Position numbers and translations under genes: made by a program. Below, piece by piece: positions 1 through 64,000 of a stretch of DNA of 64,000 bases. The number at the start of each line of letters is the position of its first letter. Position 1 is the first letter of the stretch. The notes beneath the pieces were generated by a model that saw only the letters and a program-made list of their open reading frames with translations, was not told the origin of the DNA and did not search any database. The DNA comes from Veillonella sp. KGMB01456 (GTDB lineage: Bacteria > Bacillota > Negativicutes > Veillonellales > Veillonellaceae): assembly GCF_023051165.1 (NCBI RefSeq), contig NZ_JALKIG010000004.1, forward strand, positions 1-64,000, written 5' to 3'.

Positions 1-9
1 TTTTTACCG

Positions 10-30
10 ACCCCCAGTTTAACTGGGGGT
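10..30 (+). terminator. Intrinsic terminator of a gene left of the window
   Basis: A perfect CCCCCAGTT/AACTGGGGG stem with a one-base centre is followed on the plus strand by TTTT. The T-run lies on the plus side only, so it most likely ends a plus-strand transcript entering from the left and converging with secF. Confidence 0.6.
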
Positions 31-58
31 TTTGTCATGCCTATTCGGCGTACAATAA

Positions 59-88
59 AACACAGTAGCCTCGAAAGACTACTGTGTT
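59..88 (-). terminator. Terminator of the yajC-secDF transcript
   Basis: A ten-base perfect stem (AACACAGTAG and its complement, positions 59-68 and 79-88) is followed on the minus strand by TTTTATT. It lies about 70 bases after the secF stop codon and is the natural 3' end of the tgt-yajC-secD-secF run. Confidence 0.8.
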
Positions 89-156
89 AATTATATTACT
101 TATACGATTATACTACCGTTCGCATTATATAGCCACACTAATTTTATGTATTACCA

Positions 157-1059
157 TTAATTAGCTTTAACGGCATTACGCATATCTTTTTTGTTGCTGC
201 TCTTCCAAATAGCCCAAATAGAAGTAGCTACGCAAATGGAAGAGTACGCACCACTTACGAAACCGACAATCATACAGAGAGCGAAGTTTTTAGTTGTATC
301 GCCACCGAAGAAGTAGAGTGAGCAACAAGCAAACAATACTGTTGTCAAAGTATAGCAACTGCGGTGAATACTTTGCGCAATACTTGCATTCGCCAAATCG
401 GCAAATGTATCAGAACGTTTATGGGTATGCGTGTTTTCACGAATACGGTCGAAGATAACTACCGATTCATTCATGGAATAACCGATTACCGTCAAAATAG
501 CGGCCAAGAAGGACGCATCGATTTCCAACTGGAAGAAGGAGAATACGCCAAGTACCATGATAAGGTCATGGAAAATAGCGGCTAATGACGAAAACGCGAT
601 ACGGTATTCGAAACGGAAGGAAATATACGCTGCCAATACTAAGAAAGCAATGGCCAAGTTAATAAGCGCATGTTCCGTAACTTCCGAACCGATTACGGCC
701 CCTACGGATTCCACACGTTTTACTTCATTTTGACCTACATTTTTATTTAAGCTTTCCACAACGGCTGCGCTTTCATTCGCATCGAGGTTACGGGTACGAA
801 TGATAACGTCCTTACCGGATGTTTCATTGCTTTCACCGGATAACTGAATGATAGCATTTTCCAAATTGAACTGTTTCAAATCTTCACGAACTTGCGCAAC
901 CTGTACAGGCTGATTAAATACTACTTCTACAATGGTACCACCGGTATAGTCGATACCGAAGTTAAAGCCGCGTACGAAGATAGACACAAGACTGGCAATA
1001 ACCAAGAGAGAAGACAACGTGAACCACCAACGATGGTGTTTAATAACGTCAAAACGCAT
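157..1059 (-). CDS. secF: Protein translocase subunit SecF
   Basis: SecF is the smaller half of the SecDF accessory complex, which uses the proton-motive force to pull preproteins through SecYEG. At 300 residues it has the usual length. A first membrane segment (about residues 12-30) is followed by the family motif GFNFGIDYTGGT, a periplasmic domain, and five more membrane segments with NESVVIFDRIRE near residue 200. The ATG overlaps the secD stop by one base (TAATG) and has a clear GGAGG site inside secD, so the two are translationally coupled. This is the last gene before the terminator at 59-88. Confidence 0.97.
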   Translation of the reverse strand: MRFDVIKHHRWWFTLSSLLVIASLVSIFVRGFNFGIDYTGGTIVEVVFNQPVQVAQVREDLKQFNLENAIIQLSGESNETSGKDVIIRTRNLDANESAAVVESLNKNVGQNEVKRVESVGAVIGSEVTEHALINLAIAFLVLAAYISFRFEYRIAFSSLAAIFHDLIMVLGVFSFFQLEIDASFLAAILTVIGYSMNESVVIFDRIRENTHTHKRSDTFADLANASIAQSIHRSCYTLTTVLFACCSLYFFGGDTTKNFALCMIVGFVSGAYSSICVATSIWAIWKSSNKKDMRNAVKAN

Positions 1060-2315
1060 TATTTTTTGCCTCCTTTCTTGTAAAGCTCCATGGTCGCGGT
1101 TGGCGACACATTAGCACCATACCAGAATGGATGATTCGTCAAATTACATTCGATCAACATCCGCAATAAATAACGGCTTACAAATACGGCCGTAACCATA
1201 CTGATAGCAACACCGAGACCGAGGGTGATAGCGAAACCGCGCACCGGACCGGAACCAAGCACAAACAAGATGGCTGCCGTAATCATAACGGACATGTTCG
1301 CATCCACGATAGTTGCAAGGGCACGCCGGAAACCGGATTCCATAGACATGCGCAAGGTTTTACCAACCTGAACTTCTTCTTTAAAGCGTTCGAAAATCAG
1401 GATATTCGCATCCACCGCGACGCCCATGGAGAGAATAATACCGGCGATCCCCGGCAGTGTTAAGGTAGCCTGCAAGAAATGCAATACGGCCAACAATAAT
1501 AATACGTAAATGAGAAGCGCTGTAGTCGCTACGAAACCGGAGACACGGTACAATACCAACATAAACGCTACGATAAGACCGATACCTACGGCAAAGGCTG
1601 TTACCGACTTATCTTTGGAGTCCTGACCAAGTGTCGGACCTACGGTACGAACTTCCAATACATTAACTTTTACAGGCAACGCACCGGAACGAAGCAAAAT
1701 CGCAAGGTTTTTAGCTTCATCTAAGGTCCTACTACCGGTGATTACGGCTTTACCGCCCGTAATCGGTTCGTTAACTACAGGGTTTGTTAATTGTTCTCCA
1801 TCAAGATAAATCCCGATGTGACGACCCACATTCATAGTTGTCAAATCAGCGAATTTCTTAGCCCCTTCATCGGTAAACTCAATAGCTACCATGAATTGCT
1901 TATTCTGACCGATTTGTTCTTTCGCATCTTTTAAATCATTACCGGTTAAATGAACTGTGCCATTTTCATCCTTAAATTCCATAACCGCTGTTTTACCAAT
2001 GGTTTTAATGGCTTGGTCCGGATCTTTAACACCCGGTAATTCGATAATGATACGTTTCTTACCTTCACGCTGAATTAATGGTTCAGCCAAACCCATTTCG
2101 TTGATACGACGTTCAAGAATCTGTCTGGCTCGTTCTACCGCATCATCAGTTACTTTGTTCTCGCCCGCATCTTCTGCTTCCAGAACGATGTGTGTACCAC
2201 CTTGTAAGTCCAGACCTTGTTTAATCGATTGTGCCAAAGGCCCAATAAAATAAATAAAGGCTGCAAAGATCAAGGCAATAACTGCAAGAAATTTTGCCAG
2301 TGCCTTACCGTTCAA
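1059..2315 (-). CDS. secD: Protein translocase subunit SecD
   Basis: SecD is the large SecDF subunit in the inner membrane. The 418-residue protein has an N-terminal membrane segment, the GLDLQGGTHIVLE motif at about 34-46, the P1 periplasmic domain, and a C-terminal bundle of membrane helices with the conserved GVAVDANILIFERFKEE near 295-312. The start codon is TTG, supported by a strong TAAGGAGG site about nine bases upstream. It overlaps secF by one base. About 100 bases separate it from the folate cyclo-ligase gene upstream; no strong terminator or promoter was recognised in that gap. Confidence 0.97.
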   Translation of the reverse strand: MNGKALAKFLAVIALIFAAFIYFIGPLAQSIKQGLDLQGGTHIVLEAEDAGENKVTDDAVERARQILERRINEMGLAEPLIQREGKKRIIIELPGVKDPDQAIKTIGKTAVMEFKDENGTVHLTGNDLKDAKEQIGQNKQFMVAIEFTDEGAKKFADLTTMNVGRHIGIYLDGEQLTNPVVNEPITGGKAVITGSRTLDEAKNLAILLRSGALPVKVNVLEVRTVGPTLGQDSKDKSVTAFAVGIGLIVAFMLVLYRVSGFVATTALLIYVLLLLAVLHFLQATLTLPGIAGIILSMGVAVDANILIFERFKEEVQVGKTLRMSMESGFRRALATIVDANMSVMITAAILFVLGSGPVRGFAITLGLGVAISMVTAVFVSRYLLRMLIECNLTNHPFWYGANVSPTATMELYKKGGKK

Positions 2316-2416
2316 AAAAATTCCCCCTCCTTAAATCGCCAGGGCAGCCACTATTGCGCCAATAAATTGAAACGTAATAGCAGTGTAAAATGATTTCACA
2401 TAATTAAGATACATAA

Positions 2417-2980
2417 TTATTTAAATGTTAAAACGCGCTCGTCCGTAATTAACCCGGCGAGGCGTTTATCATGCGCTTCCATAGGAATCTCATCGGATAC
2501 AACTTGGATGTCCCATGCAACGCCGATTAAGCGTTCTTTAGGGACTTTAGCCAAAAATCGGTCATAATAACCGGCCCCCATCCCCATACGGCCACCTTTG
2601 GTATCAAAAGCTACTCCGGGAACTAAAATTAAATCCAGTTCATTAGGCGCCGCCGTTTCATAAGGTTCATTAGGAATGCGTATATGAAGGACGCCTGTTT
2701 TCACATCATCAAGACGTGTTAACCGGGCTGCAATCATTTCGGTTTTAGATACGCAAACCGGCACAAAGACCGCTTTGCCCTCTGCCAAAGCCTGTGTAAC
2801 CAGAGCATCGAGATTAGCCTCTTTCGGCATGGCCAAATAGGCCATTATGGAGTGAGCCTTTTTATATTCAGCTGATTCCATAATGTGTTTGCACAGTGCC
2901 TCGGCCCGCGTTTTGCATTCACTGTCAGACATGGCTTGGCGCCTTGCTTTAAAAGCAAGGCGCATTGTATGCTTATCCAT
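2417..2980 (-). CDS. 5-formyltetrahydrofolate cyclo-ligase family protein
   Basis: The family (MTHFS, YgfA/YqgN) converts 5-formyl-THF to 5,10-methenyl-THF using ATP. The N-terminal basic stretch KARRQAM and the glycine-rich GMGAGYYDRFL motif near the C-terminus, part of the nucleotide/folate site, support the call. The reading frame is open to 3007, but starts before 2980 would overlap yajC; the ATG at 2980 lies just after the yajC stop and gives 187 residues, typical for the family. The gene is wedged between yajC and secD, which are normally adjacent, so this is a local insertion into a conserved order. Confidence 0.9.
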   Translation of the reverse strand: MDKHTMRLAFKARRQAMSDSECKTRAEALCKHIMESAEYKKAHSIMAYLAMPKEANLDALVTQALAEGKAVFVPVCVSKTEMIAARLTRLDDVKTGVLHIRIPNEPYETAAPNELDLILVPGVAFDTKGGRMGMGAGYYDRFLAKVPKERLIGVAWDIQVVSDEIPMEAHDKRLAGLITDERVLTFK

Positions 2981-2981
2981 A

Positions 2982-3263
2982 TTATTTGTCATCTTTGCCA
3001 AGCACATGAGCTACGCTGGAACGAGCTAATTTGATTTCAACTTTTTCAGCGATTTGAAGCATAATTGCATCGTCAGTCAAAGCATTGATTGTACCGTAAA
3101 TACCACCGATAGTCACAATTTTCTGACCTTTTTTCAAACTGTTCAAAAGTTCGTTACGAGCTTTCTGTTGCTTTTTCTGTGGACGATATAAAAGGAAATA
3201 GAAAATTACAACCATTAATAATATCGGCCAACCGGCTTGAAATAACTGTTCTAAATCTGCCAC
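2982..3263 (-). CDS. yajC: Preprotein translocase accessory protein YajC
   Basis: YajC is a small single-span protein that associates with SecDF. The 93 residues show one membrane helix (about 12-27) ending in YRPQKKQQK, then a cytoplasmic domain with the family pattern KKGQKIVTIGGIYGTI. The start is GTG, with a GGAGG site about ten bases upstream. It follows tgt by about 50 bases, the common tgt-yajC-secDF order. Confidence 0.95.
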   Translation of the reverse strand: MADLEQLFQAGWPILLMVVIFYFLLYRPQKKQQKARNELLNSLKKGQKIVTIGGIYGTINALTDDAIMLQIAEKVEIKLARSSVAHVLGKDDK

Positions 3264-3314
3264 TGTCTGTTCACCTCCAAAAAAACATATATATCTTTCA
3301 ACGTCTAGTGTCCC

Positions 3315-4471
<1,157 letters not shown>

Positions 4472-4479
4472 CAAAATAT

Positions 4480-4585
4480 TTAACGAATAAACATAACATC
4501 GCGTTGCTTGACTGTTAACAATGAAGCGAAGTATGTTGTGTCGCCAATCTGTTAGCGAATAAACATGGCGTCGCCAAAGCTGAAG
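4480..4585 (-). repeat. Degenerate tandem repeat spanning the queA stop codon
   Basis: Three head-to-tail copies of about 35-37 bases start at 4480, 4515 and 4552. Each begins with TTA on the plus strand, the complement of a TAA stop. The copy at 4552 is the coding 3' end of queA. Shared blocks include GCGAATAAACAT (TTAGCG... and TTAACG... copies) and GTCGCCAA. The outer copies carry substitutions and small indels. Confidence 0.6.
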
Positions 4586-5574
4586 AAGCGATACCGTTCC
4601 TTAACCGCTTCTTTATAAGCAGCTAAGCAATGCTCTCTGCCCGCCAACGCACTGATGAGCATGAGTAACGTTGATTGAGGAAGATGAAAATTCGTTATAA
4701 GCGCATCAACCATCTTATATTCATAACCGGGATAGATAAAAATCTGCGTCCAATCGTGACCGGCCTGAAGAACGCCATCCTTCGTGGCCGATTCCAAGGT
4801 GCGCACCGAAGTAGTACCTACAGCTACGATACGCTTACCGGCCGCTTTGGCGTCGTTAATAATTTTCGCCGTTTCCGCCGTTACCACATAGTATTCACTG
4901 TGCATTTCATGGTCTTCAATCGTTTCTTCCGATACGGGACGGAACGTACCAAGCCCTACGTGAAGGGTTACAAAGGCCAAAGTAACGCCTTTGGCTTTTA
5001 AGCGTTCCAATAATTCCGGCGTAAAATGAAGCCCCGCCGTAGGTGCGGCGGCCGACCCTTTTTCACGAGCATACACCGTCTGATAACGGTCTTTATCTTC
5101 TAATTTTTCGTGGATATATGGCGGCAACGGCATTTCGCCGATTTCCTGAATGATATCGTCGAAAACACCCTGTGCCGTAAATTCAATGATACGACCGCCA
5201 AAGCTTGTTTTATCCAATACTTTACCGGTCAAGCGGTCATCGAATACCAATTCCTGACCAATCGGGCATTTTTTACCCGGTTTGACCAAGCATTCCCATT
5301 TATTTTCACCACAAGGCGTGAGGAGCAATACTTCTACTTTGCCGCCACTGCCCCGGCGATGACCGTATAAACGAGCGGGAATTACCTTCGTATCGTTAAA
5401 GACCAACACATCATTGTCGGATAATTCATCAATGATGTCATAAAAATGATCCTTGTGAGCCACTTCACCGGTCACCTTATCAAGGAGCATAAGACGCGAT
5501 GTATCACGCGGTTCCACCGGATGCTGAGCAATCAGTTCTTCCTGCAATTCATAATCAAAATCTGTTACCTTCAT
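4552..5574 (-). CDS. queA: tRNA preQ1(34) S-adenosylmethionine ribosyltransferase-isomerase
   Basis: QueA transfers and isomerises the ribose of S-adenosylmethionine onto preQ1-tRNA to make epoxyqueuosine. The protein starting at the ATG at 5574 (340 residues, [19 protein letters not shown]) has the expected length and start; the frame is open to 5637, but GAAGGAAG is well placed before 5574. Conserved stretches include [28 protein letters not shown] and [11 protein letters not shown]. The protein ends FGDAMFIR, and that coding tail is the first unit of the tandem repeat at 4480-4585. Confidence 0.96.
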
Positions 5575-5674
5575 GGTAAAACTTCCTTCTTTCAAACTGT
5601 AGTTAATACGTTTTTTGAGATTACGCATATTTCCCATCTATCAGGCTTAGCTATGCATACCTATGCGAGATAAA

Positions 5675-7198
5675 TTAATACGCTTTATCTATGGTCACAC
5701 CCGTATAATAGTGCGTTAAAATCGTTTTGTAATAATCCTTAGCCGACGTAGGTGCTTTCGCCGCCATAGCCGCTGCCCCCCACTGGGACAGGCCTAAACC
5801 ATGGCCCCAGCCATAACCGCGAATCGAAACGGTATCAGTTGCCTTTTTAAACGTGTGATAAGCTTTTGGATTTTTAAAACTATCCGCCGTAGACGGCACT
5901 TTCACGTTTACGTAGAAATCAAACAAGGTGGATTTCAAGCCGAATATTTTCATAATCGTCTCGCCCGTCAAAGTAAGCGTCTTTTTATTACCTACAAAAT
6001 CCGCCGTCATAACTCGACCGGACACGCCGCGATCTTTAAACTTCATAGGACGCTGGCGCAAGGTACTGAGTTTAATTTCTTTAAGGGTGCCCACATCTTT
6101 ACCGGCTACACGCAACTTCGCTTCCATTTCGGCCCGCGTAAGTTTAACGGTCCAGGCAAAGCTGTCGCCGCTTTGCTTGTAATCGGCATAATCCTTAACG
6201 CCGCGCAAATACGGCACATTACTGCCCCACACGTTTTCACTGTTTTCCGTGTAACCACCCGCATTGGAGTGGAACAAGGCTTCAATAGGCTGTCCTTTAT
6301 ACTGCACCACCATGCCTTTGGTATCATCCACGGCTTTCGTAGTGCTGTTAAATTCCGCTGCCTGACCGTTATAGACCTGATGATTCGTGGTCGGCTGCAC
6401 ATCGTAAGCTTTGGCAGCACTTTGTTTCATATTGTATAAAGCATAGGTGCGCGCTGCGACGGCCTGTGCTTTCAAAGCTTCTTGAGGCCAGCTTGGCGAT
6501 ACTTCTGCCGGTACCACGCCATACAAATACTCTTCAATAGAAACTTCATTAATGAGCATCATGCCGCCTGACGAAGTGGGCACAATTTTAATGGCGCCGC
6601 GATACGGTTTACTATCCAGCAAAATAGTGCCTTCTACATTGCCTTGCCACGATTTAATATAGGCAGAACCGTCTACAGTTTTGCCGTTTACCGTCACTTT
6701 ATTATTTTTAACGCCGATTGTTACTGTGTCCGTAGCGGCAAACTTGGCAAATGGTGATTTATTACTCGTATACACTGCCAACTGGCCGCTACCGGCTACG
6801 GGCCAAGTACTGCTGCGCGTCGCCAATAAAACGCGAATGGCCGGAATATTAGCTTGCTGTGGCGTATTAAAGGCCGGCACTTTCGTAAACTTAGAGTTTG
6901 AAGCGGTAGCACTGTTTTTTGTATCAGTAGCTTTTGCAGCACTCTTACTTTCCGACTTCGTAGTAATCGTGGTAGTTTTCGTCGTAGTTACCGTATGGGT
7001 ATCTTTATTCGCCTTCGTTACCACCGTTGTCGTCGATTTAGTTTCTTTTACCGGTGTTTTAATCGTCGTAGTCGTCGTTGTCGACTCAGACCCTTCTTTA
7101 GTGACCGTCACACTGGCCCCCCAAACGGGCACAACCGATGTCATCAAACAGCTTAAAACGGCTGCCAAAATTACACGATTTACTGCTCTCAATCTCAT
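5675..7198 (-). CDS. SpoIID/LytB domain protein with Thr-rich linker
   Basis: The protein (507 residues) starts with a signal peptide (about 1-28), followed by a Thr/Lys-rich low-complexity stretch (about 30-100), then a SpoIID/LytB domain from about 200. SpoIID enzymes are lytic transglycosylases and LytB-type members enhance amidases. The motifs [20 protein letters not shown] and ARTYALYNM, and a C-terminal [15 protein letters not shown], are those of the family. Its ATG overlaps the ruvB stop by four bases (ATGA). A role in vegetative cell-wall remodelling is an inference: no other sporulation gene is visible, and the likely host group is mostly non-sporulating. Confidence 0.9.
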
Positions 7199-8244
7199 AA
7201 ATCCCCCTGACTAGATGCATTAACATTCGGATTCGTAATACCCAAATGGTCGTAAGCCAACTGCGTCGCCATACGCCCACGACTAGTGCGAATCAAAAAG
7301 CCCAATTGCATCAAATACGGTTCATACACATCTTCGATGGTATCGCGCTCTTCACTGGTAGCCGCCGCAATCGTATCGATGCCGACAGGGCCACCGTTAA
7401 ATTTCTCAATAATTGTTTTTAAAATTACCCGGTCTACCCGATCGAGTCCCAATTGGTCAATGTCTAAACGCTGCAAGGCATCATCGGCAATGATATTGGT
7501 AATTTCACCGTCACCCAGTACTTGCGCCACATCGCGGACGCGCTTCAACAAGCGGTTCGCAATACGCGGGGTTCCCCGGGAACGACGGGCAATTTCAGCG
7601 GCTCCGGTATCGGTAATCTTTGTATTCAATACTTCCGCCGCCCGTTTTACGATGAATTCCAACTCATCCTGCTTGTAATATTCCAAATGATTGATAATAC
7701 CGAAACGATCACGTAACGGTCCCGAAAGAGCACCAGCCTTAGTGGTAGCGCCGACTAAGGTAAACGGTCTTAAATCGATGCGCACCGAACGAGCGCTCGG
7801 TCCCTTCCCGACTATAATATCCAAAGAATAATCTTCCATAGCAGAATACAACACTTCTTCTACCGTACGGGATAAACGATGTATTTCATCGATGAATAAT
7901 ACATCATGGTCCTGTAAATTACTGAGGAGCGCCGCCAAATCGCCGGAACGTTCAATGGCCGGTCCGGATGTAATGCGGAAGTTTACGCCCATTTCATTAG
8001 CAATAATGCCGGCCAAGGTAGTTTTTCCAAGCCCCGGCGGTCCGTATAGCAAAACATGGTCAAGCGCTTCTTTACGTTCTTTCGCCGCTTGAATATATAC
8101 TTTTAAATTATTTTTTACATCCGTTTGGCCGATGTATTCGTGCAAATAGCGCGGTCGCAAAGAGAACTGCCAAGTGTCGCCACTTTGTTCTTCTTTACCC
8201 ACCACGCGGCTTTGACTGTCAACCACACGTATTTCTTCTTTCAT
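7195..8244 (-). CDS. ruvB: Holliday junction branch migration ATPase RuvB
   Basis: RuvB is the hexameric AAA+ motor that drives branch migration with RuvA. The 349 residues show Walker [13 protein letters not shown], Walker [10 protein letters not shown], sensor GATTKAG, arginine-finger region GPLRDRFGI and a C-terminal winged helix ending near [16 protein letters not shown]. It sits two bases after ruvA and overlaps the SpoIID gene by four bases, in a ruvC-ruvA-ruvB order. Confidence 0.98.
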
Positions 8245-8246
8245 GA

Positions 8247-8855
8247 CTACCTACCCTTTCCCAATTCAGATAATACGTCGCGTATCAATGTCGCCACATC
8301 TCGCTCACCATTATCCAATTGAGTGAGTATATCAACAAATTCCGATTCCCGATAGCCCAAGGCCATTAATGCGTCCGCCGCCTCACCGGCAATGCCGGTT
8401 TGCGCAACATGTACCGCCGTATCAAGAGCCGCCTGAGGGGCCGGTGCCGTCGTAAATTTACCGATTTTATCTTTTAATTCGAGCACCAAACGCTCGGCCG
8501 ATTTTTTACCGATACCGGGAAGCTTCGTAAGTGTTCCCAATTCGCCATTCATAATGGCCACTTTGATACCATCCACGGACAGCCCGGACAAAATACCGAG
8601 CCCCACTTTTGGCCCGATACCGGATACGGAAATCAGCAAAGTAAAAAGATCATATTCGTCTTGTGTAGCAAATCCATAGAGCTGAATCGCATCTTCGCGA
8701 ACACTCATATGGGTATATAATAATGCTTCTTGTCCTTCTATTAACGCATCGCGGGTGGTTCCGGAAATATATACGCGATAACCTACACCATGCACATCAA
8801 TAAAACAGGAGCCTTGAAAAATCTGATTAATGATACCACGAAGAAAACCTATCAT
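8247..8855 (-). CDS. ruvA: Holliday junction DNA helicase RuvA
   Basis: RuvA tetramers bind the four-way junction and load RuvB. The 202-residue protein has the N-terminal OB domain ([12 protein letters not shown]), two helix-hairpin-helix motifs including [18 protein letters not shown], a Pro/Ala-rich linker near 145-155 and the C-terminal RuvB-binding domain ending [12 protein letters not shown]...[13 protein letters not shown] lies before the ATG. Confidence 0.97.
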
Positions 8856-8877
8856 GAACTACTGCCTCCTACAAAAT

Positions 8878-9378
8878 CTATAACTGCAAACGGCGCCGTA
8901 AGTCATCGCCATGGGAGCTGTGAGCAGTACAAATGGCAATGGCCAAGGCATCGGCCGTATCATCGGGCTTAATTTTCTCACGAATTCCGAGCATATTCAT
9001 AGTCATATAAATAACCTGCTCTTTAGTTGCACGACCATAGCCTACTACGGCCTGCTTAACCTGTAGCGGCGTATACTCATAAATAGGGATGCGCCGTTGG
9101 CTGGCGGCCAACAAAATGACGCCCCTCGCCTGTCCTACGGCAATGGCAGTCGTTACATTGCGATTAAAAAACAATTGTTCTACGCCAAATTTATCGGGCC
9201 GGTATTCTTCCAAAATATCACTTAAATCATTGAATAATATTTCAAGCCGCATGGCATCCGTGTCCTGCGGCGTGGTTGTAATACAGCCGTAAGCAACGGG
9301 TTGCAACCGACTGCCGTCCACGTCGATAATGCCATAACCGCAAATAGCGGTGCCCGGGTCTATACCTATAATTCGCAT
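8878..9378 (-). CDS. ruvC: Crossover junction endodeoxyribonuclease RuvC
   Basis: RuvC resolves Holliday junctions by paired nicks. The 166-residue RNase-H-fold protein keeps the acidic residues: IGIDPGTAICGYG near the N-terminus, FGVEQLFFNRN (Glu about 67), and DDTADALAIAIC near 139-150. It is the first gene of ruvCAB-spoIID, behind an extended -10 promoter and a good GGAG site. Confidence 0.97.
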   Translation of the reverse strand: MRIIGIDPGTAICGYGIIDVDGSRLQPVAYGCITTTPQDTDAMRLEILFNDLSDILEEYRPDKFGVEQLFFNRNVTTAIAVGQARGVILLAASQRRIPIYEYTPLQVKQAVVGYGRATKEQVIYMTMNMLGIREKIKPDDTADALAIAICTAHSSHGDDLRRRLQL

Positions 9379-9410
9379 AATAATCTCCTTCTAAAACTAT
9401 TTATCTTTTT

Positions 9411-9419
9411 ATTATAGCA
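9411..9419 (-). promoter_or_regulatory. Extended -10 promoter for ruvCAB
   Basis: TGCTATAAT on the minus strand about 35 bases before the ruvC ATG, the same nonamer found before tgt. No convincing -35 box. No LexA-type box was recognised nearby. Confidence 0.5.
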
Positions 9420-9492
9420 TTTATAGAACTATAGACCAAACAGATTAGCGAATTAATCACAGTCTATGAGTCATCTTCACTATCGTTCAAGC

Positions 9493-9533
9493 CCGCTATT
9501 ATTAAAATAAGTCCGTTATGATTAGAAGTAAGT
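9493..9533 (-). repeat. Two-unit degenerate tandem repeat downstream of the amidotransferase gene
   Basis: Copies at 9493-9512 and 9513-9533 share CCG.TAT.ATTA.AA.TAAGT (20 and 21 bases). They lie immediately beyond the stop codon of the gene ending at 9543. Confidence 0.5.
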
Positions 9534-9542
9534 TTTCCTGTA

Positions 9543-10268
9543 TTACATGCGTTCCTTAACTTTTGACACAAACGCTTCAAAAAGAGCATACATATCTTCG
9601 TGTTCACGCCACATATTTTCAGGATGCCACTGTACGCCCACTACGGACGCATCATTGTTTTCAATGCCTTCCACAATGCCGTCGAGACTGGTAGCCGTTA
9701 CTTTCAATGAAGGAGCAACCTCACGAATCGCCTGATGATGGCGGGAATTGACCAAAGTATTTAACCCTAACACAGCATGTAAAAAGCTGTCCTTGGCCAC
9801 GGTTATACTGTGAGTAGGATAGCCGCCGGGCGCTTTTTGGGAATGCTTAATATACGAATTCGGGCACTGCGTTTTGATGTCCTGATACAAATCACCGCCT
9901 AATGCTACGTTGATGATTTGTGCCCCTTTACAGATACCCAAGATAGGTTTACGCACCTTAACGGTAGCCTGAATCAATTCACGCTCAAACACATCCCGTT
10001 TATAATTCACCATACCGATTTCACGACGCGGTTCTTCACCGAATAAATGAGGATCTACATCGGGGCCGCCATGAACAATAAGACCATCATATAATTCAAA
10101 ATAGTCTTCGCCGATGGCATTCGGTACATCCGGTAAAATAAACGGAATACATCCCAATGCACTGAGCACTTCTACCAGCTCACGAGATACATACGGTGCT
10201 CGTTGTAAATTGGTGCTGTTCGTAGCATCCATATAAGTATCGGCCGTAATTGCAATGCGTGGTTTCAT
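9543..10268 (-). CDS. Gamma-glutamyl-gamma-aminobutyrate hydrolase family protein (peptidase C26)
   Basis: A class I glutamine-amidotransferase-fold hydrolase of the PuuD/peptidase C26 family, 241 residues. Visible features are the N-terminal PRIAITADTY, VHGGPDVDPHLFGEEP, the nucleophile elbow ILGICKGAQIINVALGG with its Cys, and the catalytic His-Glu in VGVQWHPENMW. The family hydrolyses gamma-glutamyl compounds. The substrate cannot be told from sequence, and no putrescine-pathway genes lie nearby. The gene stands alone between ruvC and the trmD terminator. Confidence 0.88.
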   Translation of the reverse strand: MKPRIAITADTYMDATNSTNLQRAPYVSRELVEVLSALGCIPFILPDVPNAIGEDYFELYDGLIVHGGPDVDPHLFGEEPRREIGMVNYKRDVFERELIQATVKVRKPILGICKGAQIINVALGGDLYQDIKTQCPNSYIKHSQKAPGGYPTHSITVAKDSFLHAVLGLNTLVNSRHHQAIREVAPSLKVTATSLDGIVEGIENNDASVVGVQWHPENMWREHEDMYALFEAFVSKVKERM

Positions 10269-10388
10269 AGCAGTCCCTCATTTCTAAAAACGTAAACTTC
10301 GGGCAAACAGGTAAATCAAGTCGGCTTAGCTGTAAGCGCCTTTAAAGCCTGCCGTCCGTCAAACTATCATTACATACATTATACAAAA

Positions 10389-10432
10389 AAGGCCTATGAA
10401 ATTTCCACCTGTTTATGGTTTCCATAGACCTT
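10389..10432 (-). terminator. Terminator of the ylxM-ffh-trmD operon
   Basis: A stem pairs AAGG.CTATG.AAA (10389-10401) with its complement at 10419-10432 and is followed on the minus strand by TTTTTTG. The upstream arm contains the last codons and stop of trmD, so the operon ends very tightly. Ts also follow on the plus side, so it may act both ways. Confidence 0.7.
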
Positions 10433-11207
10433 GTTTTTCCAATTCTTTAATGGCCCGTTTTTCATCATCTGTAAGTTCGCGTTCCAATAAATCCGGACGC
10501 AAACGGCGAGTACGCAATAAGGCCTGCTGTAAGCGCCATGTGGCTATGTTTTTGTGATGACCGCTGCGCAATACTTCCGGAACCTCCCAGTCTCGAAAAA
10601 CCGGTGGTTTGGTGTACTGCGGCCCTTCCAAAATAGGCCTGTAGAAGGAATCTTCAATCGCCCCCGAAGCAGCCCCCAGAACGCCCGGAATCATGCGCGC
10701 AACCGCATCAGCCACAACCATGGCCGGCAGTTCACCGCCGGTAAGCACAAAGTCACCGATGGAAATCGTTTCATCGATTAAATGCTCTTCCACGCGATAA
10801 TCGACGCCTTCATAATGACCGCAAATAAGCACCAACTGGTCGTAAGTCGCCAATTCTCGTGCCTTGGCCTGATTAAAAGTACTGCCCGTAGGACCTAAGA
10901 AAATGACCCGTTTTCGCAGCTCTGGAGCAGGTTCGTTCGCTTCAGCTGATTCTGGTGCATCAACCTGTTCCGCTGTTTTTGCCAATACATGCTCCACAGC
11001 TTCAAAAATGGGTGGCGCCATCATGAGCATCCCGGCCCCGCCCCCATAGGGTGTATCATCCACTTGATTATGCTTATTGTGAGCAAAATCACGGGGATTC
11101 GTTACTTCCATAGTAAGGCGCTCGGCAGTCATAGCTCGCTTAATAATAGAATGGTCAAAAAAAGCAGCAAAGAACTCAGGGAATAAAGAAATAATGTCAA
11201 TTCTCAT
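10413..11207 (-). CDS. trmD: tRNA (guanine(37)-N1)-methyltransferase
   Basis: TrmD methylates G37 next to the anticodon using S-adenosylmethionine, preventing +1 frameshifts. Motifs include [27 protein letters not shown], the trefoil-knot cofactor loop [15 protein letters not shown], and [17 protein letters not shown]. Compared with typical TrmD there is an extra segment of about 15 residues rich in Glu, Ala and Pro (about 80-97) just before RVIFLGPTG; otherwise it is complete at 264 residues. Last gene of the operon. Confidence 0.96.
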
Positions 11208-11264
11208 AGTATCACATTATCCTTTCCGGCCTAAAGGCCTTTCACCTAAGTCTCGGCTGCTCTA

Positions 11265-11762
11265 TTAAATCCATTCCGGCGGATCGGCAATAATCTTACC
11301 GCCTTCAACATCAATATCTAAAATTACATGTTCCAACACAGGTAATAATAAATCAGGCTGACCTTCCTGTTTGACTACATACACATCATTGGCGCCCGGT
11401 TGCAATACATCAGACACGGTACCCAGTACATGGCCCTTTGTATCTTCCACGGTTAAACCGATGATATCAAAAATGTAGTAACGGCCTTCCGGCAATTCCA
11501 CCAACTGGTCGCGAGGAACTTGAATTTCCTTGCGAGCCATCAATTCGGCAGCATTACGATCCGGCACTTCTTTAAAAGTCGCCAAAATAAATTGTTTATG
11601 ATAACGAGCGGATGTGATGTGGTATTCTTTACCATCAATGTAGCAGGCATCCATCGTCAAAAACCGATCGGGAAAATCGGTCTGCGGCATTATACGAAGA
11701 TCACCCCGCACACCGTGCGGGGCAACAATAACGCCTATGGTAATCAGCTCATTCCGATCCAT
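11265..11762 (-). CDS. rimM: Ribosome maturation factor RimM
   Basis: RimM helps mature the 30S head and binds S19. The 165-residue protein has the RimM barrel (ITIGVIVAPHGVRGDLRI) and a C-terminal PRC barrel (YYIFDIIGLTV...GTVSDVLQPGANDVYVV...LLPVLEHVILDID). Its ATG overlaps the ylqD stop by one base. Confidence 0.95.
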   Translation of the reverse strand: MDRNELITIGVIVAPHGVRGDLRIMPQTDFPDRFLTMDACYIDGKEYHITSARYHKQFILATFKEVPDRNAAELMARKEIQVPRDQLVELPEGRYYIFDIIGLTVEDTKGHVLGTVSDVLQPGANDVYVVKQEGQPDLLLPVLEHVILDIDVEGGKIIADPPEWI

Positions 11763-12169
11763 TATTTACGGAAAGCGACAATTTTGCCGTCTTCGAGCAA
11801 AATTTCAGAACCCATTAAAGCGTCGAGGTCATCCCCAACTTTAACCGTAATGGTCTGTTCCATAGTGCCCTGACTAATTTCAGAACCAAGTTCAAGCTTT
11901 TCCGCATCCTTTAATTTGGCTGCTACGTCCGCCTTAAAGTTTAAACGTTTTTGCTTTTCTTCTTCAATCTGCTGACGTAATTGAATAAGACCTTGCGCAT
12001 CGATTTTAGCTTGTTCACTGAGTAAACGTTTAGCTTGGAATTCGATTTGCTGTAAGTCCTGTTCAACAAGATCCAAACGCTGCTGAAGATCGGCAATAAG
12101 CTTAGCTTTGAGCCCTTCTGTAACTTTCGATTTGATAGCTACAGGAACACGTACTGTCATTTCTTCCAT
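11762..12169 (-). CDS. ylqD: YlqD family protein
   Basis: A 135-residue protein of the Firmicute YlqD family, always found near rimM and the KH protein. The centre (about 15-95) is a predicted coiled coil (LKAKLIADLQQRLDLVEQDL, then many K/E/Q/R residues); the end is a small beta segment, TITVKVGDDLDALMGSEILL. Function is not established. Position between khpA and rimM supports the name. Confidence 0.8.
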   Translation of the reverse strand: MEEMTVRVPVAIKSKVTEGLKAKLIADLQQRLDLVEQDLQQIEFQAKRLLSEQAKIDAQGLIQLRQQIEEEKQKRLNFKADVAAKLKDAEKLELGSEISQGTMEQTITVKVGDDLDALMGSEILLEDGKIVAFRK

Positions 12170-12182
12170 GTTTTCTCACCCT

Positions 12183-12413
12183 TTAGACAATATCAACGGA
12201 TATTTTTTTGTTTTCTTTAATAGCTGCTGCTTTTGCGACAGCTCGGATTGCTTTAGCAATTCTGCCCTGCTTTCCAATAACCTTACCCATGTCTTCCGGT
12301 GCCACGTGAACTTCATAGACTTCCACATCACCTTTTACGGTCACGGTAACAGAAACGGCTTCAGGCTGCTTAACCAATGACTTCGCAATTGATGTAATTA
12401 ATTCTTTCATCAC
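12183..12413 (-). CDS. khpA: KH domain RNA-binding protein KhpA
   Basis: A 76-residue single KH domain with the GxxG loop in DMGKVIGKQGRIAKAIRA. KhpA (YlqC) binds structured RNA, usually with KhpB, and affects cell-size and cell-wall genes in Firmicutes. It sits directly after rpsP, the standard place. Confidence 0.93.
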   Translation of the reverse strand: MMKELITSIAKSLVKQPEAVSVTVTVKGDVEVYEVHVAPEDMGKVIGKQGRIAKAIRAVAKAAAIKENKKISVDIV

Positions 12414-12431
12414 AGTATGCCTCTCTATGAA

Positions 12432-12695
12432 TTACTTCTTAGCATCAGCAAATTTCTGCATAACACCGTGCTGTTTGAAAAGGGAACGAACAGTGTCGGT
12501 TGGTTGTGCACCATTACCTAACCAAGTCAAAGCTTTTTCTTCATCAATGTTGATAACAGCCGGGGACTTAGTAGCGTCGTACTGACCGATAGTGTCTACC
12601 GGACGACCTTCACGAGGAGCACGGGAATCGGCTACAACGATACGATAGAATGGAGCTTTTTTAGCGCCCAAGCGAGTTAAACGAATTTTTAACAT
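12432..12695 (-). CDS. rpsP: 30S ribosomal protein S16
   Basis: An 87-residue S16 with the hallmark start [20 protein letters not shown] and [20 protein letters not shown] strong GGAGGTG site precedes the ATG. It assembles into the 30S body and is co-transcribed with ffh and trmD. Confidence 0.98.
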
Positions 12696-12731
12696 GTATA
12701 TTTCACCTCCTTGTAAGAATATCTTCTATGA

Positions 12732-14090
12732 TCAACCCATAAACGGTAAGTTTGGCAGTTTAGGTAACATACCTTTTTTACCTTTACGCATAGATCCCAT
12801 TTTTTTCATCATCTTCTGAGCTTCTTCAAACTGCTTGATTAAACGGTTTACATCCTGCACACGAGTGCCGGAGCCCATAGCGATGCGTTTACGGCGAGAG
12901 CCGTTCAATATTTTAGGATTCGTCTTTTCTTGAGGCGTCATCGATTGGATAATCGCTTCAATACGACGAATTTCTTTACTATCTAAATCTATATCTTTTA
13001 ATTGATCTTTAACTTTGCCCATGCCGGGAATCAATCCCAATAAATCTTGGAATTTACCCATTTTGCGAACTTGGTTCATTTGCTTCAAGAAATCATCAAG
13101 CGTGAATTCGTTACGCCGCATTTTATCGGCCAATTCTTTCGCTTCTTCCTCATTTACCAGTTCCTTGGTTCTATCAATCAAAGCCCCCAAGTCACCGAGG
13201 TCGAGGATTCGAGAAGCCATGCCTTCCGGCCTGAATTCTTCGAGACCATCCATCTTTTCACTGGTACCCATAAATTTAATAGGGCGACCGGTTACGGATT
13301 TAATGGATAAGGCGGCCCCGCCTTTGGCGTCACCATCAAGCTTAGTCATAACTACGCCATCGATACCGAGGCGCTCGTTAAACGTCTTCGCCGTCTGTAC
13401 CGCATCCTGACCGATCATGGCATCCACAACGAGGAGAATTTCATGAGGTCGTACGGACTGTTTGATGTTGACTAATTCCGTCATGAGGACTTCGTCAATG
13501 GCCAAACGACCGGCCGTATCGATGATTACTACATCTTTAAGCATGGATGTGCTCGCCGCGATGGCGTCACGAGCAATATTTACAGGATTGGCACCCGGCG
13601 TTTCATCGGCAAACACGGGAATATCTATCTGTTTACCAACCACCTGCAACTGCTTAATAGCGGCCGGACGATATACGTCGGCAGCTACCAACATTGGATG
13701 CTTACCTTTCTTACGTAAGTAAACGGCTAATTTACCGGCCGTTGTCGTTTTACCGGCCCCTTGCAAACCAACCAGCATAATTACTGTCGGCGGTTTGGAG
13801 GAAATGGTAATCCCACTCTGTACGCCACCCAACAGGTCGGTTAATTCGTCTTTAACGATTTTAATAACCGTCTGTACCGGATTCAAGTTCCCGTAGATTT
13901 CCTGGCCGATGGCTTTTTCTTTAATGTTATTGATAAAATCTTTAACAACGCCTAAGTTTACGTCCGCTTCAATCATGGCTAAGCGCACTTGACGCAGGGC
14001 TTGCTTCAGATCATCTTCTTCAATTTTGCCTTTACCTTTTAGGGATTTCAAAGCCTCTTCCAGTTTTTGGGTTAAATTCTCAAAAGCCAT
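12732..14090 (-). CDS. ffh: Signal recognition particle GTPase Ffh (SRP54)
   Basis: Ffh binds signal sequences and SRP RNA and docks with FtsY. The NG domain shows GLQGAGKTTTAGKLA, DVYRPAAIKQL, DTAGRLAID and TKLDGDAKGG. The Met-rich M domain has LLGLIPGMGK and SRRKRIAMGSGTRVQDVNRL and ends with KKMGSMRKGKKG. The ATG at 14090 (452 residues, MAFENLTQKLEEAL) lies immediately after the ylxM stop and is the family start; the frame is open to 14111 inside ylxM. Confidence 0.97.
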   Translation of the reverse strand: MAFENLTQKLEEALKSLKGKGKIEEDDLKQALRQVRLAMIEADVNLGVVKDFINNIKEKAIGQEIYGNLNPVQTVIKIVKDELTDLLGGVQSGITISSKPPTVIMLVGLQGAGKTTTAGKLAVYLRKKGKHPMLVAADVYRPAAIKQLQVVGKQIDIPVFADETPGANPVNIARDAIAASTSMLKDVVIIDTAGRLAIDEVLMTELVNIKQSVRPHEILLVVDAMIGQDAVQTAKTFNERLGIDGVVMTKLDGDAKGGAALSIKSVTGRPIKFMGTSEKMDGLEEFRPEGMASRILDLGDLGALIDRTKELVNEEEAKELADKMRRNEFTLDDFLKQMNQVRKMGKFQDLLGLIPGMGKVKDQLKDIDLDSKEIRRIEAIIQSMTPQEKTNPKILNGSRRKRIAMGSGTRVQDVNRLIKQFEEAQKMMKKMGSMRKGKKGMLPKLPNLPFMG

Positions 14091-14091
14091 C

Positions 14092-14442
14092 CTACCCCTC
14101 CATCTGTGCAACTAATTGATATAATATATTGGTGGAAGTGCGGAACTCATCCCGGCCCACACTTGCTTTCAATCTGTCTAATTCACTACGCATGGCGCTC
14201 ATCAAACGTTCTCGCTCTTCATACTGAGCCACCAAGTGCAACTTGCTTTCATACATTTCCAATAATTGTCTGGCCCTTTGCATATTGTCATATACAGCCT
14301 GGCGCGATACGCCCATTTCCTCGGCAATCTCCGCCAAAGACATGTCATCTTCATGATGCAGAACCAAACATTGGCGCTGACGCTCCGTCAAAAGAGCGCC
14401 ATAGAAGTCTAACAGCAAGCTAATCAAAACTCTTTCTTCCAT
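14092..14442 (-). CDS. ylxM: YlxM family helix-turn-helix protein
   Basis: YlxM (UPF0122) is a small sigma-factor-region-4-like protein, nearly always upstream of ffh, and may modulate SRP. The 116 residues contain the HTH DMSLAEIAEEMGVSRQAVYD (about 33-52) after LTERQRQCLVLHHED. First gene of the operon, about 45 bases after a consensus-like promoter. Confidence 0.93.
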   Translation of the reverse strand: MEERVLISLLLDFYGALLTERQRQCLVLHHEDDMSLAEIAEEMGVSRQAVYDNMQRARQLLEMYESKLHLVAQYEERERLMSAMRSELDRLKASVGRDEFRTSTNILYQLVAQMEG

Positions 14443-14488
14443 GTCAACTCACTCCTTCACGGTGTCAAGCTAAAAAACTTTACACGTT

Positions 14489-14517
14489 ATTCTAACAGAG
14501 TTAATATGCCCTGTCAA
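14489..14517 (-). promoter_or_regulatory. Main promoter of the ylxM-ffh-rpsP-trmD operon
   Basis: On the minus strand TTGACA (14512-14517) and TAGAAT (14489-14494) are separated by exactly 17 bases. This is one of the best sigma-A-type promoters in the window. Confidence 0.85.
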
Positions 14518-14545
14518 GGTTTTTTCCTTAACAAGTGAAATAAAC

Positions 14546-14707
14546 AGAAAAACACCACGATGCTCGCTTCATCGTGGTGCTTTTCTTTCTCGGTAGTGAA
14601 TATTGAATTTTTATCTCTATTAGCGTACAGTTTGCAGCGCTCGCTAATACGGAGATTAGAAAATCGACTGAAAAACTGCTCGCTTCAGTCCCCCAGCTTC
14701 GTTCTCT
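14546..14707 (-). ncRNA. Candidate small RNA with three stem-loops
   Basis: Between a promoter at 14714-14742 and a T-run at 14546-14552 the minus strand has no convincing gene but three hairpins. They are GACTGAA/TTCAGTC (14666-14690), TATTAGCG/CGCTAATA (14618-14649) and CACCACGATG/CATCGTGGTG (14553-14579), the last followed by TTTTT as an intrinsic terminator. The first and third share the loop-side string GAAGCGAGCA. No known RNA family was recognised, including SRP RNA and 6S RNA. Confidence 0.5.
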
Positions 14708-14713
14708 ACAGAT

Positions 14714-14742
14714 AGTATATACCTCCCTCTCCATTTAGTAAA
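14714..14742 (-). promoter_or_regulatory. Promoter for the candidate small RNA
   Basis: On the minus strand TTTACT (14737-14742), a 17-base spacer and TATACT (14714-14719). It would start transcription near 14707. Confidence 0.5.
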
Positions 14743-14895
14743 ATTGCCTCTTTTTATATCTGTTATTACGAAAAGTAATAAAGTCTTTAATTAAGTAGAA
14801 CCTTAATCTATATTGATAAATGCCGTTGTTTCAGACTTGTTATCTTCTTTTATGTTAACTGAATACAAAAATACAAAGTTAACCAATAATGAAAA

Positions 14896-14923
14896 ATCGA
14901 GGTTAATTAAGATTAACCTCGAT
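14896..14923 (-). terminator. Terminator of csoR-copA
   Basis: A perfect 12-base stem (ATCGAGGTTAAT, 14896-14907, with 14912-14923) and a four-base loop is followed on the minus strand by TTTTTC. It lies about 90 bases after the copA stop. The stretch from here to the small RNA (14743-14895) holds only a weak TTATTAC/GTAATAA hairpin. Confidence 0.85.
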
Positions 14924-15009
14924 TTACGGAATTCACTTTAACTTGTCTTATTTAATTTTGCTTTTTACTGCGCCTTACTTTGAACCGCCTAAATCAGTGC
15001 TACCGATTA

Positions 15010-17178
15010 TCAGTCAAGTTTAGCTCGTTTCAAGCGAAGCGCATTCGTAACAACCGTAACGGAACTGAAAGCCATGGCCGTACCGGCTACGATTGGTGTT
15101 AACATACCGATGGCAGCCAATGGAATACCTAGACTGTTAAAAATAAGCGCCCAGAAGAGGTTCTGACGAATATTCGTCATTGTCTTACGGCTTAAGGTTA
15201 CGGCCTGAACCAAGGTGTTCAAATCATTACGAACAAGTACGATGTCGGCCGCTTCAACGGCAATATCCGTACCGTTACCGATGGCAAAACCGATATCAGC
15301 CAAAGTCAAGGCCGGTGCGTCATTGATACCGTCACCAACCATGCCCACAACTTTACCGGATTTACGCAATTCATCAATCTTACCGGCTTTATCCTGAGGC
15401 AACACTTCCGCCATAACATGGGTAATCCCCACTTTGTCGGCTATGTATTGAGCGGTACGACGATTATCACCGGTAAGCATCCAAACTTCAATGCCGCGGT
15501 TCTGTAATGTCTTAATCACTTCCGGTACTTCCGGACGAACTTCATCTTCTACAGCCCATAAAGCTCTGATTTCACCGCCAACGGCTAAGAGCGATACGGA
15601 AGCGCCTCGTTCTTCTTCGGCGAGAACGGCTTTTTCAATCGTTTCATTCATATACCCTAAGGACTGCATCCAGCGGCTGTGACCTAATTGAACCATCTGA
15701 TTAGCTACGACAGCTTCAAGACCATGACCGGGCACTTCTTTAAAACCGGTAACATTCGGTAATACACCGTTACCCAATTCAGTAGTACCATACGCTGCCA
15801 TAGCTTTGGCGATTGGGTGAGTTGTCAAACTTTCGATAGCGGTCATAATACCGGTGTTTACTTTTTCATCACCGGCGAAGTTAACAGTTTTACTTACCAT
15901 CAAGGTACCTTTAGTGATAGTACCGGTTTTATCCAATACGATGGCATTTAATTTGCCGGCTCGTTCAAGGAATTCGGCACTCTTAATCAAAATACCGTGT
16001 TCAGCACCCAAACCGGAGCCTACCATGATAGAGGTTGGGGTCGCTAAACCTAAGGCACAAGGACAGGCGATAACCAATACGGCCGTACCGTGCATGAGAG
16101 CTACGCCCCAAGTTGAATCAAAACCGAAATACCATACGAGAGATGTTAATACGGCTAGGGCAATAACGGTCGGTACGAAATAAGCAGCAACCACATCGGC
16201 TACACGCTGAATGGACGCTTTGGAGGTTTGCGCAGCTTCTACAACTTTAATAATCTGCGACAACATAGTGTCGGAACCGATTTTTTCGGCGCGCATGGTG
16301 AAAACACCGGTTTCGTTAACGGTAGCACCGATAACCTTGCTGTCTACGGATTTTTCAACCGGCAAACTTTCCCCGGTCAACATGGATTCGTTAACCGCCG
16401 ATTGACCTTCAATCACAACACCGTCAACCGGAACTTTTTCACCGGCACGAACTTGAAGAATATCGCCAACCTGAACTTCGGCAGTTGGAATATCTACCCA
16501 CTGACCGTCACGCTGCACGTGAGAAATACTTGGTGTTAAGCCCATCAATTTTTCAAGCGCTTCGGACGTACGACCTTTGGCTACTTCTTCAAGGACCTTA
16601 CCTAATAAGATGAAGGTAATGAGCCATGCGGACGTTTCAAAATACATGTCGTGGCTGCCTACATACATATTGTAAATACTAAATAAGTAAGCTACCGAAG
16701 TACCTAACGCAACCAATACATCCATGGTCAAGGAACCGCTCTTAATAGCGCTCCAAGCACCTTGGTAGAACACGAGGCCCGGACCGAACTGAGCAACCGT
16801 AGCCAATACCAATTCTACCCAATGAGGCAACATAGGCCAGCCGAATAAATGGTTACCCATCATGCTGACCATCATCGGAATAGCCATAACGGCAGCAATA
16901 ATCATACGATATAATTGAGCTTTGTAATTAACTTTTTCAAGTTTCTGAACCCCTTCTTCAGCGAGGGTAGCACCAAAACCGATACCCGTAATAGCTTTAA
17001 TTACGTCATCAGGGGTTACCTTGCTGTCATCCGTATAGGTAACACTGCCTTTACGGGTTAAGAGGTTAACCTTTACATCAGCTACGCCATCCATGCGACT
17101 GACGACTTTTTCAACACGACCGACACAGGCGGCACAGTGCATGCCGGTGATGTCGAATTCATTACTTTTTTGACTCAT
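15010..17178 (-). CDS. copA: Copper-exporting P1B-type ATPase CopA
   Basis: An ATP-driven copper(I) exporter of the inner membrane, 722 residues. One N-terminal heavy-metal domain carries [12 protein letters not shown]. Eight membrane helices flank the ion-binding [12 protein letters not shown]. The phosphorylation site is DKTGTITKG, the HP motif is TTHPIAKA and the hinge is [13 protein letters not shown]. The ATG at 17178 has an AAAGGA site; an upstream GTG at 17187 overlaps that site and is less likely. csoR is just upstream, so copper probably induces expression. No copZ chaperone gene is visible. Confidence 0.95.
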
Positions 17179-17296
17179 ATATAACACATCCTTTTAACTC
17201 TACTGTATTGCAATTAATTTCGCTAATTCAAACGAATCATAACGCATTGTTTATTTCAATAAATGATACACAACTTAGTGTCAATTAATGAATTTA

Positions 17297-17566
17297 TTAC
17301 TTATGGAGTGATTTATAAACACCCATCAATTCCGTAATGGCATCATCTTCCTTGCCGCTTTTAATGGCATCCACTACGCATGAGCGAGAATGACTTTCTA
17401 ACATTAGAAGGCCAACTTGATATAAAGCCGCTCTTACGGCACCTATTTGCTGTAACACTTCTACACAATAACGATGATCGTCAATCATCTTTTCGATGCC
17501 TTCTACCTGACCTTTGATACGGCGCAGGCGACGAGTTAATTTCTCTGTTTCCATATCTGTAAGCAT
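17297..17566 (-). CDS. csoR: Copper-sensing transcriptional repressor CsoR
   Basis: An all-helical repressor of 89 residues that releases DNA on binding Cu(I). The copper ligands are in place: Cys34 (HRYCVEVLQQ), His59 and Cys63 (LESHSRSC), the CsoR rather than RcnR or FrmR pattern. It starts at an ATG with an AAGGAGG site and precedes copA, behind a promoter and operator at 17650-17710. Confidence 0.93.
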   Translation of the reverse strand: MLTDMETEKLTRRLRRIKGQVEGIEKMIDDHRYCVEVLQQIGAVRAALYQVGLLMLESHSRSCVVDAIKSGKEDDAITELMGVYKSLHK

Positions 17567-17649
17567 CTTACTTCCTCCTTACTCTATCTTAACAACAGCT
17601 TAAAACTGCTGTAAAAACGAAAAGCATCGGGGATTTTCATCTCCTTCTC

Positions 17650-17668
17650 GATACCCCTATGGGGTATC
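17650..17668. promoter_or_regulatory. CsoR-type operator
   Basis: GATACCCCTATGGGGTATC is a perfect inverted repeat (8-base arms around TAT) with the TACCC/GGGTA core of known CsoR operators. It lies just downstream of the predicted csoR transcription start. A looser CACCCCC...GGGGGTA pair (17694-17720) overlaps the promoter. Confidence 0.8.
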
Positions 17669-17681
17669 TCATCTGTATATT

Positions 17682-17710
17682 ATGTTATACCTTCACCCCC
17701 AAAAGGTCAA
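17682..17710 (-). promoter_or_regulatory. csoR-copA promoter
   Basis: On the minus strand TTGACC (17705-17710), a 17-base spacer and TAACAT (17682-17687). The operator at 17650-17668 would overlap the initially transcribed region, fitting repression by CsoR. Confidence 0.65.
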
Positions 17711-17878
17711 CAAGGGGGTATTGTGCAATTGTAAAAAATTACGTATCATAAAATACATAAAACACAGTAGCTATACTTAGCTTTATACATGGTCTTTAGG
17801 CCATTATTCGCATTTAAAATTTCCGATTTGATAAATACTATCATCCAAAATTAAAAACATTTTTACAGGGGGGTATAT

Positions 17879-18511
17879 ATGAAATCCTATATTACGGTTG
17901 CCAAAGAGCATCGTATTGAATATATTGTAGAAAAATCCCGCTTTATCGCCACCGCGATTCCCTGCGAAACGGAAGAAGAAGCGCAGGCCGGTATCGCCCG
18001 CATCAACAAGGAGTTTTGGGACGCCACGCATAATTGTACGGCTTACGCCTTAGGCCCCGGCCAAGAACAACAACGCTCCTCAGATAATGGTGAACCGTCC
18101 GGCACGGCGGGTAAACCGATGCTGGAAGTTTTGAAAAAGACGGGCATCACCAATACCTTAATTGTAGTCACCCGCTATTTCGGCGGTATCAAACTGGGCG
18201 CCGGCGGACTCATCAGAGCCTATTCCCACAGTGCGGCGGAAGTCATTCACGATGCACCGAAAACACTCTACGCACCGCGCCAAATTGTAGCCCTTACCAT
18301 CGATTACAGCTATTACGGCGCTATCGAACGGTTTTTACAAGAGCAGGGCTATCACTACGAGTCAGAATTTGCCGAACAGGTACGCCTTTTAATCTATGTG
18401 GATCCGGCTGATATAAATACGTTGGCAACTACCATGACTAACCTAACTAACGGTCAACAGACGTGGGAGCCGTTGGAAGAAAAAATGGTAGCCCTCCCCT
18501 ACAACGATTAA
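17879..18511 (+). CDS. yigZ: YigZ/IMPACT family protein
   Basis: A 210-residue UPF0029/IMPACT family protein. Conserved blocks are EKSRFIATAIPC, ATHNCTAYALG, DNGEPSGTAGKPML and TRYFGGIKLGAGGLIRAYS; the C-terminal half (about 135-205) has the ferredoxin-like DUF1949 fold. The family relates to the eukaryotic GCN1-binding protein IMPACT; its bacterial function is not settled. This is the first plus-strand gene, diverging from csoR. Its leader carries GGGGGGTATAT just before the ATG. Confidence 0.9.
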   Translation: MKSYITVAKEHRIEYIVEKSRFIATAIPCETEEEAQAGIARINKEFWDATHNCTAYALGPGQEQQRSSDNGEPSGTAGKPMLEVLKKTGITNTLIVVTRYFGGIKLGAGGLIRAYSHSAAEVIHDAPKTLYAPRQIVALTIDYSYYGAIERFLQEQGYHYESEFAEQVRLLIYVDPADINTLATTMTNLTNGQQTWEPLEEKMVALPYND

Positions 18512-18526
18512 TCTGCGATTCGTTTA

Positions 18527-18540
18527 TACCCCATGGGGTA
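18527..18540. promoter_or_regulatory. CsoR-like palindrome abutting the lysR promoter
   Basis: TACCCCATGGGGTA is a perfect 14-base palindrome sharing the TACCCC/GGGGTA arms of the csoR operator. Its last base is directly followed by the lysR -35 hexamer. Confidence 0.6.
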
Positions 18541-18569
18541 CTGACAAAACTCTCGTACCATAGTACAAT
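18541..18569 (+). promoter_or_regulatory. lysR promoter
   Basis: CTGACA (18541-18546), a 17-base spacer and TACAAT (18564-18569), both five of six consensus bases, about 80 bases before the lysR ATG. Confidence 0.7.
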
Positions 18570-18648
18570 ATAAAGTAAACATATAGTAAAGTAGTACGCC
18601 CAAAACTACATGTCATGACAATCCGACTAAAACAAAGGGAGGATTCTC

Positions 18649-19539
18649 ATGGACACATCATATTATTACAACTTCATTATCTTGGTACAAACAGGCAATA
18701 TGACTCAGGCAGCCAACATCTTACACATCACACAACCGGCCCTGAGCAAACAGCTTAAATATTTGGAAGCCGAATTCGGTACGCCCCTCCTGCATATAAA
18801 ACGCGGTCAACGAGGGGGTAATTTTCGTCTCACCGAAGCAGGTCGCATTTTCTATGAAAAAGCCCAACAATTATGTGCGATTGAAGAGGCGACCTACGAA
18901 GATGTAAAACGCTTAAACTCTGCGGTGGAAGGGACACTCCGCATCAGCTCATCCGCCTCGCGCTCAACGGGGCTGATACAGCAATATTTACATGCTTTTT
19001 CACAAAAATATCCTTCCGTGCACTACGAAATTTACGAAGGTCTCATGAGCGATGTTACGGAATCATTATTAAACGGACGCACCGAAATCGGTCTTTGCAA
19101 TTCCCAAATGGTGGACACCAGCCGCTTCGATATTCTTTTTACCCAGCCGGAGTCACTCTATGCCGTATTTCGGAATGACGTATTCTGGAGCAGTCAGGAA
19201 AAAGACAGCCTCACGTGGGAGGAAATCGCCCGTTGCCCCCTCAGCCTATCCGGCGGATCGGTGCGCATGCTTATGCAAAGTGCGAGTCGCCTCTTTAACA
19301 ACTTAAACGTTGTCTCTGTAACGACTACCAAGAGCTCCGCCATCGAATGGGCGCAGCTTGGCCGATCGGTCGCCATTATTCCCATGGATTCACAAGAAAA
19401 AGTACATGGTCGCAAAATGTCGCGCATTCGGTTACCCGAGTTGTCCACCGGTTTTCACAAGAGCTTTATCGTAGTCAAAGGCCATACGCCTTCTTTGGTA
19501 AGCAAGCAATTCTTGGAATTCTACCAAGGAACGATGTAA
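18649..19539 (+). CDS. LysR family transcriptional regulator
   Basis: A 296-residue LysR-type regulator. The N-terminal winged helix (about 1-60) contains the recognition stretch ITQPALSKQLKYLEAEFGTP, and the effector-binding periplasmic-protein-like domain fills about 90-290. AAGGGAGG precedes the ATG. The ligand is unknown. LysR proteins usually act on a neighbour; candidates are the glutaredoxin-like gene downstream or yigZ upstream. The CsoR-like site at its promoter suggests a link to copper stress, which is an inference. Confidence 0.92.
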   Translation: MDTSYYYNFIILVQTGNMTQAANILHITQPALSKQLKYLEAEFGTPLLHIKRGQRGGNFRLTEAGRIFYEKAQQLCAIEEATYEDVKRLNSAVEGTLRISSSASRSTGLIQQYLHAFSQKYPSVHYEIYEGLMSDVTESLLNGRTEIGLCNSQMVDTSRFDILFTQPESLYAVFRNDVFWSSQEKDSLTWEEIARCPLSLSGGSVRMLMQSASRLFNNLNVVSVTTTKSSAIEWAQLGRSVAIIPMDSQEKVHGRKMSRIRLPELSTGFHKSFIVVKGHTPSLVSKQFLEFYQGTM

Positions 19540-19630
19540 TCGTAGGACTCTATTAAAAGATACTATTTAGGGATAATGTAATTATAGATTTCTATCAAGA
19601 GATTATGTAATTGTAAATCCTATAATTCTT
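19528..19630 (+). repeat. Degenerate tandem repeat spanning the lysR stop codon
   Basis: Three units start at about 19528, 19571 and 19601, each containing ATGTAAT followed by a TAG/TAA-rich stretch and CTAT. The first includes the final Met codon and TAA of lysR. The second and third are 30 bases apart and most alike. Confidence 0.5.
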
Positions 19631-19651
19631 GATATTTCTATATTTATAAAA

Positions 19652-19680
19652 TTGAATATTGTATGATTTTGTGATACACT
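19652..19680 (+). promoter_or_regulatory. Promoter of the glutaredoxin-like gene
   Basis: TTGAAT (19652-19657), a 17-base spacer and TACACT (19675-19680), about 67 bases before the ATG at 19748. Confidence 0.5.
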
Positions 19681-19747
19681 AAGGGTAGTGGTACGATAAC
19701 CACTCCCTTTTTTGTTTCTATTATTAATACGAAAAGGACAGATAACT

Positions 19748-20023
19748 ATGAAAGAAATTTTAGGATTCCATTTAAATGGTTGCCCTTATTGCAAAAACGC
19801 ATTCAAAGCCATCGACGAATTAAAAGCTGAAAATCCACAATACAAAGATATTAAAATTAATTGGGTAGAAGATCAGGATGCTCACGAATTATTCAAAACT
19901 CATCCGTACGAATACTATCCAAATCTTTGGTTCGACTTGGATAAACAGTATGAAGCTCAACCGGGCGAATCTTACGACGAAACTAAACGCTTAATTAAAG
20001 CTGTTTTTGACAAAGCTTTATAA
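19748..20023 (+). CDS. Glutaredoxin-like thiol-disulfide protein
   Basis: A 91-residue thioredoxin-fold protein with a classic glutaredoxin active site, CPYC at 12-15 (HLNGCPYCKNAF). The start at 19748 is preceded by AAAGGA; the frame is open to 19712, which would add 12 residues with no good ribosome site. Probable role: thiol reduction in the cytoplasm; partner and reductant cannot be read from sequence. It has its own promoter and a strong terminator, so it may be monocistronic. Confidence 0.85.
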   Translation: MKEILGFHLNGCPYCKNAFKAIDELKAENPQYKDIKINWVEDQDAHELFKTHPYEYYPNLWFDLDKQYEAQPGESYDETKRLIKAVFDKAL

Positions 20024-20062
20024 TTCTAAAAAGCAACTAACAGCATAACGCAAGCAACCTAA

Positions 20063-20102
20063 AGAGTTCATCGGGTCATATGACCTAATGAACTCTTTTT
20101 TA
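20063..20102 (+). terminator. Terminator of the glutaredoxin-like gene
   Basis: AGAGTTCAT pairs with ATGAACTCT, with GGTCATATGACC forming the inner stem, then TTTTTTT on the plus strand. Beyond it (20103-20119) is a degenerate TACCCC palindrome and a 15-base direct repeat (20125-20154). Confidence 0.85.
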
Positions 20103-20200
20103 TACCCCTATAGAGTATCTTAACGTATTATATTTTCCGGATTATATTTTCTCTGCTATATATCACCAGTTCGTTTTCGCAATTCATCTTTGCTCAGATA

Positions 20201-21559
20201 TTATGCAATTTCCTTTTTCAACTGATAAATCAAAAGCAACATGATGAACCATACCGGCGTTACAAAGAGTGCAACTCTCGTGGCCGGATTAAAGGCCAAG
20301 GTAACAATAACGAAGGCAAAGAACGCCAATACCAAGTAGTTCAAGAATGGGAATAACGGCATTTTAAATACGCTTTTCGCCGCCAAATCAGGACGCTTGC
20401 GAATAAACTTCATGTGACAAATAGTGATAATCCCCCAAATATAGAGGAAACAGAACGTGGACACACTGGAAATAATAACGAATACCCCTTCCGCCACCAC
20501 ATATTGCAAGGCCACAACGAGGCAAATTACGAGTACCGATAAAAACAAAGCGTTAGCCGGCACCTGTTTACTCGTCAAAATTTCAAGAATCCCCGGTGCA
20601 TGATTGCGTTTGGCCAACGAATAGAGCAAGCGACTCGTACTGAACACGCCACTATTGCAGGCCGATGCTGCCGATGTGAGTACTACAAAGTTAACCATGG
20701 ATGCAGCCCCGACGATACCGACGGCCAGGAAAACCTCAACAAACGGGCTGCGATCGGGATTTACGGAATCCCACGGGAAAATACTCATAATAACACCGAG
20801 CGCACCTACATAGAATAAAATGATGCGCACCGGAATGCTGTTAATAGATTTCGGAATAACCTTCTCCGGATTTTCCGTTTCACCGGCCGTTAGACCTACG
20901 AGCTCAATACCGGCAAAGGCAAACACAACCATTTGGAAGGATTGGATAAACCCGTCCATCCCTTTCGGAAACCAGCCTCCGTGACTCCATAAATTACTGA
21001 AGCTGGCAACACCGGCTGAAGTAGGCTGACCCGTAAGAATAAAATACAGCCCCAGCACAATCAGCGCTATAATAGCTACTACTTTAATACAGGCAAACCA
21101 GAACTCCATTTCACCGAATAATTTTACCGTCACAAGATTCATAAGCAGTAAAATAATCAGCGTTACGAGACTTGGTATCCATGCTTCAATGGACGGAAAC
21201 CAATACTTAACGTAAATCCCTACGGCCGTAATATCGGCCATGGCTACGGAGATCCAACAGAACCAATACGTCCAACCGGTAACAAAGGCGGTTTTTTCAC
21301 CCATATAGTCTTGCACGAATTCAATAAAAGTATGATACTCCGTGTTTGATAAGAGTAACTCTCCAAGGGCTCGCATCATCAAAAAACAAATGATACCGGT
21401 AATGATGTAGGCAAATAAAATAGCCGGCCCCGTCAAGGCTATGGAATGACCCGATCCTAAAAACAGGCCCGTCCCGATAGCACCTCCGATGGCAATTAAC
21501 TGCACATGGCGGTTCTTAAGCCCCCTATTGAGGGTTTGCTCTTTCTCCAAGTGACTCAC
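20201..21559 (-). CDS. cycA: Amino acid permease, CycA-like
   Basis: A 452-residue APC-superfamily proton symporter with about 12 membrane segments. The N-terminal LNRGLKNRHVQLIAIGGAIGTGLFLGSG and blocks such as GEMEFWFACIK, GGWFPKGMDGF, FAGIELVGLTAGET and NFVVLTSAASACNSGVFSTS closely follow E. coli CycA (D-serine/D-alanine/glycine). Substrate assignment rests on that resemblance as recalled. It is convergent with the glutaredoxin-like gene. Confidence 0.85.
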   Translation of the reverse strand: MSHLEKEQTLNRGLKNRHVQLIAIGGAIGTGLFLGSGHSIALTGPAILFAYIITGIICFLMMRALGELLLSNTEYHTFIEFVQDYMGEKTAFVTGWTYWFCWISVAMADITAVGIYVKYWFPSIEAWIPSLVTLIILLLMNLVTVKLFGEMEFWFACIKVVAIIALIVLGLYFILTGQPTSAGVASFSNLWSHGGWFPKGMDGFIQSFQMVVFAFAGIELVGLTAGETENPEKVIPKSINSIPVRIILFYVGALGVIMSIFPWDSVNPDRSPFVEVFLAVGIVGAASMVNFVVLTSAASACNSGVFSTSRLLYSLAKRNHAPGILEILTSKQVPANALFLSVLVICLVVALQYVVAEGVFVIISSVSTFCFLYIWGIITICHMKFIRKRPDLAAKSVFKMPLFPFLNYLVLAFFAFVIVTLAFNPATRVALFVTPVWFIMLLLIYQLKKEIA

Positions 21560-21624
21560 TCCTCTACCTATAAATTTTATATTTTCATATTATATCAATA
21601 AAAAACTTTCATTTCTATAGAGAA

Positions 21625-21795
21625 TTATGAAAAATACAATATACATGAAGTTTGTGATGCCACTGCAGTATATCTAATATTGTCAGGTCTTTCAAAAAAT
21701 TCATCAAATGCTAGCCAAACTATTGAATATACAAAAATAAGAGTAGCTATACATAACCCTAATATAGATACTATTATTAAAAAAGTTTTCCTCAT
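21625..21795 (-). CDS. Small single-span membrane protein (56 aa)
   Basis: An ATG with a strong TTAGGAGG site six bases away opens a 56-residue frame. It begins MRKTFLIIVSILGLCIATL and has one hydrophobic helix (about 4-30) followed by a short polar tail with DEFFERPD. The gene is AT-rich like the island it borders and was below ordinary length cut-offs. No family was recognised. Confidence 0.6.
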   Translation of the reverse strand: MRKTFLIIVSILGLCIATLIFVYSIVWLAFDEFFERPDNIRYTAVASQTSCILYFS

Positions 21796-21871
21796 GCTTA
21801 CCTCCTAATAAATTATAGTATCTATTTGTATCCCATAAAGATTCCGGTTCATATTACTATTTAAGACCACA

Positions 21872-22498
21872 TTATTCTAACAAACATCGATTATATTCTA
21901 ATATATCAGCAGTATAAGTATCTTCCGGATTCCAATTACCGATTAGCCTATCCAGCTCATTATATTTTTTTAAGTAAGAATTTAAATCGGAATAATTGTA
22001 AAGAACTATGCATGGCGCTAAACAATCAGTTACACATTCTAATATTATTTGTTTATTATTCTCAAGAAAAAGTACAATCATATTATCCCATTCTCTTTTC
22101 CAATAATTATCTTGATTTCTATATTTGAAGTGCTCTCTATTCCAAATAACACGATCAATTCTAACTTCCATTTCTATACATTTTAAAGCTAATTCTTTTT
22201 TTCTAGAAACGGTATTCGGAAAAAAAGTTTTTACATATTCTTTTACATTATCAATATCACTAATATTATCAACTCTTAATCGTTGAAAATCCTCACCGTC
22301 GGCTCTCCAACTTTCCTCTGCTCCTATAATAATTATATTTTTATCACATTCTAAAAATAAAGATCTTGCAAAAACTCTGTCATCATTTATCATCTTTACA
22401 TAATCAAAATAATAGATTCTATCTAAAATTTTCTTATTAAGGAACCTTAACCTTAATATCTCATCAGGCGTTAGTATATCTTTAAATGTAAATATCAT
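21872..22498 (-). CDS. Hypothetical protein of the AT-rich island (208 aa)
   Basis: Not recognised. The 208-residue soluble protein has no signal peptide or membrane span. It is rich in Asn, Asp, Lys, Glu and aromatic residues (for example RYRNQDNYWKREWDN-like patches near 123-137) and appears alpha/beta. AAAGGAG lies about nine bases before the ATG. It sits in a run of orphan genes with low GC. An immunity-type protein is one possibility, offered only from context and composition. Confidence 0.7.
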   Translation of the reverse strand: MIFTFKDILTPDEILRLRFLNKKILDRIYYFDYVKMINDDRVFARSLFLECDKNIIIIGAEESWRADGEDFQRLRVDNISDIDNVKEYVKTFFPNTVSRKKELALKCIEMEVRIDRVIWNREHFKYRNQDNYWKREWDNMIVLFLENNKQIILECVTDCLAPCIVLYNYSDLNSYLKKYNELDRLIGNWNPEDTYTADILEYNRCLLE

Positions 22499-22512
22499 TC
22501 AAAATACTCCTT

Positions 22513-22638
22513 TTATCTAATAAAGTGAATTTTTTGAGATAAAAAAGATGTTGTATTTATATCTTTTACAAGACTAGAATCGAAATGACTAATTGGTCTA
22601 AATATCATAAAGCCGCTATTTTTTAATTTACAATCCAT
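22513..22638 (-). CDS. Possible small ORF (41 aa)
   Basis: A 41-codon frame (MDCKLKNSGFMIFRP...) starts one base after the stop of the DUF805-like gene (TAGGATG) and stops about two bases before the ribosome site of the next gene. There is no independent ribosome site. It could be a coupled small gene or chance. Confidence 0.25.
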   Translation of the reverse strand: MDCKLKNSGFMIFRPISHFDSSLVKDINTTSFLSQKIHFIR

Positions 22639-22639
22639 C

Positions 22640-23620
22640 CTAATTTTTCATATTTCCCACAAGCGTATTCTCGTTAAGCTCAAAATCCTCTATTTTCCAT
22701 GATTTCCCAAATATTAGAACAGCATATACAAAAAGATTGGTAATGGGAATATACATAAAGGGAATCCAAAACGCACTACAGTAACAATCGTGTAGCCGTC
22801 GTGTAAATAAGCTAACCGAGGGAATAAAAAAAATTATGTGTAACCATTCACAAACTGTTACGAAAGTATTAGTATTTGCATACTGTCCACCATACCACAT
22901 TGCAGATACAAACCACTGAATTGCTATTATAAAGCCACCAAATCCACCTAATTCCTCAGCAGAAGTGCGGCCACTAAAATTCAACGATTTTTTTAAAAAT
23001 AGTAATCCACTTTGAATGAATTTTAAAGGACTTATATAAATAACCGTTTTCCATTCATTGAATCGCCACCTAAAAAATATAACTCCTTGCTTAGGAAAGT
23101 CTCCAAATCGATTGAACTTTTTATTATCTGGTATAAAAATAGCTACTAAAACTAAACAACTCATCCAATCCACGTATTGAGGTAGGTCAAGAATTGTTTC
23201 TTTCGTGCTGGACAGATCAATAAAAGGATGATTGATATCAAAGGTCATAGTATATCCCATCTCATAGGTTCCCCAGATACAGCCACTTAAAATTAGCAAG
23301 ACTATAGATTTAGGTATACCCCAATCTTGTAATCTTCTACCTAACAGTAGAGGCTGAAAAAATACACGAACTATCATATGTATAATATATATACAATAAA
23401 TACTGTCACCTCTAGCTAATATTTCAAAATATGTAAAGGGAATAAAAAAAATAATACTCGATGGTAATAACAGAAAAGAAAAAAATACTAAAAATCTATA
23501 AGTATCCTTATTAATTCGTTGTCCTAATAAAGGTCGCCTAAGCCCTGACCAAAATACTTTAAAATTATAGACAAATAATTTCCACTCATTGCCCCAGTCT
23601 ATAGGTTGGTAATTTATCAT
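22640..23620 (-). CDS. Membrane protein with two DUF805-like modules
   Basis: The start at 23620 has a GAAGG site at good distance; the frame is open to 23641. The 326-residue protein looks like two DUF805 units in tandem. Unit one has an F.SG.RR start, GRRLQDWGIPKS and the closing NKKFNRFGDFPKQG. Unit two has LNFSGRTSAEE, TRRLHDCYCSAFWIP and a final YAVLIFGKS. About six membrane helices are visible. DUF805 proteins are bacterial inner-membrane proteins of unknown function. Flanked by other orphan genes; very AT-rich. Confidence 0.75.
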   Translation of the reverse strand: MINYQPIDWGNEWKLFVYNFKVFWSGLRRPLLGQRINKDTYRFLVFFSFLLLPSSIIFFIPFTYFEILARGDSIYCIYIIHMIVRVFFQPLLLGRRLQDWGIPKSIVLLILSGCIWGTYEMGYTMTFDINHPFIDLSSTKETILDLPQYVDWMSCLVLVAIFIPDNKKFNRFGDFPKQGVIFFRWRFNEWKTVIYISPLKFIQSGLLFLKKSLNFSGRTSAEELGGFGGFIIAIQWFVSAMWYGGQYANTNTFVTVCEWLHIIFFIPSVSLFTRRLHDCYCSAFWIPFMYIPITNLFVYAVLIFGKSWKIEDFELNENTLVGNMKN

Positions 23621-23727
23621 ATTAAACCTTCGCTCTTTCATAATATTTTTTCAGTTTTCCCTGAATTAGTACCTACCAATAATTGTATATCTTTAGCCGC
23701 TAGCAATAAAACTATATCGCCCGTAAA

Positions 23728-24270
23728 TTACAACCACCGTCTAAGTGCAATAGCCCACATAATTAAGCCAATAATTGTACTAATAATTTCTGCATCAATA
23801 TCTTCCCAATGATATACCAGTAATGATATCGTACCAACTGAAAAAACACCATAAATGCAGCGAGCTAGCCATCGTTTCCACATAAAAGTTATATATTCCT
23901 TCGGGTACATTTCTCTATTTGGAGGTTCTTGATGTATATCCATAGCCCGACGAACAAATTCAATATACTGTCGCCATCTTGGCAACTCTATAAGTCCATA
24001 TTGTCCTATCGTCTCATTAGCAATTTGCTTGTAAACTCGAATATGCACTTTTACCACTATATAGCAAATTATTACTGATACACTAAGAGCAGAAATTACA
24101 ATAATTTCATCTCTATCAGGATATCTATTTTCCCGAAATAAAATATCTATAAGGCAATACACTATAAAAAAGACTCCACCAACTATAAAGCAGATACAAG
24201 CAAAAAGAATTCTAATAGATGGTGCCTCTTTTTGAGCATTTTTTTCAATCCAGTCTTTTATTATTTTCAT
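23728..24270 (-). CDS. Hypothetical membrane protein (180 aa)
   Basis: Not recognised. Four hydrophobic helices are visible: two near 20-42 and 57-75, two near 135-155 and 160-177, separated by a polar loop of about 60 residues with NETIGQYGLIELPRW and PPNREMYPKEY. The ribosome site is poor. It follows the gene remnant at 24288-24522 closely. No signal peptide cleavage site is evident. Confidence 0.65.
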   Translation of the reverse strand: MKIIKDWIEKNAQKEAPSIRILFACICFIVGGVFFIVYCLIDILFRENRYPDRDEIIVISALSVSVIICYIVVKVHIRVYKQIANETIGQYGLIELPRWRQYIEFVRRAMDIHQEPPNREMYPKEYITFMWKRWLARCIYGVFSVGTISLLVYHWEDIDAEIISTIIGLIMWAIALRRWL

Positions 24271-24287
24271 TTTTTCTTATCACGCTC

Positions 24288-24522
24288 TTATTCGTTATTC
24301 TCCTCATTAATTGGAATTGCTTCATATTTAACCCCTATCTATATAAATACCTTCACCTCTATCGACCTTAATACTGCATTCCTTACGGCAATACCTACAT
24401 CAGCTTTTCCATAATTACTCCCAGCTCATTAAAATTTTCACAATCACAACATTGATTCCTTCTTTAACTATGGATAGATATGGAGCTATCACAGCCGCGA
24501 TAGCGTTTATGGTTAAGTCCAT
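24288..24522 (-). pseudogene. Degraded remnant of a protein 3' end
   Basis: A 35-codon frame (MDLTINAIAAVIAPYLSIVK... ending LMSWE) is followed, after a shift of one frame, by SNYGKADVGIAVRNAVLRS. A TAG then interrupts the same frame, which continues GVKYEAIPINEENNE to a final TAA at 24288. Protein-like sequence across a frameshift and an in-frame stop suggests a decayed gene end. Family unknown. Confidence 0.35.
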
Positions 24523-24569
24523 AATTTGAAAGCAAATAAGCTCTTAATCATAAAAATCGTATGGGCAAC

Positions 24570-24595
24570 AAAAAAAGAAGGCCCTCCTCGGTCCA
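24570..24595 (-). terminator. Possible terminator after the 32-aa ORF
   Basis: GGACC and GGGCC arms (one mismatch) around a five-base loop are followed on the minus strand by TTC and seven Ts. It directly follows the stop of the small ORF at 24596. The stem is short, so confidence is limited. Confidence 0.35.
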
Positions 24596-24694
24596 CTACA
24601 TAAACTTATGCAATAGACGTAAGAATACCTTCATTCTATACTCTTTCAATTTATTTTCGTTCATTGCTGTCAATATAACATAAGCATGTTTCAT
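24596..24694 (-). CDS. Possible 32-aa peptide ORF
   Basis: A 32-residue frame (MKHAYVILTAMNENKLKEYR then a basic tail) has a strong TTAAGGAG site seven bases before its ATG and stops next to a T-run. It may be a leader peptide or a small protein. No promoter of quality was seen, and no family was recognised. Confidence 0.4.
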   Translation of the reverse strand: MKHAYVILTAMNENKLKEYRMKVFLRLLHKFM

Positions 24695-24827
24695 ACAAAT
24701 ACTCCTTAATTGATTTAAGAATATAGTCATACTAAAAAAACAGCATGCAGTTCACATTTGTTTCATCATTTATTAAAATGATTATATCGGAAGGAAATCA
24801 ATTTGTAAATATGCAATACAAATATAA

Positions 24828-24911
24828 AAAGAGCTTGCTCTCCAAAAGGTTTCGATTGAATACATTTCTAAGAAATTATTAATCGCTAACTAATTGTTGA
24901 GCAAGCTCTTT
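24828..24911. repeat. Long imperfect inverted repeat downstream of thrS
   Basis: AAAGAGCTTGCTC (24828-24840) pairs perfectly with 24899-24911. Inside, CGATT/AATCG and TTTCT/AGAAA nest, so the 84 bases could fold into one long interrupted hairpin with Ts on both outer sides. It could be a bidirectional terminator for thrS or a small palindromic element. Between it and thrS (24912-25009) only a CGCAC/GTGCG hairpin is visible. Confidence 0.5.
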
Positions 24912-25009
24912 ATTTAAATTTTAAACTTGATTAGCCACAGTTATGCTACAATATTAAATCGCACCATACTTTAGTGCGGCCGTTTTAGGAACGCTTAATC
25001 AAAGAACTC

Positions 25010-26920
25010 TTATTTACGTTCTTTTACTTCTTCTAAGATATCAGCCAAGAAGTCTTCCCATTTAACGGAACCTTTTTCACCTTCAACACGGCTACGAACT
25101 GCTACAGTGCCTTCTTGTTCTTCTTTATCCCCTACTACGAGCATGTAAGGTACTTTTTCCATCTGAGCCTGACGAATCTTGTAACCGATTTTTTCGTTAC
25201 GATCATCAAGTTCAACACGAACATAAGCTTTCTTGAAGGCTTTACGTAATTTTTCAGCATATTCAACGTGTTTTTCACTGATAGGTAAAATCTTAACCTG
25301 TACCGGAGCCAACCAAGTTGGGAATGCACCGGCATAGTGTTCGATGAGGATACCGATGAAACGTTCCATGGAGCCGAAGCAAGCACGGTGAATCATGATA
25401 GGCTGATGTTTCTGACCGTCTTCACCGACATATTCCATATGGAAACGTTCAGGCAAGTTCATATCCAACTGGATAGTACCGCACTGCCAAGTACGACCGA
25501 TGGAGTCGCGAATATGGAAGTCTAATTTAGGACCGTAGAACGCACCGTCACCTTCGTTAATCTGGTAAGGGATTTGTTTTTCTTCGATAGCTTCGCGAAG
25601 TGCATTAGTTGCAGATTCCCAAATAGCATCATCACCCATTGCGTTATCAGGTTTAGTACTCAATTCTACGCGATAAGTTAAACCGAACTGGCTGTAAATG
25701 CGGTCGAACAATTCAATAACTTTAATTAATTCAGCTTTAATCTGAGATGGCAACATGAATACATGGGCATCATCCTGAGTAAAGCTGCGAACGCGGAACA
25801 AGCCGTGTAACGCACCGGATAATTCATGACGATGAACGAGACCGAGTTCAGCCATACGCATTGGGAAATCACGGTAGGAATGCAAATCGTTCTGATATAC
25901 CAAGATGCTGCCCGGGCAGTTCATTGGTTTGATTGCATAATCTTCATCATCAATTACAGTAGTGTACATGTTTTCACGATAATGGAACCAGTGACCGGAT
26001 TGTTCCCAAAGTTGGCGGTTCAAGATGATTGGGGTACGAATTTCTTCGTAGTCGAAATCATGGTGAACTTCACGCCAGAAGTTTTCCAATTCGTTGCGAA
26101 GAGCCATACCTTTCGGTAAGAAGAATGGGAAGCCGGGGCCCTGTTCTTTGAGTACGAATAAGCCCAATTCTTTGCCCAATTTACGGTGATCGCGACGAGC
26201 TGCTTCTTCAAGAAGATGTAAGTATTCGTCGAGTTCTTCTTTCTTTTCAAAAGCAGTACCGTAAATACGTTGGAGCATTTTGTTCTTTTCGTCGCCGCGC
26301 CAGTAAGCACCGGCCAAGCTCTGCAATTTGAAAGCTTTTACTTTGCCGGTAGAAGCTACGTGCGGACCGGCACAAAGGTCAACGAATTCGCCTTGACGGT
26401 AAGTGGAAATCTCAGCGTCAGCCGGTAAATCTTCAATCAATTCCACTTTATAGTTTTCATGTTTTTCTTTAAAGAATTTAAGCGCTTCATCGCGAGAAAG
26501 AACTTCTTTTTCGATTGGGAAGTTTGCTTTTACGATTTTATGCATTTCCGCTTCGATTTTAGCCAAATCTTCAGGAACCAATACATGTTCCATGTCGATA
26601 TCGTAATAGAAACCGTTTTCAATAGCCGGTCCGATGGCTAATTGAGCATCCGGCCAAAGGCGTTTGATAGCCTGAGCCATAATATGAGAGGCGCTGTGAC
26701 GCAAAGTGTCTTTACCGCCCTGTTCGTTAAAAGTCAAGAAGCTTACTTTGGAGCCGTCCTTTACTTCTTCACGCAAATCGGTTAATTCACCGTCTACGTC
26801 GGCTGCCAAAACTTTTTTAGCCAAGCTATTGGACAGTTGTTTAACAGCTTCGCCTAAAGTAGTGCCCGCTGCATAAGCGCGTTCACTGTTGTCAGGTAAA
26901 ATAATTTTTACTTCACTCAT
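25010..26920 (-). CDS. thrS: Threonine-tRNA ligase
   Basis: The 636-residue class II synthetase starts at 26920 behind AGGAGG; the frame is open to 26977 in the T-box leader but lacks a ribosome site there. An N-terminal TGS domain (about 1-62) is followed by the editing domain with HSASHIMAQAIKRL. The catalytic core has MNCPGSILVYQ, LSGALHGLFRVRSFTQDD and MIHRACFGSMERFIGILIEH, and the anticodon domain begins WLAPVQVKILP. It is controlled by the T-box just upstream. Confidence 0.97.
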   Translation of the reverse strand: MSEVKIILPDNSERAYAAGTTLGEAVKQLSNSLAKKVLAADVDGELTDLREEVKDGSKVSFLTFNEQGGKDTLRHSASHIMAQAIKRLWPDAQLAIGPAIENGFYYDIDMEHVLVPEDLAKIEAEMHKIVKANFPIEKEVLSRDEALKFFKEKHENYKVELIEDLPADAEISTYRQGEFVDLCAGPHVASTGKVKAFKLQSLAGAYWRGDEKNKMLQRIYGTAFEKKEELDEYLHLLEEAARRDHRKLGKELGLFVLKEQGPGFPFFLPKGMALRNELENFWREVHHDFDYEEIRTPIILNRQLWEQSGHWFHYRENMYTTVIDDEDYAIKPMNCPGSILVYQNDLHSYRDFPMRMAELGLVHRHELSGALHGLFRVRSFTQDDAHVFMLPSQIKAELIKVIELFDRIYSQFGLTYRVELSTKPDNAMGDDAIWESATNALREAIEEKQIPYQINEGDGAFYGPKLDFHIRDSIGRTWQCGTIQLDMNLPERFHMEYVGEDGQKHQPIMIHRACFGSMERFIGILIEHYAGAFPTWLAPVQVKILPISEKHVEYAEKLRKAFKKAYVRVELDDRNEKIGYKIRQAQMEKVPYMLVVGDKEEQEGTVAVRSRVEGEKGSVKWEDFLADILEEVKERK

Positions 26921-26980
26921 GGTTATTCCTCCTAAGAAATCAGCTATACCGGCGGGACACGCTACAGCTGCACGCATAAT

Positions 26981-27224
26981 AAAAAAGAGACCTCTATCCC
27001 GACAAGGGACGAAGGTCTCGTGGTTCCACCCTAGTTAGTCATCCACTCGGATAACTCACTTTATTGTCGATAACGCATACTCGCGGATTAGCTTACTTAG
27101 TTCAGCCAATCGGTTTGAAGGGGGTAATAGATGATCTTGTGTAAGACGGTCACAGCCTAGCCGTCTCTCTCTGGAACACAGTGGATTAAATATCATATCC
27201 TTCGCTCTACCTGTTTCATTTGAT
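26981..27224 (-). promoter_or_regulatory. T-box riboswitch of thrS
   Basis: The minus strand carries the T-box core GGGTGGAACCACG (complement of 27019-27031), then the terminator stem GAGACCT/AGGTCTC (26987-27019) and a T-run. Further 5' are the stem I landmarks CCAGAGAG and an apical AGACGG/CCGTCT hairpin. GAAGG pairs with CCTTC at the base, and the unpaired strand there contains ACC at 27123-27125, a Thr codon and the likely specifier. Uncharged tRNA-Thr would favour antitermination. Confidence 0.9.
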
Positions 27225-27230
27225 GTATTA

Positions 27231-27259
27231 ACTTTACACCATATCCGGGTTAATGTCAA
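27231..27259 (-). promoter_or_regulatory. Promoter of the thrS T-box leader
   Basis: On the minus strand TTGACA (27254-27259), a 17-base spacer and TAAAGT (27231-27236), putting the start at about 27224, just before the T-box. Confidence 0.75.
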
Positions 27260-27339
27260 TACTAATTGTGTACAATTTATAATAATTTTCAAAAATTTAA
27301 TTTTACACCATTAAATTTTTCTGATTGCTTATACTTCTA

Positions 27340-27374
27340 AAAAGCCCCTACAGCCGTTGGCCATAGGAGCTTTT
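27340..27374 (-). terminator. Terminator of the alaS operon
   Basis: AAAAGC.CCTA pairs with TAGG.GCTTTT (one mismatch) around GCCGTTGGC, followed by TTTTT on the minus strand. It lies about 70 bases after the DUF4911 gene. Confidence 0.75.
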
Positions 27375-27443
27375 ATAGTTTTCACTGTATAACTTTAGTC
27401 ATATGACTCGATAGAACCTACAAACTTTATAGTAGTGGTAAGC

Positions 27444-27656
27444 TTAAATAGCATCTACTAAAGCTAATTCAATAGGTAAACTGCTCAAAATTTCACGCAC
27501 CAACGGTGCCGTATCAGGTGTGCTTCGTACCATACAAAGACCTTCTGCGCGATTAACGGTCGTCATGACGCCCAAATACTCATAGCCTTCCAAAATGCGA
27601 TTTACATAATTGGTGTGGTTCGGTGAAATTTTGAAATATACATAGGAATCTTCCAT
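27444..27656 (-). CDS. DUF4911 domain protein
   Basis: A 70-residue protein resembling DUF4911: short alternating beta/alpha pattern (YVYFKISPNHTNYVNRILEG, then GLCMVRSTPDTAPLV). Function unknown. It begins at the stop codon of trhP (one-base overlap) and is the last gene of the alaS operon. Confidence 0.7.
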   Translation of the reverse strand: MEDSYVYFKISPNHTNYVNRILEGYEYLGVMTTVNRAEGLCMVRSTPDTAPLVREILSSLPIELALVDAI

Positions 27657-28888
27657 TATGCTTTCACCTTACAGCGACGACGCATCATGGCATATTCTTC
27701 CAGCGGCGTATCGATATAAAGACGCACTTTCATCTGCGGATGCGGCGCTACGGTGATTTCGTTCCCCTCTTCATCGGTCATCTTCGTAATCACATGATGT
27801 ACGAGTTCACCATGAGGTTGGCAAAATTCCACTTCGTCGCCCACTTTGAAGTTATTGCGTTGTTCTAAGTATGCATAACCTTCTTCCACATTGTAGCCTT
27901 CTACAAGACCGATGAAGTCATGAGTCTGCGTATTGCTGGACTGGCCGTAGTTCTGAGCCGTTTCATCCGGTTTTTCCACGGAGAAACCTTCCGTATACGG
28001 ACGGTGAGAGATTTTTTCCAATTCTTCAATCCATTCCGGTTTCACTTCGTAGTGCTCAGGATCTGCCAAGTAGCTATCCACCGCTTCACGATATACTTTA
28101 GTTACCGTCGCCGCATAGTGAACGCTCTTCATGCGGCCTTCGATTTTAAGACTGTCAACGCCCGCTTCTACCAAATCAGGGATATATTTCAATAAGCAAA
28201 GGTCTTTGGAGTTGAAAATATAAGTACCGTGCTGGTCTTCTTCAATCGGATAGTATTCGCCGGGACGGTTTTCTTCCACCAAGGAGTATTTCCAACGGCA
28301 AGCCTGCGTACACTGTCCGCGGTTAGCATCGCGAGTTGTAAAATAGTTACTCAAGAGGCAACGACCGGAGTACGAAATACACATAGCACCGTGAACGAAC
28401 GCTTCGATTTCAATGTCAGCGGCTTCTTTCATAGTCTTGATGTCCGCAATACTTACTTCACGAGCCACCACAACACGAGTAGCGCCCTGTTCTTTCCAAA
28501 ACTCGGTAGTCAAATAGTTCGTCGTATTGGCCTGTGTACTTACATGGCGTTCCAAATTAGGAGCCACCCGTTTTGCCAATAAGAAAATACCCAAATCGGC
28601 TACGATAATGGCATCTACTTTGATGGATTCCAAGAATTTCAAGTAGTCTTCAAGGCCTACCAAGTCTTCATTGTGGGGAATAATGTTACAAGTTACATAG
28701 ATTTTTTTACCATGACTATGAACAAATTCCACTGCTTCTTTTAATTCTTCATTGCTGAAGTTGGAGCTGCTGGCACGCAAACCAAAAGATTGGCCCGCAC
28801 AATACACAGCATCCGCGCCATAACGAATGGCCATTTTTAATTTATCCATATTGCCGGCCGGCGACAATACTTCAATATGTCTGTTCAT
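27656..28888 (-). CDS. trhP: U32 family peptidase-like tRNA hydroxylation protein
   Basis: A 410-residue U32 family protein with the signature EAFVHGAMCISYSGRCLLS and the following Cys cluster NRGQCTQACRWKY, residues associated with an iron-sulphur site in the family. In B. subtilis and E. coli, relatives (YrrN/YrrO, YegQ) are TrhP, needed for prephenate-dependent 5-hydroxylation of wobble uridine. Being three bases from trmR, which methylates that product, strongly supports this role over protease activity. A substrate-recognition beta domain lies at about 320-405. Confidence 0.82.
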   Translation of the reverse strand: MNRHIEVLSPAGNMDKLKMAIRYGADAVYCAGQSFGLRASSSNFSNEELKEAVEFVHSHGKKIYVTCNIIPHNEDLVGLEDYLKFLESIKVDAIIVADLGIFLLAKRVAPNLERHVSTQANTTNYLTTEFWKEQGATRVVVAREVSIADIKTMKEAADIEIEAFVHGAMCISYSGRCLLSNYFTTRDANRGQCTQACRWKYSLVEENRPGEYYPIEEDQHGTYIFNSKDLCLLKYIPDLVEAGVDSLKIEGRMKSVHYAATVTKVYREAVDSYLADPEHYEVKPEWIEELEKISHRPYTEGFSVEKPDETAQNYGQSSNTQTHDFIGLVEGYNVEEGYAYLEQRNNFKVGDEVEFCQPHGELVHHVITKMTDEEGNEITVAPHPQMKVRLYIDTPLEEYAMMRRRCKVKA

Positions 28889-28891
28889 GTA

Positions 28892-29494
28892 TTACTTATT
28901 ACCTTTCCATATACTAACGCTCATACCATCACCTAAAGGATAAATGGTAGTATTAAATTTCGATTTATCTTCAACCATGTCCAAATATTCACGTAATCGT
29001 TTAACAATCGTTTTATAACGGTGCGGTGCTTCCTTATCGCCCCGCACATAGCCTCTGAAGAGGACATTATCCGCCAAAACAACGGCCCCCGGCGCCAAAT
29101 GAGACTCTATGAGCTCCAGTTGCTTACCGTATTGACCTTTCGGCCCATCCAGAAATACCAAGTCAAACGTGCCTTCCAGCTTAGTCAGTACTTCGTTGGC
29201 ATCTCCCAAATGCAAAGTGATGTTATCCTTGTACTCGGACTGACCGATATATTGCTTAGCCATATTATGTCGTTGTTCGTCCAATTCAATGGACACAATC
29301 TCCGCATCTTTAGCCGCATGTTTTGCCAAAAGAAGTGTCGAATAACCGATGGCGGTCCCCACTTCGAGAACCCGCGACGGCTCGTACAAACCGATTAATT
29401 CTTCAAATAAATGGACTTCCGATTCGCGTAAAATCGGCACTTTATTGAGTATCGCATAAATGCGTTGCTCATTCAAAATTTCCTTTAATTGCAT
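28892..29494 (-). CDS. trmR: tRNA 5-hydroxyuridine methyltransferase
   Basis: A 200-residue class I methyltransferase of the catechol-O-methyltransferase-like family (YrrM). The AdoMet loop is VLEVGTAIGYSTLLLAKHA, and VFLDGPKGQYGKQLELIESH followed by VVLADNVLFRGYV supplies metal-binding acidic residues. In B. subtilis this protein, TrmR, makes 5-methoxyuridine-34 from ho5U. The adjacency to trhP matches the Bacillus order. Confidence 0.85.
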   Translation of the reverse strand: MQLKEILNEQRIYAILNKVPILRESEVHLFEELIGLYEPSRVLEVGTAIGYSTLLLAKHAAKDAEIVSIELDEQRHNMAKQYIGQSEYKDNITLHLGDANEVLTKLEGTFDLVFLDGPKGQYGKQLELIESHLAPGAVVLADNVLFRGYVRGDKEAPHRYKTIVKRLREYLDMVEDKSKFNTTIYPLGDGMSVSIWKGNK

Positions 29495-29505
29495 AGCTCA
29501 CACCA

Positions 29506-30513
29506 CTATTCCCCATAAATTGATTCTACCACTTTCATATGTTCTTCGTATGTTTTAGTAAAGTGGTGATGACCTTCTTTATCCGCTACAAAGAAGAGAT
29601 AATCCGTACTTGGCGCATTGAGTACCGCTTCCATGGATTTCATGCCCGGATTGGCAATCGGTCCCGGCGGTAAGCCTACGTGCATGTACGTATTATACGG
29701 ACTCGGTAACTTTGTATCTTCAATCGATATATGAGGCTTAGGGTAACCTAAAATATACTGAATGCTGGCACAGGATTGCAGGGGCATACCGATTTGCAAA
29801 CGTTTAAGGAATACGGCCGCAATAATCGGACGATCTTCATCAAAGAGTGCTTCTTTTTCTACCAAAGAGGCCAAGGTGATGAATTCAAAAATCGTCATAT
29901 GCTTAGCTTCAATTTGAGCACGAATTTCCGGCGTCAATTGCTTATTCATTTCGCCGGCCATGCGTTTTAAAATTTCTTCCGGCGTGCTGCCTACGGGAAT
30001 TTCATAGGTACTTGGGAATAAGAAGCCTTCAACACGGTAGTCGACTTTCGCCGGTCCGTACATATATTGATACGGTACATAGGTCTTGGCTTTTTCTAAA
30101 AAAGCTTCTTTCGGGCCCAGGCCGTCTTTTTCTAATTCATCGGCAATTTGCTGAATCGTATAGCCTTCCGGAATGATGACTTTAATTTCTTGCAATTTAC
30201 CCTTTTGCAATAAGGCGATTACCTGACGCAAGCTGGCGTTTTGAGGAATCTGATAGTACCCTTGCTGCAATTTATCCATAGAACCGGTCAACCTAAGTGC
30301 CAAACGAAAGGTAGTTGGCGAACTGATGATACCTTTCTCATAAAGCATATCACCGATTTCGGCGCCCGTTTGATCTTTATCAACAGTAAATACTACATCC
30401 TGCGGCGTACCGGCCACAGAATTCGGTTTTAAATACATAGTAATCATGGCGATGCAAAGAATCAGAACAACGCCGATGACGCCAATTCCAATCCACTTCA
30501 CACGTCTATCCAT
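29506..30513 (-). CDS. mltG: Endolytic murein transglycosylase MltG
   Basis: MltG (YceG) is a membrane-anchored lytic transglycosylase that cuts nascent glycan strands. The 335 residues have one N-terminal membrane helix (about 5-27), a LysM-like region (IIPEGYTIQQIADEL) and the catalytic domain with Glu in LASLVEKEALFDEDRPIIA, followed by LQSCASIQYILG and PYNTYMHVGLPPGPIANPG. Upstream is a strong GC-rich hairpin (30565-30589) and then the DUF1292 gene. Confidence 0.94.
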   Translation of the reverse strand: MDRRVKWIGIGVIGVVLILCIAMITMYLKPNSVAGTPQDVVFTVDKDQTGAEIGDMLYEKGIISSPTTFRLALRLTGSMDKLQQGYYQIPQNASLRQVIALLQKGKLQEIKVIIPEGYTIQQIADELEKDGLGPKEAFLEKAKTYVPYQYMYGPAKVDYRVEGFLFPSTYEIPVGSTPEEILKRMAGEMNKQLTPEIRAQIEAKHMTIFEFITLASLVEKEALFDEDRPIIAAVFLKRLQIGMPLQSCASIQYILGYPKPHISIEDTKLPSPYNTYMHVGLPPGPIANPGMKSMEAVLNAPSTDYLFFVADKEGHHHFTKTYEEHMKVVESIYGE

Positions 30514-30564
30514 ACATTAAAAACTCCTTATGAAACATGCTGTCAAAAATGATTATAAACATAC

Positions 30565-30589
30565 GAAAGAGGGGCGTGGCCCCTCTTTC
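30565..30589. terminator. Strong GC hairpin between DUF1292 and mltG
   Basis: An 11-base perfect stem GAAAGAGGGGC/GCCCCTCTTTC with a three-base loop. On neither strand is it followed by a real T-run, so partial termination, mRNA processing or stabilisation are all possible. Confidence 0.45.
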
Positions 30590-30608
30590 CCTTTTAACCT
30601 ATACCCGA

Positions 30609-30902
30609 TTATTCTTCAACAAAATCGTCTTCATAAATAGCAAGAACCGCTTCGAATTCTTCTTCGGTCGGATCTACATAGACGTCTTCACCATCTTCCG
30701 TATCGATACGGGAAATGATAGCTTCCGGTTCTTCGTGGCATTTGCACCCCGGTTCACAGTCTTCCGGTGGCAATGAAACTAATACGGCAAAACGTTTACC
30801 GTCATAGTTGATGACCATATCTTCTTCGTAATGCGTTTCATGCCCTTCATCGTCTGTAAATGTAACAACCGTCACTTCGCCTTCATAATCTAAATCTGCC
30901 AT
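30609..30902 (-). CDS. DUF1292 domain protein (YrzB-like)
   Basis: A 97-residue, strongly acidic protein of the DUF1292 family, usually between ruvX and mltG in Firmicutes. TVVTFTDDEGHETHYEEDMV and the closing acidic run are typical. A CEPGCKCHEE patch near 53-62 gives three closely spaced Cys, which could bind a metal; that is conjecture. Confidence 0.85.
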   Translation of the reverse strand: MADLDYEGEVTVVTFTDDEGHETHYEEDMVINYDGKRFAVLVSLPPEDCEPGCKCHEEPEAIISRIDTEDGEDVYVDPTEEEFEAVLAIYEDDFVEE

Positions 30903-30912
30903 GGTATCCTCC

Positions 30913-31335
30913 TTATTTGATTAAATTACTACGACTGTCTAAATAACCTTGTAAAATAACAACCGCCGCCATTTTATCAATAACATCCTTGCGTTTCTTA
31001 CGACTCACATCGGCCGCAATCAAGGAACGTTCGGCCATAACGGTAGAGAGTCGTTCATCCCAAAACTTAACAGGTACATCGATGACTTCCTGCATTTTAG
31101 CGACAAACTCTTCCGTTTTTAGCGCACGATCGCCCTTAGTGCCGTTCATATTCTTGGGCATGCCCACCACGATTTCTTCTACTTCATACTCCGTAATCAG
31201 TTCCTGTAATCGCGAGAAATCCCGTTCTAAGGAAGTGCGCCGTATTGTTTCGATACCTTGAGCCGTCATGTACAAAGCGTCACTACACGCGACGCCGATA
31301 GTACGACTGCCCACATCCAACGACATAATTCGCAT
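30913..31335 (-). CDS. ruvX: Holliday junction resolvase-like protein RuvX/YqgF
   Basis: A 140-residue RNase-H-fold nuclease of the YqgF family, linked to pre-16S rRNA 5' processing. All family motifs are present: [50 protein letters not shown] and [17 protein letters not shown]. It overlaps the ireB stop by one base. Confidence 0.94.
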
Positions 31336-31592
31336 TATAGTTTCTTAGCCTTTACATACTCATTAACCAATTCTTCGATGAGCTCATCACGATCCAAGCG
31401 ACGAATCATGCTGCGCGCATTGTTGTAGCTGGTAATGTAGGTAGGCTCGCCGGAGATAAGAAAACCTACTATTTGTTCCACCGGGTTATATCCCTTTTCC
31501 TGCAAAGCGTGATATACATCACGTAACACTTCACTGGCGGAAGGAACATCATTTACTTTCTGAAACATCATAGTTTCATCTGATACACTCAT
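31335..31592 (-). CDS. ireB: IreB family regulatory phosphoprotein
   Basis: An 85-residue UPF0297 (YrzL) protein. In Enterococcus IreB is a substrate of the PASTA kinase IreK and modulates cephalosporin tolerance. [20 protein letters not shown] and [20 protein letters not shown] are characteristic. Thr residues near the N-terminus (SVSDETMMF) are candidate phosphorylation sites. Standard place between alaS and ruvX. Confidence 0.92.
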
Positions 31593-31672
31593 GCTAAAGC
31601 CTCCTTTATAGAGTGATTCGGCTTAACCGATTGGCTAAGCCCTCACCGACAGACTATTAATCTGGCATACTT

Positions 31673-34282
31673 CTATTTTACCATAGAAAGGATAGTTTCT
31701 TTACCTTTTTCTAAAGCATTTTGTAAGGCACTTGGATTTTTACCGCCCGCTTGTGCCATATCAGGGCGTCCGCCGCCGTTACCGCCGGCTGCCTGAGCCG
31801 TTGCTTTAACGATGTTACCGGCGTGGAACCCGGCTTTAACGGCATCTTTGGTAGCCATGCAGACAAAGTTAACTTTGTCGTCACCAGCCATCCCCAATAA
31901 AACGATACCGGAACCGATTTTATCGCGAACCATATCGGCCGTGCTGCGAAGTTCATCCATATCGGCTGCTTTTACATCGGCTACTACGGCTTTGAATTCA
32001 CCGGCATCAAAAGCGGTGTTCAATACCGCATCAAGACCGCCGGACATCAATTCTTTACGAGCTGCTGCCAATTCGTGTTCCAATTGCTTCGTTTCTTCCA
32101 CGAGCTGCTGTGCACGGGCTACGATATCTTCCGGTTTCGTTTTAAGAAGCGTTGCCACTTCGCGAAGTTCAGCCTGTTCTTTTTGAGCTAACTGCAACGC
32201 TGCTTCGCCGGTTACCGCTTCGATACGACGTACACCGGAGCCGATACCGCCTTCCGACAAGATACGGAATGTGCCGATTACAGCGGTGTTCACAACATGG
32301 GAACCACCGCAGAGTTCGATACTGAAATCAGGTACGGTAACTACGCGTACGCGGTCACCATATTTTTCACCGAAGAGTGCCATAGCGCCTAATTTTTTAG
32401 CTTCGTCCATGGACATTTCTTGGATGTTCAAGCTCACGGCTTTTAAGATTTCACCGTTTACCAAATCAGTAATTTGTTGCAATTCTTCAGCTGTTACCGG
32501 AGAGAAATGAGTAAAGTCAAAGCGCAAACGATCCGGCATAACTAAGGAACCGGCCTGATTTACGTGATTGCCCAATACTTGTTTCAAAGCGGCATGCAAT
32601 AAATGGGTAGCCGTGTGGTTACGAGCCATGGCAAGGCGACGAGTGGTGTCCACTTCGAACTGAACCGTATCGCCTACCTGCAAATTACCTTCCACAATGG
32701 TACCTACATGGTAGGTTGTGCCTTCCGGTAATTTCTTGGTCGTATGAACTTCCATTTTACCCATAGGGCCTACGATAAAGCCTGTATCGCCTAACTGACC
32801 GCCCCCTTCAGCGTGGAACGGCGTAGTGCGTACGATGAGAGTGACTTCCATGCCGTCCGACGCACTGTCAAGGCGAGTAGCGCCTTCACCAAGCATAAGG
32901 ACTTCAGAGGAAGTAGCGGATTCATCATCGGTCAACTTTTCATCGCGAAGGAAGGTAATGTCCGGAGTAGCCACTTTGGCATCTACGTCTTCACGAGCCG
33001 CACGGGCACGAGCACGCTGTTCCGCCATAGCACTTTCAAAACCGGCCATATCGATGGTAAGGCCTGCTTCGCCGGCAATTTCTTCCGTAAGTTCCCAAGG
33101 GAATCCGTACGTATCATATAATTTGAATACTTCGGCACCGGGAACTTCCGTAGCTTTAGCTTCTTTTAATTCGTTAATCAAAGCACCGAGCATATCGAGG
33201 CCTTGTGCCAAAGTCTGGTTGAAACGATCTTCTTCATTGGCTACAACGCGTTTGATGAAGTCGTGTTTTTCAATAAGACCCGGTACGCCGGAGCCTAAAA
33301 TGTCGATAACCACGTCCACCAAATCGGTCAAGAAACGACCTTCGATACCGAGTAAACGACCGTGACGTACGGCACGGCGCAAAATACGGCGCAATACATA
33401 ACCGCGACCTTCATTGGACGGTAAAACGCCGTCGCTGATGAGTACGGTAATGGCGCGCGCATGGTCGCCGATAACTTTGAGGGATACGTCCGTATTGGCG
33501 TCGGTGTGATAGGTTACCTTAGCCATTTCAGCCGCTTTTTCAATGATTGGGAAAATTAAATCCGTTTCAAAGTTGCTTTCTTTATTCTGTAATACGGATG
33601 CCAAACGTTCGAGACCGGCACCGGTATCAATATTTTTCTTTTCAAGCGGTACATATTCACCGTCAGCGGTACGGTTAAATTGAGTGAACACGAGGTTCCA
33701 AATTTCAAGATAACGATCGCAATCACAGCCCGGTGCACAATCCGGTTCACCGCAACCGCGAGATTCGCCGAGGTCGTAGAAAATTTCGCTGTCCGGACCG
33801 CAAGGACCTTCCCCGATTTCCCAGAAGTTATCTTCCAAGCGGGTAATGTGGTCTTCCGGCATACCTACTTCTTTATGCCAAATATCGTAAGCTTCCTGAT
33901 CATCAGGATATACGGTTACATATAAACGATTTTTGTCGAGTTTAATAACTTCGGTCAAAAATTCCCAAGCCCAATGAATGGCGTCTTTTTTGAAATAATC
34001 GCCGAACGAGAAGTTGCCGAGCATTTCAAAAAAAGTATGATGACGCGCCGTGCGGCCTACGTTTTCAATATCGCCGGTACGAATACATTTCTGGCATGTG
34101 GTGACACGCGTACGAGGCGGTACCAATTTACCCGTAAAGAACGGTTTTAACGGTGCCATGCCGGCGCCGATTAATAACAACGAAGGATCGTTTTCCGGAA
34201 TTAAGGAAAAACTGTCTAAGATTAAATGTTGTTTGCTTTCAAAAAATTTTAAATAAGCCTGACGCAGCTCATTACCCTTCAT
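31673..34282 (-). CDS. alaS: Alanine-tRNA ligase
   Basis: The 869-residue class II synthetase has the catalytic domain (about 1-360, with GAGMAPLKPFFTGKL and RTARHHTFFEMLGNFSFGDY), editing domain with HTATHLLHAAL and the zinc/editing motif ELCGGSHV, and the C-Ala region with GGGRPDMAQAGG. A Cys-rich insert, GCGEPDCAPGCDCDRYLEIW near 175-195, is the normal lineage variant. No T-box is seen before it; a simple promoter at 34319-34348 drives the operon. Confidence 0.97.
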   Translation of the reverse strand: MKGNELRQAYLKFFESKQHLILDSFSLIPENDPSLLLIGAGMAPLKPFFTGKLVPPRTRVTTCQKCIRTGDIENVGRTARHHTFFEMLGNFSFGDYFKKDAIHWAWEFLTEVIKLDKNRLYVTVYPDDQEAYDIWHKEVGMPEDHITRLEDNFWEIGEGPCGPDSEIFYDLGESRGCGEPDCAPGCDCDRYLEIWNLVFTQFNRTADGEYVPLEKKNIDTGAGLERLASVLQNKESNFETDLIFPIIEKAAEMAKVTYHTDANTDVSLKVIGDHARAITVLISDGVLPSNEGRGYVLRRILRRAVRHGRLLGIEGRFLTDLVDVVIDILGSGVPGLIEKHDFIKRVVANEEDRFNQTLAQGLDMLGALINELKEAKATEVPGAEVFKLYDTYGFPWELTEEIAGEAGLTIDMAGFESAMAEQRARARAAREDVDAKVATPDITFLRDEKLTDDESATSSEVLMLGEGATRLDSASDGMEVTLIVRTTPFHAEGGGQLGDTGFIVGPMGKMEVHTTKKLPEGTTYHVGTIVEGNLQVGDTVQFEVDTTRRLAMARNHTATHLLHAALKQVLGNHVNQAGSLVMPDRLRFDFTHFSPVTAEELQQITDLVNGEILKAVSLNIQEMSMDEAKKLGAMALFGEKYGDRVRVVTVPDFSIELCGGSHVVNTAVIGTFRILSEGGIGSGVRRIEAVTGEAALQLAQKEQAELREVATLLKTKPEDIVARAQQLVEETKQLEHELAAARKELMSGGLDAVLNTAFDAGEFKAVVADVKAADMDELRSTADMVRDKIGSGIVLLGMAGDDKVNFVCMATKDAVKAGFHAGNIVKATAQAAGGNGGGRPDMAQAGGKNPSALQNALEKGKETILSMVK

Positions 34283-34318
34283 GAGTTTCAGCCTCCTAAA
34301 TAAATATGAATTCTCTTT

Positions 34319-34348
34319 ATTATAAGCCTTATTGTCTATGTTTGTCTA
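34319..34348 (-). promoter_or_regulatory. Promoter of the alaS operon
   Basis: On the minus strand TAGACA (34343-34348), an 18-base spacer and a perfect TATAAT (34319-34324), about 40 bases before alaS. Confidence 0.75.
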
Positions 34349-34362
34349 TTTTTTAGTTATGC

Positions 34363-35169
34363 CTATTTTCGGTCGCGCGCCACCGTAACGGCAAAAGTTA
34401 AGGCGTAGCCCAGAATTGCCACCAGCACGATGGTCCCGCCCGGTGCCAAATCATATTCAAAAGCCCCCAAAAGTCCAAGGCTGACGCTGGCTAATGAATA
34501 AATTTCACTGATTATGAGCGTTTGGCCAAAACCACGACGCCATAAATGGGCAGCCGCTACCGGTACAATCATGAGTGCCCCGATAAGCAAAATCCCGACA
34601 ATGGTCATCCCCATAACCACTACTAAGGCGGTCAAAATAGCGAAGAGCATATTGATGCGCCCAACGGCAATCCCCGCAGTCACGGCAATCTGTTCGTCAA
34701 AAGCGGTAAATAATAATTTCGAATACATAAAATATACGGTCAGAGCCACAACGACGGCCACCCCGGCAATTGTCATAATATCCGTATCCGTTACGGTCAA
34801 AATACTGCCGAACAGAAAGTTCAAAAGGCCCGTACTCGGCATTTTAGTCATAGTCGCAAAGATTACGGCCAAGGCCAAGCCGGTGTAAAAGAATAAGGCC
34901 AAAATCATGTCGGTATATTGGTTCTGACGACGGCGCACCAACTCAATACCGATAGCCGTAAGCACTGTTAATATAGCGGCGCCCAAAGGCGGATAAATGG
35001 ATAATAACGAAGCCCCTGTAACGCCCGCAAAGGCTACGTGGCCGAGCCCTTCACTTAAGAGCGATTGTCGTTTAATAACGATAAAGGTGCCGATTAAAGG
35101 ACACATTAAGGCTACAATTAAACCGGCCATAAAGGCTCGTTGCATAAATTCATAGGTAAATATATCCAC
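34363..35169 (-). CDS. Metal ABC transporter permease, ZnuB/MntB family
   Basis: A 268-residue ABC-3 family permease with eight or so membrane helices, including GLGHVAFAGVTGASLLSIYP and GILLIGALMIVPVAAAHL. The family imports zinc or manganese. It begins one base after the ATPase stop. No substrate-binding lipoprotein gene is present here, so the metal is not assignable and the binding protein must be encoded elsewhere. Confidence 0.9.
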   Translation of the reverse strand: MDIFTYEFMQRAFMAGLIVALMCPLIGTFIVIKRQSLLSEGLGHVAFAGVTGASLLSIYPPLGAAILTVLTAIGIELVRRRQNQYTDMILALFFYTGLALAVIFATMTKMPSTGLLNFLFGSILTVTDTDIMTIAGVAVVVALTVYFMYSKLLFTAFDEQIAVTAGIAVGRINMLFAILTALVVVMGMTIVGILLIGALMIVPVAAAHLWRRGFGQTLIISEIYSLASVSLGLLGAFEYDLAPGGTIVLVAILGYALTFAVTVARDRK

Positions 35170-35170
35170 G

Positions 35171-35887
35171 TTAACCTCCTATATGCCATGCGAGCGGCGT
35201 ATTCTTATGGCTTTTCAAAAATCCTTGGCTGTCGCCGTTATAACAAACGTGACGGTCGATACAAATTACCTGGTCAGCTTCCTTACAGGCATCCTCAATA
35301 TCATGGGTAACCATAATAATCGTCATACCCTTGTCACATAAACTGCGCAAGAGCTGAAAAATATGAGCACTCACTTGAAAATCAATACCGCTGGTCGGTT
35401 CATCCAAAAGCAAGTATTTCGGATTTCGCGCCAAGGCCTGAGCAATCATGACGCGCTGCTGTTGGCCACCGCTCAAATCACCGATGCGGCGATGGGTAAA
35501 TTCAGCCATCCCCACTTGAGCCAAGGCTTCATGAGCTTTGGCCTTCCGTTCCGCGCGGCCCATACCGCGAATACGTAAACCCAACTCCACAATTTCACCG
35601 CAAGTAGCCGGAAACTGAGCGGCATTTTTGTTATAAATCTGCGGCACCAAATGAAGGAGACCTTTTTGTTGTGCCTCGCTTACCGAATAACCGTCAATCG
35701 TAATTTGACCGCTTGCCGGTTTTAAAAGCCCCGCAATGAGGCGTAAAAAGGTTGTCTTCCCCGCCCCGTTAGGACCTACGATAACCGTAAAATCCCCTTC
35801 CGGAATCGTCAGCGACACTTCACTGATTACTGTGTCCTGCTCATAATTAAACTGTACCTTAGCGACAGTAATTTCTCCCATCCGCAA
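35171..35887 (-). CDS. Metal ABC transporter ATP-binding protein, ZnuC/MntA family
   Basis: A 238-residue ABC ATPase: Walker [15 protein letters not shown], signature LSGGQQQRVMIAQALA, Walker B YLLLDEPTSGID and H-loop MVTHDIEDA. It pairs with the permease directly downstream. The gene starts about 20 bases after the terminator of the NlpC/P60 gene; no clear Zur or MntR box was identified. Confidence 0.9.
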   Translation of the reverse strand: MRMGEITVAKVQFNYEQDTVISEVSLTIPEGDFTVIVGPNGAGKTTFLRLIAGLLKPASGQITIDGYSVSEAQQKGLLHLVPQIYNKNAAQFPATCGEIVELGLRIRGMGRAERKAKAHEALAQVGMAEFTHRRIGDLSGGQQQRVMIAQALARNPKYLLLDEPTSGIDFQVSAHIFQLLRSLCDKGMTIIMVTHDIEDACKEADQVICIDRHVCYNGDSQGFLKSHKNTPLAWHIGG

Positions 35888-35907
35888 AACCTCACTTTAT
35901 AGGCTAA

Positions 35908-35931
35908 AAGAGGAGGCATGGGCCTCCTCTT
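35908..35931 (-). terminator. Terminator of the NlpC/P60 gene
   Basis: AAGAGGAGGC pairs perfectly with GCCTCCTCTT around ATGG, followed on the minus strand by TTTTAG. The downstream ABC genes start about 20 bases later and might depend on read-through. Confidence 0.75.
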
Positions 35932-35945
35932 CAAAATATCTTAAT

Positions 35946-36014
35946 TTGACATAATGCAATATTTCGCATTCACATAATGTAATGTTGTTCATTTACATTA
36001 CGCGTTTGGCACCG
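35946..36014 (-). repeat. 23-bp degenerate tandem repeat spanning the NlpC/P60 stop codon
   Basis: Three adjacent 23-base units start at 35946, 35969 and 35992. Units one and two share TT.ACATAATG.AAT.TT. The third, more diverged (TTTACATTACGCG...), holds the stop and last codons of the gene. Confidence 0.6.
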
Positions 36015-36934
36015 ATATAACGCTCGCCCCAATAACTGTCATTAACACTGGCTATGGCTACGCCACTACTGGAAGTGGCACTGATAAATTTACCGTCGCC
36101 GATATAAATCCCCGAATGGGATACGCCCTCTTCATAGGTTTGGAAAAACACTAAATCACCGGGCTGCAAATTATGCTTCCCGATTTTCTGGCCTACCAAA
36201 TATTGTTCATCCGCACTGCGCGGCAAATCAATCCCTGATTTGGCAAATACATAGCGCACATAGCCGGAGCAGTCAAAGCCCTGCGGGGTAGCGCCGCCGA
36301 ATACATACGGCACACCGCGATAACGTTCCGCTTCAGTAATAATTTCACTGATAGACTTTGATACTTTACCGGTTTTAGTAAAAATAAAGTCCGGAGCGAT
36401 TGGATCGAGAATACCGTTTGTCGGTGTCTTTGACTTTATCGTAGCGGTATTTTTCTTGGCTACCGCTTGTACTTTCGCATCGCCGTTTTTATTTGACTTG
36501 TTATTTTTTACCTTAGTCTTTTTAGTCGTTTTGGCAGCCGTTGTATCGGTTGCTGCTGCAGTCTTTTTCTGAACCGTAGCTTTACGACCGGCCGCCATTT
36601 CAGCGGCAATCTTATCATCAGACATACGGCCCAAACCGGCTACCACATGTTCATCAAGCTCTTTACCCATTAATTTCTTATAAGTAACAGCATCTAAAAC
36701 ACCGTTCACCGGTAAATTGTTATCTTTTTGATATAGGCGTACTGCCCATTTGGTATTGGCATCATACTCGCCATTGAGTCGTGCATTATATCCGGCTGCA
36801 ATCAACTTCTTCTGAATAGCCGAAATGTCGCCGCCTTTAGCGCCATACGTATACCCGGCCGCACTGACAAATTGCGTGCTGACCATTAACATTACTGCCG
36901 CTGTGATGGCGACTTTTCTTTTAATTGATTTCAT
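35993..36934 (-). CDS. Secreted NlpC/P60 peptidase with peptidoglycan-binding domain
   Basis: A 313-residue protein. After a signal peptide (about 1-26, cleavage near VSAA), residues 32-92 form a type 1 peptidoglycan-binding domain (GGDISAIQKKLIAAGY, GVLDAVTYKKLMG). A Lys/Thr-rich linker (about 115-175) leads to an NlpC/P60 domain with the catalytic Cys in QGFDCSGYVRYVFAKSG and His in GVSHSGIYIGDGKFISA. Such enzymes cut the stem peptide. An extended -10 promoter precedes it. Confidence 0.92.
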   Translation of the reverse strand: MKSIKRKVAITAAVMLMVSTQFVSAAGYTYGAKGGDISAIQKKLIAAGYNARLNGEYDANTKWAVRLYQKDNNLPVNGVLDAVTYKKLMGKELDEHVVAGLGRMSDDKIAAEMAAGRKATVQKKTAAATDTTAAKTTKKTKVKNNKSNKNGDAKVQAVAKKNTATIKSKTPTNGILDPIAPDFIFTKTGKVSKSISEIITEAERYRGVPYVFGGATPQGFDCSGYVRYVFAKSGIDLPRSADEQYLVGQKIGKHNLQPGDLVFFQTYEEGVSHSGIYIGDGKFISATSSSGVAIASVNDSYWGERYIGAKRVM

Positions 36935-37009
36935 AGTACTATCCTCAAACTAGTCTCTGAGTACCCATACTTCAACAGGTTCTCCTTACGTCAAAACTGT
37001 CTTCTTATA

Positions 37010-37018
37010 ATTATACCA
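37010..37018 (-). promoter_or_regulatory. Extended -10 promoter of the NlpC/P60 gene
   Basis: TGGTATAAT on the minus strand, about 75 bases before the ATG. No good -35 box; same TGNTATAAT form as at tgt, ruvC and lpxI. Confidence 0.55.
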
Positions 37019-37091
37019 CAAATAGTTTGCAGATGACTATTAACTAGCCTTAGACAGCTATATTATTTACTCATTACACTTCGCTTAGGCG

Positions 37092-37179
37092 TATTATCAG
37101 CTTCATTTTACTGTATTATACGCTTCCACTTACTGTATTATAAACCTCGTTTTGGTGCATTATTATGCCCTTGCGATTG
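37092..37179 (-). repeat. 22-bp tandem repeat spanning the glycosyltransferase stop codon
   Basis: Four consecutive 22-base units start at 37092, 37114, 37136 and 37158. The two outer (37092, 37114) are very alike: TATTAT, then GCTTC and TTACTG. The third contains the stop codon; the fourth (CATTATTATGCC...) is wholly coding. A looser fifth copy may precede at about 37061. Confidence 0.7.
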
Positions 37180-38112
37180 ATTGGCTTCGTCAATATTATA
37201 ACCGCCGCGTATCCAATATAACGGTCGGTGCTTAACTTCTTCAAACACACGTCCCACATATTCACCGATAATACCGATACCGACGAGTTGCACACCACCT
37301 AAGAAGAAAATAGCAACGCCCAAAGTAGCCCAGCCGCTCACAGCGGAGTCGGTGAAGAAATGCACATATAGAATATGCAAAATCATGAGCAAGCTCAATA
37401 AGCCGCAAATCAGACCGATATAAAAAGCGGCCCTTAGCGGTACTTTTGAGAAAGCCGCAATGCCGTCCAAGGCAAAGTGCAACATTTTGCGCACACTGAA
37501 CTTGGATTTGCCGGCAAAACGCGGTGGCGCCACAAAGTGGATTTCCGCTTGATTATAACCGATAGCACCAACGATGCCACGCAAAAAGCGACCGTGCTCA
37601 CGGAAACGCAGCAAGGTATCCAAGGCGCGACGATTCATCAAACGGAAATCGGAGCCCCCTTCTACGATTGGCACATTGGCCATTATGTTCATTAATTTGT
37701 AATAATATTTTGATGTGAAAGATTTAGCCCAGCCCGCATCTTCCGTGGAATCACGAATGGTGCGCACTACATCGTGGCCTTCTTCCCAAAGTCGAACTAA
37801 TTCCGGAATCAATTCCGGCGGATGCTGCATATCACCATCCATAGTAATGACCGCATCACCGGTGGAATAATCAAGTCCGCAGGTCAGCGCCAATTGATGG
37901 CCGAAATTACGGGCCAACAACAACACCTTAACATCTTTATCCTCAGCCGCAATATGGCTGAGCATAGTCGCCGAATCATCGGACGAACCATCATCGACGA
38001 AGATAATTTCCTGGTCGTAAGGTAGCGTGTTCAGCACTTTTTTGACCGAGCTGTAGAATTTTTTTATATTTGCCTCTTCATTATATACGGGCACTACTAC
38101 TGACAATAACAT
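37138..38112 (-). CDS. Family 2 glycosyltransferase, polyprenyl-phosphate type
   Basis: A 324-residue GtrB/DPM1-like enzyme that likely moves a sugar from a nucleotide donor to undecaprenyl phosphate. The GT2 core has SVVVPVYNEEANI, IFVDDGSSDDSA and VITMDGDMQHPPELI. Two C-terminal membrane helices lie at about 225-250 and 258-285. The ATG at 38112 has a GGAGG site; the frame is open to 38172. The C-terminus (NQSQGHNNAPKRGL) overlaps a tandem repeat and may be recently formed. Confidence 0.88.
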   Translation of the reverse strand: MLLSVVVPVYNEEANIKKFYSSVKKVLNTLPYDQEIIFVDDGSSDDSATMLSHIAAEDKDVKVLLLARNFGHQLALTCGLDYSTGDAVITMDGDMQHPPELIPELVRLWEEGHDVVRTIRDSTEDAGWAKSFTSKYYYKLMNIMANVPIVEGGSDFRLMNRRALDTLLRFREHGRFLRGIVGAIGYNQAEIHFVAPPRFAGKSKFSVRKMLHFALDGIAAFSKVPLRAAFYIGLICGLLSLLMILHILYVHFFTDSAVSGWATLGVAIFFLGGVQLVGIGIIGEYVGRVFEEVKHRPLYWIRGGYNIDEANQSQGHNNAPKRGL

Positions 38113-38194
38113 AGGCCGCCTCCGTTTCCTTAATTGCGACTTTATTTTACTAAATTTCAAGGCCCTTGGCAAATAAACAAAGTTTAAAATAAAA

Positions 38195-38224
38195 AGTTGA
38201 ACCCCGCCGAAGCAGAGTTCAACT
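38195..38224 (-). terminator. Terminator of lepB
   Basis: AGTTGAAC/GTTCAACT stem with a 14-base loop, followed by TTTTTA on the minus strand, about 55 bases after lepB. Confidence 0.75.
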
Positions 38225-38279
38225 GACTTTCTGCAAAATCTGTTATGTAATCGACTCCACGTTAAACTTTCAATTCAAA

Positions 38280-38876
38280 TTAAAAGCTTAAATCATATAC
38301 CACATGACCGATTACATTTTTAATAGGCACAGGGCCGATAAAGCGGCTGTCGCTGGAATGATTGCGATTATCCCCCATTACGAAGACATGACCTTCCGGT
38401 ACAACGACCGGTGCCGTTTGGCTATATTGCATAGTCGGTTCTTTCGTATATGGTTCTTCCAATTCCTTGCCATTGCGCCATACATGGCCATCTTTAAACT
38501 CTAACGTATCGCCCGGCAAGCCAATCACACGTTTTACCCAAGCATCATGGCGTTCCGCATCTTTACTGAAAATAGAAACGTAGTTCGATACAACATCAGC
38601 CACATCATCTTTCCAGGTACGATCACGATTAACACGGCTGTCGATGATAACAATATCGCCGTATTGCGGCATATTGCCTTGAATATGATCTAATTTAGAT
38701 ACAACCAGAAAATCACCGTTATGCAGTGTATCTTCCATGGATTCACCAGATACACGAGTAATCTGCCCCAAGAACAAATGAACTACAATCGCAATAGCGA
38801 GGGCAATAATAATCGCATATAACCACTCACCGATTTCATGTATAATCTGTTTTCCAATTGACTTTTCTTCTGCCAT
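38280..38876 (-). CDS. lepB: Signal peptidase I
   Basis: A 198-residue membrane-bound Ser/Lys protease removing signal peptides. One N-terminal membrane helix (about 15-35) is followed by box B SGESMEDTLHNGDFLVVSK with the catalytic Ser, box D WVKRVIGLPGDTLEFKDG with the general-base Lys, and box E MGDNRNHSSDSRFIGPV. Confidence 0.96.
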   Translation of the reverse strand: MAEEKSIGKQIIHEIGEWLYAIIIALAIAIVVHLFLGQITRVSGESMEDTLHNGDFLVVSKLDHIQGNMPQYGDIVIIDSRVNRDRTWKDDVADVVSNYVSIFSKDAERHDAWVKRVIGLPGDTLEFKDGHVWRNGKELEEPYTKEPTMQYSQTAPVVVPEGHVFVMGDNRNHSSDSRFIGPVPIKNVIGHVVYDLSF

Positions 38877-39018
38877 ACAACCTTCCGGCTTCGTTACAAC
38901 ACCCTACTGTCAAGCCATATTGCTTAAAACTGTCAACCTCTATGTTGAAAGTTTCTTACCAAGACTCAACCATTGTTGCTAAAACCGGACTCCTTTCTTC
39001 AAAGAACCGTGCTGCTAT

Positions 39019-39891
39019 TTAGTGAATCGTCTTCTTCCCGAACTGACCGCCAAATACATCATGCACGTCAGAAATAGTAATAAACGCATTTTCGTCATTT
39101 TCATATACCACGTCTTTCAACTTGGTGATTTCCAAACGCGTCACTACTGAGTATAGCACTTTTTTCGGTTGTTTTGAATAGCCACCTTCACCAAAAAGAA
39201 CGGTTACGCCACGACCGAGTCGTTTCGTAAGCACTTCACTGATTTCATCCGGATAATCCGTAATAATCATAACGCCCTTGGATTCTTCAAGACCGGTGAT
39301 GGTAATATCAATCATCTTATACGCAATAAAGTACGCAATAAGGGAATACATAGCACTGTTCCAGCTATATACGAAGCCTGCTGCCCCCAAAATGAATAAG
39401 TTTAAAAACATAACGATTTCGCCAACGGAGAAGCTGCTCTTTTTGTCAAAAATAATAGCCACAATTTCACTGCCATCCAAAGAACCGCCGTTACGAATAA
39501 TCATGCCAACACCCAGACCAAGGATAATCCCGCCAAAAATCGAAGCCAGGAACGGGTCGATGGTCACCGGTGGTACATCATGCATGAATACGGAAAAAAC
39601 AGAAATGCACATTACCGAGAATAAGGTGGCAATGGTAAAACTGCGCCCGATAAGGCGATAGCCTATATAAAGGAACGGTAAATTAAGAATAACTACGAAA
39701 ACACTGAAAGATATGCCCGTAAGTTCCGTTGCCATCAAAGAAATACCGACTACACCACCGTCGATGATGCTGTTCGGTACGAGAAATACATCCAAACCGA
39801 AGGTATAAATCAAAGACCCTACAATCATCCAAAAGTAACGAATTGCATGATCCTTCCATGTTAATTTTTGTGAACGTTTAGCTGCTGCCAT
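39019..39891 (-). CDS. YitT family membrane protein
   Basis: A 290-residue protein with about six membrane helices (DUF161, YitT-type; GLDVFLVPNSIIDGGVVGIS, GLGVGMIIRNGGSLDGSEIVA) and a C-terminal cytoplasmic DUF2179 domain (about 205-285; GVMIITDYPDEISEVL, KKVLYSVVTRLEI). The function is unproven. It follows an RNase-H-like gene by three bases. Confidence 0.9.
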   Translation of the reverse strand: MAAAKRSQKLTWKDHAIRYFWMIVGSLIYTFGLDVFLVPNSIIDGGVVGISLMATELTGISFSVFVVILNLPFLYIGYRLIGRSFTIATLFSVMCISVFSVFMHDVPPVTIDPFLASIFGGIILGLGVGMIIRNGGSLDGSEIVAIIFDKKSSFSVGEIVMFLNLFILGAAGFVYSWNSAMYSLIAYFIAYKMIDITITGLEESKGVMIITDYPDEISEVLTKRLGRGVTVLFGEGGYSKQPKKVLYSVVTRLEITKLKDVVYENDENAFITISDVHDVFGGQFGKKTIH

Positions 39892-39894
39892 TGT

Positions 39895-40368
39895 CTATCC
39901 CCTTTCTTTCTTGCCCAAAATATATTGTTCACCGATTATCCACGCCGTAAAATCATCAACCGGCACCGGTGGATACAGCATGCCTTTCGGCACCAATCGT
40001 TTCAAACCGGTAGGCGGATGAAACTCAAAATAACGTTTACGCGCCACTTCCGTAGTATGTGCTTCTTCAGCGAGTGCTACCGGTAAATCTTGTGTTTTGC
40101 CTAAGGTTTCCAATATGTGAAATACAAATTTATGATTCGTCCCATTACCGCAAATTAATTCATTAATCGCTTTAAACTGTGTAAGAACGGATGTGAGTGA
40201 TGTTTCAAGCTCCGCAGTCGGAACAATTGCTTTATATACCAATGTAGCGGTTGCTTTCGTCATGACCGCAACGCCACTTTTCTCGCGTCCCGGATCCACC
40301 GCCAACAGTAAAGGCGCCTTGGCGTCTACATTAGCCGCTTTATACAAAGCATCTGTGTCTAATTGCAT
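39895..40368 (-). CDS. Divergent YqgF-like RNase-H-fold protein
   Basis: A 157-residue protein. LLAVDPGREKSGVAVM matches the first YqgF/RuvC strand, LICGNGTNHK the second motif, EEAHTTEVARKRYFEFHPP the DERLTT-like helix and VDDFTAWIIGEQYIL the last acidic helix. Acidic residues at all expected points are kept, so nuclease activity is plausible. It is distinct from ruvC and ruvX, also in this window. Function unknown. Confidence 0.72.
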   Translation of the reverse strand: MQLDTDALYKAANVDAKAPLLLAVDPGREKSGVAVMTKATATLVYKAIVPTAELETSLTSVLTQFKAINELICGNGTNHKFVFHILETLGKTQDLPVALAEEAHTTEVARKRYFEFHPPTGLKRLVPKGMLYPPVPVDDFTAWIIGEQYILGKKERG

Positions 40369-40449
40369 CCCCAGCCTCCTTTACTATACTCGTGCCAACT
40401 ATTTGGCACAACCATCGAACATATCCCTACCCTATTACCTAAAAATTTT

Positions 40450-40616
40450 CACAAAAAATGCTGTCGGTAGCTAAGCTATCGGCAGCATTCTATCTGTTCC
40501 GGCATAGTAATCAAATCGATACCTCAGTTTATAAGCAATACTCAGCCTACATGCCCTACAAACATAGCTGCAACAGGTGAATTTACAATTTGCTTTTCAA
40601 ACGAATCTTTTCGATA
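40450..40616 (-). ncRNA. Candidate short RNA or terminated leader
   Basis: A promoter-like TGGTATAAT (40623-40631) is followed about 130 bases later by a 14-base stem (40457-40470 with 40476-40489, two G-U pairs) and TTTTTT on the minus strand. No ORF of note lies between. It could be a small RNA, a leader for the downstream YqgF-like gene, or simply the terminator of the DUF3084 gene. The rest of 40369-40766 holds a TGCCAA/TTGGCA hairpin (40395-40410) and the repeat at 40689. Confidence 0.4.
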
Positions 40617-40622
40617 TGTTTT

Positions 40623-40631
40623 ATTATACCA
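40623..40631 (-). promoter_or_regulatory. Extended -10-like element before a strong terminator
   Basis: TGGTATAAT on the minus strand, same class as other extended -10 elements here; no -35 box. Confidence 0.4.
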
Positions 40632-40688
40632 TATAAGTAACAAGGCTTAGTTACTAAATCTTATATAACCTATGCTTTTTTCACATAA

Positions 40689-40776
40689 TTAAAATCATTG
40701 AATCTCAAATTACCGCAATTTAATCGTCATGACTATTTCATCGATATTAAATCATCACGCTAAAACTTACGATCCA
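40689..40776 (-). repeat. Degenerate tandem repeat spanning the DUF3084 stop codon
   Basis: Units start at 40689, 40719 and 40747 (28-30 bases apart) with a TTAAATCATCA-like head. The last unit includes the stop codon of the gene ending at 40767. Confidence 0.45.
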
Positions 40777-41963
40777 GAAGTATTGGTGCGCACCGGATCA
40801 AGGCGCAATTCAATCTGAACCGGACCGGTCGTATAAGTATCTTCATTTACAATAGCTCTGATGCGAACAGGACCACTCAAGCGGCTCAATTGACGAATGG
40901 TATCAAATAATTCATCACCCGGTAAAGAGCCTACGTCGCCGGAAATCGGATCCGGCAAAATGCCTTTAGACTTTGCCTGGGCATTCACGTCTTTTAAGAA
41001 AGATAATACGGCAAACTGCGCATTGTCGCCCCCTTCAACTTCAGCGGACCAAATTACATCGCCCTTATCGTATATTTTCTGATACGGATACGCATGAATT
41101 TCAGCCAAAGCGGCTTCGCCGTAAATAATATTGGCCGCTGCGGTCACGCGAATCGTCATCGGTTCCGTAGCGCTGGCCACCTGTTTAGCTACTTCTTCCA
41201 AATTGTTGCGACTTACATAAATAACGGCACGGTTTTCATCAATTCCGAGACGGCGTAAAATCAAACCGTTGGTGTCATTCAAAATGCTCGTAATCGCCTT
41301 GGCGCTTTCATCTTCGGTTAAGCCCGGACGAACCAAGGCCCCACTTAATACTTCACCGACACGGAAAAGCACGGTGCCTTCACGAACATGGGTAATCCCT
41401 TCTTCCAACCGTTTCGTAGTTACCCGTAAATCTTCAATATGTTGTTCCAATTCGGTTCTGGTATTTTCCAATGTTTGAATATCTTTGGCCGATTGAGCCA
41501 AGCGTGCATCAGCCTGACGGTACGCTTCTTGAACGGAAACAAGCTCTTCACTCATAGCATTACGAGCAGCGCGAGCTTCCTCCAATTCCTCCTGTGTTGC
41601 TTGCACATCTTTACGCATCGTATTTAAAGCGACAGTCTTTTCGCTTAATTCTTTTTTGCCCGCTTCCAACTCTTGATTCTTAGCCGCTACATCGCTATTC
41701 AACTGATCCATTTCAGCTCGCAACTGCTCCATACCAAAAAGAGCGATACGAACATTTTCCGACGCAATGGCCAGCACCCCTAAGGTAAAGGCGGAAATTA
41801 AAATCCCCGTAACAATTGTCATAATAATGGATGTATGTTTTGGCCTGAGGCCAAAAATGGACATACGTCGCTTACCGATTTTAGTACCTAATTTATCGCC
41901 AATGAAAGCAATGGCGCCGCCCATGATAGCAATAATTAAAATAATATTTAAACCGACCAACAT
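40767..41963 (-). CDS. DUF3084 coiled-coil membrane protein
   Basis: A 398-residue DUF3084 family protein. Two membrane helices (about 3-25 and 45-68) flank the short loop KIGKRRMSIFGLRPKHTS. They are followed by a long coiled coil (about 75-195) and a globular end with IRLRIDENRAVIYV-like and VRIRAIVNEDTYTTGPVQIE stretches. Function is unknown; the layout suggests a cell-envelope role. Its proximity to the lpt genes, convergent in neither direction but separated by their terminator, is noted without inference. Confidence 0.85.
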   Translation of the reverse strand: MLVGLNIILIIAIMGGAIAFIGDKLGTKIGKRRMSIFGLRPKHTSIIMTIVTGILISAFTLGVLAIASENVRIALFGMEQLRAEMDQLNSDVAAKNQELEAGKKELSEKTVALNTMRKDVQATQEELEEARAARNAMSEELVSVQEAYRQADARLAQSAKDIQTLENTRTELEQHIEDLRVTTKRLEEGITHVREGTVLFRVGEVLSGALVRPGLTEDESAKAITSILNDTNGLILRRLGIDENRAVIYVSRNNLEEVAKQVASATEPMTIRVTAAANIIYGEAALAEIHAYPYQKIYDKGDVIWSAEVEGGDNAQFAVLSFLKDVNAQAKSKGILPDPISGDVGSLPGDELFDTIRQLSRLSGPVRIRAIVNEDTYTTGPVQIELRLDPVRTNTSGS

Positions 41964-42170
41964 GTCGAGCGCACTCCTTTCCTCTTATAATCAAATTTAC
42001 CAATTTATCACTAAAACATTTATGCGAGAGACTTATAATAAACCTTTATGCCAAGGCGCGAGGTTTTTTATCGTCTTATTAACTCTGCTAATTGAAAACT
42101 GAAATATATAGTTTCCGTTTCTATTGTACTCTATTTTCAAGAAAAGAAAAAGTAAACTTCATGAAAAAAA

Positions 42171-42199
42171 TGACCTTGGCAAAACAAATACCAAGGTCA
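42171..42199 (-). terminator. Terminator of the LPS export operon
   Basis: TGACCTTGG/CCAAGGTCA nine-base stem with an 11-base loop, followed on the minus strand by seven Ts. It lies about 80 bases after lptF and ends the envelope locus. The rest of the 41964-42276 gap is AT-rich with only a weak TACAAT candidate for the DUF3084 promoter. Confidence 0.85.
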
Positions 42200-42276
42200 T
42201 TATATCTATATCCAACATTTTATTGGAAAACTTTCTGAATCTATTGTAATAGATGCCTTCTGTTTTCGTTTTTCTT

Positions 42277-43368
42277 TTATTTAGATACTTTCCAGTTCAA
42301 CCACAAACCGGCGATAATCCCCAAAGTATCAGGGATAGCAGCCGCTACAAGCGGTGGCAGCGCTCCCCCTTTACCAAGCGCACCGGTAAAGGTCATTACC
42401 CCGTAATACACGAAGATAATGATGACGCTGAGACCAAACCCGATGGACGAGCTGGAACGCTGTTTTTGAAGGCCCAACGGCGCCCCTACCAAGGCAAATA
42501 CGAAGCTGGCAATAGGAATGGTAAAACGTTGATACATTTCCATTTCCCACTTGGTAGCCGTTACATAGCTCGCATTTAAGGCCTTAATTTGTTGACGCAG
42601 TTCTTTAATCGTCATTTCGTCAGGATCGCGTTGTTCCTGTGAAATCTGGTCCGGATCTTTAGCGATTGGCAATATCTGGTCTTTAAATCGCATCGTACGT
42701 TCTACACCATTGCCGTCGGCCGCCAAGTCATAGATAACACCGTTGTGCATTACCCAATACGTACCGTTCCAGGTTGCCGTATCGGCATGTTCAATCTGGG
42801 TTACTTCGCCATTGGTAAAAAGCTGAGCCGTAACACCGTTAATGAGTTTGGTTGTCGAATCATAACGCTTCGCATACATGAGGGTACTGATATTGTCCCC
42901 TTCCATAGTTTTCAAAACAATATGCTCCTGAGCCGGCGGCTCCGCCTGCTTCTTAATTTCATTACGAATAATGTTTTGATACGCATGGTTAGCGGCCGGT
43001 ACTACATATTCATTGAACGCAATAGCGCCGATAGAAATGAAGAATGCCGCAATATACACCGGCATGGCCAAGCGCAAGAAACTCATGCCGCCGGCACGCA
43101 TTACGATAATCTCACTGGTACCGCTCAAACGGCCAAAAGCCAACAGCGATGCCAAAAGTACGGCCATCGGGAATGTAAGTACCACAATGCTCGGCAAGGC
43201 TAAAATAAAGGCCCTGGTTACCGACCATAAGGACGCCCCGTATTCCGTAATATATTGAGCGATACGGAATAAAGTACCGGTCCCTACGAAAATACTGGTA
43301 AAGGCAAAAATACCGAAAAGAAAGGGGCCTATAAAACTTTTTAAAATATATTTATCTAATATTCGCAT
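42277..43368 (-). CDS. LptF/LptG family LPS export permease
   Basis: A 363-residue YjgP/YjgQ family protein: three N-terminal membrane helices (MRILDKYILKSFIGPFLFG onward), a periplasmic beta-jellyroll (about 125-265) and three C-terminal helices with FVFALVGAPLGLQKQ. In Proteobacteria LptF and LptG form a heterodimer with two LptB. Only one family member is present here, immediately downstream of lptB, so it may homodimerise or pair with a copy elsewhere. Confidence 0.9.
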   Translation of the reverse strand: MRILDKYILKSFIGPFLFGIFAFTSIFVGTGTLFRIAQYITEYGASLWSVTRAFILALPSIVVLTFPMAVLLASLLAFGRLSGTSEIIVMRAGGMSFLRLAMPVYIAAFFISIGAIAFNEYVVPAANHAYQNIIRNEIKKQAEPPAQEHIVLKTMEGDNISTLMYAKRYDSTTKLINGVTAQLFTNGEVTQIEHADTATWNGTYWVMHNGVIYDLAADGNGVERTMRFKDQILPIAKDPDQISQEQRDPDEMTIKELRQQIKALNASYVTATKWEMEMYQRFTIPIASFVFALVGAPLGLQKQRSSSSIGFGLSVIIIFVYYGVMTFTGALGKGGALPPLVAAAIPDTLGIIAGLWLNWKVSK

Positions 43369-43387
43369 GTTTGTATATCACCAGCCC

Positions 43388-44107
43388 CTACATATTAAAA
43401 CTATCGCCTAAATAATGCTTACGAGCCACCGGACTGTTGGCCACTTCATCAGCGGAACCTTCCAAGAGGATTTTACCATTGCTCAAAATATAAGCACGGT
43501 CAACGATACCTAAAGTTTCACGCACATTATGGTCCGTAATTAAGACGCCGATACCGCGTGCTTTTAGATGGCGAATGATAGATTGAATGTCGGCTACGGC
43601 AATAGGATCGACCCCGGCAAACGGTTCATCCAACAAAATAAACCGCGGTGCCAAGGCGATACAACGGGCAATTTCCACACGGCGTCGTTCACCCCCGGAT
43701 AATTGCATCCCCGTGCGTTGGCGCACATGTTCAATATGGAATTCCTGCAATAACGCTTCTACCGTTTCCTCAATCTCCGCCTTCGATTTAGTCGTTGTTT
43801 CCAACATGGCGCGGATATTGTCTTCCACGGAGAGTGACCGAAATACAGAAGCTTCCTGCGGCAAGTAACCGATGCCCTGATCGGCTCTTTTATACATAGG
43901 CATTCTGGTAATGTCTTTCTCACCGATAGTAATTGTACCGCTATTTGGTTTTTCAATGCCAACAATCATGTAGAAGGTGGTTGTCTTACCGGCCCCGTTA
44001 GGCCCCAATAAGCCCACCACTTCGCCTTCTTCGACACGAACACTGACACCATCTACAACATTGCGCCCTTTATATGTTTTTACTAAATCTCGGGTTTCAA
44101 TAAACAT
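43388..44107 (-). CDS. lptB: LPS export ABC transporter ATPase LptB
   Basis: A 239-residue ABC ATPase powering LPS extraction. Walker [16 protein letters not shown], signature [17 protein letters not shown], Walker [16 protein letters not shown] and the LptB-typical C-terminal [10 protein letters not shown]. It lies between lptA and lptF. Confidence 0.96.
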
Positions 44108-44119
44108 TCAAGTTACTCC

Positions 44120-44833
44120 TTACTGCTGCGGCGTGATGATCAACGTACTACGTCCACCTACAGTTTGTACCGAATTATCTTTCATTTCTAATTTTAATTC
44201 CGGCGCATTAAGCACATTACCGTTTTGTACGGCGTGAGCATTACCGGTTAAATACGCTACCCCATCATCCTGACCGGGCGTCTGGGTGTACACGGCATTA
44301 TCTGCACTGGCATCCAAATTGTGCTTAGCACTGTGCAAGGTTACATTTCCTTGTGCAGTGGCACGAATTTCATTGAGCCATCCTTGTACATAATCACCGG
44401 TCAATACGGCATCATCCATAACGAGTTTAGCATTGCCGCGGGATGTACCGTATTCCGTTTTAGTATTGTATGTTACGGTATCACCGAAAACTTGTTTATT
44501 TTCTTTTTGCAAACGAACATTACCGGTTGCCTGAAGCTGTTCATTATTGGTACTGTGAAGCGTCTGCGCGGATAAGGATGTATCCGAACCAATCATGCTG
44601 ACACCGCCGGACAAATCAGCTTCCTGTGTTTTTGTATTATACCAGCCGGTTTTACCGGTCATCGTCTTGTCTTCATTGATAATTACCACATTGCCATTGG
44701 CTCTGGCAATACCGCTGTTACCGTCATATTCCAAGGTATCGGCGGTAATGGACAAATTGGACTGAGCCGCCCAAACCGGTACCGCAAGGCCTGCCACAAG
44801 TGCAGTAACCGCCATTATTTTTGACAATTTCAT
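44120..44833 (-). CDS. lptA: LptA/OstA family periplasmic LPS-binding protein
   Basis: A 237-residue OstA-like protein with a signal peptide (about 1-22, ending PVWA). It has repeated beta elements such as ITADTLEYDGNSGIARANGN, LQATGNVRLQKENKQVFGD and YLTGNAHAVQNGNVLNAPEL. LptA forms the periplasmic bridge between LptC and the outer membrane. It is longer than E. coli LptA by about 50 residues, so extra beta turns are likely. Confidence 0.9.
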   Translation of the reverse strand: MKLSKIMAVTALVAGLAVPVWAAQSNLSITADTLEYDGNSGIARANGNVVIINEDKTMTGKTGWYNTKTQEADLSGGVSMIGSDTSLSAQTLHSTNNEQLQATGNVRLQKENKQVFGDTVTYNTKTEYGTSRGNAKLVMDDAVLTGDYVQGWLNEIRATAQGNVTLHSAKHNLDASADNAVYTQTPGQDDGVAYLTGNAHAVQNGNVLNAPELKLEMKDNSVQTVGGRSTLIITPQQ

Positions 44834-44849
44834 CTGTCAAATCCTCCCA

Positions 44850-45389
44850 TCACTTCTTAACTAATTTAGCATGACCCTTGGCCATGACTTTATTCAATAC
44901 CGTATCGGCTTCCAATTGATCACCGGTCACTACAGCATCGCTGTTAGAGAATGTAAACGGTGTTTCAGAAGTCAATTTCTTCGTTTTATTATCAAAGGAA
45001 ATAGATTCGGTAGTAAGTTCCACATCGGCACCATTAGTACCCTTTACACCACCGGCCAATTGCATTTTATTATGGTCCCCCGACATGTAACCGCGCGGTG
45101 CCGTTACAACGAGTGTTTTATCACCATCATAAAATGTTCCCTTCATATTTGTCAGGTAAATCTCCTTAGTCTTCGGATTCACTTTAATCTGTTCCGCCGA
45201 AACGGACCAAGCAGTTTTACCGTTTTGTTCTTCTGTGATGGTCGATCCGTCAAATGTCACTAGATTCCCCGTCGGTTGCGTCGGATCCGTTTTCGTTTCC
45301 GCCTCACCGCTTAGTAATATCCAGATAAACACCCCTACCAGTGCAAGTACGATGGCTATGACTAAAATCGTCTTCTTATTTTTTAGCAT
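44850..45389 (-). CDS. lptC: LptC family LPS export protein
   Basis: A 179-residue protein with one N-terminal membrane helix (about 7-27) and an LptC jellyroll domain (VTFDGSTITEEQNGKTAWSV, IYLTNMKGTFYDGDKTLVV, SDAVVTGDQLEADTVLNK). It hands LPS from LptBF(G) to LptA. Its first codons overlap the end of lpxL by 14 bases, so the two are coupled. Confidence 0.9.
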   Translation of the reverse strand: MLKNKKTILVIAIVLALVGVFIWILLSGEAETKTDPTQPTGNLVTFDGSTITEEQNGKTAWSVSAEQIKVNPKTKEIYLTNMKGTFYDGDKTLVVTAPRGYMSGDHNKMQLAGGVKGTNGADVELTTESISFDNKTKKLTSETPFTFSNSDAVVTGDQLEADTVLNKVMAKGHAKLVKK

Positions 45390-46311
45390 GAACTGCGTCC
45401 CTCACCTTCAGTTTTGCCTCAATATCCACTATTTCATTTAGTTTAGTATTCCAACGATGCTGGAACCATAACCATTCGGTAGGATGCTGTCTGATAAAAT
45501 CTTCCGTAACCCGTACGGTGGCTTCCGTCAAGCGGTAAATATCTTCTTCTTCATTCCCCGTATCTTCATAGTAAAGCGGCGGCAGTATTTCCACTACATG
45601 GCCTACCCCATCCGGCTTACGGTGCGTAAATACAGGTACTACGGGGGCTTTAAATTTCTGGGCAAAGGTTGCCGGACCTGTTACAGCCGATGATTCCTGT
45701 CCCAAAAATTCAACCGGTAATCCCTGAATATAACCATCCTGGTCCGCCAAGAAACCTAAGAGTTTCTTTTGTTTCATCGCTTTTACGGCACGAATCATTT
45801 CGGAACCGCCGCGAGCAAATACTTCAAGCCCTACCATTTCACGATATTCATTAAGCAATCGTGTAACTTGTGCATTTGGCTGTTTCTTAACAATGGTTGT
45901 GGACGGATAACCGCTGGCAGCCAACGCTGCGCCCATCCATTCCCAGTTGCCTACATGGGCCGTCAAAATAACAACGCCTCGTTTCTCGGCCAATGCTTTA
46001 TCTAAATATTCCATACCGTGCATTTCTACATGCTCGGCAATAAATTCCTTCGTTAAGTTTGGCATATATAAAATTTCCAGTGCGGAACGGCCCAAATTCT
46101 TAAATAATTCACAGAGAATTTGTTCCGCTTCTTTTTCTGAAACATTCATGCCCTTCATGACATTATAAATGCCACGTTTAATTTGTTTTTTAGCAAACAG
46201 CGAGTATAAAGGGCCTAAGCCTGCCCCTATACAAAGTATCGTGCGATACGACAACTTACAAGTCAATGCGCTTAAGCCTTTTAACAGTTTATATTGCCAT
46301 TCATTTGACAT
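45376..46311 (-). CDS. Lipid A biosynthesis acyltransferase, LpxL/HtrB type
   Basis: A 311-residue membrane-associated acyltransferase. The HX4E catalytic motif is in VVILTAHVGNWEWMG, with a downstream GFLADQDGYIQGLPVEFLG block and a C-terminal HPTEWLWFQHRWNT. It adds a secondary acyl chain to Kdo-lipid A. A second family member lies at 58400-59305, so two late acylations are likely; which acts first is not evident. Confidence 0.9.
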   Translation of the reverse strand: MSNEWQYKLLKGLSALTCKLSYRTILCIGAGLGPLYSLFAKKQIKRGIYNVMKGMNVSEKEAEQILCELFKNLGRSALEILYMPNLTKEFIAEHVEMHGMEYLDKALAEKRGVVILTAHVGNWEWMGAALAASGYPSTTIVKKQPNAQVTRLLNEYREMVGLEVFARGGSEMIRAVKAMKQKKLLGFLADQDGYIQGLPVEFLGQESSAVTGPATFAQKFKAPVVPVFTHRKPDGVGHVVEILPPLYYEDTGNEEEDIYRLTEATVRVTEDFIRQHPTEWLWFQHRWNTKLNEIVDIEAKLKVRDAVHAKK

Positions 46312-46331
46312 ACCGTACGTACCTCCTTTCG

Positions 46332-46853
46332 CTATTGACCTTGACTATATATTTCATTCTTATAATCTTCAACCAATTCGTCCCAACGACCTGATTCTTT
46401 AAAAATATGCTCAATGGCTTCACGAATGGCCCCATGACCGCCCGCTTTAGAAGCCGTAAACTTAGCAATCGCTTTTACTTCCGCTACACCGTTAGCCGGT
46501 GCCATGGGATACCCTACCGTGGTAAGAGCTCCCAAATCATTTAAATCATCGCCCATATAGGCCATTTCAGCCGTAGAGATACCTAACCCTTCGGCCAGTT
46601 CTTTAATGGCCGCCGTCTTATTATGGCAGGCCATACGAACAAAATCGAACTTTAATTCTTCAGTGCGGCGCTCTACCATCTTGGAGTAGCGCCCCGTAAT
46701 AACGGCCAACTTCAAGCCGCCGCGACGGGCTAAGGCAAGGCCCAGTCCGTCCTGTGCATTGAACACTTTTATTTCATCACCGGTGGCGGTATAAATGATA
46801 CCGCCTTCGGTCATGACGCCGTCCACATCTAAGATCAAACAGCGCACTTTCAT
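46332..46853 (-). CDS. kdsC: 3-deoxy-D-manno-octulosonate 8-phosphate phosphatase KdsC
   Basis: A HAD phosphatase of 173 residues that makes Kdo from Kdo-8-P. CLILDVDGVMTEGGI holds the nucleophile Asp; IKVFNAQDGLGLALARR, AVITGRYS and AYMGDDLNDLGAL follow. The ATG at 46853 overlaps the kdsD stop by one base (TAATG); the frame is open to 46904 inside kdsD. Confidence 0.95.
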   Translation of the reverse strand: MKVRCLILDVDGVMTEGGIIYTATGDEIKVFNAQDGLGLALARRGGLKLAVITGRYSKMVERRTEELKFDFVRMACHNKTAAIKELAEGLGISTAEMAYMGDDLNDLGALTTVGYPMAPANGVAEVKAIAKFTASKAGGHGAIREAIEHIFKESGRWDELVEDYKNEIYSQGQ

Positions 46854-47824
46854 TATACAATACCTCGACGCAATAAGTCTGTAATATGTACAATTCCCAA
46901 ACATTCTTTCTTATCATTAACTACCGGCAACACCGTGATTGGGCGCGGTTGATTTTTTTCCATCAAATGGAGTGCTTCGGCAGCCAGTTTATCTTTCGTA
47001 ATCGTGCGCGGCATGGCCGTCATCATGTCTTCTACGGGCCATTCCAAGAAATTACTGCCCGCATCGAGACCACGTCGAATGTCGCCGTCCGTAACGAGAC
47101 CGATTAAGTGACCTTCTTCATCGACCACATTGGTAGCGCCAAGACCTTTTTCCGTCATTACGAATAAAGCATCGCGCACACTGGCCCCTTTATGAACCAC
47201 CGGATTATCTTCACCGCTGTGCATAATATTTTCAACCGTTAAGAGTAATTTGCGTCCCAAAGATCCGCCCGGATGGAAAATGGCAAAGTTTTCCGGTGTA
47301 AATTTATGACGATCCAACAAACATACCGCCAAGGCGTCGCCTAAAGCGAGGGCTACCGTCGTACTGGTAGTCGGTGCCAACCCCAAAGGGCAAGCTTCTT
47401 TTTCTACTTCAACCAACAATACGATATCCGAATTCTTGGCTAAGGTCGAATTATGTTTCCCTACTACACTGATTAACTTCGCCCCGATACGACGTAATGA
47501 AGGCAATAAACTAATCACTTCACCGGTTTCACCGCTATTGGAAAAGGCCAGCACGATGTCTTCCGACGTAACCATACCAAGGTCTCCGTGCACACCTTCA
47601 CCGGGATGTAAAAATAACGCCGGCGTGCCCGTAGAGGCCAAAGTAGCCGCTACTTTACGGGCAATGTGACCGGATTTACCCATACCCGTACAAACCACGC
47701 GACCATGGGAATTTAAAATCATATTCACCGCATCGATGAAATTACCGTCTAAAGTTGTGATTAATTTTTCAATGGCTTGAGCTTCTTCATGAAGCACTTG
47801 AGCCGCTTGCTCCAAAACGTTCAT
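46853..47824 (-). CDS. kdsD: Arabinose-5-phosphate isomerase KdsD/KpsF
   Basis: Converts ribulose-5-P to arabinose-5-P, the first Kdo-pathway step. The 323-residue protein has an N-terminal SIS domain (VVCTGMGKSGHIARKVAATL, STGTPALFLHPGEGVHGDLG) and a C-terminal CBS pair (about 205-320). The ATG at 47824 matches family starts, though its ribosome site is modest (GGGGAT); a TTG at 47857 would overlap the kdsA end. Confidence 0.94.
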   Translation of the reverse strand: MNVLEQAAQVLHEEAQAIEKLITTLDGNFIDAVNMILNSHGRVVCTGMGKSGHIARKVAATLASTGTPALFLHPGEGVHGDLGMVTSEDIVLAFSNSGETGEVISLLPSLRRIGAKLISVVGKHNSTLAKNSDIVLLVEVEKEACPLGLAPTTSTTVALALGDALAVCLLDRHKFTPENFAIFHPGGSLGRKLLLTVENIMHSGEDNPVVHKGASVRDALFVMTEKGLGATNVVDEEGHLIGLVTDGDIRRGLDAGSNFLEWPVEDMMTAMPRTITKDKLAAEALHLMEKNQPRPITVLPVVNDKKECLGIVHITDLLRRGIV

Positions 47825-47857
47825 GGATGTTCCATCCCCTCTATTCGTATTCTTCAA

Positions 47858-48676
47858 TTAGCCTTTAACAATTTTGTCAATGGCTACTAAATCACGTAAC
47901 ATTGCTTCCAAATCGTCCAAACGAACCATGTTAGGGCCATCGGACAAAGCCTCTTCCGGATTATCATGAACTTCCATGAAGAAACCGTCAACGCCGGCGC
48001 CGGCAGCGGCTCTCGCCAAGTTAGGCACGAACTCACGCTGACCGGAGGAACTGGTGCCCGCACCGCCCGGTAACTGCACGCTGTGCGTAGCATCGAAAAC
48101 TACCGGATAACCGAAGCTGCGCATGATTGGGAAGGAGCGCATATCCACTACCAAGTTATTGTAACCAAAGCTGGCACCGCGTTCCGTTAAGAACAAGTTA
48201 GGATTACCTGCTTCTTCTACTTTTTTAACAACATTGCTCATATCCTTAGGCGCCAAGAACTGACCTTTTTTGATGCTGATAGCTTTACCGGTTTTAGCCG
48301 CGCCGTATACGAGATCGGTCTGACGGCATAAGAACGCCGGAATCTGCAATACGTCGAGTACTTCAGCGGCCGGTTCAATCTGTTCAATGGAATGGATATC
48401 GCTGATAACCGGAACCTGTAATTCTTTTTTAATATGAGCTAAAATTTTAAGACCTTCTACAAGACCGGGTCCGCGGAAAGAATTAAAGCTGGAACGATTG
48501 GCTTTATCGAAGGAAGCCTTAAAGATATAAGGAATGCCTACGCGTTCACAGATTTCTTTGGCACGACGACCAATATTGAGCGTGCGTTCCGGATCTTCAA
48601 TTACACAAGGACCGGCCATTAGGAAAAGACCTTTACCACCACCAAGGGTTAAGTTGCCTACTTTAACTTCTTTCAT
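47858..48676 (-). CDS. kdsA: Kdo-8-phosphate synthase
   Basis: A 272-residue aldolase condensing arabinose-5-P and phosphoenolpyruvate. Motifs are [63 protein letters not shown] and [13 protein letters not shown]. The Asn in [10 protein letters not shown] and the Cys-less start of the active site could inform metal dependence but were not resolved. Ordered kdsB-kdsA-kdsD-kdsC. Confidence 0.96.
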
Positions 48677-48741
48677 GAATATCTCCTTATATAATACACT
48701 TCAAATTTAAAATTTTTATGGAAAAACCGATATATTTGCTC

Positions 48742-49473
48742 TTACAAGCCCTGTTTTTTAAAAATTTCATTAACAGCAGCCAAATCTTCCGGCGTATCGA
48801 CACCGATAAAACGAGCCTCGGTTTTTATAACTTGAATAGCAATGCCATTTTCTAAAGCACGCAGTTGCTCCAATGACTCTGTAAGTTCTGCAGGCGTTGG
48901 CTCCATCTTCGCGAATTCCAGGAGAAAATCTCGGGTATACGCATAAATGCCGATATGCTTTAACGGTGCATTCACAAACGCATTGCGCGGGTAAGGAATC
49001 AACGAGCGGGAAAAATACATAGCCTGGCCTTTTAAATTACAAATAACCTTTACGGCTGACGGCTCATTATATTCTGCTTCCCCTAAAGGAGCGCCTACGG
49101 TCGCCATTTTAAACTCACCGTCATGACGGAATAAATCGCCCAAACTATCGATTAAATCCGGCGCAATCAAAGGTTCATCGCCCTGAACATTGATAATTAC
49201 ATCAATATCGGGTCTCGCTTCAGCCACTTCCGCCAAGCGATCGGTACCGGTCAAATGATTGGCCTTCGTCATAATAGCCGTGCCGCCAAAGCCCGCAACA
49301 GCATCAAATACACGCTGATCGTCCGTAGCCACAATGACTTCATCAGGCACTGCAGCCTTCGATACTTGCTCATAGACGCGCTGAATCATCGGTTTGCCCG
49401 CAATATCCGCCAATGGCTTACCGGGTAAACGGGTCGACGCATATCGTGCGGGAATGACACAAGCTATTTTCAT
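48742..49473 (-). CDS. kdsB: CMP-Kdo synthetase
   Basis: A 243-residue cytidylyltransferase activating Kdo. VIPARYASTRLPGKPLADI is the nucleotide loop; INVQGDEPLIAPDLID and HIGIYAYTRDFLLEFAK are conserved, and RFIGVDTPEDLAAV closes the fold. Its start overlaps the lpxK stop by four bases (ATGA). Confidence 0.96.
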   Translation of the reverse strand: MKIACVIPARYASTRLPGKPLADIAGKPMIQRVYEQVSKAAVPDEVIVATDDQRVFDAVAGFGGTAIMTKANHLTGTDRLAEVAEARPDIDVIINVQGDEPLIAPDLIDSLGDLFRHDGEFKMATVGAPLGEAEYNEPSAVKVICNLKGQAMYFSRSLIPYPRNAFVNAPLKHIGIYAYTRDFLLEFAKMEPTPAELTESLEQLRALENGIAIQVIKTEARFIGVDTPEDLAAVNEIFKKQGL

Positions 49474-50600
49474 AAAGTATCCTTCTTTCCTACGCCTTTA
49501 ATACAGGCCTTAAACTCTTCTTCCCCTTTGATAAATTCAATACCGATAGGGATTACATATACAGGTATCTTCAAATCATGTACGGCTTGCATTTGACTTA
49601 ATTTAACCGCATCTTTTTCGGTCGTCACAATGGCTGTAGCACCTTTGGCAAAAGCGGTACACCACATTTTAACCACATCATCGGTAGTATATTCATGATG
49701 ATCGCCAAAGTCCAAACTGTCAATGACTTCATAGCCAAGACTGTTTACAGTGTGCTGAAATGATTCGGGCCGACCGATACCGCTCACCGTTAAAAACTTG
49801 TGAGACACTACGAGTGAAGCTTGCGCTTCTTCATTGCGCTCCCAAGAATCCAAAGTTTGCATGCCCAACGGCTTATGAATGGTTTCAACAATCGGAATGT
49901 TCGGTGCCAACTGCCCGAGGCGATGTTTAATACCGAATAGAATATCTGCCGGTACCTGATCCGTCTTAGTCAAAACGAATACATCGGCACGACGCAAACC
50001 GTCCAACGGTTCCCGTAAAAGACCGCGCGGTAATACGTGGTCATAGCCGAACGGATTAGCCGCATCAATGAGCACGATATCTAAATCACGAGCCAACTTG
50101 CGATGCTGAAAACCATCATCTAATACAAGTATATCACTACCGAGCGTTGCTGTCGCTACTTGGGCAGACGCTGCACGCTCACGACCGATAACCACACTGG
50201 TATGTCCCAGCCCTTTACCTAAGAGCCAAGCTTCATCACCACTCACGGCAGGGGTAACTTCCAAGCGACCGCAGCGCGATACAATGATTGTATCCTGATT
50301 ATCCTCGGCCCGATAGCCTCGACTCAGTACAGCCGGTGCCATATTAAGCGATTCTAAATATTGGCAAATATAGCGCACCATCGGTGTCTTACCGGTACCG
50401 CCGGCCGTAATATTGCCAACGCTGATTACCGGCACGCTAGCCCTGGTAACGCCTTGGAGCTTATCAAATTTCTGATTGCGATAGGTCGCCCCTTGCGCAT
50501 ATACCATACTTAACAAACCGAGGCCGCCTCTGGCAACGTCTGCCAACGGCCCTTTTGCCCGACCGCTCACCAACTTTTTAAACAGTTGTTCCCCTTTCAT
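49470..50600 (-). CDS. lpxK: Tetraacyldisaccharide 4'-kinase
   Basis: LpxK phosphorylates the lipid A precursor at the 4' position. The 376-residue protein has an N-terminal membrane-associated helix, then the P-loop ISVGNITAGGTGKTPMV (about 60-76), LSRGYRAED and LVLDDGFQHRKLARDLDIVL. The C-terminal part includes FGDHHEYTTDDV and VTTEKDAVKL. Confidence 0.95.
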   Translation of the reverse strand: MKGEQLFKKLVSGRAKGPLADVARGGLGLLSMVYAQGATYRNQKFDKLQGVTRASVPVISVGNITAGGTGKTPMVRYICQYLESLNMAPAVLSRGYRAEDNQDTIIVSRCGRLEVTPAVSGDEAWLLGKGLGHTSVVIGRERAASAQVATATLGSDILVLDDGFQHRKLARDLDIVLIDAANPFGYDHVLPRGLLREPLDGLRRADVFVLTKTDQVPADILFGIKHRLGQLAPNIPIVETIHKPLGMQTLDSWERNEEAQASLVVSHKFLTVSGIGRPESFQHTVNSLGYEVIDSLDFGDHHEYTTDDVVKMWCTAFAKGATAIVTTEKDAVKLSQMQAVHDLKIPVYVIPIGIEFIKGEEEFKACIKGVGKKDTL

Positions 50601-50643
50601 GAGCTCTTACCTCCTTTGCCGTAACTTTACAATTTAGTCCAAG

Positions 50644-51948
50644 TTACGGAATGATGTGATAGTTTTCAAATAATTTACGTAACTCTTCCGTATTGCGCTG
50701 GGTGGCACCGCGGTTTTCATAAACAATCTCCAAACAGTTCCGCCCCATCGCTTCGCGACGTTCCTTATGGCGGCAAAGTTCGAGCATCGTATCGGTCAAT
50801 TCTTTGCCATCTTTAACCATAAGACATGCATCTCTTGAGCTTAAGAGTGAGTAAATTTCTTTAAAGTTAAACATATGCGGCCCTACCAAAATCGGTTTGC
50901 CGTGAGCCGCCGGTTCTAAAATGTTATGACCCCCGGTGCGAACTAAGGAACCGCCTACAAATATAATATCACCTAAGCTGTAAAGCCTACCCAATTCACC
51001 GATTGTATCGAGTACCACCACCGGCGTTTTCTCATGAACCGGTCCGGTCATGACACTGCGACAAATCGCCTTGAGACCATACTTTTCAGCTAAACTTTTG
51101 ACGTCATTGCCGCGCATAATTTCACGAGGCGCAATGAGTAAACGAGCTTCCGGATATACCTTTAAAATCTCATTAAAGGCCGTCAAAACAGCATCTTCCT
51201 CACCGCGATGCGTACTGCCGGCTACGATAATCGGATGGTTACGGCCAAAGCCGAATTCATCTTGGAGGTTCTTTTTCTCTTCGTCTGTCACCTGAGCATA
51301 TGTCTGGTCGTACTTCGTATTACCGGTTACGGTAATGCGATCTTTGGCGGCGCCGAGATATTCGATATATTCCGCATCCAATTTAGACTGCATGCAGAAG
51401 TATTGAATGGACGCCAGCATTTCTTTCGTAAAGGAACGAATCATCCAGTACCGCTTCATACTGCGATCGCTGATGCGACCGTTTACCATCATAACTGGAA
51501 TTTTTTCATCTTCCGCAATGCGCAAGAAGTTCGGCCAGATTTCCGTTTCTACGAGTAAAATCGTAATCGGTTTAATGATATCCAAAATACGACGCGTCAA
51601 AAACGGCAAATCCAGCGGAAAGAAAATAATCCCTTCCGCTTCCGGAATGATGCGATGTGCCATAGCATGGCCGGTGGCGGTAACCACCGATACGACTACG
51701 ACTGCTTCCGGAAATTTCTTTTTAATATCTTTTACAATGGGACTGGTTGCCACAATTTCACCTACCGATGCGGCATGCACCCAAATAGCACGACGGCCTT
51801 CGATTTTGCGCATCAATGAATCGGGCATAAAACCGGCACTCTGCCGAATACGCTCATAGAAACCTTCTTCAAACGCCAGTCGATAGAGGATGACCGGTAT
51901 CAAACCAATCCAATATATAATTAGTAATACGTTGTATACCCAATACAT
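50644..51948 (-). CDS. waaA: Kdo transferase
   Basis: WaaA (KdtA) moves Kdo from CMP-Kdo to lipid IVA at the inner membrane. The 434-residue GT-B enzyme has an N-terminal membrane helix (about 1-20), AIWVHAASVGEIVATSPIVK, LVETEIWPNFLRI, IIVAGSTHRGEEDAVL and the donor-site GGSLVRTGGHNILEPAAHGK. Only one such gene is visible, so the number of Kdo units added is unknown. Confidence 0.96.
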   Translation of the reverse strand: MYWVYNVLLIIYWIGLIPVILYRLAFEEGFYERIRQSAGFMPDSLMRKIEGRRAIWVHAASVGEIVATSPIVKDIKKKFPEAVVVVSVVTATGHAMAHRIIPEAEGIIFFPLDLPFLTRRILDIIKPITILLVETEIWPNFLRIAEDEKIPVMMVNGRISDRSMKRYWMIRSFTKEMLASIQYFCMQSKLDAEYIEYLGAAKDRITVTGNTKYDQTYAQVTDEEKKNLQDEFGFGRNHPIIVAGSTHRGEEDAVLTAFNEILKVYPEARLLIAPREIMRGNDVKSLAEKYGLKAICRSVMTGPVHEKTPVVVLDTIGELGRLYSLGDIIFVGGSLVRTGGHNILEPAAHGKPILVGPHMFNFKEIYSLLSSRDACLMVKDGKELTDTMLELCRHKERREAMGRNCLEIVYENRGATQRNTEELRKLFENYHIIP

Positions 51949-51950
51949 CC

Positions 51951-53681
51951 TTACTGTCCTTTACTTGCAAATTGCACGGAATATAAATGTTGATAGAGAC
52001 CATTTTGAGCGAGGAGCTCTTCATGGGTTCCCACTTCTTCAATATGTCCCTGACGCAATACAATAATCTGATCCGCATTCTTGATGGTGCTGAGACGATG
52101 AGCAATAACGAACGCCGTACGGCCTTTCATCAATCGTTCCAACGCTTCCTGCACGATTTTTTCACTTTCCGTATCAAGAGCAGATGTAGCTTCGTCCAAA
52201 ATCAAGATTTTCGGATTTTTCAAAATAGCTCGGGCAATGGCAATTCGTTGACGCTGACCGCCGGATAAGGAGCTGCCCCGCTCCCCTACCAAAGTGTCAA
52301 AACCGTGCGGTAATTTTTCGATAAATTCGAGGGCGTTAGCCGCTTTCGCTGCGGCATACACTTCCTCTTCCGTACCGTCTAAACGACCGTATAAGATATT
52401 ATCGCGAATTGTGGCGTTAAATAACATCGTTTCCTGCGGCACCAAGCCTACCTGTTCACGCAAGGAGTTAAAGGTTACGTCGCGCACATCCACACCGTCA
52501 ATGCGAAGTGCCCCCGCGGTTACATCATAAAAACGCGGCAACAAATTGGCAATGGTCGTCTTGCCGGCGCCGGATGGGCCTACAATGGCAACAACACGAC
52601 CGGCCGGTACGGTGATGGATACATCCGTTAAAGCCGGTTTTTCACCGTCATAAGAGAATGACACGTGGTCAAATTCAACTTGACCGGCGAGTTCCGGTAA
52701 GGCAATCGCATTCGGCTTTTCCTTAACCTGTGGCTCGGTGTCCAAAATTTCGAAAACACGGTCGCCTGCAGCCATGGCTTTTTGAATATTGCCGTATACT
52801 TGGCTGAGACGTTTTACCGGATTCGACAAGTTAATCGCGTAGATTAAGAAAGCGATTAACGAACCGGCGGAAATAGCGCCTGTTACTACATTATAACCGC
52901 CATACCAGAGAATGACCGTTACCGCAATGGCAGCGGAAAATTCAACGAGCGGGCTCAATAAGGCGGATAACTTAGTGGCTTTCATAGCGGCCAAAAAGTT
53001 ACGCTTATTTTCCTTCTCAAAACGCACGACTTCATAATCTTCACGAGCAAAGGAGCGAACTACGCGAATACCGGAAATGACTTCCTGCAAAAGGGATGTA
53101 ATATCCGCAATACGGCCCTGCACATCATGACCGGCCAAGCGAAGGCGCTTACCGAAAACATTGATAAGGCCAAGCACGACCGGTACGATAATGAAGGTTA
53201 CCAAGGTTAACTTCCAATCTATAAGAATCATAGAAACCAAGGACCCGATTAAGGTAACCCCTTCCGTGATGAAAGAAATCAAATTATCGACGATGGCCGT
53301 CTGCAAAGCACCAACGTCATTGGTTAAATTACTCATGACTACGCCCGTTTTACGGCGATCAAAATAAGCCTGATCGAGGCTCTGTAACTTTTTAAACAAG
53401 GCTTCACGAATATCGATGATAACTCGTTGTCCTACATAACTCATGGTATAGGTCTGACCGTAAGTGGCAAAACCGCGCACCAGAAAGACCAACAAAATGG
53501 CAACCACGATGAGATTTAACATCTGCATATCTTTCGCCTGCAGCACATCATCCACTACATTTTTGATGAGCCAAGGCACCACTAAATAAGCGGCTGCCGC
53601 TATAATCATACAAATTAAACCGAAAATCAAACGTCCGATATACGGTTTAATATATACTAATAATCGTTTATAACTTCCCAT
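51951..53681 (-). CDS. msbA: Lipid A export ABC transporter MsbA
   Basis: A 576-residue half-transporter: six membrane helices (about 15-310) and an ABC domain with VAIVGPSGAGKTTIANLLPR, SLSGGQRQRIAIARAIL, ILILDEATSALD and VIAHRLSTI. Placement between lpxB and waaA identifies it as the lipid A flippase rather than a drug exporter. It lies two bases before waaA. Confidence 0.92.
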   Translation of the reverse strand: MGSYKRLLVYIKPYIGRLIFGLICMIIAAAAYLVVPWLIKNVVDDVLQAKDMQMLNLIVVAILLVFLVRGFATYGQTYTMSYVGQRVIIDIREALFKKLQSLDQAYFDRRKTGVVMSNLTNDVGALQTAIVDNLISFITEGVTLIGSLVSMILIDWKLTLVTFIIVPVVLGLINVFGKRLRLAGHDVQGRIADITSLLQEVISGIRVVRSFAREDYEVVRFEKENKRNFLAAMKATKLSALLSPLVEFSAAIAVTVILWYGGYNVVTGAISAGSLIAFLIYAINLSNPVKRLSQVYGNIQKAMAAGDRVFEILDTEPQVKEKPNAIALPELAGQVEFDHVSFSYDGEKPALTDVSITVPAGRVVAIVGPSGAGKTTIANLLPRFYDVTAGALRIDGVDVRDVTFNSLREQVGLVPQETMLFNATIRDNILYGRLDGTEEEVYAAAKAANALEFIEKLPHGFDTLVGERGSSLSGGQRQRIAIARAILKNPKILILDEATSALDTESEKIVQEALERLMKGRTAFVIAHRLSTIKNADQIIVLRQGHIEEVGTHEELLAQNGLYQHLYSVQFASKGQ

Positions 53682-53699
53682 TCATATCCTCCGGAACCA

Positions 53700-54941
53700 T
53701 TAATTTGCATCACCAGGGGTACTCTCATCGACACTGACCTTCGCATGGTCAATATCGCCGTCGGGTGCGCTAATATTGGCACTGTCAGTGTCGCCGTAAT
53801 TTGAGCTGTTAGCAGCGCCGGCCACATTAGCTACCACTTGAGCTACACGCTTAACCGCACCTTCACCGCCTAAGGCTTCTTTAACGGCATGCAAATCATC
53901 AATCATGGTATTTCGTCTAACTGAATCCTCCAATAAAGAGGTCAATTCCTTAGCAATATTCACAGGAGTTACCTGCCCTTGCAATAATTCGGGAATCACT
54001 TCGCGCCCCGCCACAATATTCGGCAAGCCCACATGGGTTAAATTCACCAATAGTTTGCCTAACATAAAGGTAACCGGCGACAGACGGTACAATAAAATTG
54101 TGGGTAAACCCATCAACGCAGTCTCCAGCGTGGCCGTTCCTGATGCAGCGAGACACACATCACAGCTTTGCATTAAATCATAGGTATGGTCTTCTGTAAT
54201 TGTAACGGGCACCTTATAGTTAGTAACAATAGCTTCTAATTCTTCTTTATCAATCGTATGCGCTCGCGGCAAGTAAAAAGCCAAATTGCTATGTTTTTGC
54301 ATGACAATTTCCGCCCCTTTAAGCATACGGTCGAGGAGTCCCAACACTTCCTGCTTACGGCTTCCGGGCATGAGCAACACCCGCTTAGTGTCAGGATCCA
54401 TATGGAAACAGGTCATCGCTTCAGCCTTCGTCATAGTCGGTTTCACAATATCCACCAACGGATTGCCCACAAATTCCACATCTACGCCGAATTCACGATA
54501 CGCCGCCGCTTCAAAAGGAAATATGGACGCCACTTTGGTCACCGTCTTGGCAATATCCTTGCCGCGACTGCGATGCCAGGCCCATATAGTAGGGGCAATA
54601 TAATAGACAACGGGAATCCCCAGGTCATGAGCGACTTTAGCCAGTTTCATATTAAAGCCGGGATAATCGACACAAACCAAAACATCCGGCTTTTCCCGCA
54701 TCATAATATCTTTTAAATAGGCTCTCAGTTTGAAAAAAGAAGGCAATGCCTTAACAATTTCCACGATGCCGATGTAGCCGAGCTGTTTAATATCGTACAC
54801 AATATTAACGCCCGCAGCAGCCATGCGCGAACCGCCCATGCCAAGCATGGTTACCTCGGGATATAAGGTTTTTAACGCGCCGGCAACACTGGCCGCATGC
54901 GTATCGCCCGATGCTTCTCCGGCGGAAAACATGACTTTCAT
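53700..54941 (-). CDS. lpxB: Lipid A disaccharide synthase
   Basis: LpxB joins lipid X and UDP-2,3-diacylglucosamine. Motifs are MFSAGEASGDTHAASV, VCVDYPGFNMKLAKVAHDL, YYIAPTIWAWHRSRGKDI, LLMPGSRKQEVLGLL and SGTATLETALMGLPTILLYR. The start at 54941 has GGAGG five bases away; the frame is open to 54953. At 413 residues it carries a Ser/Asp/Asn-rich tail of about 40 residues not usual in LpxB. Confidence 0.95.
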   Translation of the reverse strand: MKVMFSAGEASGDTHAASVAGALKTLYPEVTMLGMGGSRMAAAGVNIVYDIKQLGYIGIVEIVKALPSFFKLRAYLKDIMMREKPDVLVCVDYPGFNMKLAKVAHDLGIPVVYYIAPTIWAWHRSRGKDIAKTVTKVASIFPFEAAAYREFGVDVEFVGNPLVDIVKPTMTKAEAMTCFHMDPDTKRVLLMPGSRKQEVLGLLDRMLKGAEIVMQKHSNLAFYLPRAHTIDKEELEAIVTNYKVPVTITEDHTYDLMQSCDVCLAASGTATLETALMGLPTILLYRLSPVTFMLGKLLVNLTHVGLPNIVAGREVIPELLQGQVTPVNIAKELTSLLEDSVRRNTMIDDLHAVKEALGGEGAVKRVAQVVANVAGAANSSNYGDTDSANISAPDGDIDHAKVSVDESTPGDAN

Positions 54942-55028
54942 CAGAACCTCCAAGATAGTAATTACGCTTTATCAAAATGCACTTCAAAGGCTTTTGCCCT
55001 ATGAAATGCAACCCATTCTTTATCAGAA

Positions 55029-55850
55029 TTATTCTTCTTCCGGACCGTCAACGGCACAGATAATAAGGCCTTTTTCGTTAGCCAATTTAATAACTTCGGC
55101 CTGCTCTACAAAGATAGTGCGCTCCGCTTCCATAGCAAGAATTTTGCAATCACTATCCAGCATAGATTGAATCGTTGTAAGACCCACAGCGGGCACGTCA
55201 AAACGCACATCCTGTCGTGGTTTGGCTGTTTTAACCACAACCGCATTGCCACGCCCTAAAGCACCGCCGCGCTTAATGCATGCATCGGTCCCTTCAATCG
55301 CTTCAATGGCCATAACAGCCATATCTTTGACCACAACGGTTTGACCGATGTCGAGTCCGCCCATTTGTTTGGCCACATCAAAACCGAAGAGGATATCGGC
55401 CATTTGTTCTTTGGACGGTTTAGCCTTCGTCAAGACACCCGCCTTAGGCATAAGAGGTTTCATATAAACGGTTTGGTCCACCACCTGAATACCTTCTTTA
55501 GCCAGTTCCTCCACGATAGTCAGCATAATCGTGTCATCCTTGCGATTGCGAAGTTTAGTGAGTAACTTAATGGTCCGCAAATCAGGCATAACCAACCCTT
55601 TAAATAAAATCTCTTTGGTTACTTTGCCGAGCATGGTCACTTCCGTGATGCCTTCTTTATGAAGTGTTTTAAAAATTTTATCTATCTTTGCCACATTGAT
55701 TTCATAGAATGCATCAGCTTCCGCTTTTAGCTCAGGTTCCGTGTCGGGAATAACAGCAATAACGACTACTTCATAGCCTTCCGATTGCGCTGCTCGTAAA
55801 AATTCCACCGGCAATTTACCTACGCCGGCCAGTAATCCGACTTTTGCCAT
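55029..55850 (-). CDS. lpxI: UDP-2,3-diacylglucosamine pyrophosphatase LpxI
   Basis: LpxI (DUF1009) cleaves UDP-diacylglucosamine to lipid X, replacing LpxH. The 273-residue protein starts MAKVGLLAGVGKLPVEFL at 55850 behind GGAGG; the frame is open to 55925. Conserved parts are FKTLHKEGITEVTMLGKV, AVMAIEAIEGTDACIKRGG and FDVPAVGLTTIQSM. It begins a new transcription unit after a terminator. Confidence 0.94.
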   Translation of the reverse strand: MAKVGLLAGVGKLPVEFLRAAQSEGYEVVVIAVIPDTEPELKAEADAFYEINVAKIDKIFKTLHKEGITEVTMLGKVTKEILFKGLVMPDLRTIKLLTKLRNRKDDTIMLTIVEELAKEGIQVVDQTVYMKPLMPKAGVLTKAKPSKEQMADILFGFDVAKQMGGLDIGQTVVVKDMAVMAIEAIEGTDACIKRGGALGRGNAVVVKTAKPRQDVRFDVPAVGLTTIQSMLDSDCKILAMEAERTIFVEQAEVIKLANEKGLIICAVDGPEEE

Positions 55851-55893
55851 CGTTTCCTCCCAGTTCTTTGTATTTAAAGACATAATATATAAT

Positions 55894-55922
55894 ATTATAT
55901 CAAATTTTACCTCATTTTTGAA
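55894..55922 (-). promoter_or_regulatory. Promoter for lpxI and downstream LPS genes
   Basis: TGATATAAT on the minus strand (-10 at 55894-55899, extended TG) with TTCAAA (55917-55922) 17 bases upstream. It lies between the lpxA terminator and lpxI. Confidence 0.7.
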
Positions 55923-55926
55923 CAAA

Positions 55927-55982
55927 AAGAGCCTTCCCTTTCAGGGTCAAACCACTCTTTTGACCCGTCAAGGCAAGACTCT
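55927..55982 (-). terminator. Internal terminator between lpxA and lpxI
   Basis: A GGGTCAA/TTGACCC hairpin is enclosed by GCCTT/AAGGC and AAGA/TCTT pairs, and on the minus strand is followed by TTTTTG. It begins only about seven bases after the lpxA stop and precedes a new promoter, so it likely splits the LPS locus into two units. Confidence 0.7.
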
Positions 55983-55988
55983 TACTTT

Positions 55989-56801
55989 TTAATCGCGGCG
56001 AAGACGCATAATGCCACGGTCTGCATTGCGCAAGAAACGCAATAAGTTCTCAATTTCTACGGAAGAGTTTAATTGCATTTCCATTTCTTCAATCGCTCTG
56101 GATAAGCTAAAACCGGAGCGATAAATGATGCGGAATGCCTGTTTCAAATCATGGCGTACTTCTTCAGAAATTCCGGCACGGGATAAACCTACGGAATTAA
56201 GGCCGATTACACGAGCCGGCTGGCCGTCGGCAATTACGTAAGGCGGAATATCCTGCACTACTTTAGCCATACCGCCGACCATGGCGTTACGACCGATTTT
56301 TACAAACTGATGAATGCCCGCAATACCGCCGATAACTACTCGATCTTCGACGATAACATGACCGGCGAGACCGGCACAGTTACTCATAATTACATTGTTG
56401 CCTACGATGCAGTTATGGGCAACATGAGTGCATGCCTGGAATAGGCAGTTATTGCCTATGCGAGTTTCTTCACCTTCACCGGTAGCACGACTGATGGTAA
56501 CGCATTCACGAATGACTGTTTCATCACCAATATTGCAAAAGCTCTTTTCACCTTTAAACTTTAGATCTTGAGGTTCTAACCCTACAGCCGACCCCGGGTA
56601 AAGTTCACAACGTTGTCCAATGGTAGTCCAACCGCCTACGACTACATTGGCACCGATTTTGGTTCCGTCTCCGATGGATACATTTTCACCGATTACGGCA
56701 CCGGGGCCGATAATTACCCCTTGGCCAATCTTAGCGTCCGGATGTACCACCGCGGTGCTATGTATATTAGAGGTAGCATTCTCCATGCCTACTACTATCA
56801 T
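55989..56801 (-). CDS. lpxA: UDP-N-acetylglucosamine acyltransferase
   Basis: LpxA adds the first 3-OH acyl chain in lipid A synthesis. The 270-residue protein is a left-handed beta-helix of hexapeptide repeats, with the catalytic His in [19 protein letters not shown] and [20 protein letters not shown], then a helical C-terminus. AAGGAG precedes the ATG. The 190 bases between fabZ and lpxA are AT-rich and hold only an AACTTTC/GAAAGTT hairpin; no clear promoter was seen there. Confidence 0.96.
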
Positions 56802-56991
56802 CTATGTCACTCCTTGCTCTGTTGAGATTGCGACTATTACGCTAAATGTTGCTTTATTAATAACATAATCGTAATAAACTTAAATTAGTGAACTTTCATT
56901 TTAGAAAGTTTTACAATCAGGAACAGAGAAATTTTATAATAATTATGAGAAAATATGCTTTTATCACATTTTATCTCGAGTTTTTAAAGTT

Positions 56992-57423
56992 TTACTTCTT
57001 TACAAGTGCAAACATGTACTCGCCACTGGCTACCAATTTATCGCCAACGTAGGCTCTGCCTTCTACCTTACCCATCATGCCTTTAATTTTTACAACATCC
57101 GCTTCCATGCGAACTTGGTCGCCCGGTTTTACAGGATGACGGAAACGTACTTTATCAATGCCTGTAAACATAGGTGTAAGACCACGGTTTTCTTCCGGAT
57201 ACAGAAGGGCAATGCCGCCAACTTGAGCGATCGCTTCCGTTAACAATACGCCGGGCATTACCGGGTTTCCCGGGAAATGACCTTGGAAGAACAATTCATT
57301 CATTGTAGCATTTTTAATGCCTACGGCACGCTTCATAGGTTCCAATTCAATAATACGATCAACCAATAATAGTGGGTATCGATGCGGTAAAATTTCCATA
57401 ATGTCTTCAACTGTAAGAATCAT
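56992..57423 (-). CDS. fabZ: 3-hydroxyacyl-ACP dehydratase FabZ
   Basis: A 143-residue hot-dog-fold dehydratase. ILPHRYPLLLVDRI carries the catalytic His and FFQGHFPGNPVMPGVLLTEA the Glu helix. It competes with LpxA for 3-OH-acyl-ACP and sits in the usual lpxC-fabZ-lpxA order, one base after lpxC. Confidence 0.97.
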   Translation of the reverse strand: MILTVEDIMEILPHRYPLLLVDRIIELEPMKRAVGIKNATMNELFFQGHFPGNPVMPGVLLTEAIAQVGGIALLYPEENRGLTPMFTGIDKVRFRHPVKPGDQVRMEADVVKIKGMMGKVEGRAYVGDKLVASGEYMFALVKK

Positions 57424-57424
57424 C

Positions 57425-58258
57425 TTAATCCTCCTTCATTTCTTGCAAAATTTCACGGGCCAAACGGGAATTCAATTCATGACTGGACTTCAACGCAATA
57501 ATATGTCCCTTAATCGGTCCGAGGAGGAATAAATCCCCAAGAATGTCCAATATTTTGTGTCGAACCAATTCATCATCAAAACGCGGCACCGATAAACATT
57601 TGGTATCATCATAAACCAAAACATTATCCACATTGCCGCCCTTAGCGAGTCCCATTGCTTGCAACTGTTTTAATTCACTCATAAAACCGATAGTTCGCGC
57701 CGGTGAGATTTCACTGACAAACACGTCAGAATTTATGTCAATATCCACCTGTTGTGTCCCCAGTAGCGGATGATTGTTGACCGAAGTAAAAGTTACACGT
57801 AAACCATCATAAGGTACGATTAAAATATAACGATCGCCGTCATATACAGTATGAGCCTGTTTTACTGCATATACCTTACGCTCCGCAGCCAATTCTTTAA
57901 CCCCTGCGGTTTGCATCAAATCTACAAACACAGCTGCACTGCCGTCACCAATCGGTGGTTCCGGCGAATTCAATTCTACATAGCAATTATCTATGCCCAA
58001 TCCATAAAAAGCCCCCAATAAATGTTCTACCGTAAATACTTTGGCTTCACCCGATTCCAAGGTGGTAGCCCGGTTTGTATTGGTAACATTGGCCGGAGTT
58101 GCTTTAACTGAAGGATTCCCCGGTAAATCAGTGCGCACAAACACAATCCCTGTATCAGCTGTTGCCGGACGTAATGTCATGGTCACCGGCAGACCGCTAT
58201 GGAGTCCTGTGCCTTCATAGGCAATTTCTTTAACGAGGGTCTTTTGCTTAAGTACCAT
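57425..58258 (-). CDS. lpxC: UDP-3-O-acyl-N-acetylglucosamine deacetylase
   Basis: LpxC is the zinc enzyme of the committed lipid A step. The 277-residue protein begins at 58258 behind AAAGGAGG; the frame is open to 58348 through the leader hairpin but that part does not resemble LpxC. Zinc and catalytic residues lie in TGLHSGLPV, TVEHLLGAFYGLGIDNC and VRHKILDILGDLFLLG, with a late His in IALKSSHELN. It has its own promoter and a structured leader. Confidence 0.96.
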   Translation of the reverse strand: MVLKQKTLVKEIAYEGTGLHSGLPVTMTLRPATADTGIVFVRTDLPGNPSVKATPANVTNTNRATTLESGEAKVFTVEHLLGAFYGLGIDNCYVELNSPEPPIGDGSAAVFVDLMQTAGVKELAAERKVYAVKQAHTVYDGDRYILIVPYDGLRVTFTSVNNHPLLGTQQVDIDINSDVFVSEISPARTIGFMSELKQLQAMGLAKGGNVDNVLVYDDTKCLSVPRFDDELVRHKILDILGDLFLLGPIKGHIIALKSSHELNSRLAREILQEMKED

Positions 58259-58295
58259 CAGACTCCTCCTTTCCTTGTCATAACCTGGGAACGAT

Positions 58296-58345
58296 AAGAG
58301 TGACCCTACTATTCGATTGCACATACATTGCGAAAGGTCACTCTT
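58296..58345 (-). promoter_or_regulatory. Stem-loop in the lpxC leader
   Basis: AAGAGTGACC (58296-58305) pairs perfectly with GGTCACTCTT (58336-58345) around a 30-base loop with an inner TTCG/CGAA pair. No T-run follows, so it is not a plain terminator. It spans roughly +10 to +60 of the predicted lpxC transcript and ends 37 bases before the ATG. Confidence 0.6.
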
Positions 58346-58361
58346 CAATACACTGTCTTTT

Positions 58362-58391
58362 ATTATATACTATTCTCAAAAGACATGGCAA
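58362..58391 (-). promoter_or_regulatory. Promoter for lpxC-fabZ-lpxA
   Basis: On the minus strand TTGCCA (58386-58391), an 18-base spacer and perfect TATAAT (58362-58367), directly after the preceding acyltransferase gene. Confidence 0.75.
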
Positions 58392-58399
58392 GTATGGTC

Positions 58400-59305
58400 T
58401 CAGTCCTTCATTGGATCCGGTGGTACTTCCATTTTACCTGCATAATAACGGCGTGTCCACTTCCAACGATTGTGAAGCCAGAACCAGTCTTCCGGATAGC
58501 GTCTGATATAGTCTTCAATCCATTCATTTAAACGAGTCAACGTAACTGCGGTGTCTCGTTTTTTGTCATCCGTATGCTCCGCATAGAACGGCGGATGGGC
58601 GGTAACGATGTATTTTTCTTCAAATTCATCGTAGCGAATGGTTACCGGTATAATCGGAACATCTTGCATACGACCCATTACGGCCGGTCCTACCGGGGTC
58701 AAGGTTTCATAGCCGAAGAACGGCACCAATTGCCCTTGGGCAGCCGGATCCTGGTCCATAATAAGACCAATCATAGAGCCTTTTTGAAGCTCTCTGATCA
58801 TTTCGCGTACACCGGTTTTATACGTCACATGCTGATGCATGAGCGCTCTATATTCATTGATAAATTTATCGGCGTCCCCATTTTGTCTCATGGCAACCGA
58901 TATTAACGGATAGCCTTCGGATGCTAAAATACCGCCCAGAAGTTCCCAGTTGCTGCTGTGAATCGCCATGAGCACAGCTCCCTTACCGCCTTCTTGGGCA
59001 TCATCCAAATATTCACGGTCAACCCATTCGAACATTTCTTTATATTTGCCATCCTTAATTTCCGGATAACGCAATACATCGATAATCATACGTCCGAAGC
59101 GGGTTGTACTCTTTTTAGCTATTCGTCTTGCTTCTTTAGGATCGTCTGTAATATTGCAGAATAAAATCTGCCCTATAGCCAATTTGCGGCGTTTCGGCGG
59201 TAAAAACAGCCAAAAAATCTCGCCCAGCAAATAGCCGATACCATATTGTATACTATGAGGCATCATACAGATAAAAGCACTAAAGAGCTTCATAAACCTA
59301 TACAT
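58400..59305 (-). CDS. Lipid A biosynthesis acyltransferase, second LpxL-type
   Basis: A 301-residue LpxL/LpxM-like acyltransferase with HX4E in VLMAIHSSNWELLGG, GLIMDQDPAAQGQLVPFFG and the C-terminal YPEDWFWLHNRWKWT. It resembles the protein at 45376-46311 across its length, indicating two secondary acylations of lipid A. It follows lpxD by eight bases. Confidence 0.9.
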   Translation of the reverse strand: MYRFMKLFSAFICMMPHSIQYGIGYLLGEIFWLFLPPKRRKLAIGQILFCNITDDPKEARRIAKKSTTRFGRMIIDVLRYPEIKDGKYKEMFEWVDREYLDDAQEGGKGAVLMAIHSSNWELLGGILASEGYPLISVAMRQNGDADKFINEYRALMHQHVTYKTGVREMIRELQKGSMIGLIMDQDPAAQGQLVPFFGYETLTPVGPAVMGRMQDVPIIPVTIRYDEFEEKYIVTAHPPFYAEHTDDKKRDTAVTLTRLNEWIEDYIRRYPEDWFWLHNRWKWTRRYYAGKMEVPPDPMKD

Positions 59306-59313
59306 ATACTCTC

Positions 59314-60345
59314 CTATTTCGCCGCCAATTCTTCTTTTAAGGCAGCCAGTTCTTTTTCTAAACGCTTAATTGTTTTGGCCATATCCGGCAAACGATTTTC
59401 ATAAGCAGCCAATTTAAGCCATTCCTTATGAGGTCGATGCGGATAGCCGGCATAGGTCCCATTGGCCGAAACATTACCGACAATGCCTGTCTTCCCTGCA
59501 AAGGTAACATTGTCACCGATGGTGATGTGACCGGTACAACCGGTCTGACCGGCAAAAATTACATGATTGCCGCATTTAGTACTGCCTGCAATCCCAACCT
59601 GCGCAATGAGGAAGCAATCTTCACCGATTTCAACATTGTGCCCTAAATGCACCAAATTGTCAATCTTAGTGCCTCTTCTTACCAAGGTGGAACCCATAGT
59701 TGCATTATCAATACAGGAACAAGAGCCTACTTCCACATCATCTTCAAGGATTACATTGCCAACTTGCGGGATATGCGTATGTTTCCCCGCTTCGGTAGCA
59801 AAACCGAAGCCTTCACCGCCAATAACGGCTTTAGCTCTAAGAATTACGCGTTTACCTAAAATACAATTTTCATGAACAATGGCACCGCTGTATAAAGTAG
59901 AGTCGTCGCCAATGCGTACATTATGACCTACGTAAACATAAGGATGTAATACTACATTGTCACCGATAACCGCATTATCATAAATAATGCAGTATGGTCC
60001 TACCGTAACATTCTTGCCTAATGTTACATTGTTGCCGATAATCGCTGTTTCATGAATACCGGTAGGAAATACTACCGGCGGATGGAAAATCTGTAAAATC
60101 TGTGCAAAAGCGGCCTTAGCATTATGAACTACAATTTGAGGAATGCTCACATCGGCCAACGGTGCTTCTACAATGACAGCGCCTGCTTTGCTTTGCCCTA
60201 CATGTTCACAATATTCGCCTATGGCAAATGAAATTGCCTGCGGTGCCGCTTGATCGAGACCACGGGTTTCCGTAATCTCAACGCTGCCGTCACCTACTAC
60301 TTTACCTTCTACACTCTTTGCCAGTTCCTCAACTGTATACTTCAC
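59314..60345 (-). CDS. lpxD: UDP-3-O-acylglucosamine N-acyltransferase
   Basis: LpxD adds the N-linked acyl chain. The 343-residue protein has an N-terminal uridine-binding domain (about 1-100) and a hexapeptide beta-helix with the catalytic His in LVHLGHNVEIGEDCFLIAQ and the lipid-binding AGSTKCGNHVIFAGQTG. A C-terminal helix (KTIKRLEKELAALKEEL) is a short coiled coil. Confidence 0.96.
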   Translation of the reverse strand: MKYTVEELAKSVEGKVVGDGSVEITETRGLDQAAPQAISFAIGEYCEHVGQSKAGAVIVEAPLADVSIPQIVVHNAKAAFAQILQIFHPPVVFPTGIHETAIIGNNVTLGKNVTVGPYCIIYDNAVIGDNVVLHPYVYVGHNVRIGDDSTLYSGAIVHENCILGKRVILRAKAVIGGEGFGFATEAGKHTHIPQVGNVILEDDVEVGSCSCIDNATMGSTLVRRGTKIDNLVHLGHNVEIGEDCFLIAQVGIAGSTKCGNHVIFAGQTGCTGHITIGDNVTFAGKTGIVGNVSANGTYAGYPHRPHKEWLKLAAYENRLPDMAKTIKRLEKELAALKEELAAK

Positions 60346-60382
60346 CGTGAAAGTCTCCTCTCGCTGATCGAATTAATCGTTA

Positions 60383-60904
60383 TTATTTGTTACTTTCAGT
60401 GCTGCCGGATGTTGCTGTGCTCTGTGCGTTAGCGTCACCACTCGCTGCCTGATTGGCATTGGCATCGCTTGCATTAGCCGCTTTACCCATTTTGTTCAAT
60501 ACTTCTTCAGTCAAATCAACGCCACCGCTGATTAAAGCATTCTTTTCAACTACGGCAGTAATATTTTTTTCTTTCGCAATAGCCTGTACATTCGTATCTA
60601 CAGCGTTGCGGAAATCATTAATCATAGCCTGCTGATAAGCCTGGAATTCCTGCTGAGCTTTCTGTTGATTCTGCATCATAGTGTTGGCATCTTGACCGGC
60701 ACTTTGATCCTGAGCTAAACGAGCATTAATTTCAGTAAATTTAGCCTGTAATTTATTATTCGTATCCTGACCTTTTTGGCTGTCAGTCATGATTTTTTGC
60801 ATATCTACATAACCAACCTGTTCAGTAGTACCGCAACCGGCAACTAAGCCTACGGATACCATCATAGTTAAACCGGCCAAAATACGTTTTACATTCTTAT
60901 TCAT
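60383..60904 (-). CDS. OmpH/Skp family lipoprotein
   Basis: A 173-residue Skp-like protein. The lipobox LVAGC at 20-24 predicts lipidation at Cys24, unlike soluble Skp. GYVDMQKIMTDSQKGQD opens the fold, a coiled coil covers about 50-115 and ITAVVEKNALISGGVDLTEE closes it. The tail is Ala/Asn/Ser-rich. Third of three tandem Skp-like genes. Confidence 0.85.
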   Translation of the reverse strand: MNKNVKRILAGLTMMVSVGLVAGCGTTEQVGYVDMQKIMTDSQKGQDTNNKLQAKFTEINARLAQDQSAGQDANTMMQNQQKAQQEFQAYQQAMINDFRNAVDTNVQAIAKEKNITAVVEKNALISGGVDLTEEVLNKMGKAANASDANANQAASGDANAQSTATSGSTESNK

Positions 60905-60919
60905 TGTAAAAAACTCCTT

Positions 60920-61903
60920 TTATTGAGCAACCGAATAGGATGCAATAATAGCATCGGTCACATCAGTTGCATTAACATTTGAAACTTCATCAATAACTAT
61001 TAAATCGAGGTTCTTTTCCTTTGCCACCACCATGGCGCGCATGCGTACATCTTCCAAAATGGCGTCATGAAGGGCTTCTACTTCACTTTGTTTTGCTTTC
61101 ATGCGTGAATCCCAGGCCGTATTCCACTCTACCGGATTTGGCAGATTATTGGTTGCCATAATAGATTCCGCTTTAGCTTTTACCATTATATCACGACGGG
61201 CGAGTAATTCTTTTTGAAGATTAGCCGCATAGTCATCCAGTTCTTTTTGACCGGACGCACGAATCGGTGCCAACTCGGCATCGACCTTCTGCTCTAAATC
61301 TTGCAAATTCCCCTGTACGGATTGACTGCGCGATGCCAAGAGTTCTTGTAACTCTTTCTCTTTGGCAGCCCGTTCAGCTTCAATAGCCGTTTTTTGTTCT
61401 TCCGTTACTGCTATAGGTGCCGTATTGGCACTTAATTCCAATTGCAAATTAACAATTCGTAAATCCGCTTCGGTCATTTCCGTTTTAACTTCACCGCGAT
61501 ACTTATTGATTAAAGCGATACGCTGTTTTTGATAAGCTACATTCAGTTCCTGTTCTTTAGCTTTTACCTTAGTAATTAATTCCGTATTCAGTAAATCGGT
61601 GATTTCCTTGTCGGAGCCTAAGGCCTGAAGTGCTAAAGACTGTTGCTGCGATTTTTGCGTTAAGCTTTGCTGCTCATTTTTATATTGAGCCTGCAAATCA
61701 TCTAATTCTTTTTTAGCTTGCGTATATTCATCATAGGATGGGTTAAATTTGATGACCTTTTCCATTTTAACAATGCCGATTTTCGGCATATTAGGAGTTG
61801 AAGTCGTTTTTTTATCATCCAAACGATTATGAATAAACAAGCCCGCGAGTAAGGCGGCAATTACAACGACAACAACAGAAATCCAACGATACTGCGGCTT
61901 CAT
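60920..61903 (-). CDS. Large OmpH/Skp-like coiled-coil protein
   Basis: A 327-residue protein with an N-terminal membrane anchor or uncleaved signal (about 8-26), KIGIVKMEKVIKFNPSYDEY as in Skp, and then an unusually long coiled-coil region (about 55-260) about twice the length of classical Skp. The end, VVAKEKNLDLIVIDEVSNV, returns to the Skp body. It is probably a periplasmic chaperone anchored to the inner membrane. Confidence 0.78.
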   Translation of the reverse strand: MKPQYRWISVVVVVIAALLAGLFIHNRLDDKKTTSTPNMPKIGIVKMEKVIKFNPSYDEYTQAKKELDDLQAQYKNEQQSLTQKSQQQSLALQALGSDKEITDLLNTELITKVKAKEQELNVAYQKQRIALINKYRGEVKTEMTEADLRIVNLQLELSANTAPIAVTEEQKTAIEAERAAKEKELQELLASRSQSVQGNLQDLEQKVDAELAPIRASGQKELDDYAANLQKELLARRDIMVKAKAESIMATNNLPNPVEWNTAWDSRMKAKQSEVEALHDAILEDVRMRAMVVAKEKNLDLIVIDEVSNVNATDVTDAIIASYSVAQ

Positions 61904-61946
61904 TGTACCGCCTCCTCTCTATTCAACAAACGAATCATCTGTCCGA

Positions 61947-62456
61947 TTATTTCTGGCTGCTTGAATCGGTAGCATCAGAGTTACCGCTCAATTTACGCTG
62001 TACCTGGTCGGTAATATCTACACCGCCGTATAAAACAGTACGTTTATCCATAACAATGGATAAACCTTTAGCATCGGCAACAGCTTTGGACGCATCACTT
62101 ACCTGACTCTGAATTTTCTTCTGGATTTCCATCATTTTATCCTGAACTTTGCCTTGGTATTCAGAAGCAAGTGCTGCTTTTTGGTTATCGTCCATATTAG
62201 CGGATTTAGTATTAAATTCATCGCTTAACTGTTTCTTATAATCATCCAATTCTTTATTGGCTTCAATGACTGCCGGTGAAGCGGCATTCAATACTTTAGT
62301 CGTATCGATAACGCCAATGTTGCTGTCCGCATCGGATGCAATGGTTGGCGTAGCCATTTGTGTGTACGCGATGGCGCCGATACCTAAGAGGAATATAACG
62401 GCAACAAATAAGGATACAAACTTCTTGTTCTTTTGGTTATTAATTAACCGCATCAT
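61947..62456 (-). CDS. OmpH/Skp family periplasmic chaperone
   Basis: A 169-residue Skp-like protein with a hydrophobic N-terminal segment (about 13-31), then NIGVIDTTKVLNAASPAVIE, a coiled coil (about 65-125) and GLSIVMDKRTVLYGGVDITD. Skp trimers hold unfolded outer-membrane proteins for BamA. First of three tandem paralogues after the bamA region. Confidence 0.87.
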   Translation of the reverse strand: MMRLINNQKNKKFVSLFVAVIFLLGIGAIAYTQMATPTIASDADSNIGVIDTTKVLNAASPAVIEANKELDDYKKQLSDEFNTKSANMDDNQKAALASEYQGKVQDKMMEIQKKIQSQVSDASKAVADAKGLSIVMDKRTVLYGGVDITDQVQRKLSGNSDATDSSSQK

Positions 62457-62538
62457 AGGTAATATACCTTCTTTCTTTTTTGAAAAAATCTATGCATAAT
62501 CGACTTAAACTTTATATGTCAAGATTCTTATTTTAACA

Positions 62539-63813
62539 TTAAATATAGCCGATCAGGCGTAACCAATTATCGTCATCATTGACCACGTATTCCAAGGTCA
62601 AATAATTATTCAAATCATAGGCTAAACCGAACTCATTACGCTTGATTTCAAAATCTCGCTGAGCTCTCACATGCCAACGACTGCCGATATCCTGGCGGAG
62701 CCACACACGACTATATTTATCGGACAAGTTATATTGGTAAGCCAAGGTAGTATCTTGCGTAAAGTGATACGCATAGGACGGATAAAACGCCCATTTATAA
62801 TCATCGGGGAAGAAATTTGTTTCCAAATACCAATCTCCCTTGCCTTGCTTAATGCCGGTAAATAACTTAATACCTACATTGTGATCCGTTTCCGTCCCCA
62901 TATCCAAGTATCCTTCAGCACGTACAATATAGCGCGATGAATCGACTTGAATCTTGAGGAGTAAATCAGTCCCCAACTGCAACGACGGCTTCATGGAAAT
63001 ACCGAAACGCTGACTGGCCTTGCTATTGTCGAGGCCTTGTTGGATAACTCCCAGCAAATCGCTTTCATGACGAGCAATGAATGATACCGGCACGCCTTCT
63101 AAGCCGACTAAATACTCATCATAATAGCGTTTAGTCGCATAGAAAACCGTACTTGGCAATGTGTTTGAAGCAATTTCCGTACTGCTGTGACGGACCACCG
63201 CCCCTTGGGGAATTAAATAAACTTTAACCTTCGTCTTGGCGCCCGGTATGATTTCAACTTGCGGAATAAATTCCGGTAACGCCCCTTCCAATTCATTGCG
63301 AACCAGCTGACTGGTGACCGCCGTGGCCCAATCTAATGAGTCGAGCGGCGCCCCCAAAAGGATTTGTTCAATCCGCGGCTCCACAAAGGAAATATCGCGA
63401 GCTACCCACTCTTGAGCAAGCGGGGTTAAATTACCGTAATCCACCGTAACAGCTACGGCTTGAATGGTCTGCCCATACGGTCTGAGGCGCACGTCAAGTT
63501 GACTGTTCACCCCCGGTGTAATCGTCAAGGACTCCACCGTATAACCGTATAAAATTCGATCGATAATATCGGTTGTTACTTTCTGATATGTCGCTTGCCC
63601 GGCTGCCAATGCTTCCGTATCGGTCCCTACATACAACTTATCGGCCGCTGTTTGCACGGCGGCGGTCATACGTTTAGCCAAAACGGCCGGCAACGGTTGC
63701 CGACTACCGGAAAGACTCACCGTTACCGACTCAATGGGCTCAGCCTGAGCAACTGTCGTCACCGACGCCATCATACAGAGAGCGGCGGTGACGCGTAAGC
63801 CCCATTGTTTCAT
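62539..63813 (-). CDS. Putative outer-membrane beta-barrel protein next to bamA
   Basis: No family was recognised. The 424-residue protein has a clear signal peptide (about 1-24, ending AQA). A mixed region (about 25-240) has IESVTVSLSGSRQPLPAVLA and three beta-alpha blocks that may be POTRA-like. The C-terminal 170 residues alternate polar and aromatic residues with Gly/Asp turns (YIVRAEGYLDMGTETDHNVG, TLAYQYNLSDKYSRVWLRQD), as in small barrels. It starts two bases after the bamA stop, suggesting a partner in outer-membrane assembly. Confidence 0.7.
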   Translation of the reverse strand: MKQWGLRVTAALCMMASVTTVAQAEPIESVTVSLSGSRQPLPAVLAKRMTAAVQTAADKLYVGTDTEALAAGQATYQKVTTDIIDRILYGYTVESLTITPGVNSQLDVRLRPYGQTIQAVAVTVDYGNLTPLAQEWVARDISFVEPRIEQILLGAPLDSLDWATAVTSQLVRNELEGALPEFIPQVEIIPGAKTKVKVYLIPQGAVVRHSSTEIASNTLPSTVFYATKRYYDEYLVGLEGVPVSFIARHESDLLGVIQQGLDNSKASQRFGISMKPSLQLGTDLLLKIQVDSSRYIVRAEGYLDMGTETDHNVGIKLFTGIKQGKGDWYLETNFFPDDYKWAFYPSYAYHFTQDTTLAYQYNLSDKYSRVWLRQDIGSRWHVRAQRDFEIKRNEFGLAYDLNNYLTLEYVVNDDDNWLRLIGYI

Positions 63814-63815
63814 AA

Positions 63816-64000
63816 TTAGAACTGTCCACCAAAGCTGAAGTGGAATTTGTTGTCATCTTTGCTTACACCATAGTCAAGACGGATAGGTCCGATTGGTGTG
63901 GAAATACGAACACCGGCACCGACGGAGATATTGAAGGATTTATCATCATCGTACCAAGTTACGTGCGGTGCATCCCATGCATCACCCATATCGGTGAAGA
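63816..64000 (-). CDS. bamA: Outer membrane assembly protein BamA, C-terminal part
   Basis: Only the last 61 codons are in the window; the gene continues to the right. The translated end, FTDMGDAWDAPHV then ISVGAGVRISTPIGPIRLDY and FHFSFGGQF, matches Omp85 barrels: the conserved G.R..TPIGPIR.DYG strand and a terminal Phe. Location ahead of skp-lpxD is the classical bamA place. Confidence 0.88.
   Translation of the reverse strand, partial: FTDMGDAWDAPHVTWYDDDKSFNISVGAGVRISTPIGPIRLDYGVSKDDNKFHFSFGGQF

Follow-up and report, generated by a model that had tools for sequence, protein, structure and literature searches.

Which role does the protein encoded directly downstream of bamA in Veillonella sp. 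KGMB01456 play, and is it a partner of the Bam machinery, one of its substrates, or a part of something else? The gene lies close to the end of the 64,000-nucleotide stretch of DNA that was analysed (contig NZ_JALKIG010000004.1, G000:C4:1-64000), which we refer to as the window. The original prediction, made from the sequence alone, described an unrecognised, beta-barrel-like protein and suggested a lineage-specific Bam partner or a substrate.

A conserved gene next to bamA

The open reading frame of the protein studied, named QRY here, was located correctly, with an ATG at 63813, the stop codon at 62539-62541, and the start codon 2 nt past the bamA stop (63816). Of the 100 relatives searched, 79 carry QRY, as do 176 of the 214 Negativicutes genomes with a completeness of at least 95%, and the gene is not interrupted by stop codons. 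Since 40 diverse members also align over the full length with 13 invariant columns, it is no chance open reading frame. Veillonella ratti, V. seminalis, and V. intestinalis are close named relatives, at 92%, 89%, and 81% identity, respectively, which places the window in their clade, and divergent orthologues outside the Negativicutes occur in 8 of the 299 genomes sampled at phylum level, with E values from 1e-31 to 1e-77. Neither the protein nor its family profile matches any entry in Pfam, NCBIfam, or the PDB sequences. The linkage to bamA also holds among homologues, which are adjacent to bamA in all loci with sufficient contig sequence, the order being bamA, QRY, ompH1 both within and outside the Negativicutes. 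The features of the region are collected in Table 1.

Table 1. Features of the bamA region and of QRY; positions refer to the window unless a contig is given.
Feature	Position	Strand	Basis
Sigma-70-family factor, 210 aa (just beyond the window)	G000:C4:67099-67731	minus	PF04542 1.7e-19, PF04545 2e-9
x66k, 208 aa, single-pass protein (just beyond the window)	G000:C4:66075-66701	minus	alignment, hydropathy
bamA 3' end (706 aa; remainder beyond the window on G000:C4)	63816..64000	minus	PF01103 8.8e-52, three POTRA stretches, TIGR03303
QRY CDS, 424 aa	62539..63813	minus	ORF and conservation
QRY signal peptide, residues 1-24 (cleavage between AQA and EP)	63742..63813	minus	sequence inspection; n/h/c regions aligned in family
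QRY POTRA-type domain 1, approx. residues 25-115, beta-alpha-alpha-beta-beta	63469..63741	minus	AF2 secondary structure, hhalign repeat, POTRA matches
QRY POTRA-type domain 2, approx. residues 116-205, best modelled, pLDDT 60-87	63199..63468	minus	AF2, hhalign repeat, POTRA matches
QRY POTRA-type domain 3, approx. residues 206-291	62941..63198	minus	AF2, hhalign repeat, POTRA matches
QRY C-terminal region, residues 292-424, ~10 amphipathic beta strands, putative small outer-membrane barrel	62542..62940	minus	period-2 hydropathy test
ompH1 (Skp-like), next downstream of QRY	61947..62456	minus	order conserved in all loci
ompH2 (long, membrane-anchored Skp-like)	60920..61903	minus	gene order
ompH3 (Skp-like, lipobox VAGC)	60383..60904	minus	gene order, lipobox
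lpxD, next in conserved cluster	59314..60345	minus	gene order

The three Skp-like proteins encoded downstream of QRY seem to be of three kinds, one exported or anchored, one long and membrane-anchored, and one a lipoprotein. The ompH2 product has 327 residues, about twice the usual Skp-like length, and an N-terminal transmembrane anchor. The ompH3 product is a predicted lipoprotein with an LVAGC lipobox; 58 of 70 homologues retain this trait, and several others do so with an SFGC variant, which contrasts with the report that V. parvula has no identified outer-membrane lipoproteins (PMC10665443). An LpxI-type UDP-diacylglucosamine hydrolase apparently lies between lpxA and lpxB (55029-55925, minus strand), as judged by sequence only.

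Predicted domain architecture of QRY

The predicted signal peptide reads MKQWGLRVTAALCMMASVTTVAQA and is followed by EP, with an AxA-type cleavage site after residue 24 and n-, h-, and c-regions that align across the family, and is of the standard kind. A lipobox is not conserved, a loose match being present in 4 of 55 homologues.

What had been described as a beta-alpha N-terminal part resolves into three POTRA-type units by AF2, hhalign, Foldseek, and VIA-align. The AF2 model, built from four input sequences, folds into three consecutive beta-alpha-alpha-beta-beta units over the mature residues 1-267 with moderate confidence and a whole-model pTM of 0.44, and comparing the family profile with itself by hhalign reveals three internal repeats (R1/R2 E value 1e-10, R2/R3 6e-8, R1/R3 3.5e-6). 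The Foldseek matches in the PDB are the POTRA domains of BamA, TamA, cyanobacterial Omp85, and Toc75, with the best match being BamA (E value 1.7e-6, probability 1.00). VIA-align returns the POTRAs of the same four proteins with Z scores up to 7.8, where, for example, one single-domain fit to BamA (PDB ID 4k3c) superposes 73 residues at 2.4 A. As these Z scores stay below 8, the assignment rests on the unanimous hits, the Foldseek E values, and the internal repeats. The whole-chain TM-scores are low (0.14-0.22), as would be expected of a chain with differently oriented domains and no model for its C-terminal part. Pfam yields no POTRA sequence match in QRY or its homologues, the assignment coming from the predicted fold, according to which the N-terminal part of QRY is composed of three tandem POTRA-type domains.

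The alternating C-terminal strands of the original prediction stand up to a test, as the family-mean hydropathy of residues 289-424 shows a period-2 alternation of 1.19 versus 0.77 +/- 0.10 in shuffles (p = 0.0002), and the polar face of the strands carries the near-invariant residues D304, R383, E394, E408, and R419. The beta-barrel-like character is putative, with AF2 pLDDT values of about 25 in the full-length run and 39 for the region alone, and the beta-meander output was discounted. The C-terminal ~133 residues probably form a small outer-membrane barrel of about 10 strands, as their alternation pattern suggests. Neither result that the original prediction named as contradicting it, a soluble fold or homologues unlinked to bamA, was obtained, while the outer-membrane location of the C-terminal part is putative. 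The last residue is Ile rather than Phe, as noted before; the family mostly ends on Leu and sometimes on Phe or Ile. Coupling analysis with mfDCA and pseudolikelihood on 139 homologues (Neff ~111) yields a signal dominated by conserved columns and phylogeny.

The 16-stranded Omp85 barrel (Pfam ID PF01103) has no match in QRY or 39 homologues, the hhalign comparison of the QRY and BamA profiles gives no match, and Pfam finds no TonB-dependent receptor barrel, plug, or STN domain in QRY or its homologues. The C-terminal strands show a weak profile match to the TamB C-terminus (hhalign E value 1e-4, probability 57%).

Co-inheritance with a sigma factor and a single-pass membrane protein

Two further genes, encoding a sigma factor and the protein named x66k, sit between tamB and bamA in every QRY locus where the contig allows. 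The sigma factor has regions 2 and 4 and a weak match to region 1.2; region 3 gives no match, and no equivalog model scores above its cut-off. With the cut-off used, x66k has a single hydrophobic segment in 44 of 54 members, which is followed by a median of 108 residues with 9% Pro. Its N-terminal stretch is conserved in the alignment, and so is the C-terminal motif LSPxEMQxLVRxAGKSLRGQ. From its sequence, x66k is predicted to have the topology of a membrane anti-sigma factor, with a cytoplasmic N-terminal domain, one transmembrane segment, a periplasmic C-terminus, and the gene beside that of a sigma factor, its orientation in the membrane being deduced. Among 39 members, neither Pfam nor PDB searches gave a credible match to the known anti-sigma domains (RseA, FecR, RsgI, zinc ASD). 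Weak Pfam and PDB matches to DotF, VirB10, TraB, and SpoIIIAH track the transmembrane and Pro-rich composition and were set aside.

Among 69 intact tamB-bamA loci, 50 carry all three genes, 19 carry none, and not a single locus is mixed. Where the trio is present, its genes flank bamA on both sides. In the loci without the trio, tamB leads directly into bamA and bamA directly into ompH1; bamA, ompH, and tamB are kept. The BamA tree shows at least 10 independent changes (starred branches), with 10 of 10 concordant pairs (p = 0.002). Genome-wide, the presence of QRY and x66k agrees in nearly all 214 genomes, the disagreements being weak low-complexity hits (E value 3e-5 or worse) and three genomes, one with a contig ending beside bamA (G126) and two that are fragmented (G179 and G203). 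Outside the class, the order tamB-sigma-x66k-bamA-QRY-ompH is found in 6 of 6 loci with long enough contigs; in one of these genomes (G376), 3.2 kb separates the sigma factor gene from x66k. Open reading frames resembling an HD-type phosphohydrolase and a methyltransferase (L213, 11543-13188, minus strand) are found in this interval. The V. parvula cluster, given as vpar_0526 (TamB), vpar_0527 (BamA), and vpar_0528 to vpar_0530 (Skp) in PMC5491611, belongs to the group without the trio.

Distance-matrix correlations are no higher for QRY and x66k than for QRY and bamA. The tie of QRY to the sigma factor and x66k rather than to bamA follows from bamA staying wherever the trio is missing, and it is well supported that the three genes form a unit.

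A promoter-like element upstream of x66k

Just 5' of the x66k ribosome-binding site we find a bipartite element composed of GTTC or GACC, 18 nt, and [CA][CG]GAYTATA or a close variant, which resembles a promoter of a non-sigma-A type. In the genome of the window it takes the form GTTC-N18-ACGAATATA (C4:66723-66753, minus strand). In leave-one-out scoring, 53% of the regions upstream of x66k reach a weight matrix score of at least 8, compared with 1% of shuffles and 0 of 20 regions upstream of bamA in genomes without the trio, these counts being inflated by related species. The sites were aligned on the -10 part, which leaves the -35 part and the spacing as the unselected portion of the element. 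When up to 3 mismatches are allowed, the 12 genomes searched, which represent 9 families, each contain exactly one copy of the longer form CCANAATCTGGNCTCTTCNCANGAYTATA, always beside x66k, while its reversed control has no match in the same genomes. Of the five out-of-class loci scored, three lack the element (L210, L212, and L216, with scores below 0). Searching seven Veillonella-like genomes for further targets with one mismatch gave counts barely above the reversed control, and the sites inspected were mostly intragenic.

We read the element as a candidate dedicated promoter/operator of the x66k-bamA-QRY operon, which would be used by the co-inherited sigma factor.

The spacer between the sigma factor gene and x66k mostly measures 95-185 nt in Negativicutes. 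In the genome of the window it extends to 397 nt (L034:8703-9099, equal to G000:C4:66702-67098), compared to about 150 nt elsewhere, and holds a terminator-like hairpin, GGTTGTAATCTGTTGCAGC...GGGTTGCAACCTTTTTT, that matches no Rfam family; the Rfam scan of the spacer returned no RNA surviving scrutiny. In Sporomusa-like families (L046, L048, L049, L050, L054, L056, L057, and L133) the stretch from the -35-like to the -10-like box contains the near-palindrome CCAGA-A-TCTGG, which has the look of an additional binding site for a repressor or some other regulator.

A possible circuit and its alternatives

For QRY, we give an even chance to a role as the outer-membrane arm, either sensor or effector, of a sigma/anti-sigma circuit in the bam-skp-lpx operon of diderm Firmicutes. 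QRY would be exported and would place three POTRA domains in the periplasm, anchored by the small C-terminal beta domain, probably a barrel of about 10 strands that closes on itself and is inserted by the neighbouring BamA. As the proposed anti-sigma factor, x66k would span the inner membrane once, holding the sigma factor with its conserved, helical cytoplasmic domain of about 55 residues, and its Pro-rich linker would be long enough to span the periplasm and present the conserved C-terminal hook of about 20 residues to the QRY POTRAs, or to QRY and BamA together. POTRA domains are established docking modules. A failure of outer-membrane assembly would alter the hook contact and free the sigma factor, which would then transcribe x66k-bamA-QRY-ompH-lpxD from the promoter-like element. 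An RseP-type protease (COG0750) is a member of the diderm-Firmicute cluster (PMC5007114), so parts for proteolytic signalling could be present. The direction of signalling is one that we infer, and the circuit might have QRY as an output instead of a sensor.

The strongest alternative makes QRY an assembly helper and circuit output only. As an Omp85-like mini-protein it would aid BamA in folding outer-membrane proteins, while the sigma factor and x66k would regulate the operon in response to another signal. The constant position directly downstream of bamA, the POTRA domains typical of assembly machines, and the lack of BamB-E in diderm Firmicutes, as given in PMC5007114, are in line with such an accessory factor. 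However, at least 10 losses removed QRY along with the sigma factor and x66k and left bamA, ompH, and tamB in place, a pattern that would be strange for a simple assembly factor, and we regard this role as possible though unlikely. The same observation qualifies the earlier idea of a lineage-specific Bam partner: the adjacency to bamA stands, and POTRA domains with amphipathic strands suit an outer-membrane protein capable of contacting the Bam machinery, yet the idea is incomplete, since the presence of QRY follows the sigma factor and x66k and not bamA, and it is not lineage-specific, as other classes carry orthologues.

Rather improbable is a function with TamB or BamA in the transport of lipids or proteins between the membranes, in which the C-terminal strands of QRY would pair with either protein; the TamB C-terminus is thought to pair likewise. 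The shared operon with tamB and the weak match to the TamB C-terminus agree with this, but the match lies within the range of generic outer-membrane hairpins, TamB is kept where QRY is lost, and the coupling to a sigma factor is left unexplained. The joint loss of the trio might also reflect replacement of the whole operon by horizontal transfer, with no functional coupling, given that tamB, bamA, and ompH are adjacent and one recombination could swap the block. A single spreading replacement would group the loci without the trio on the BamA tree, whereas they are scattered among close relatives that carry it (G196 by G070, G040 by G037) with at least 10 changes, making this very unlikely. Least probable of all is a client or porin-like outer-membrane protein that is simply located beside bamA, for which the signal peptide and amphipathic strands would speak, but which disagrees with the strict operon position across classes, the POTRA domains, and the co-inheritance with two regulatory-looking genes, the last of which also makes the proposed substrate unlikely as the main role of QRY.

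Returning to QRY as the outer-membrane arm of a circuit, the data suggest that Firmicutes with an outer membrane have a control circuit for building it that has gone undescribed. A wider version, about which we are somewhat doubtful, is an ancestral diderm-Firmicute envelope-stress system, in which a POTRA outer-membrane protein would read BamA-dependent assembly and signal through a periplasm-spanning anti-sigma factor to a sigma factor with bam-skp-lpx as its main or only target, forming a closed single-operon feedback loop that was repeatedly lost, including in V. parvula.

How outer-membrane assembly is surveyed in bacteria lacking BamB-E and the known RseA/RseB/DegS sensors is an open question, and the diderm Firmicutes hold a key place in discussions of how outer membranes arose and were lost. 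If the circuit is true, the bam operon would supply a ready-made testable answer through its sigma factor, its periplasm-spanning protein, and its POTRA protein, a set kept beyond the Negativicutes.

Comparison with known systems

The outer-membrane cluster of diderm Firmicutes (TamB/BamA/Skp), as presented in the available text of PMC5007114 and PMC5491611, is the same as the one found here, and the cluster accounts there do not discuss the sigma factor, x66k, and QRY. Our literature search, which covered few subscription journals, found no description of the trio. The trio may have been overlooked because V. parvula is without it, and work on this reference and model species alone could not find it.

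Like the Omp85 proteins (BamA, TamA, TpsB/FhaC, and Toc75), QRY has tandem POTRAs followed by a C-terminal beta domain, and it is encoded beside bamA. In contrast to them, it has no match to the Omp85 barrel, its C-terminal ~133 residues are far too short for 16 strands, and its POTRAs are not recognised by Pfam at the sequence level. As no Omp85 barrel was found, QRY is not an Omp85 member despite its Omp85-like POTRAs.

The E. coli sigma-E/RseA system likewise links bamA, skp, and lpxD to a sigma factor and to an inner-membrane protein with a single membrane pass, with sigma-E transcribing yaeT (bamA), lpxA, lpxB, and lpxD (PMC2215328). Here, however, the sigma factor has a region 1.2 match, no RseA-family anti-sigma factor was found, the trio genes are part of the operon under control, a POTRA protein of the outer-membrane type is always included, and the element is apparently single-copy.

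Cell-surface signalling (FecA-FecR-FecI, IutA-IutY; PMC5411451) also combines an outer-membrane protein, a single-pass protein facing the periplasm, and a sigma factor. The trio differs in having no TonB-dependent receptor, plug, STN, or FecR domain by Pfam, and its POTRAs would stand in for the signalling domain, an arrangement of a POTRA sensor that has a substantial chance of being new.
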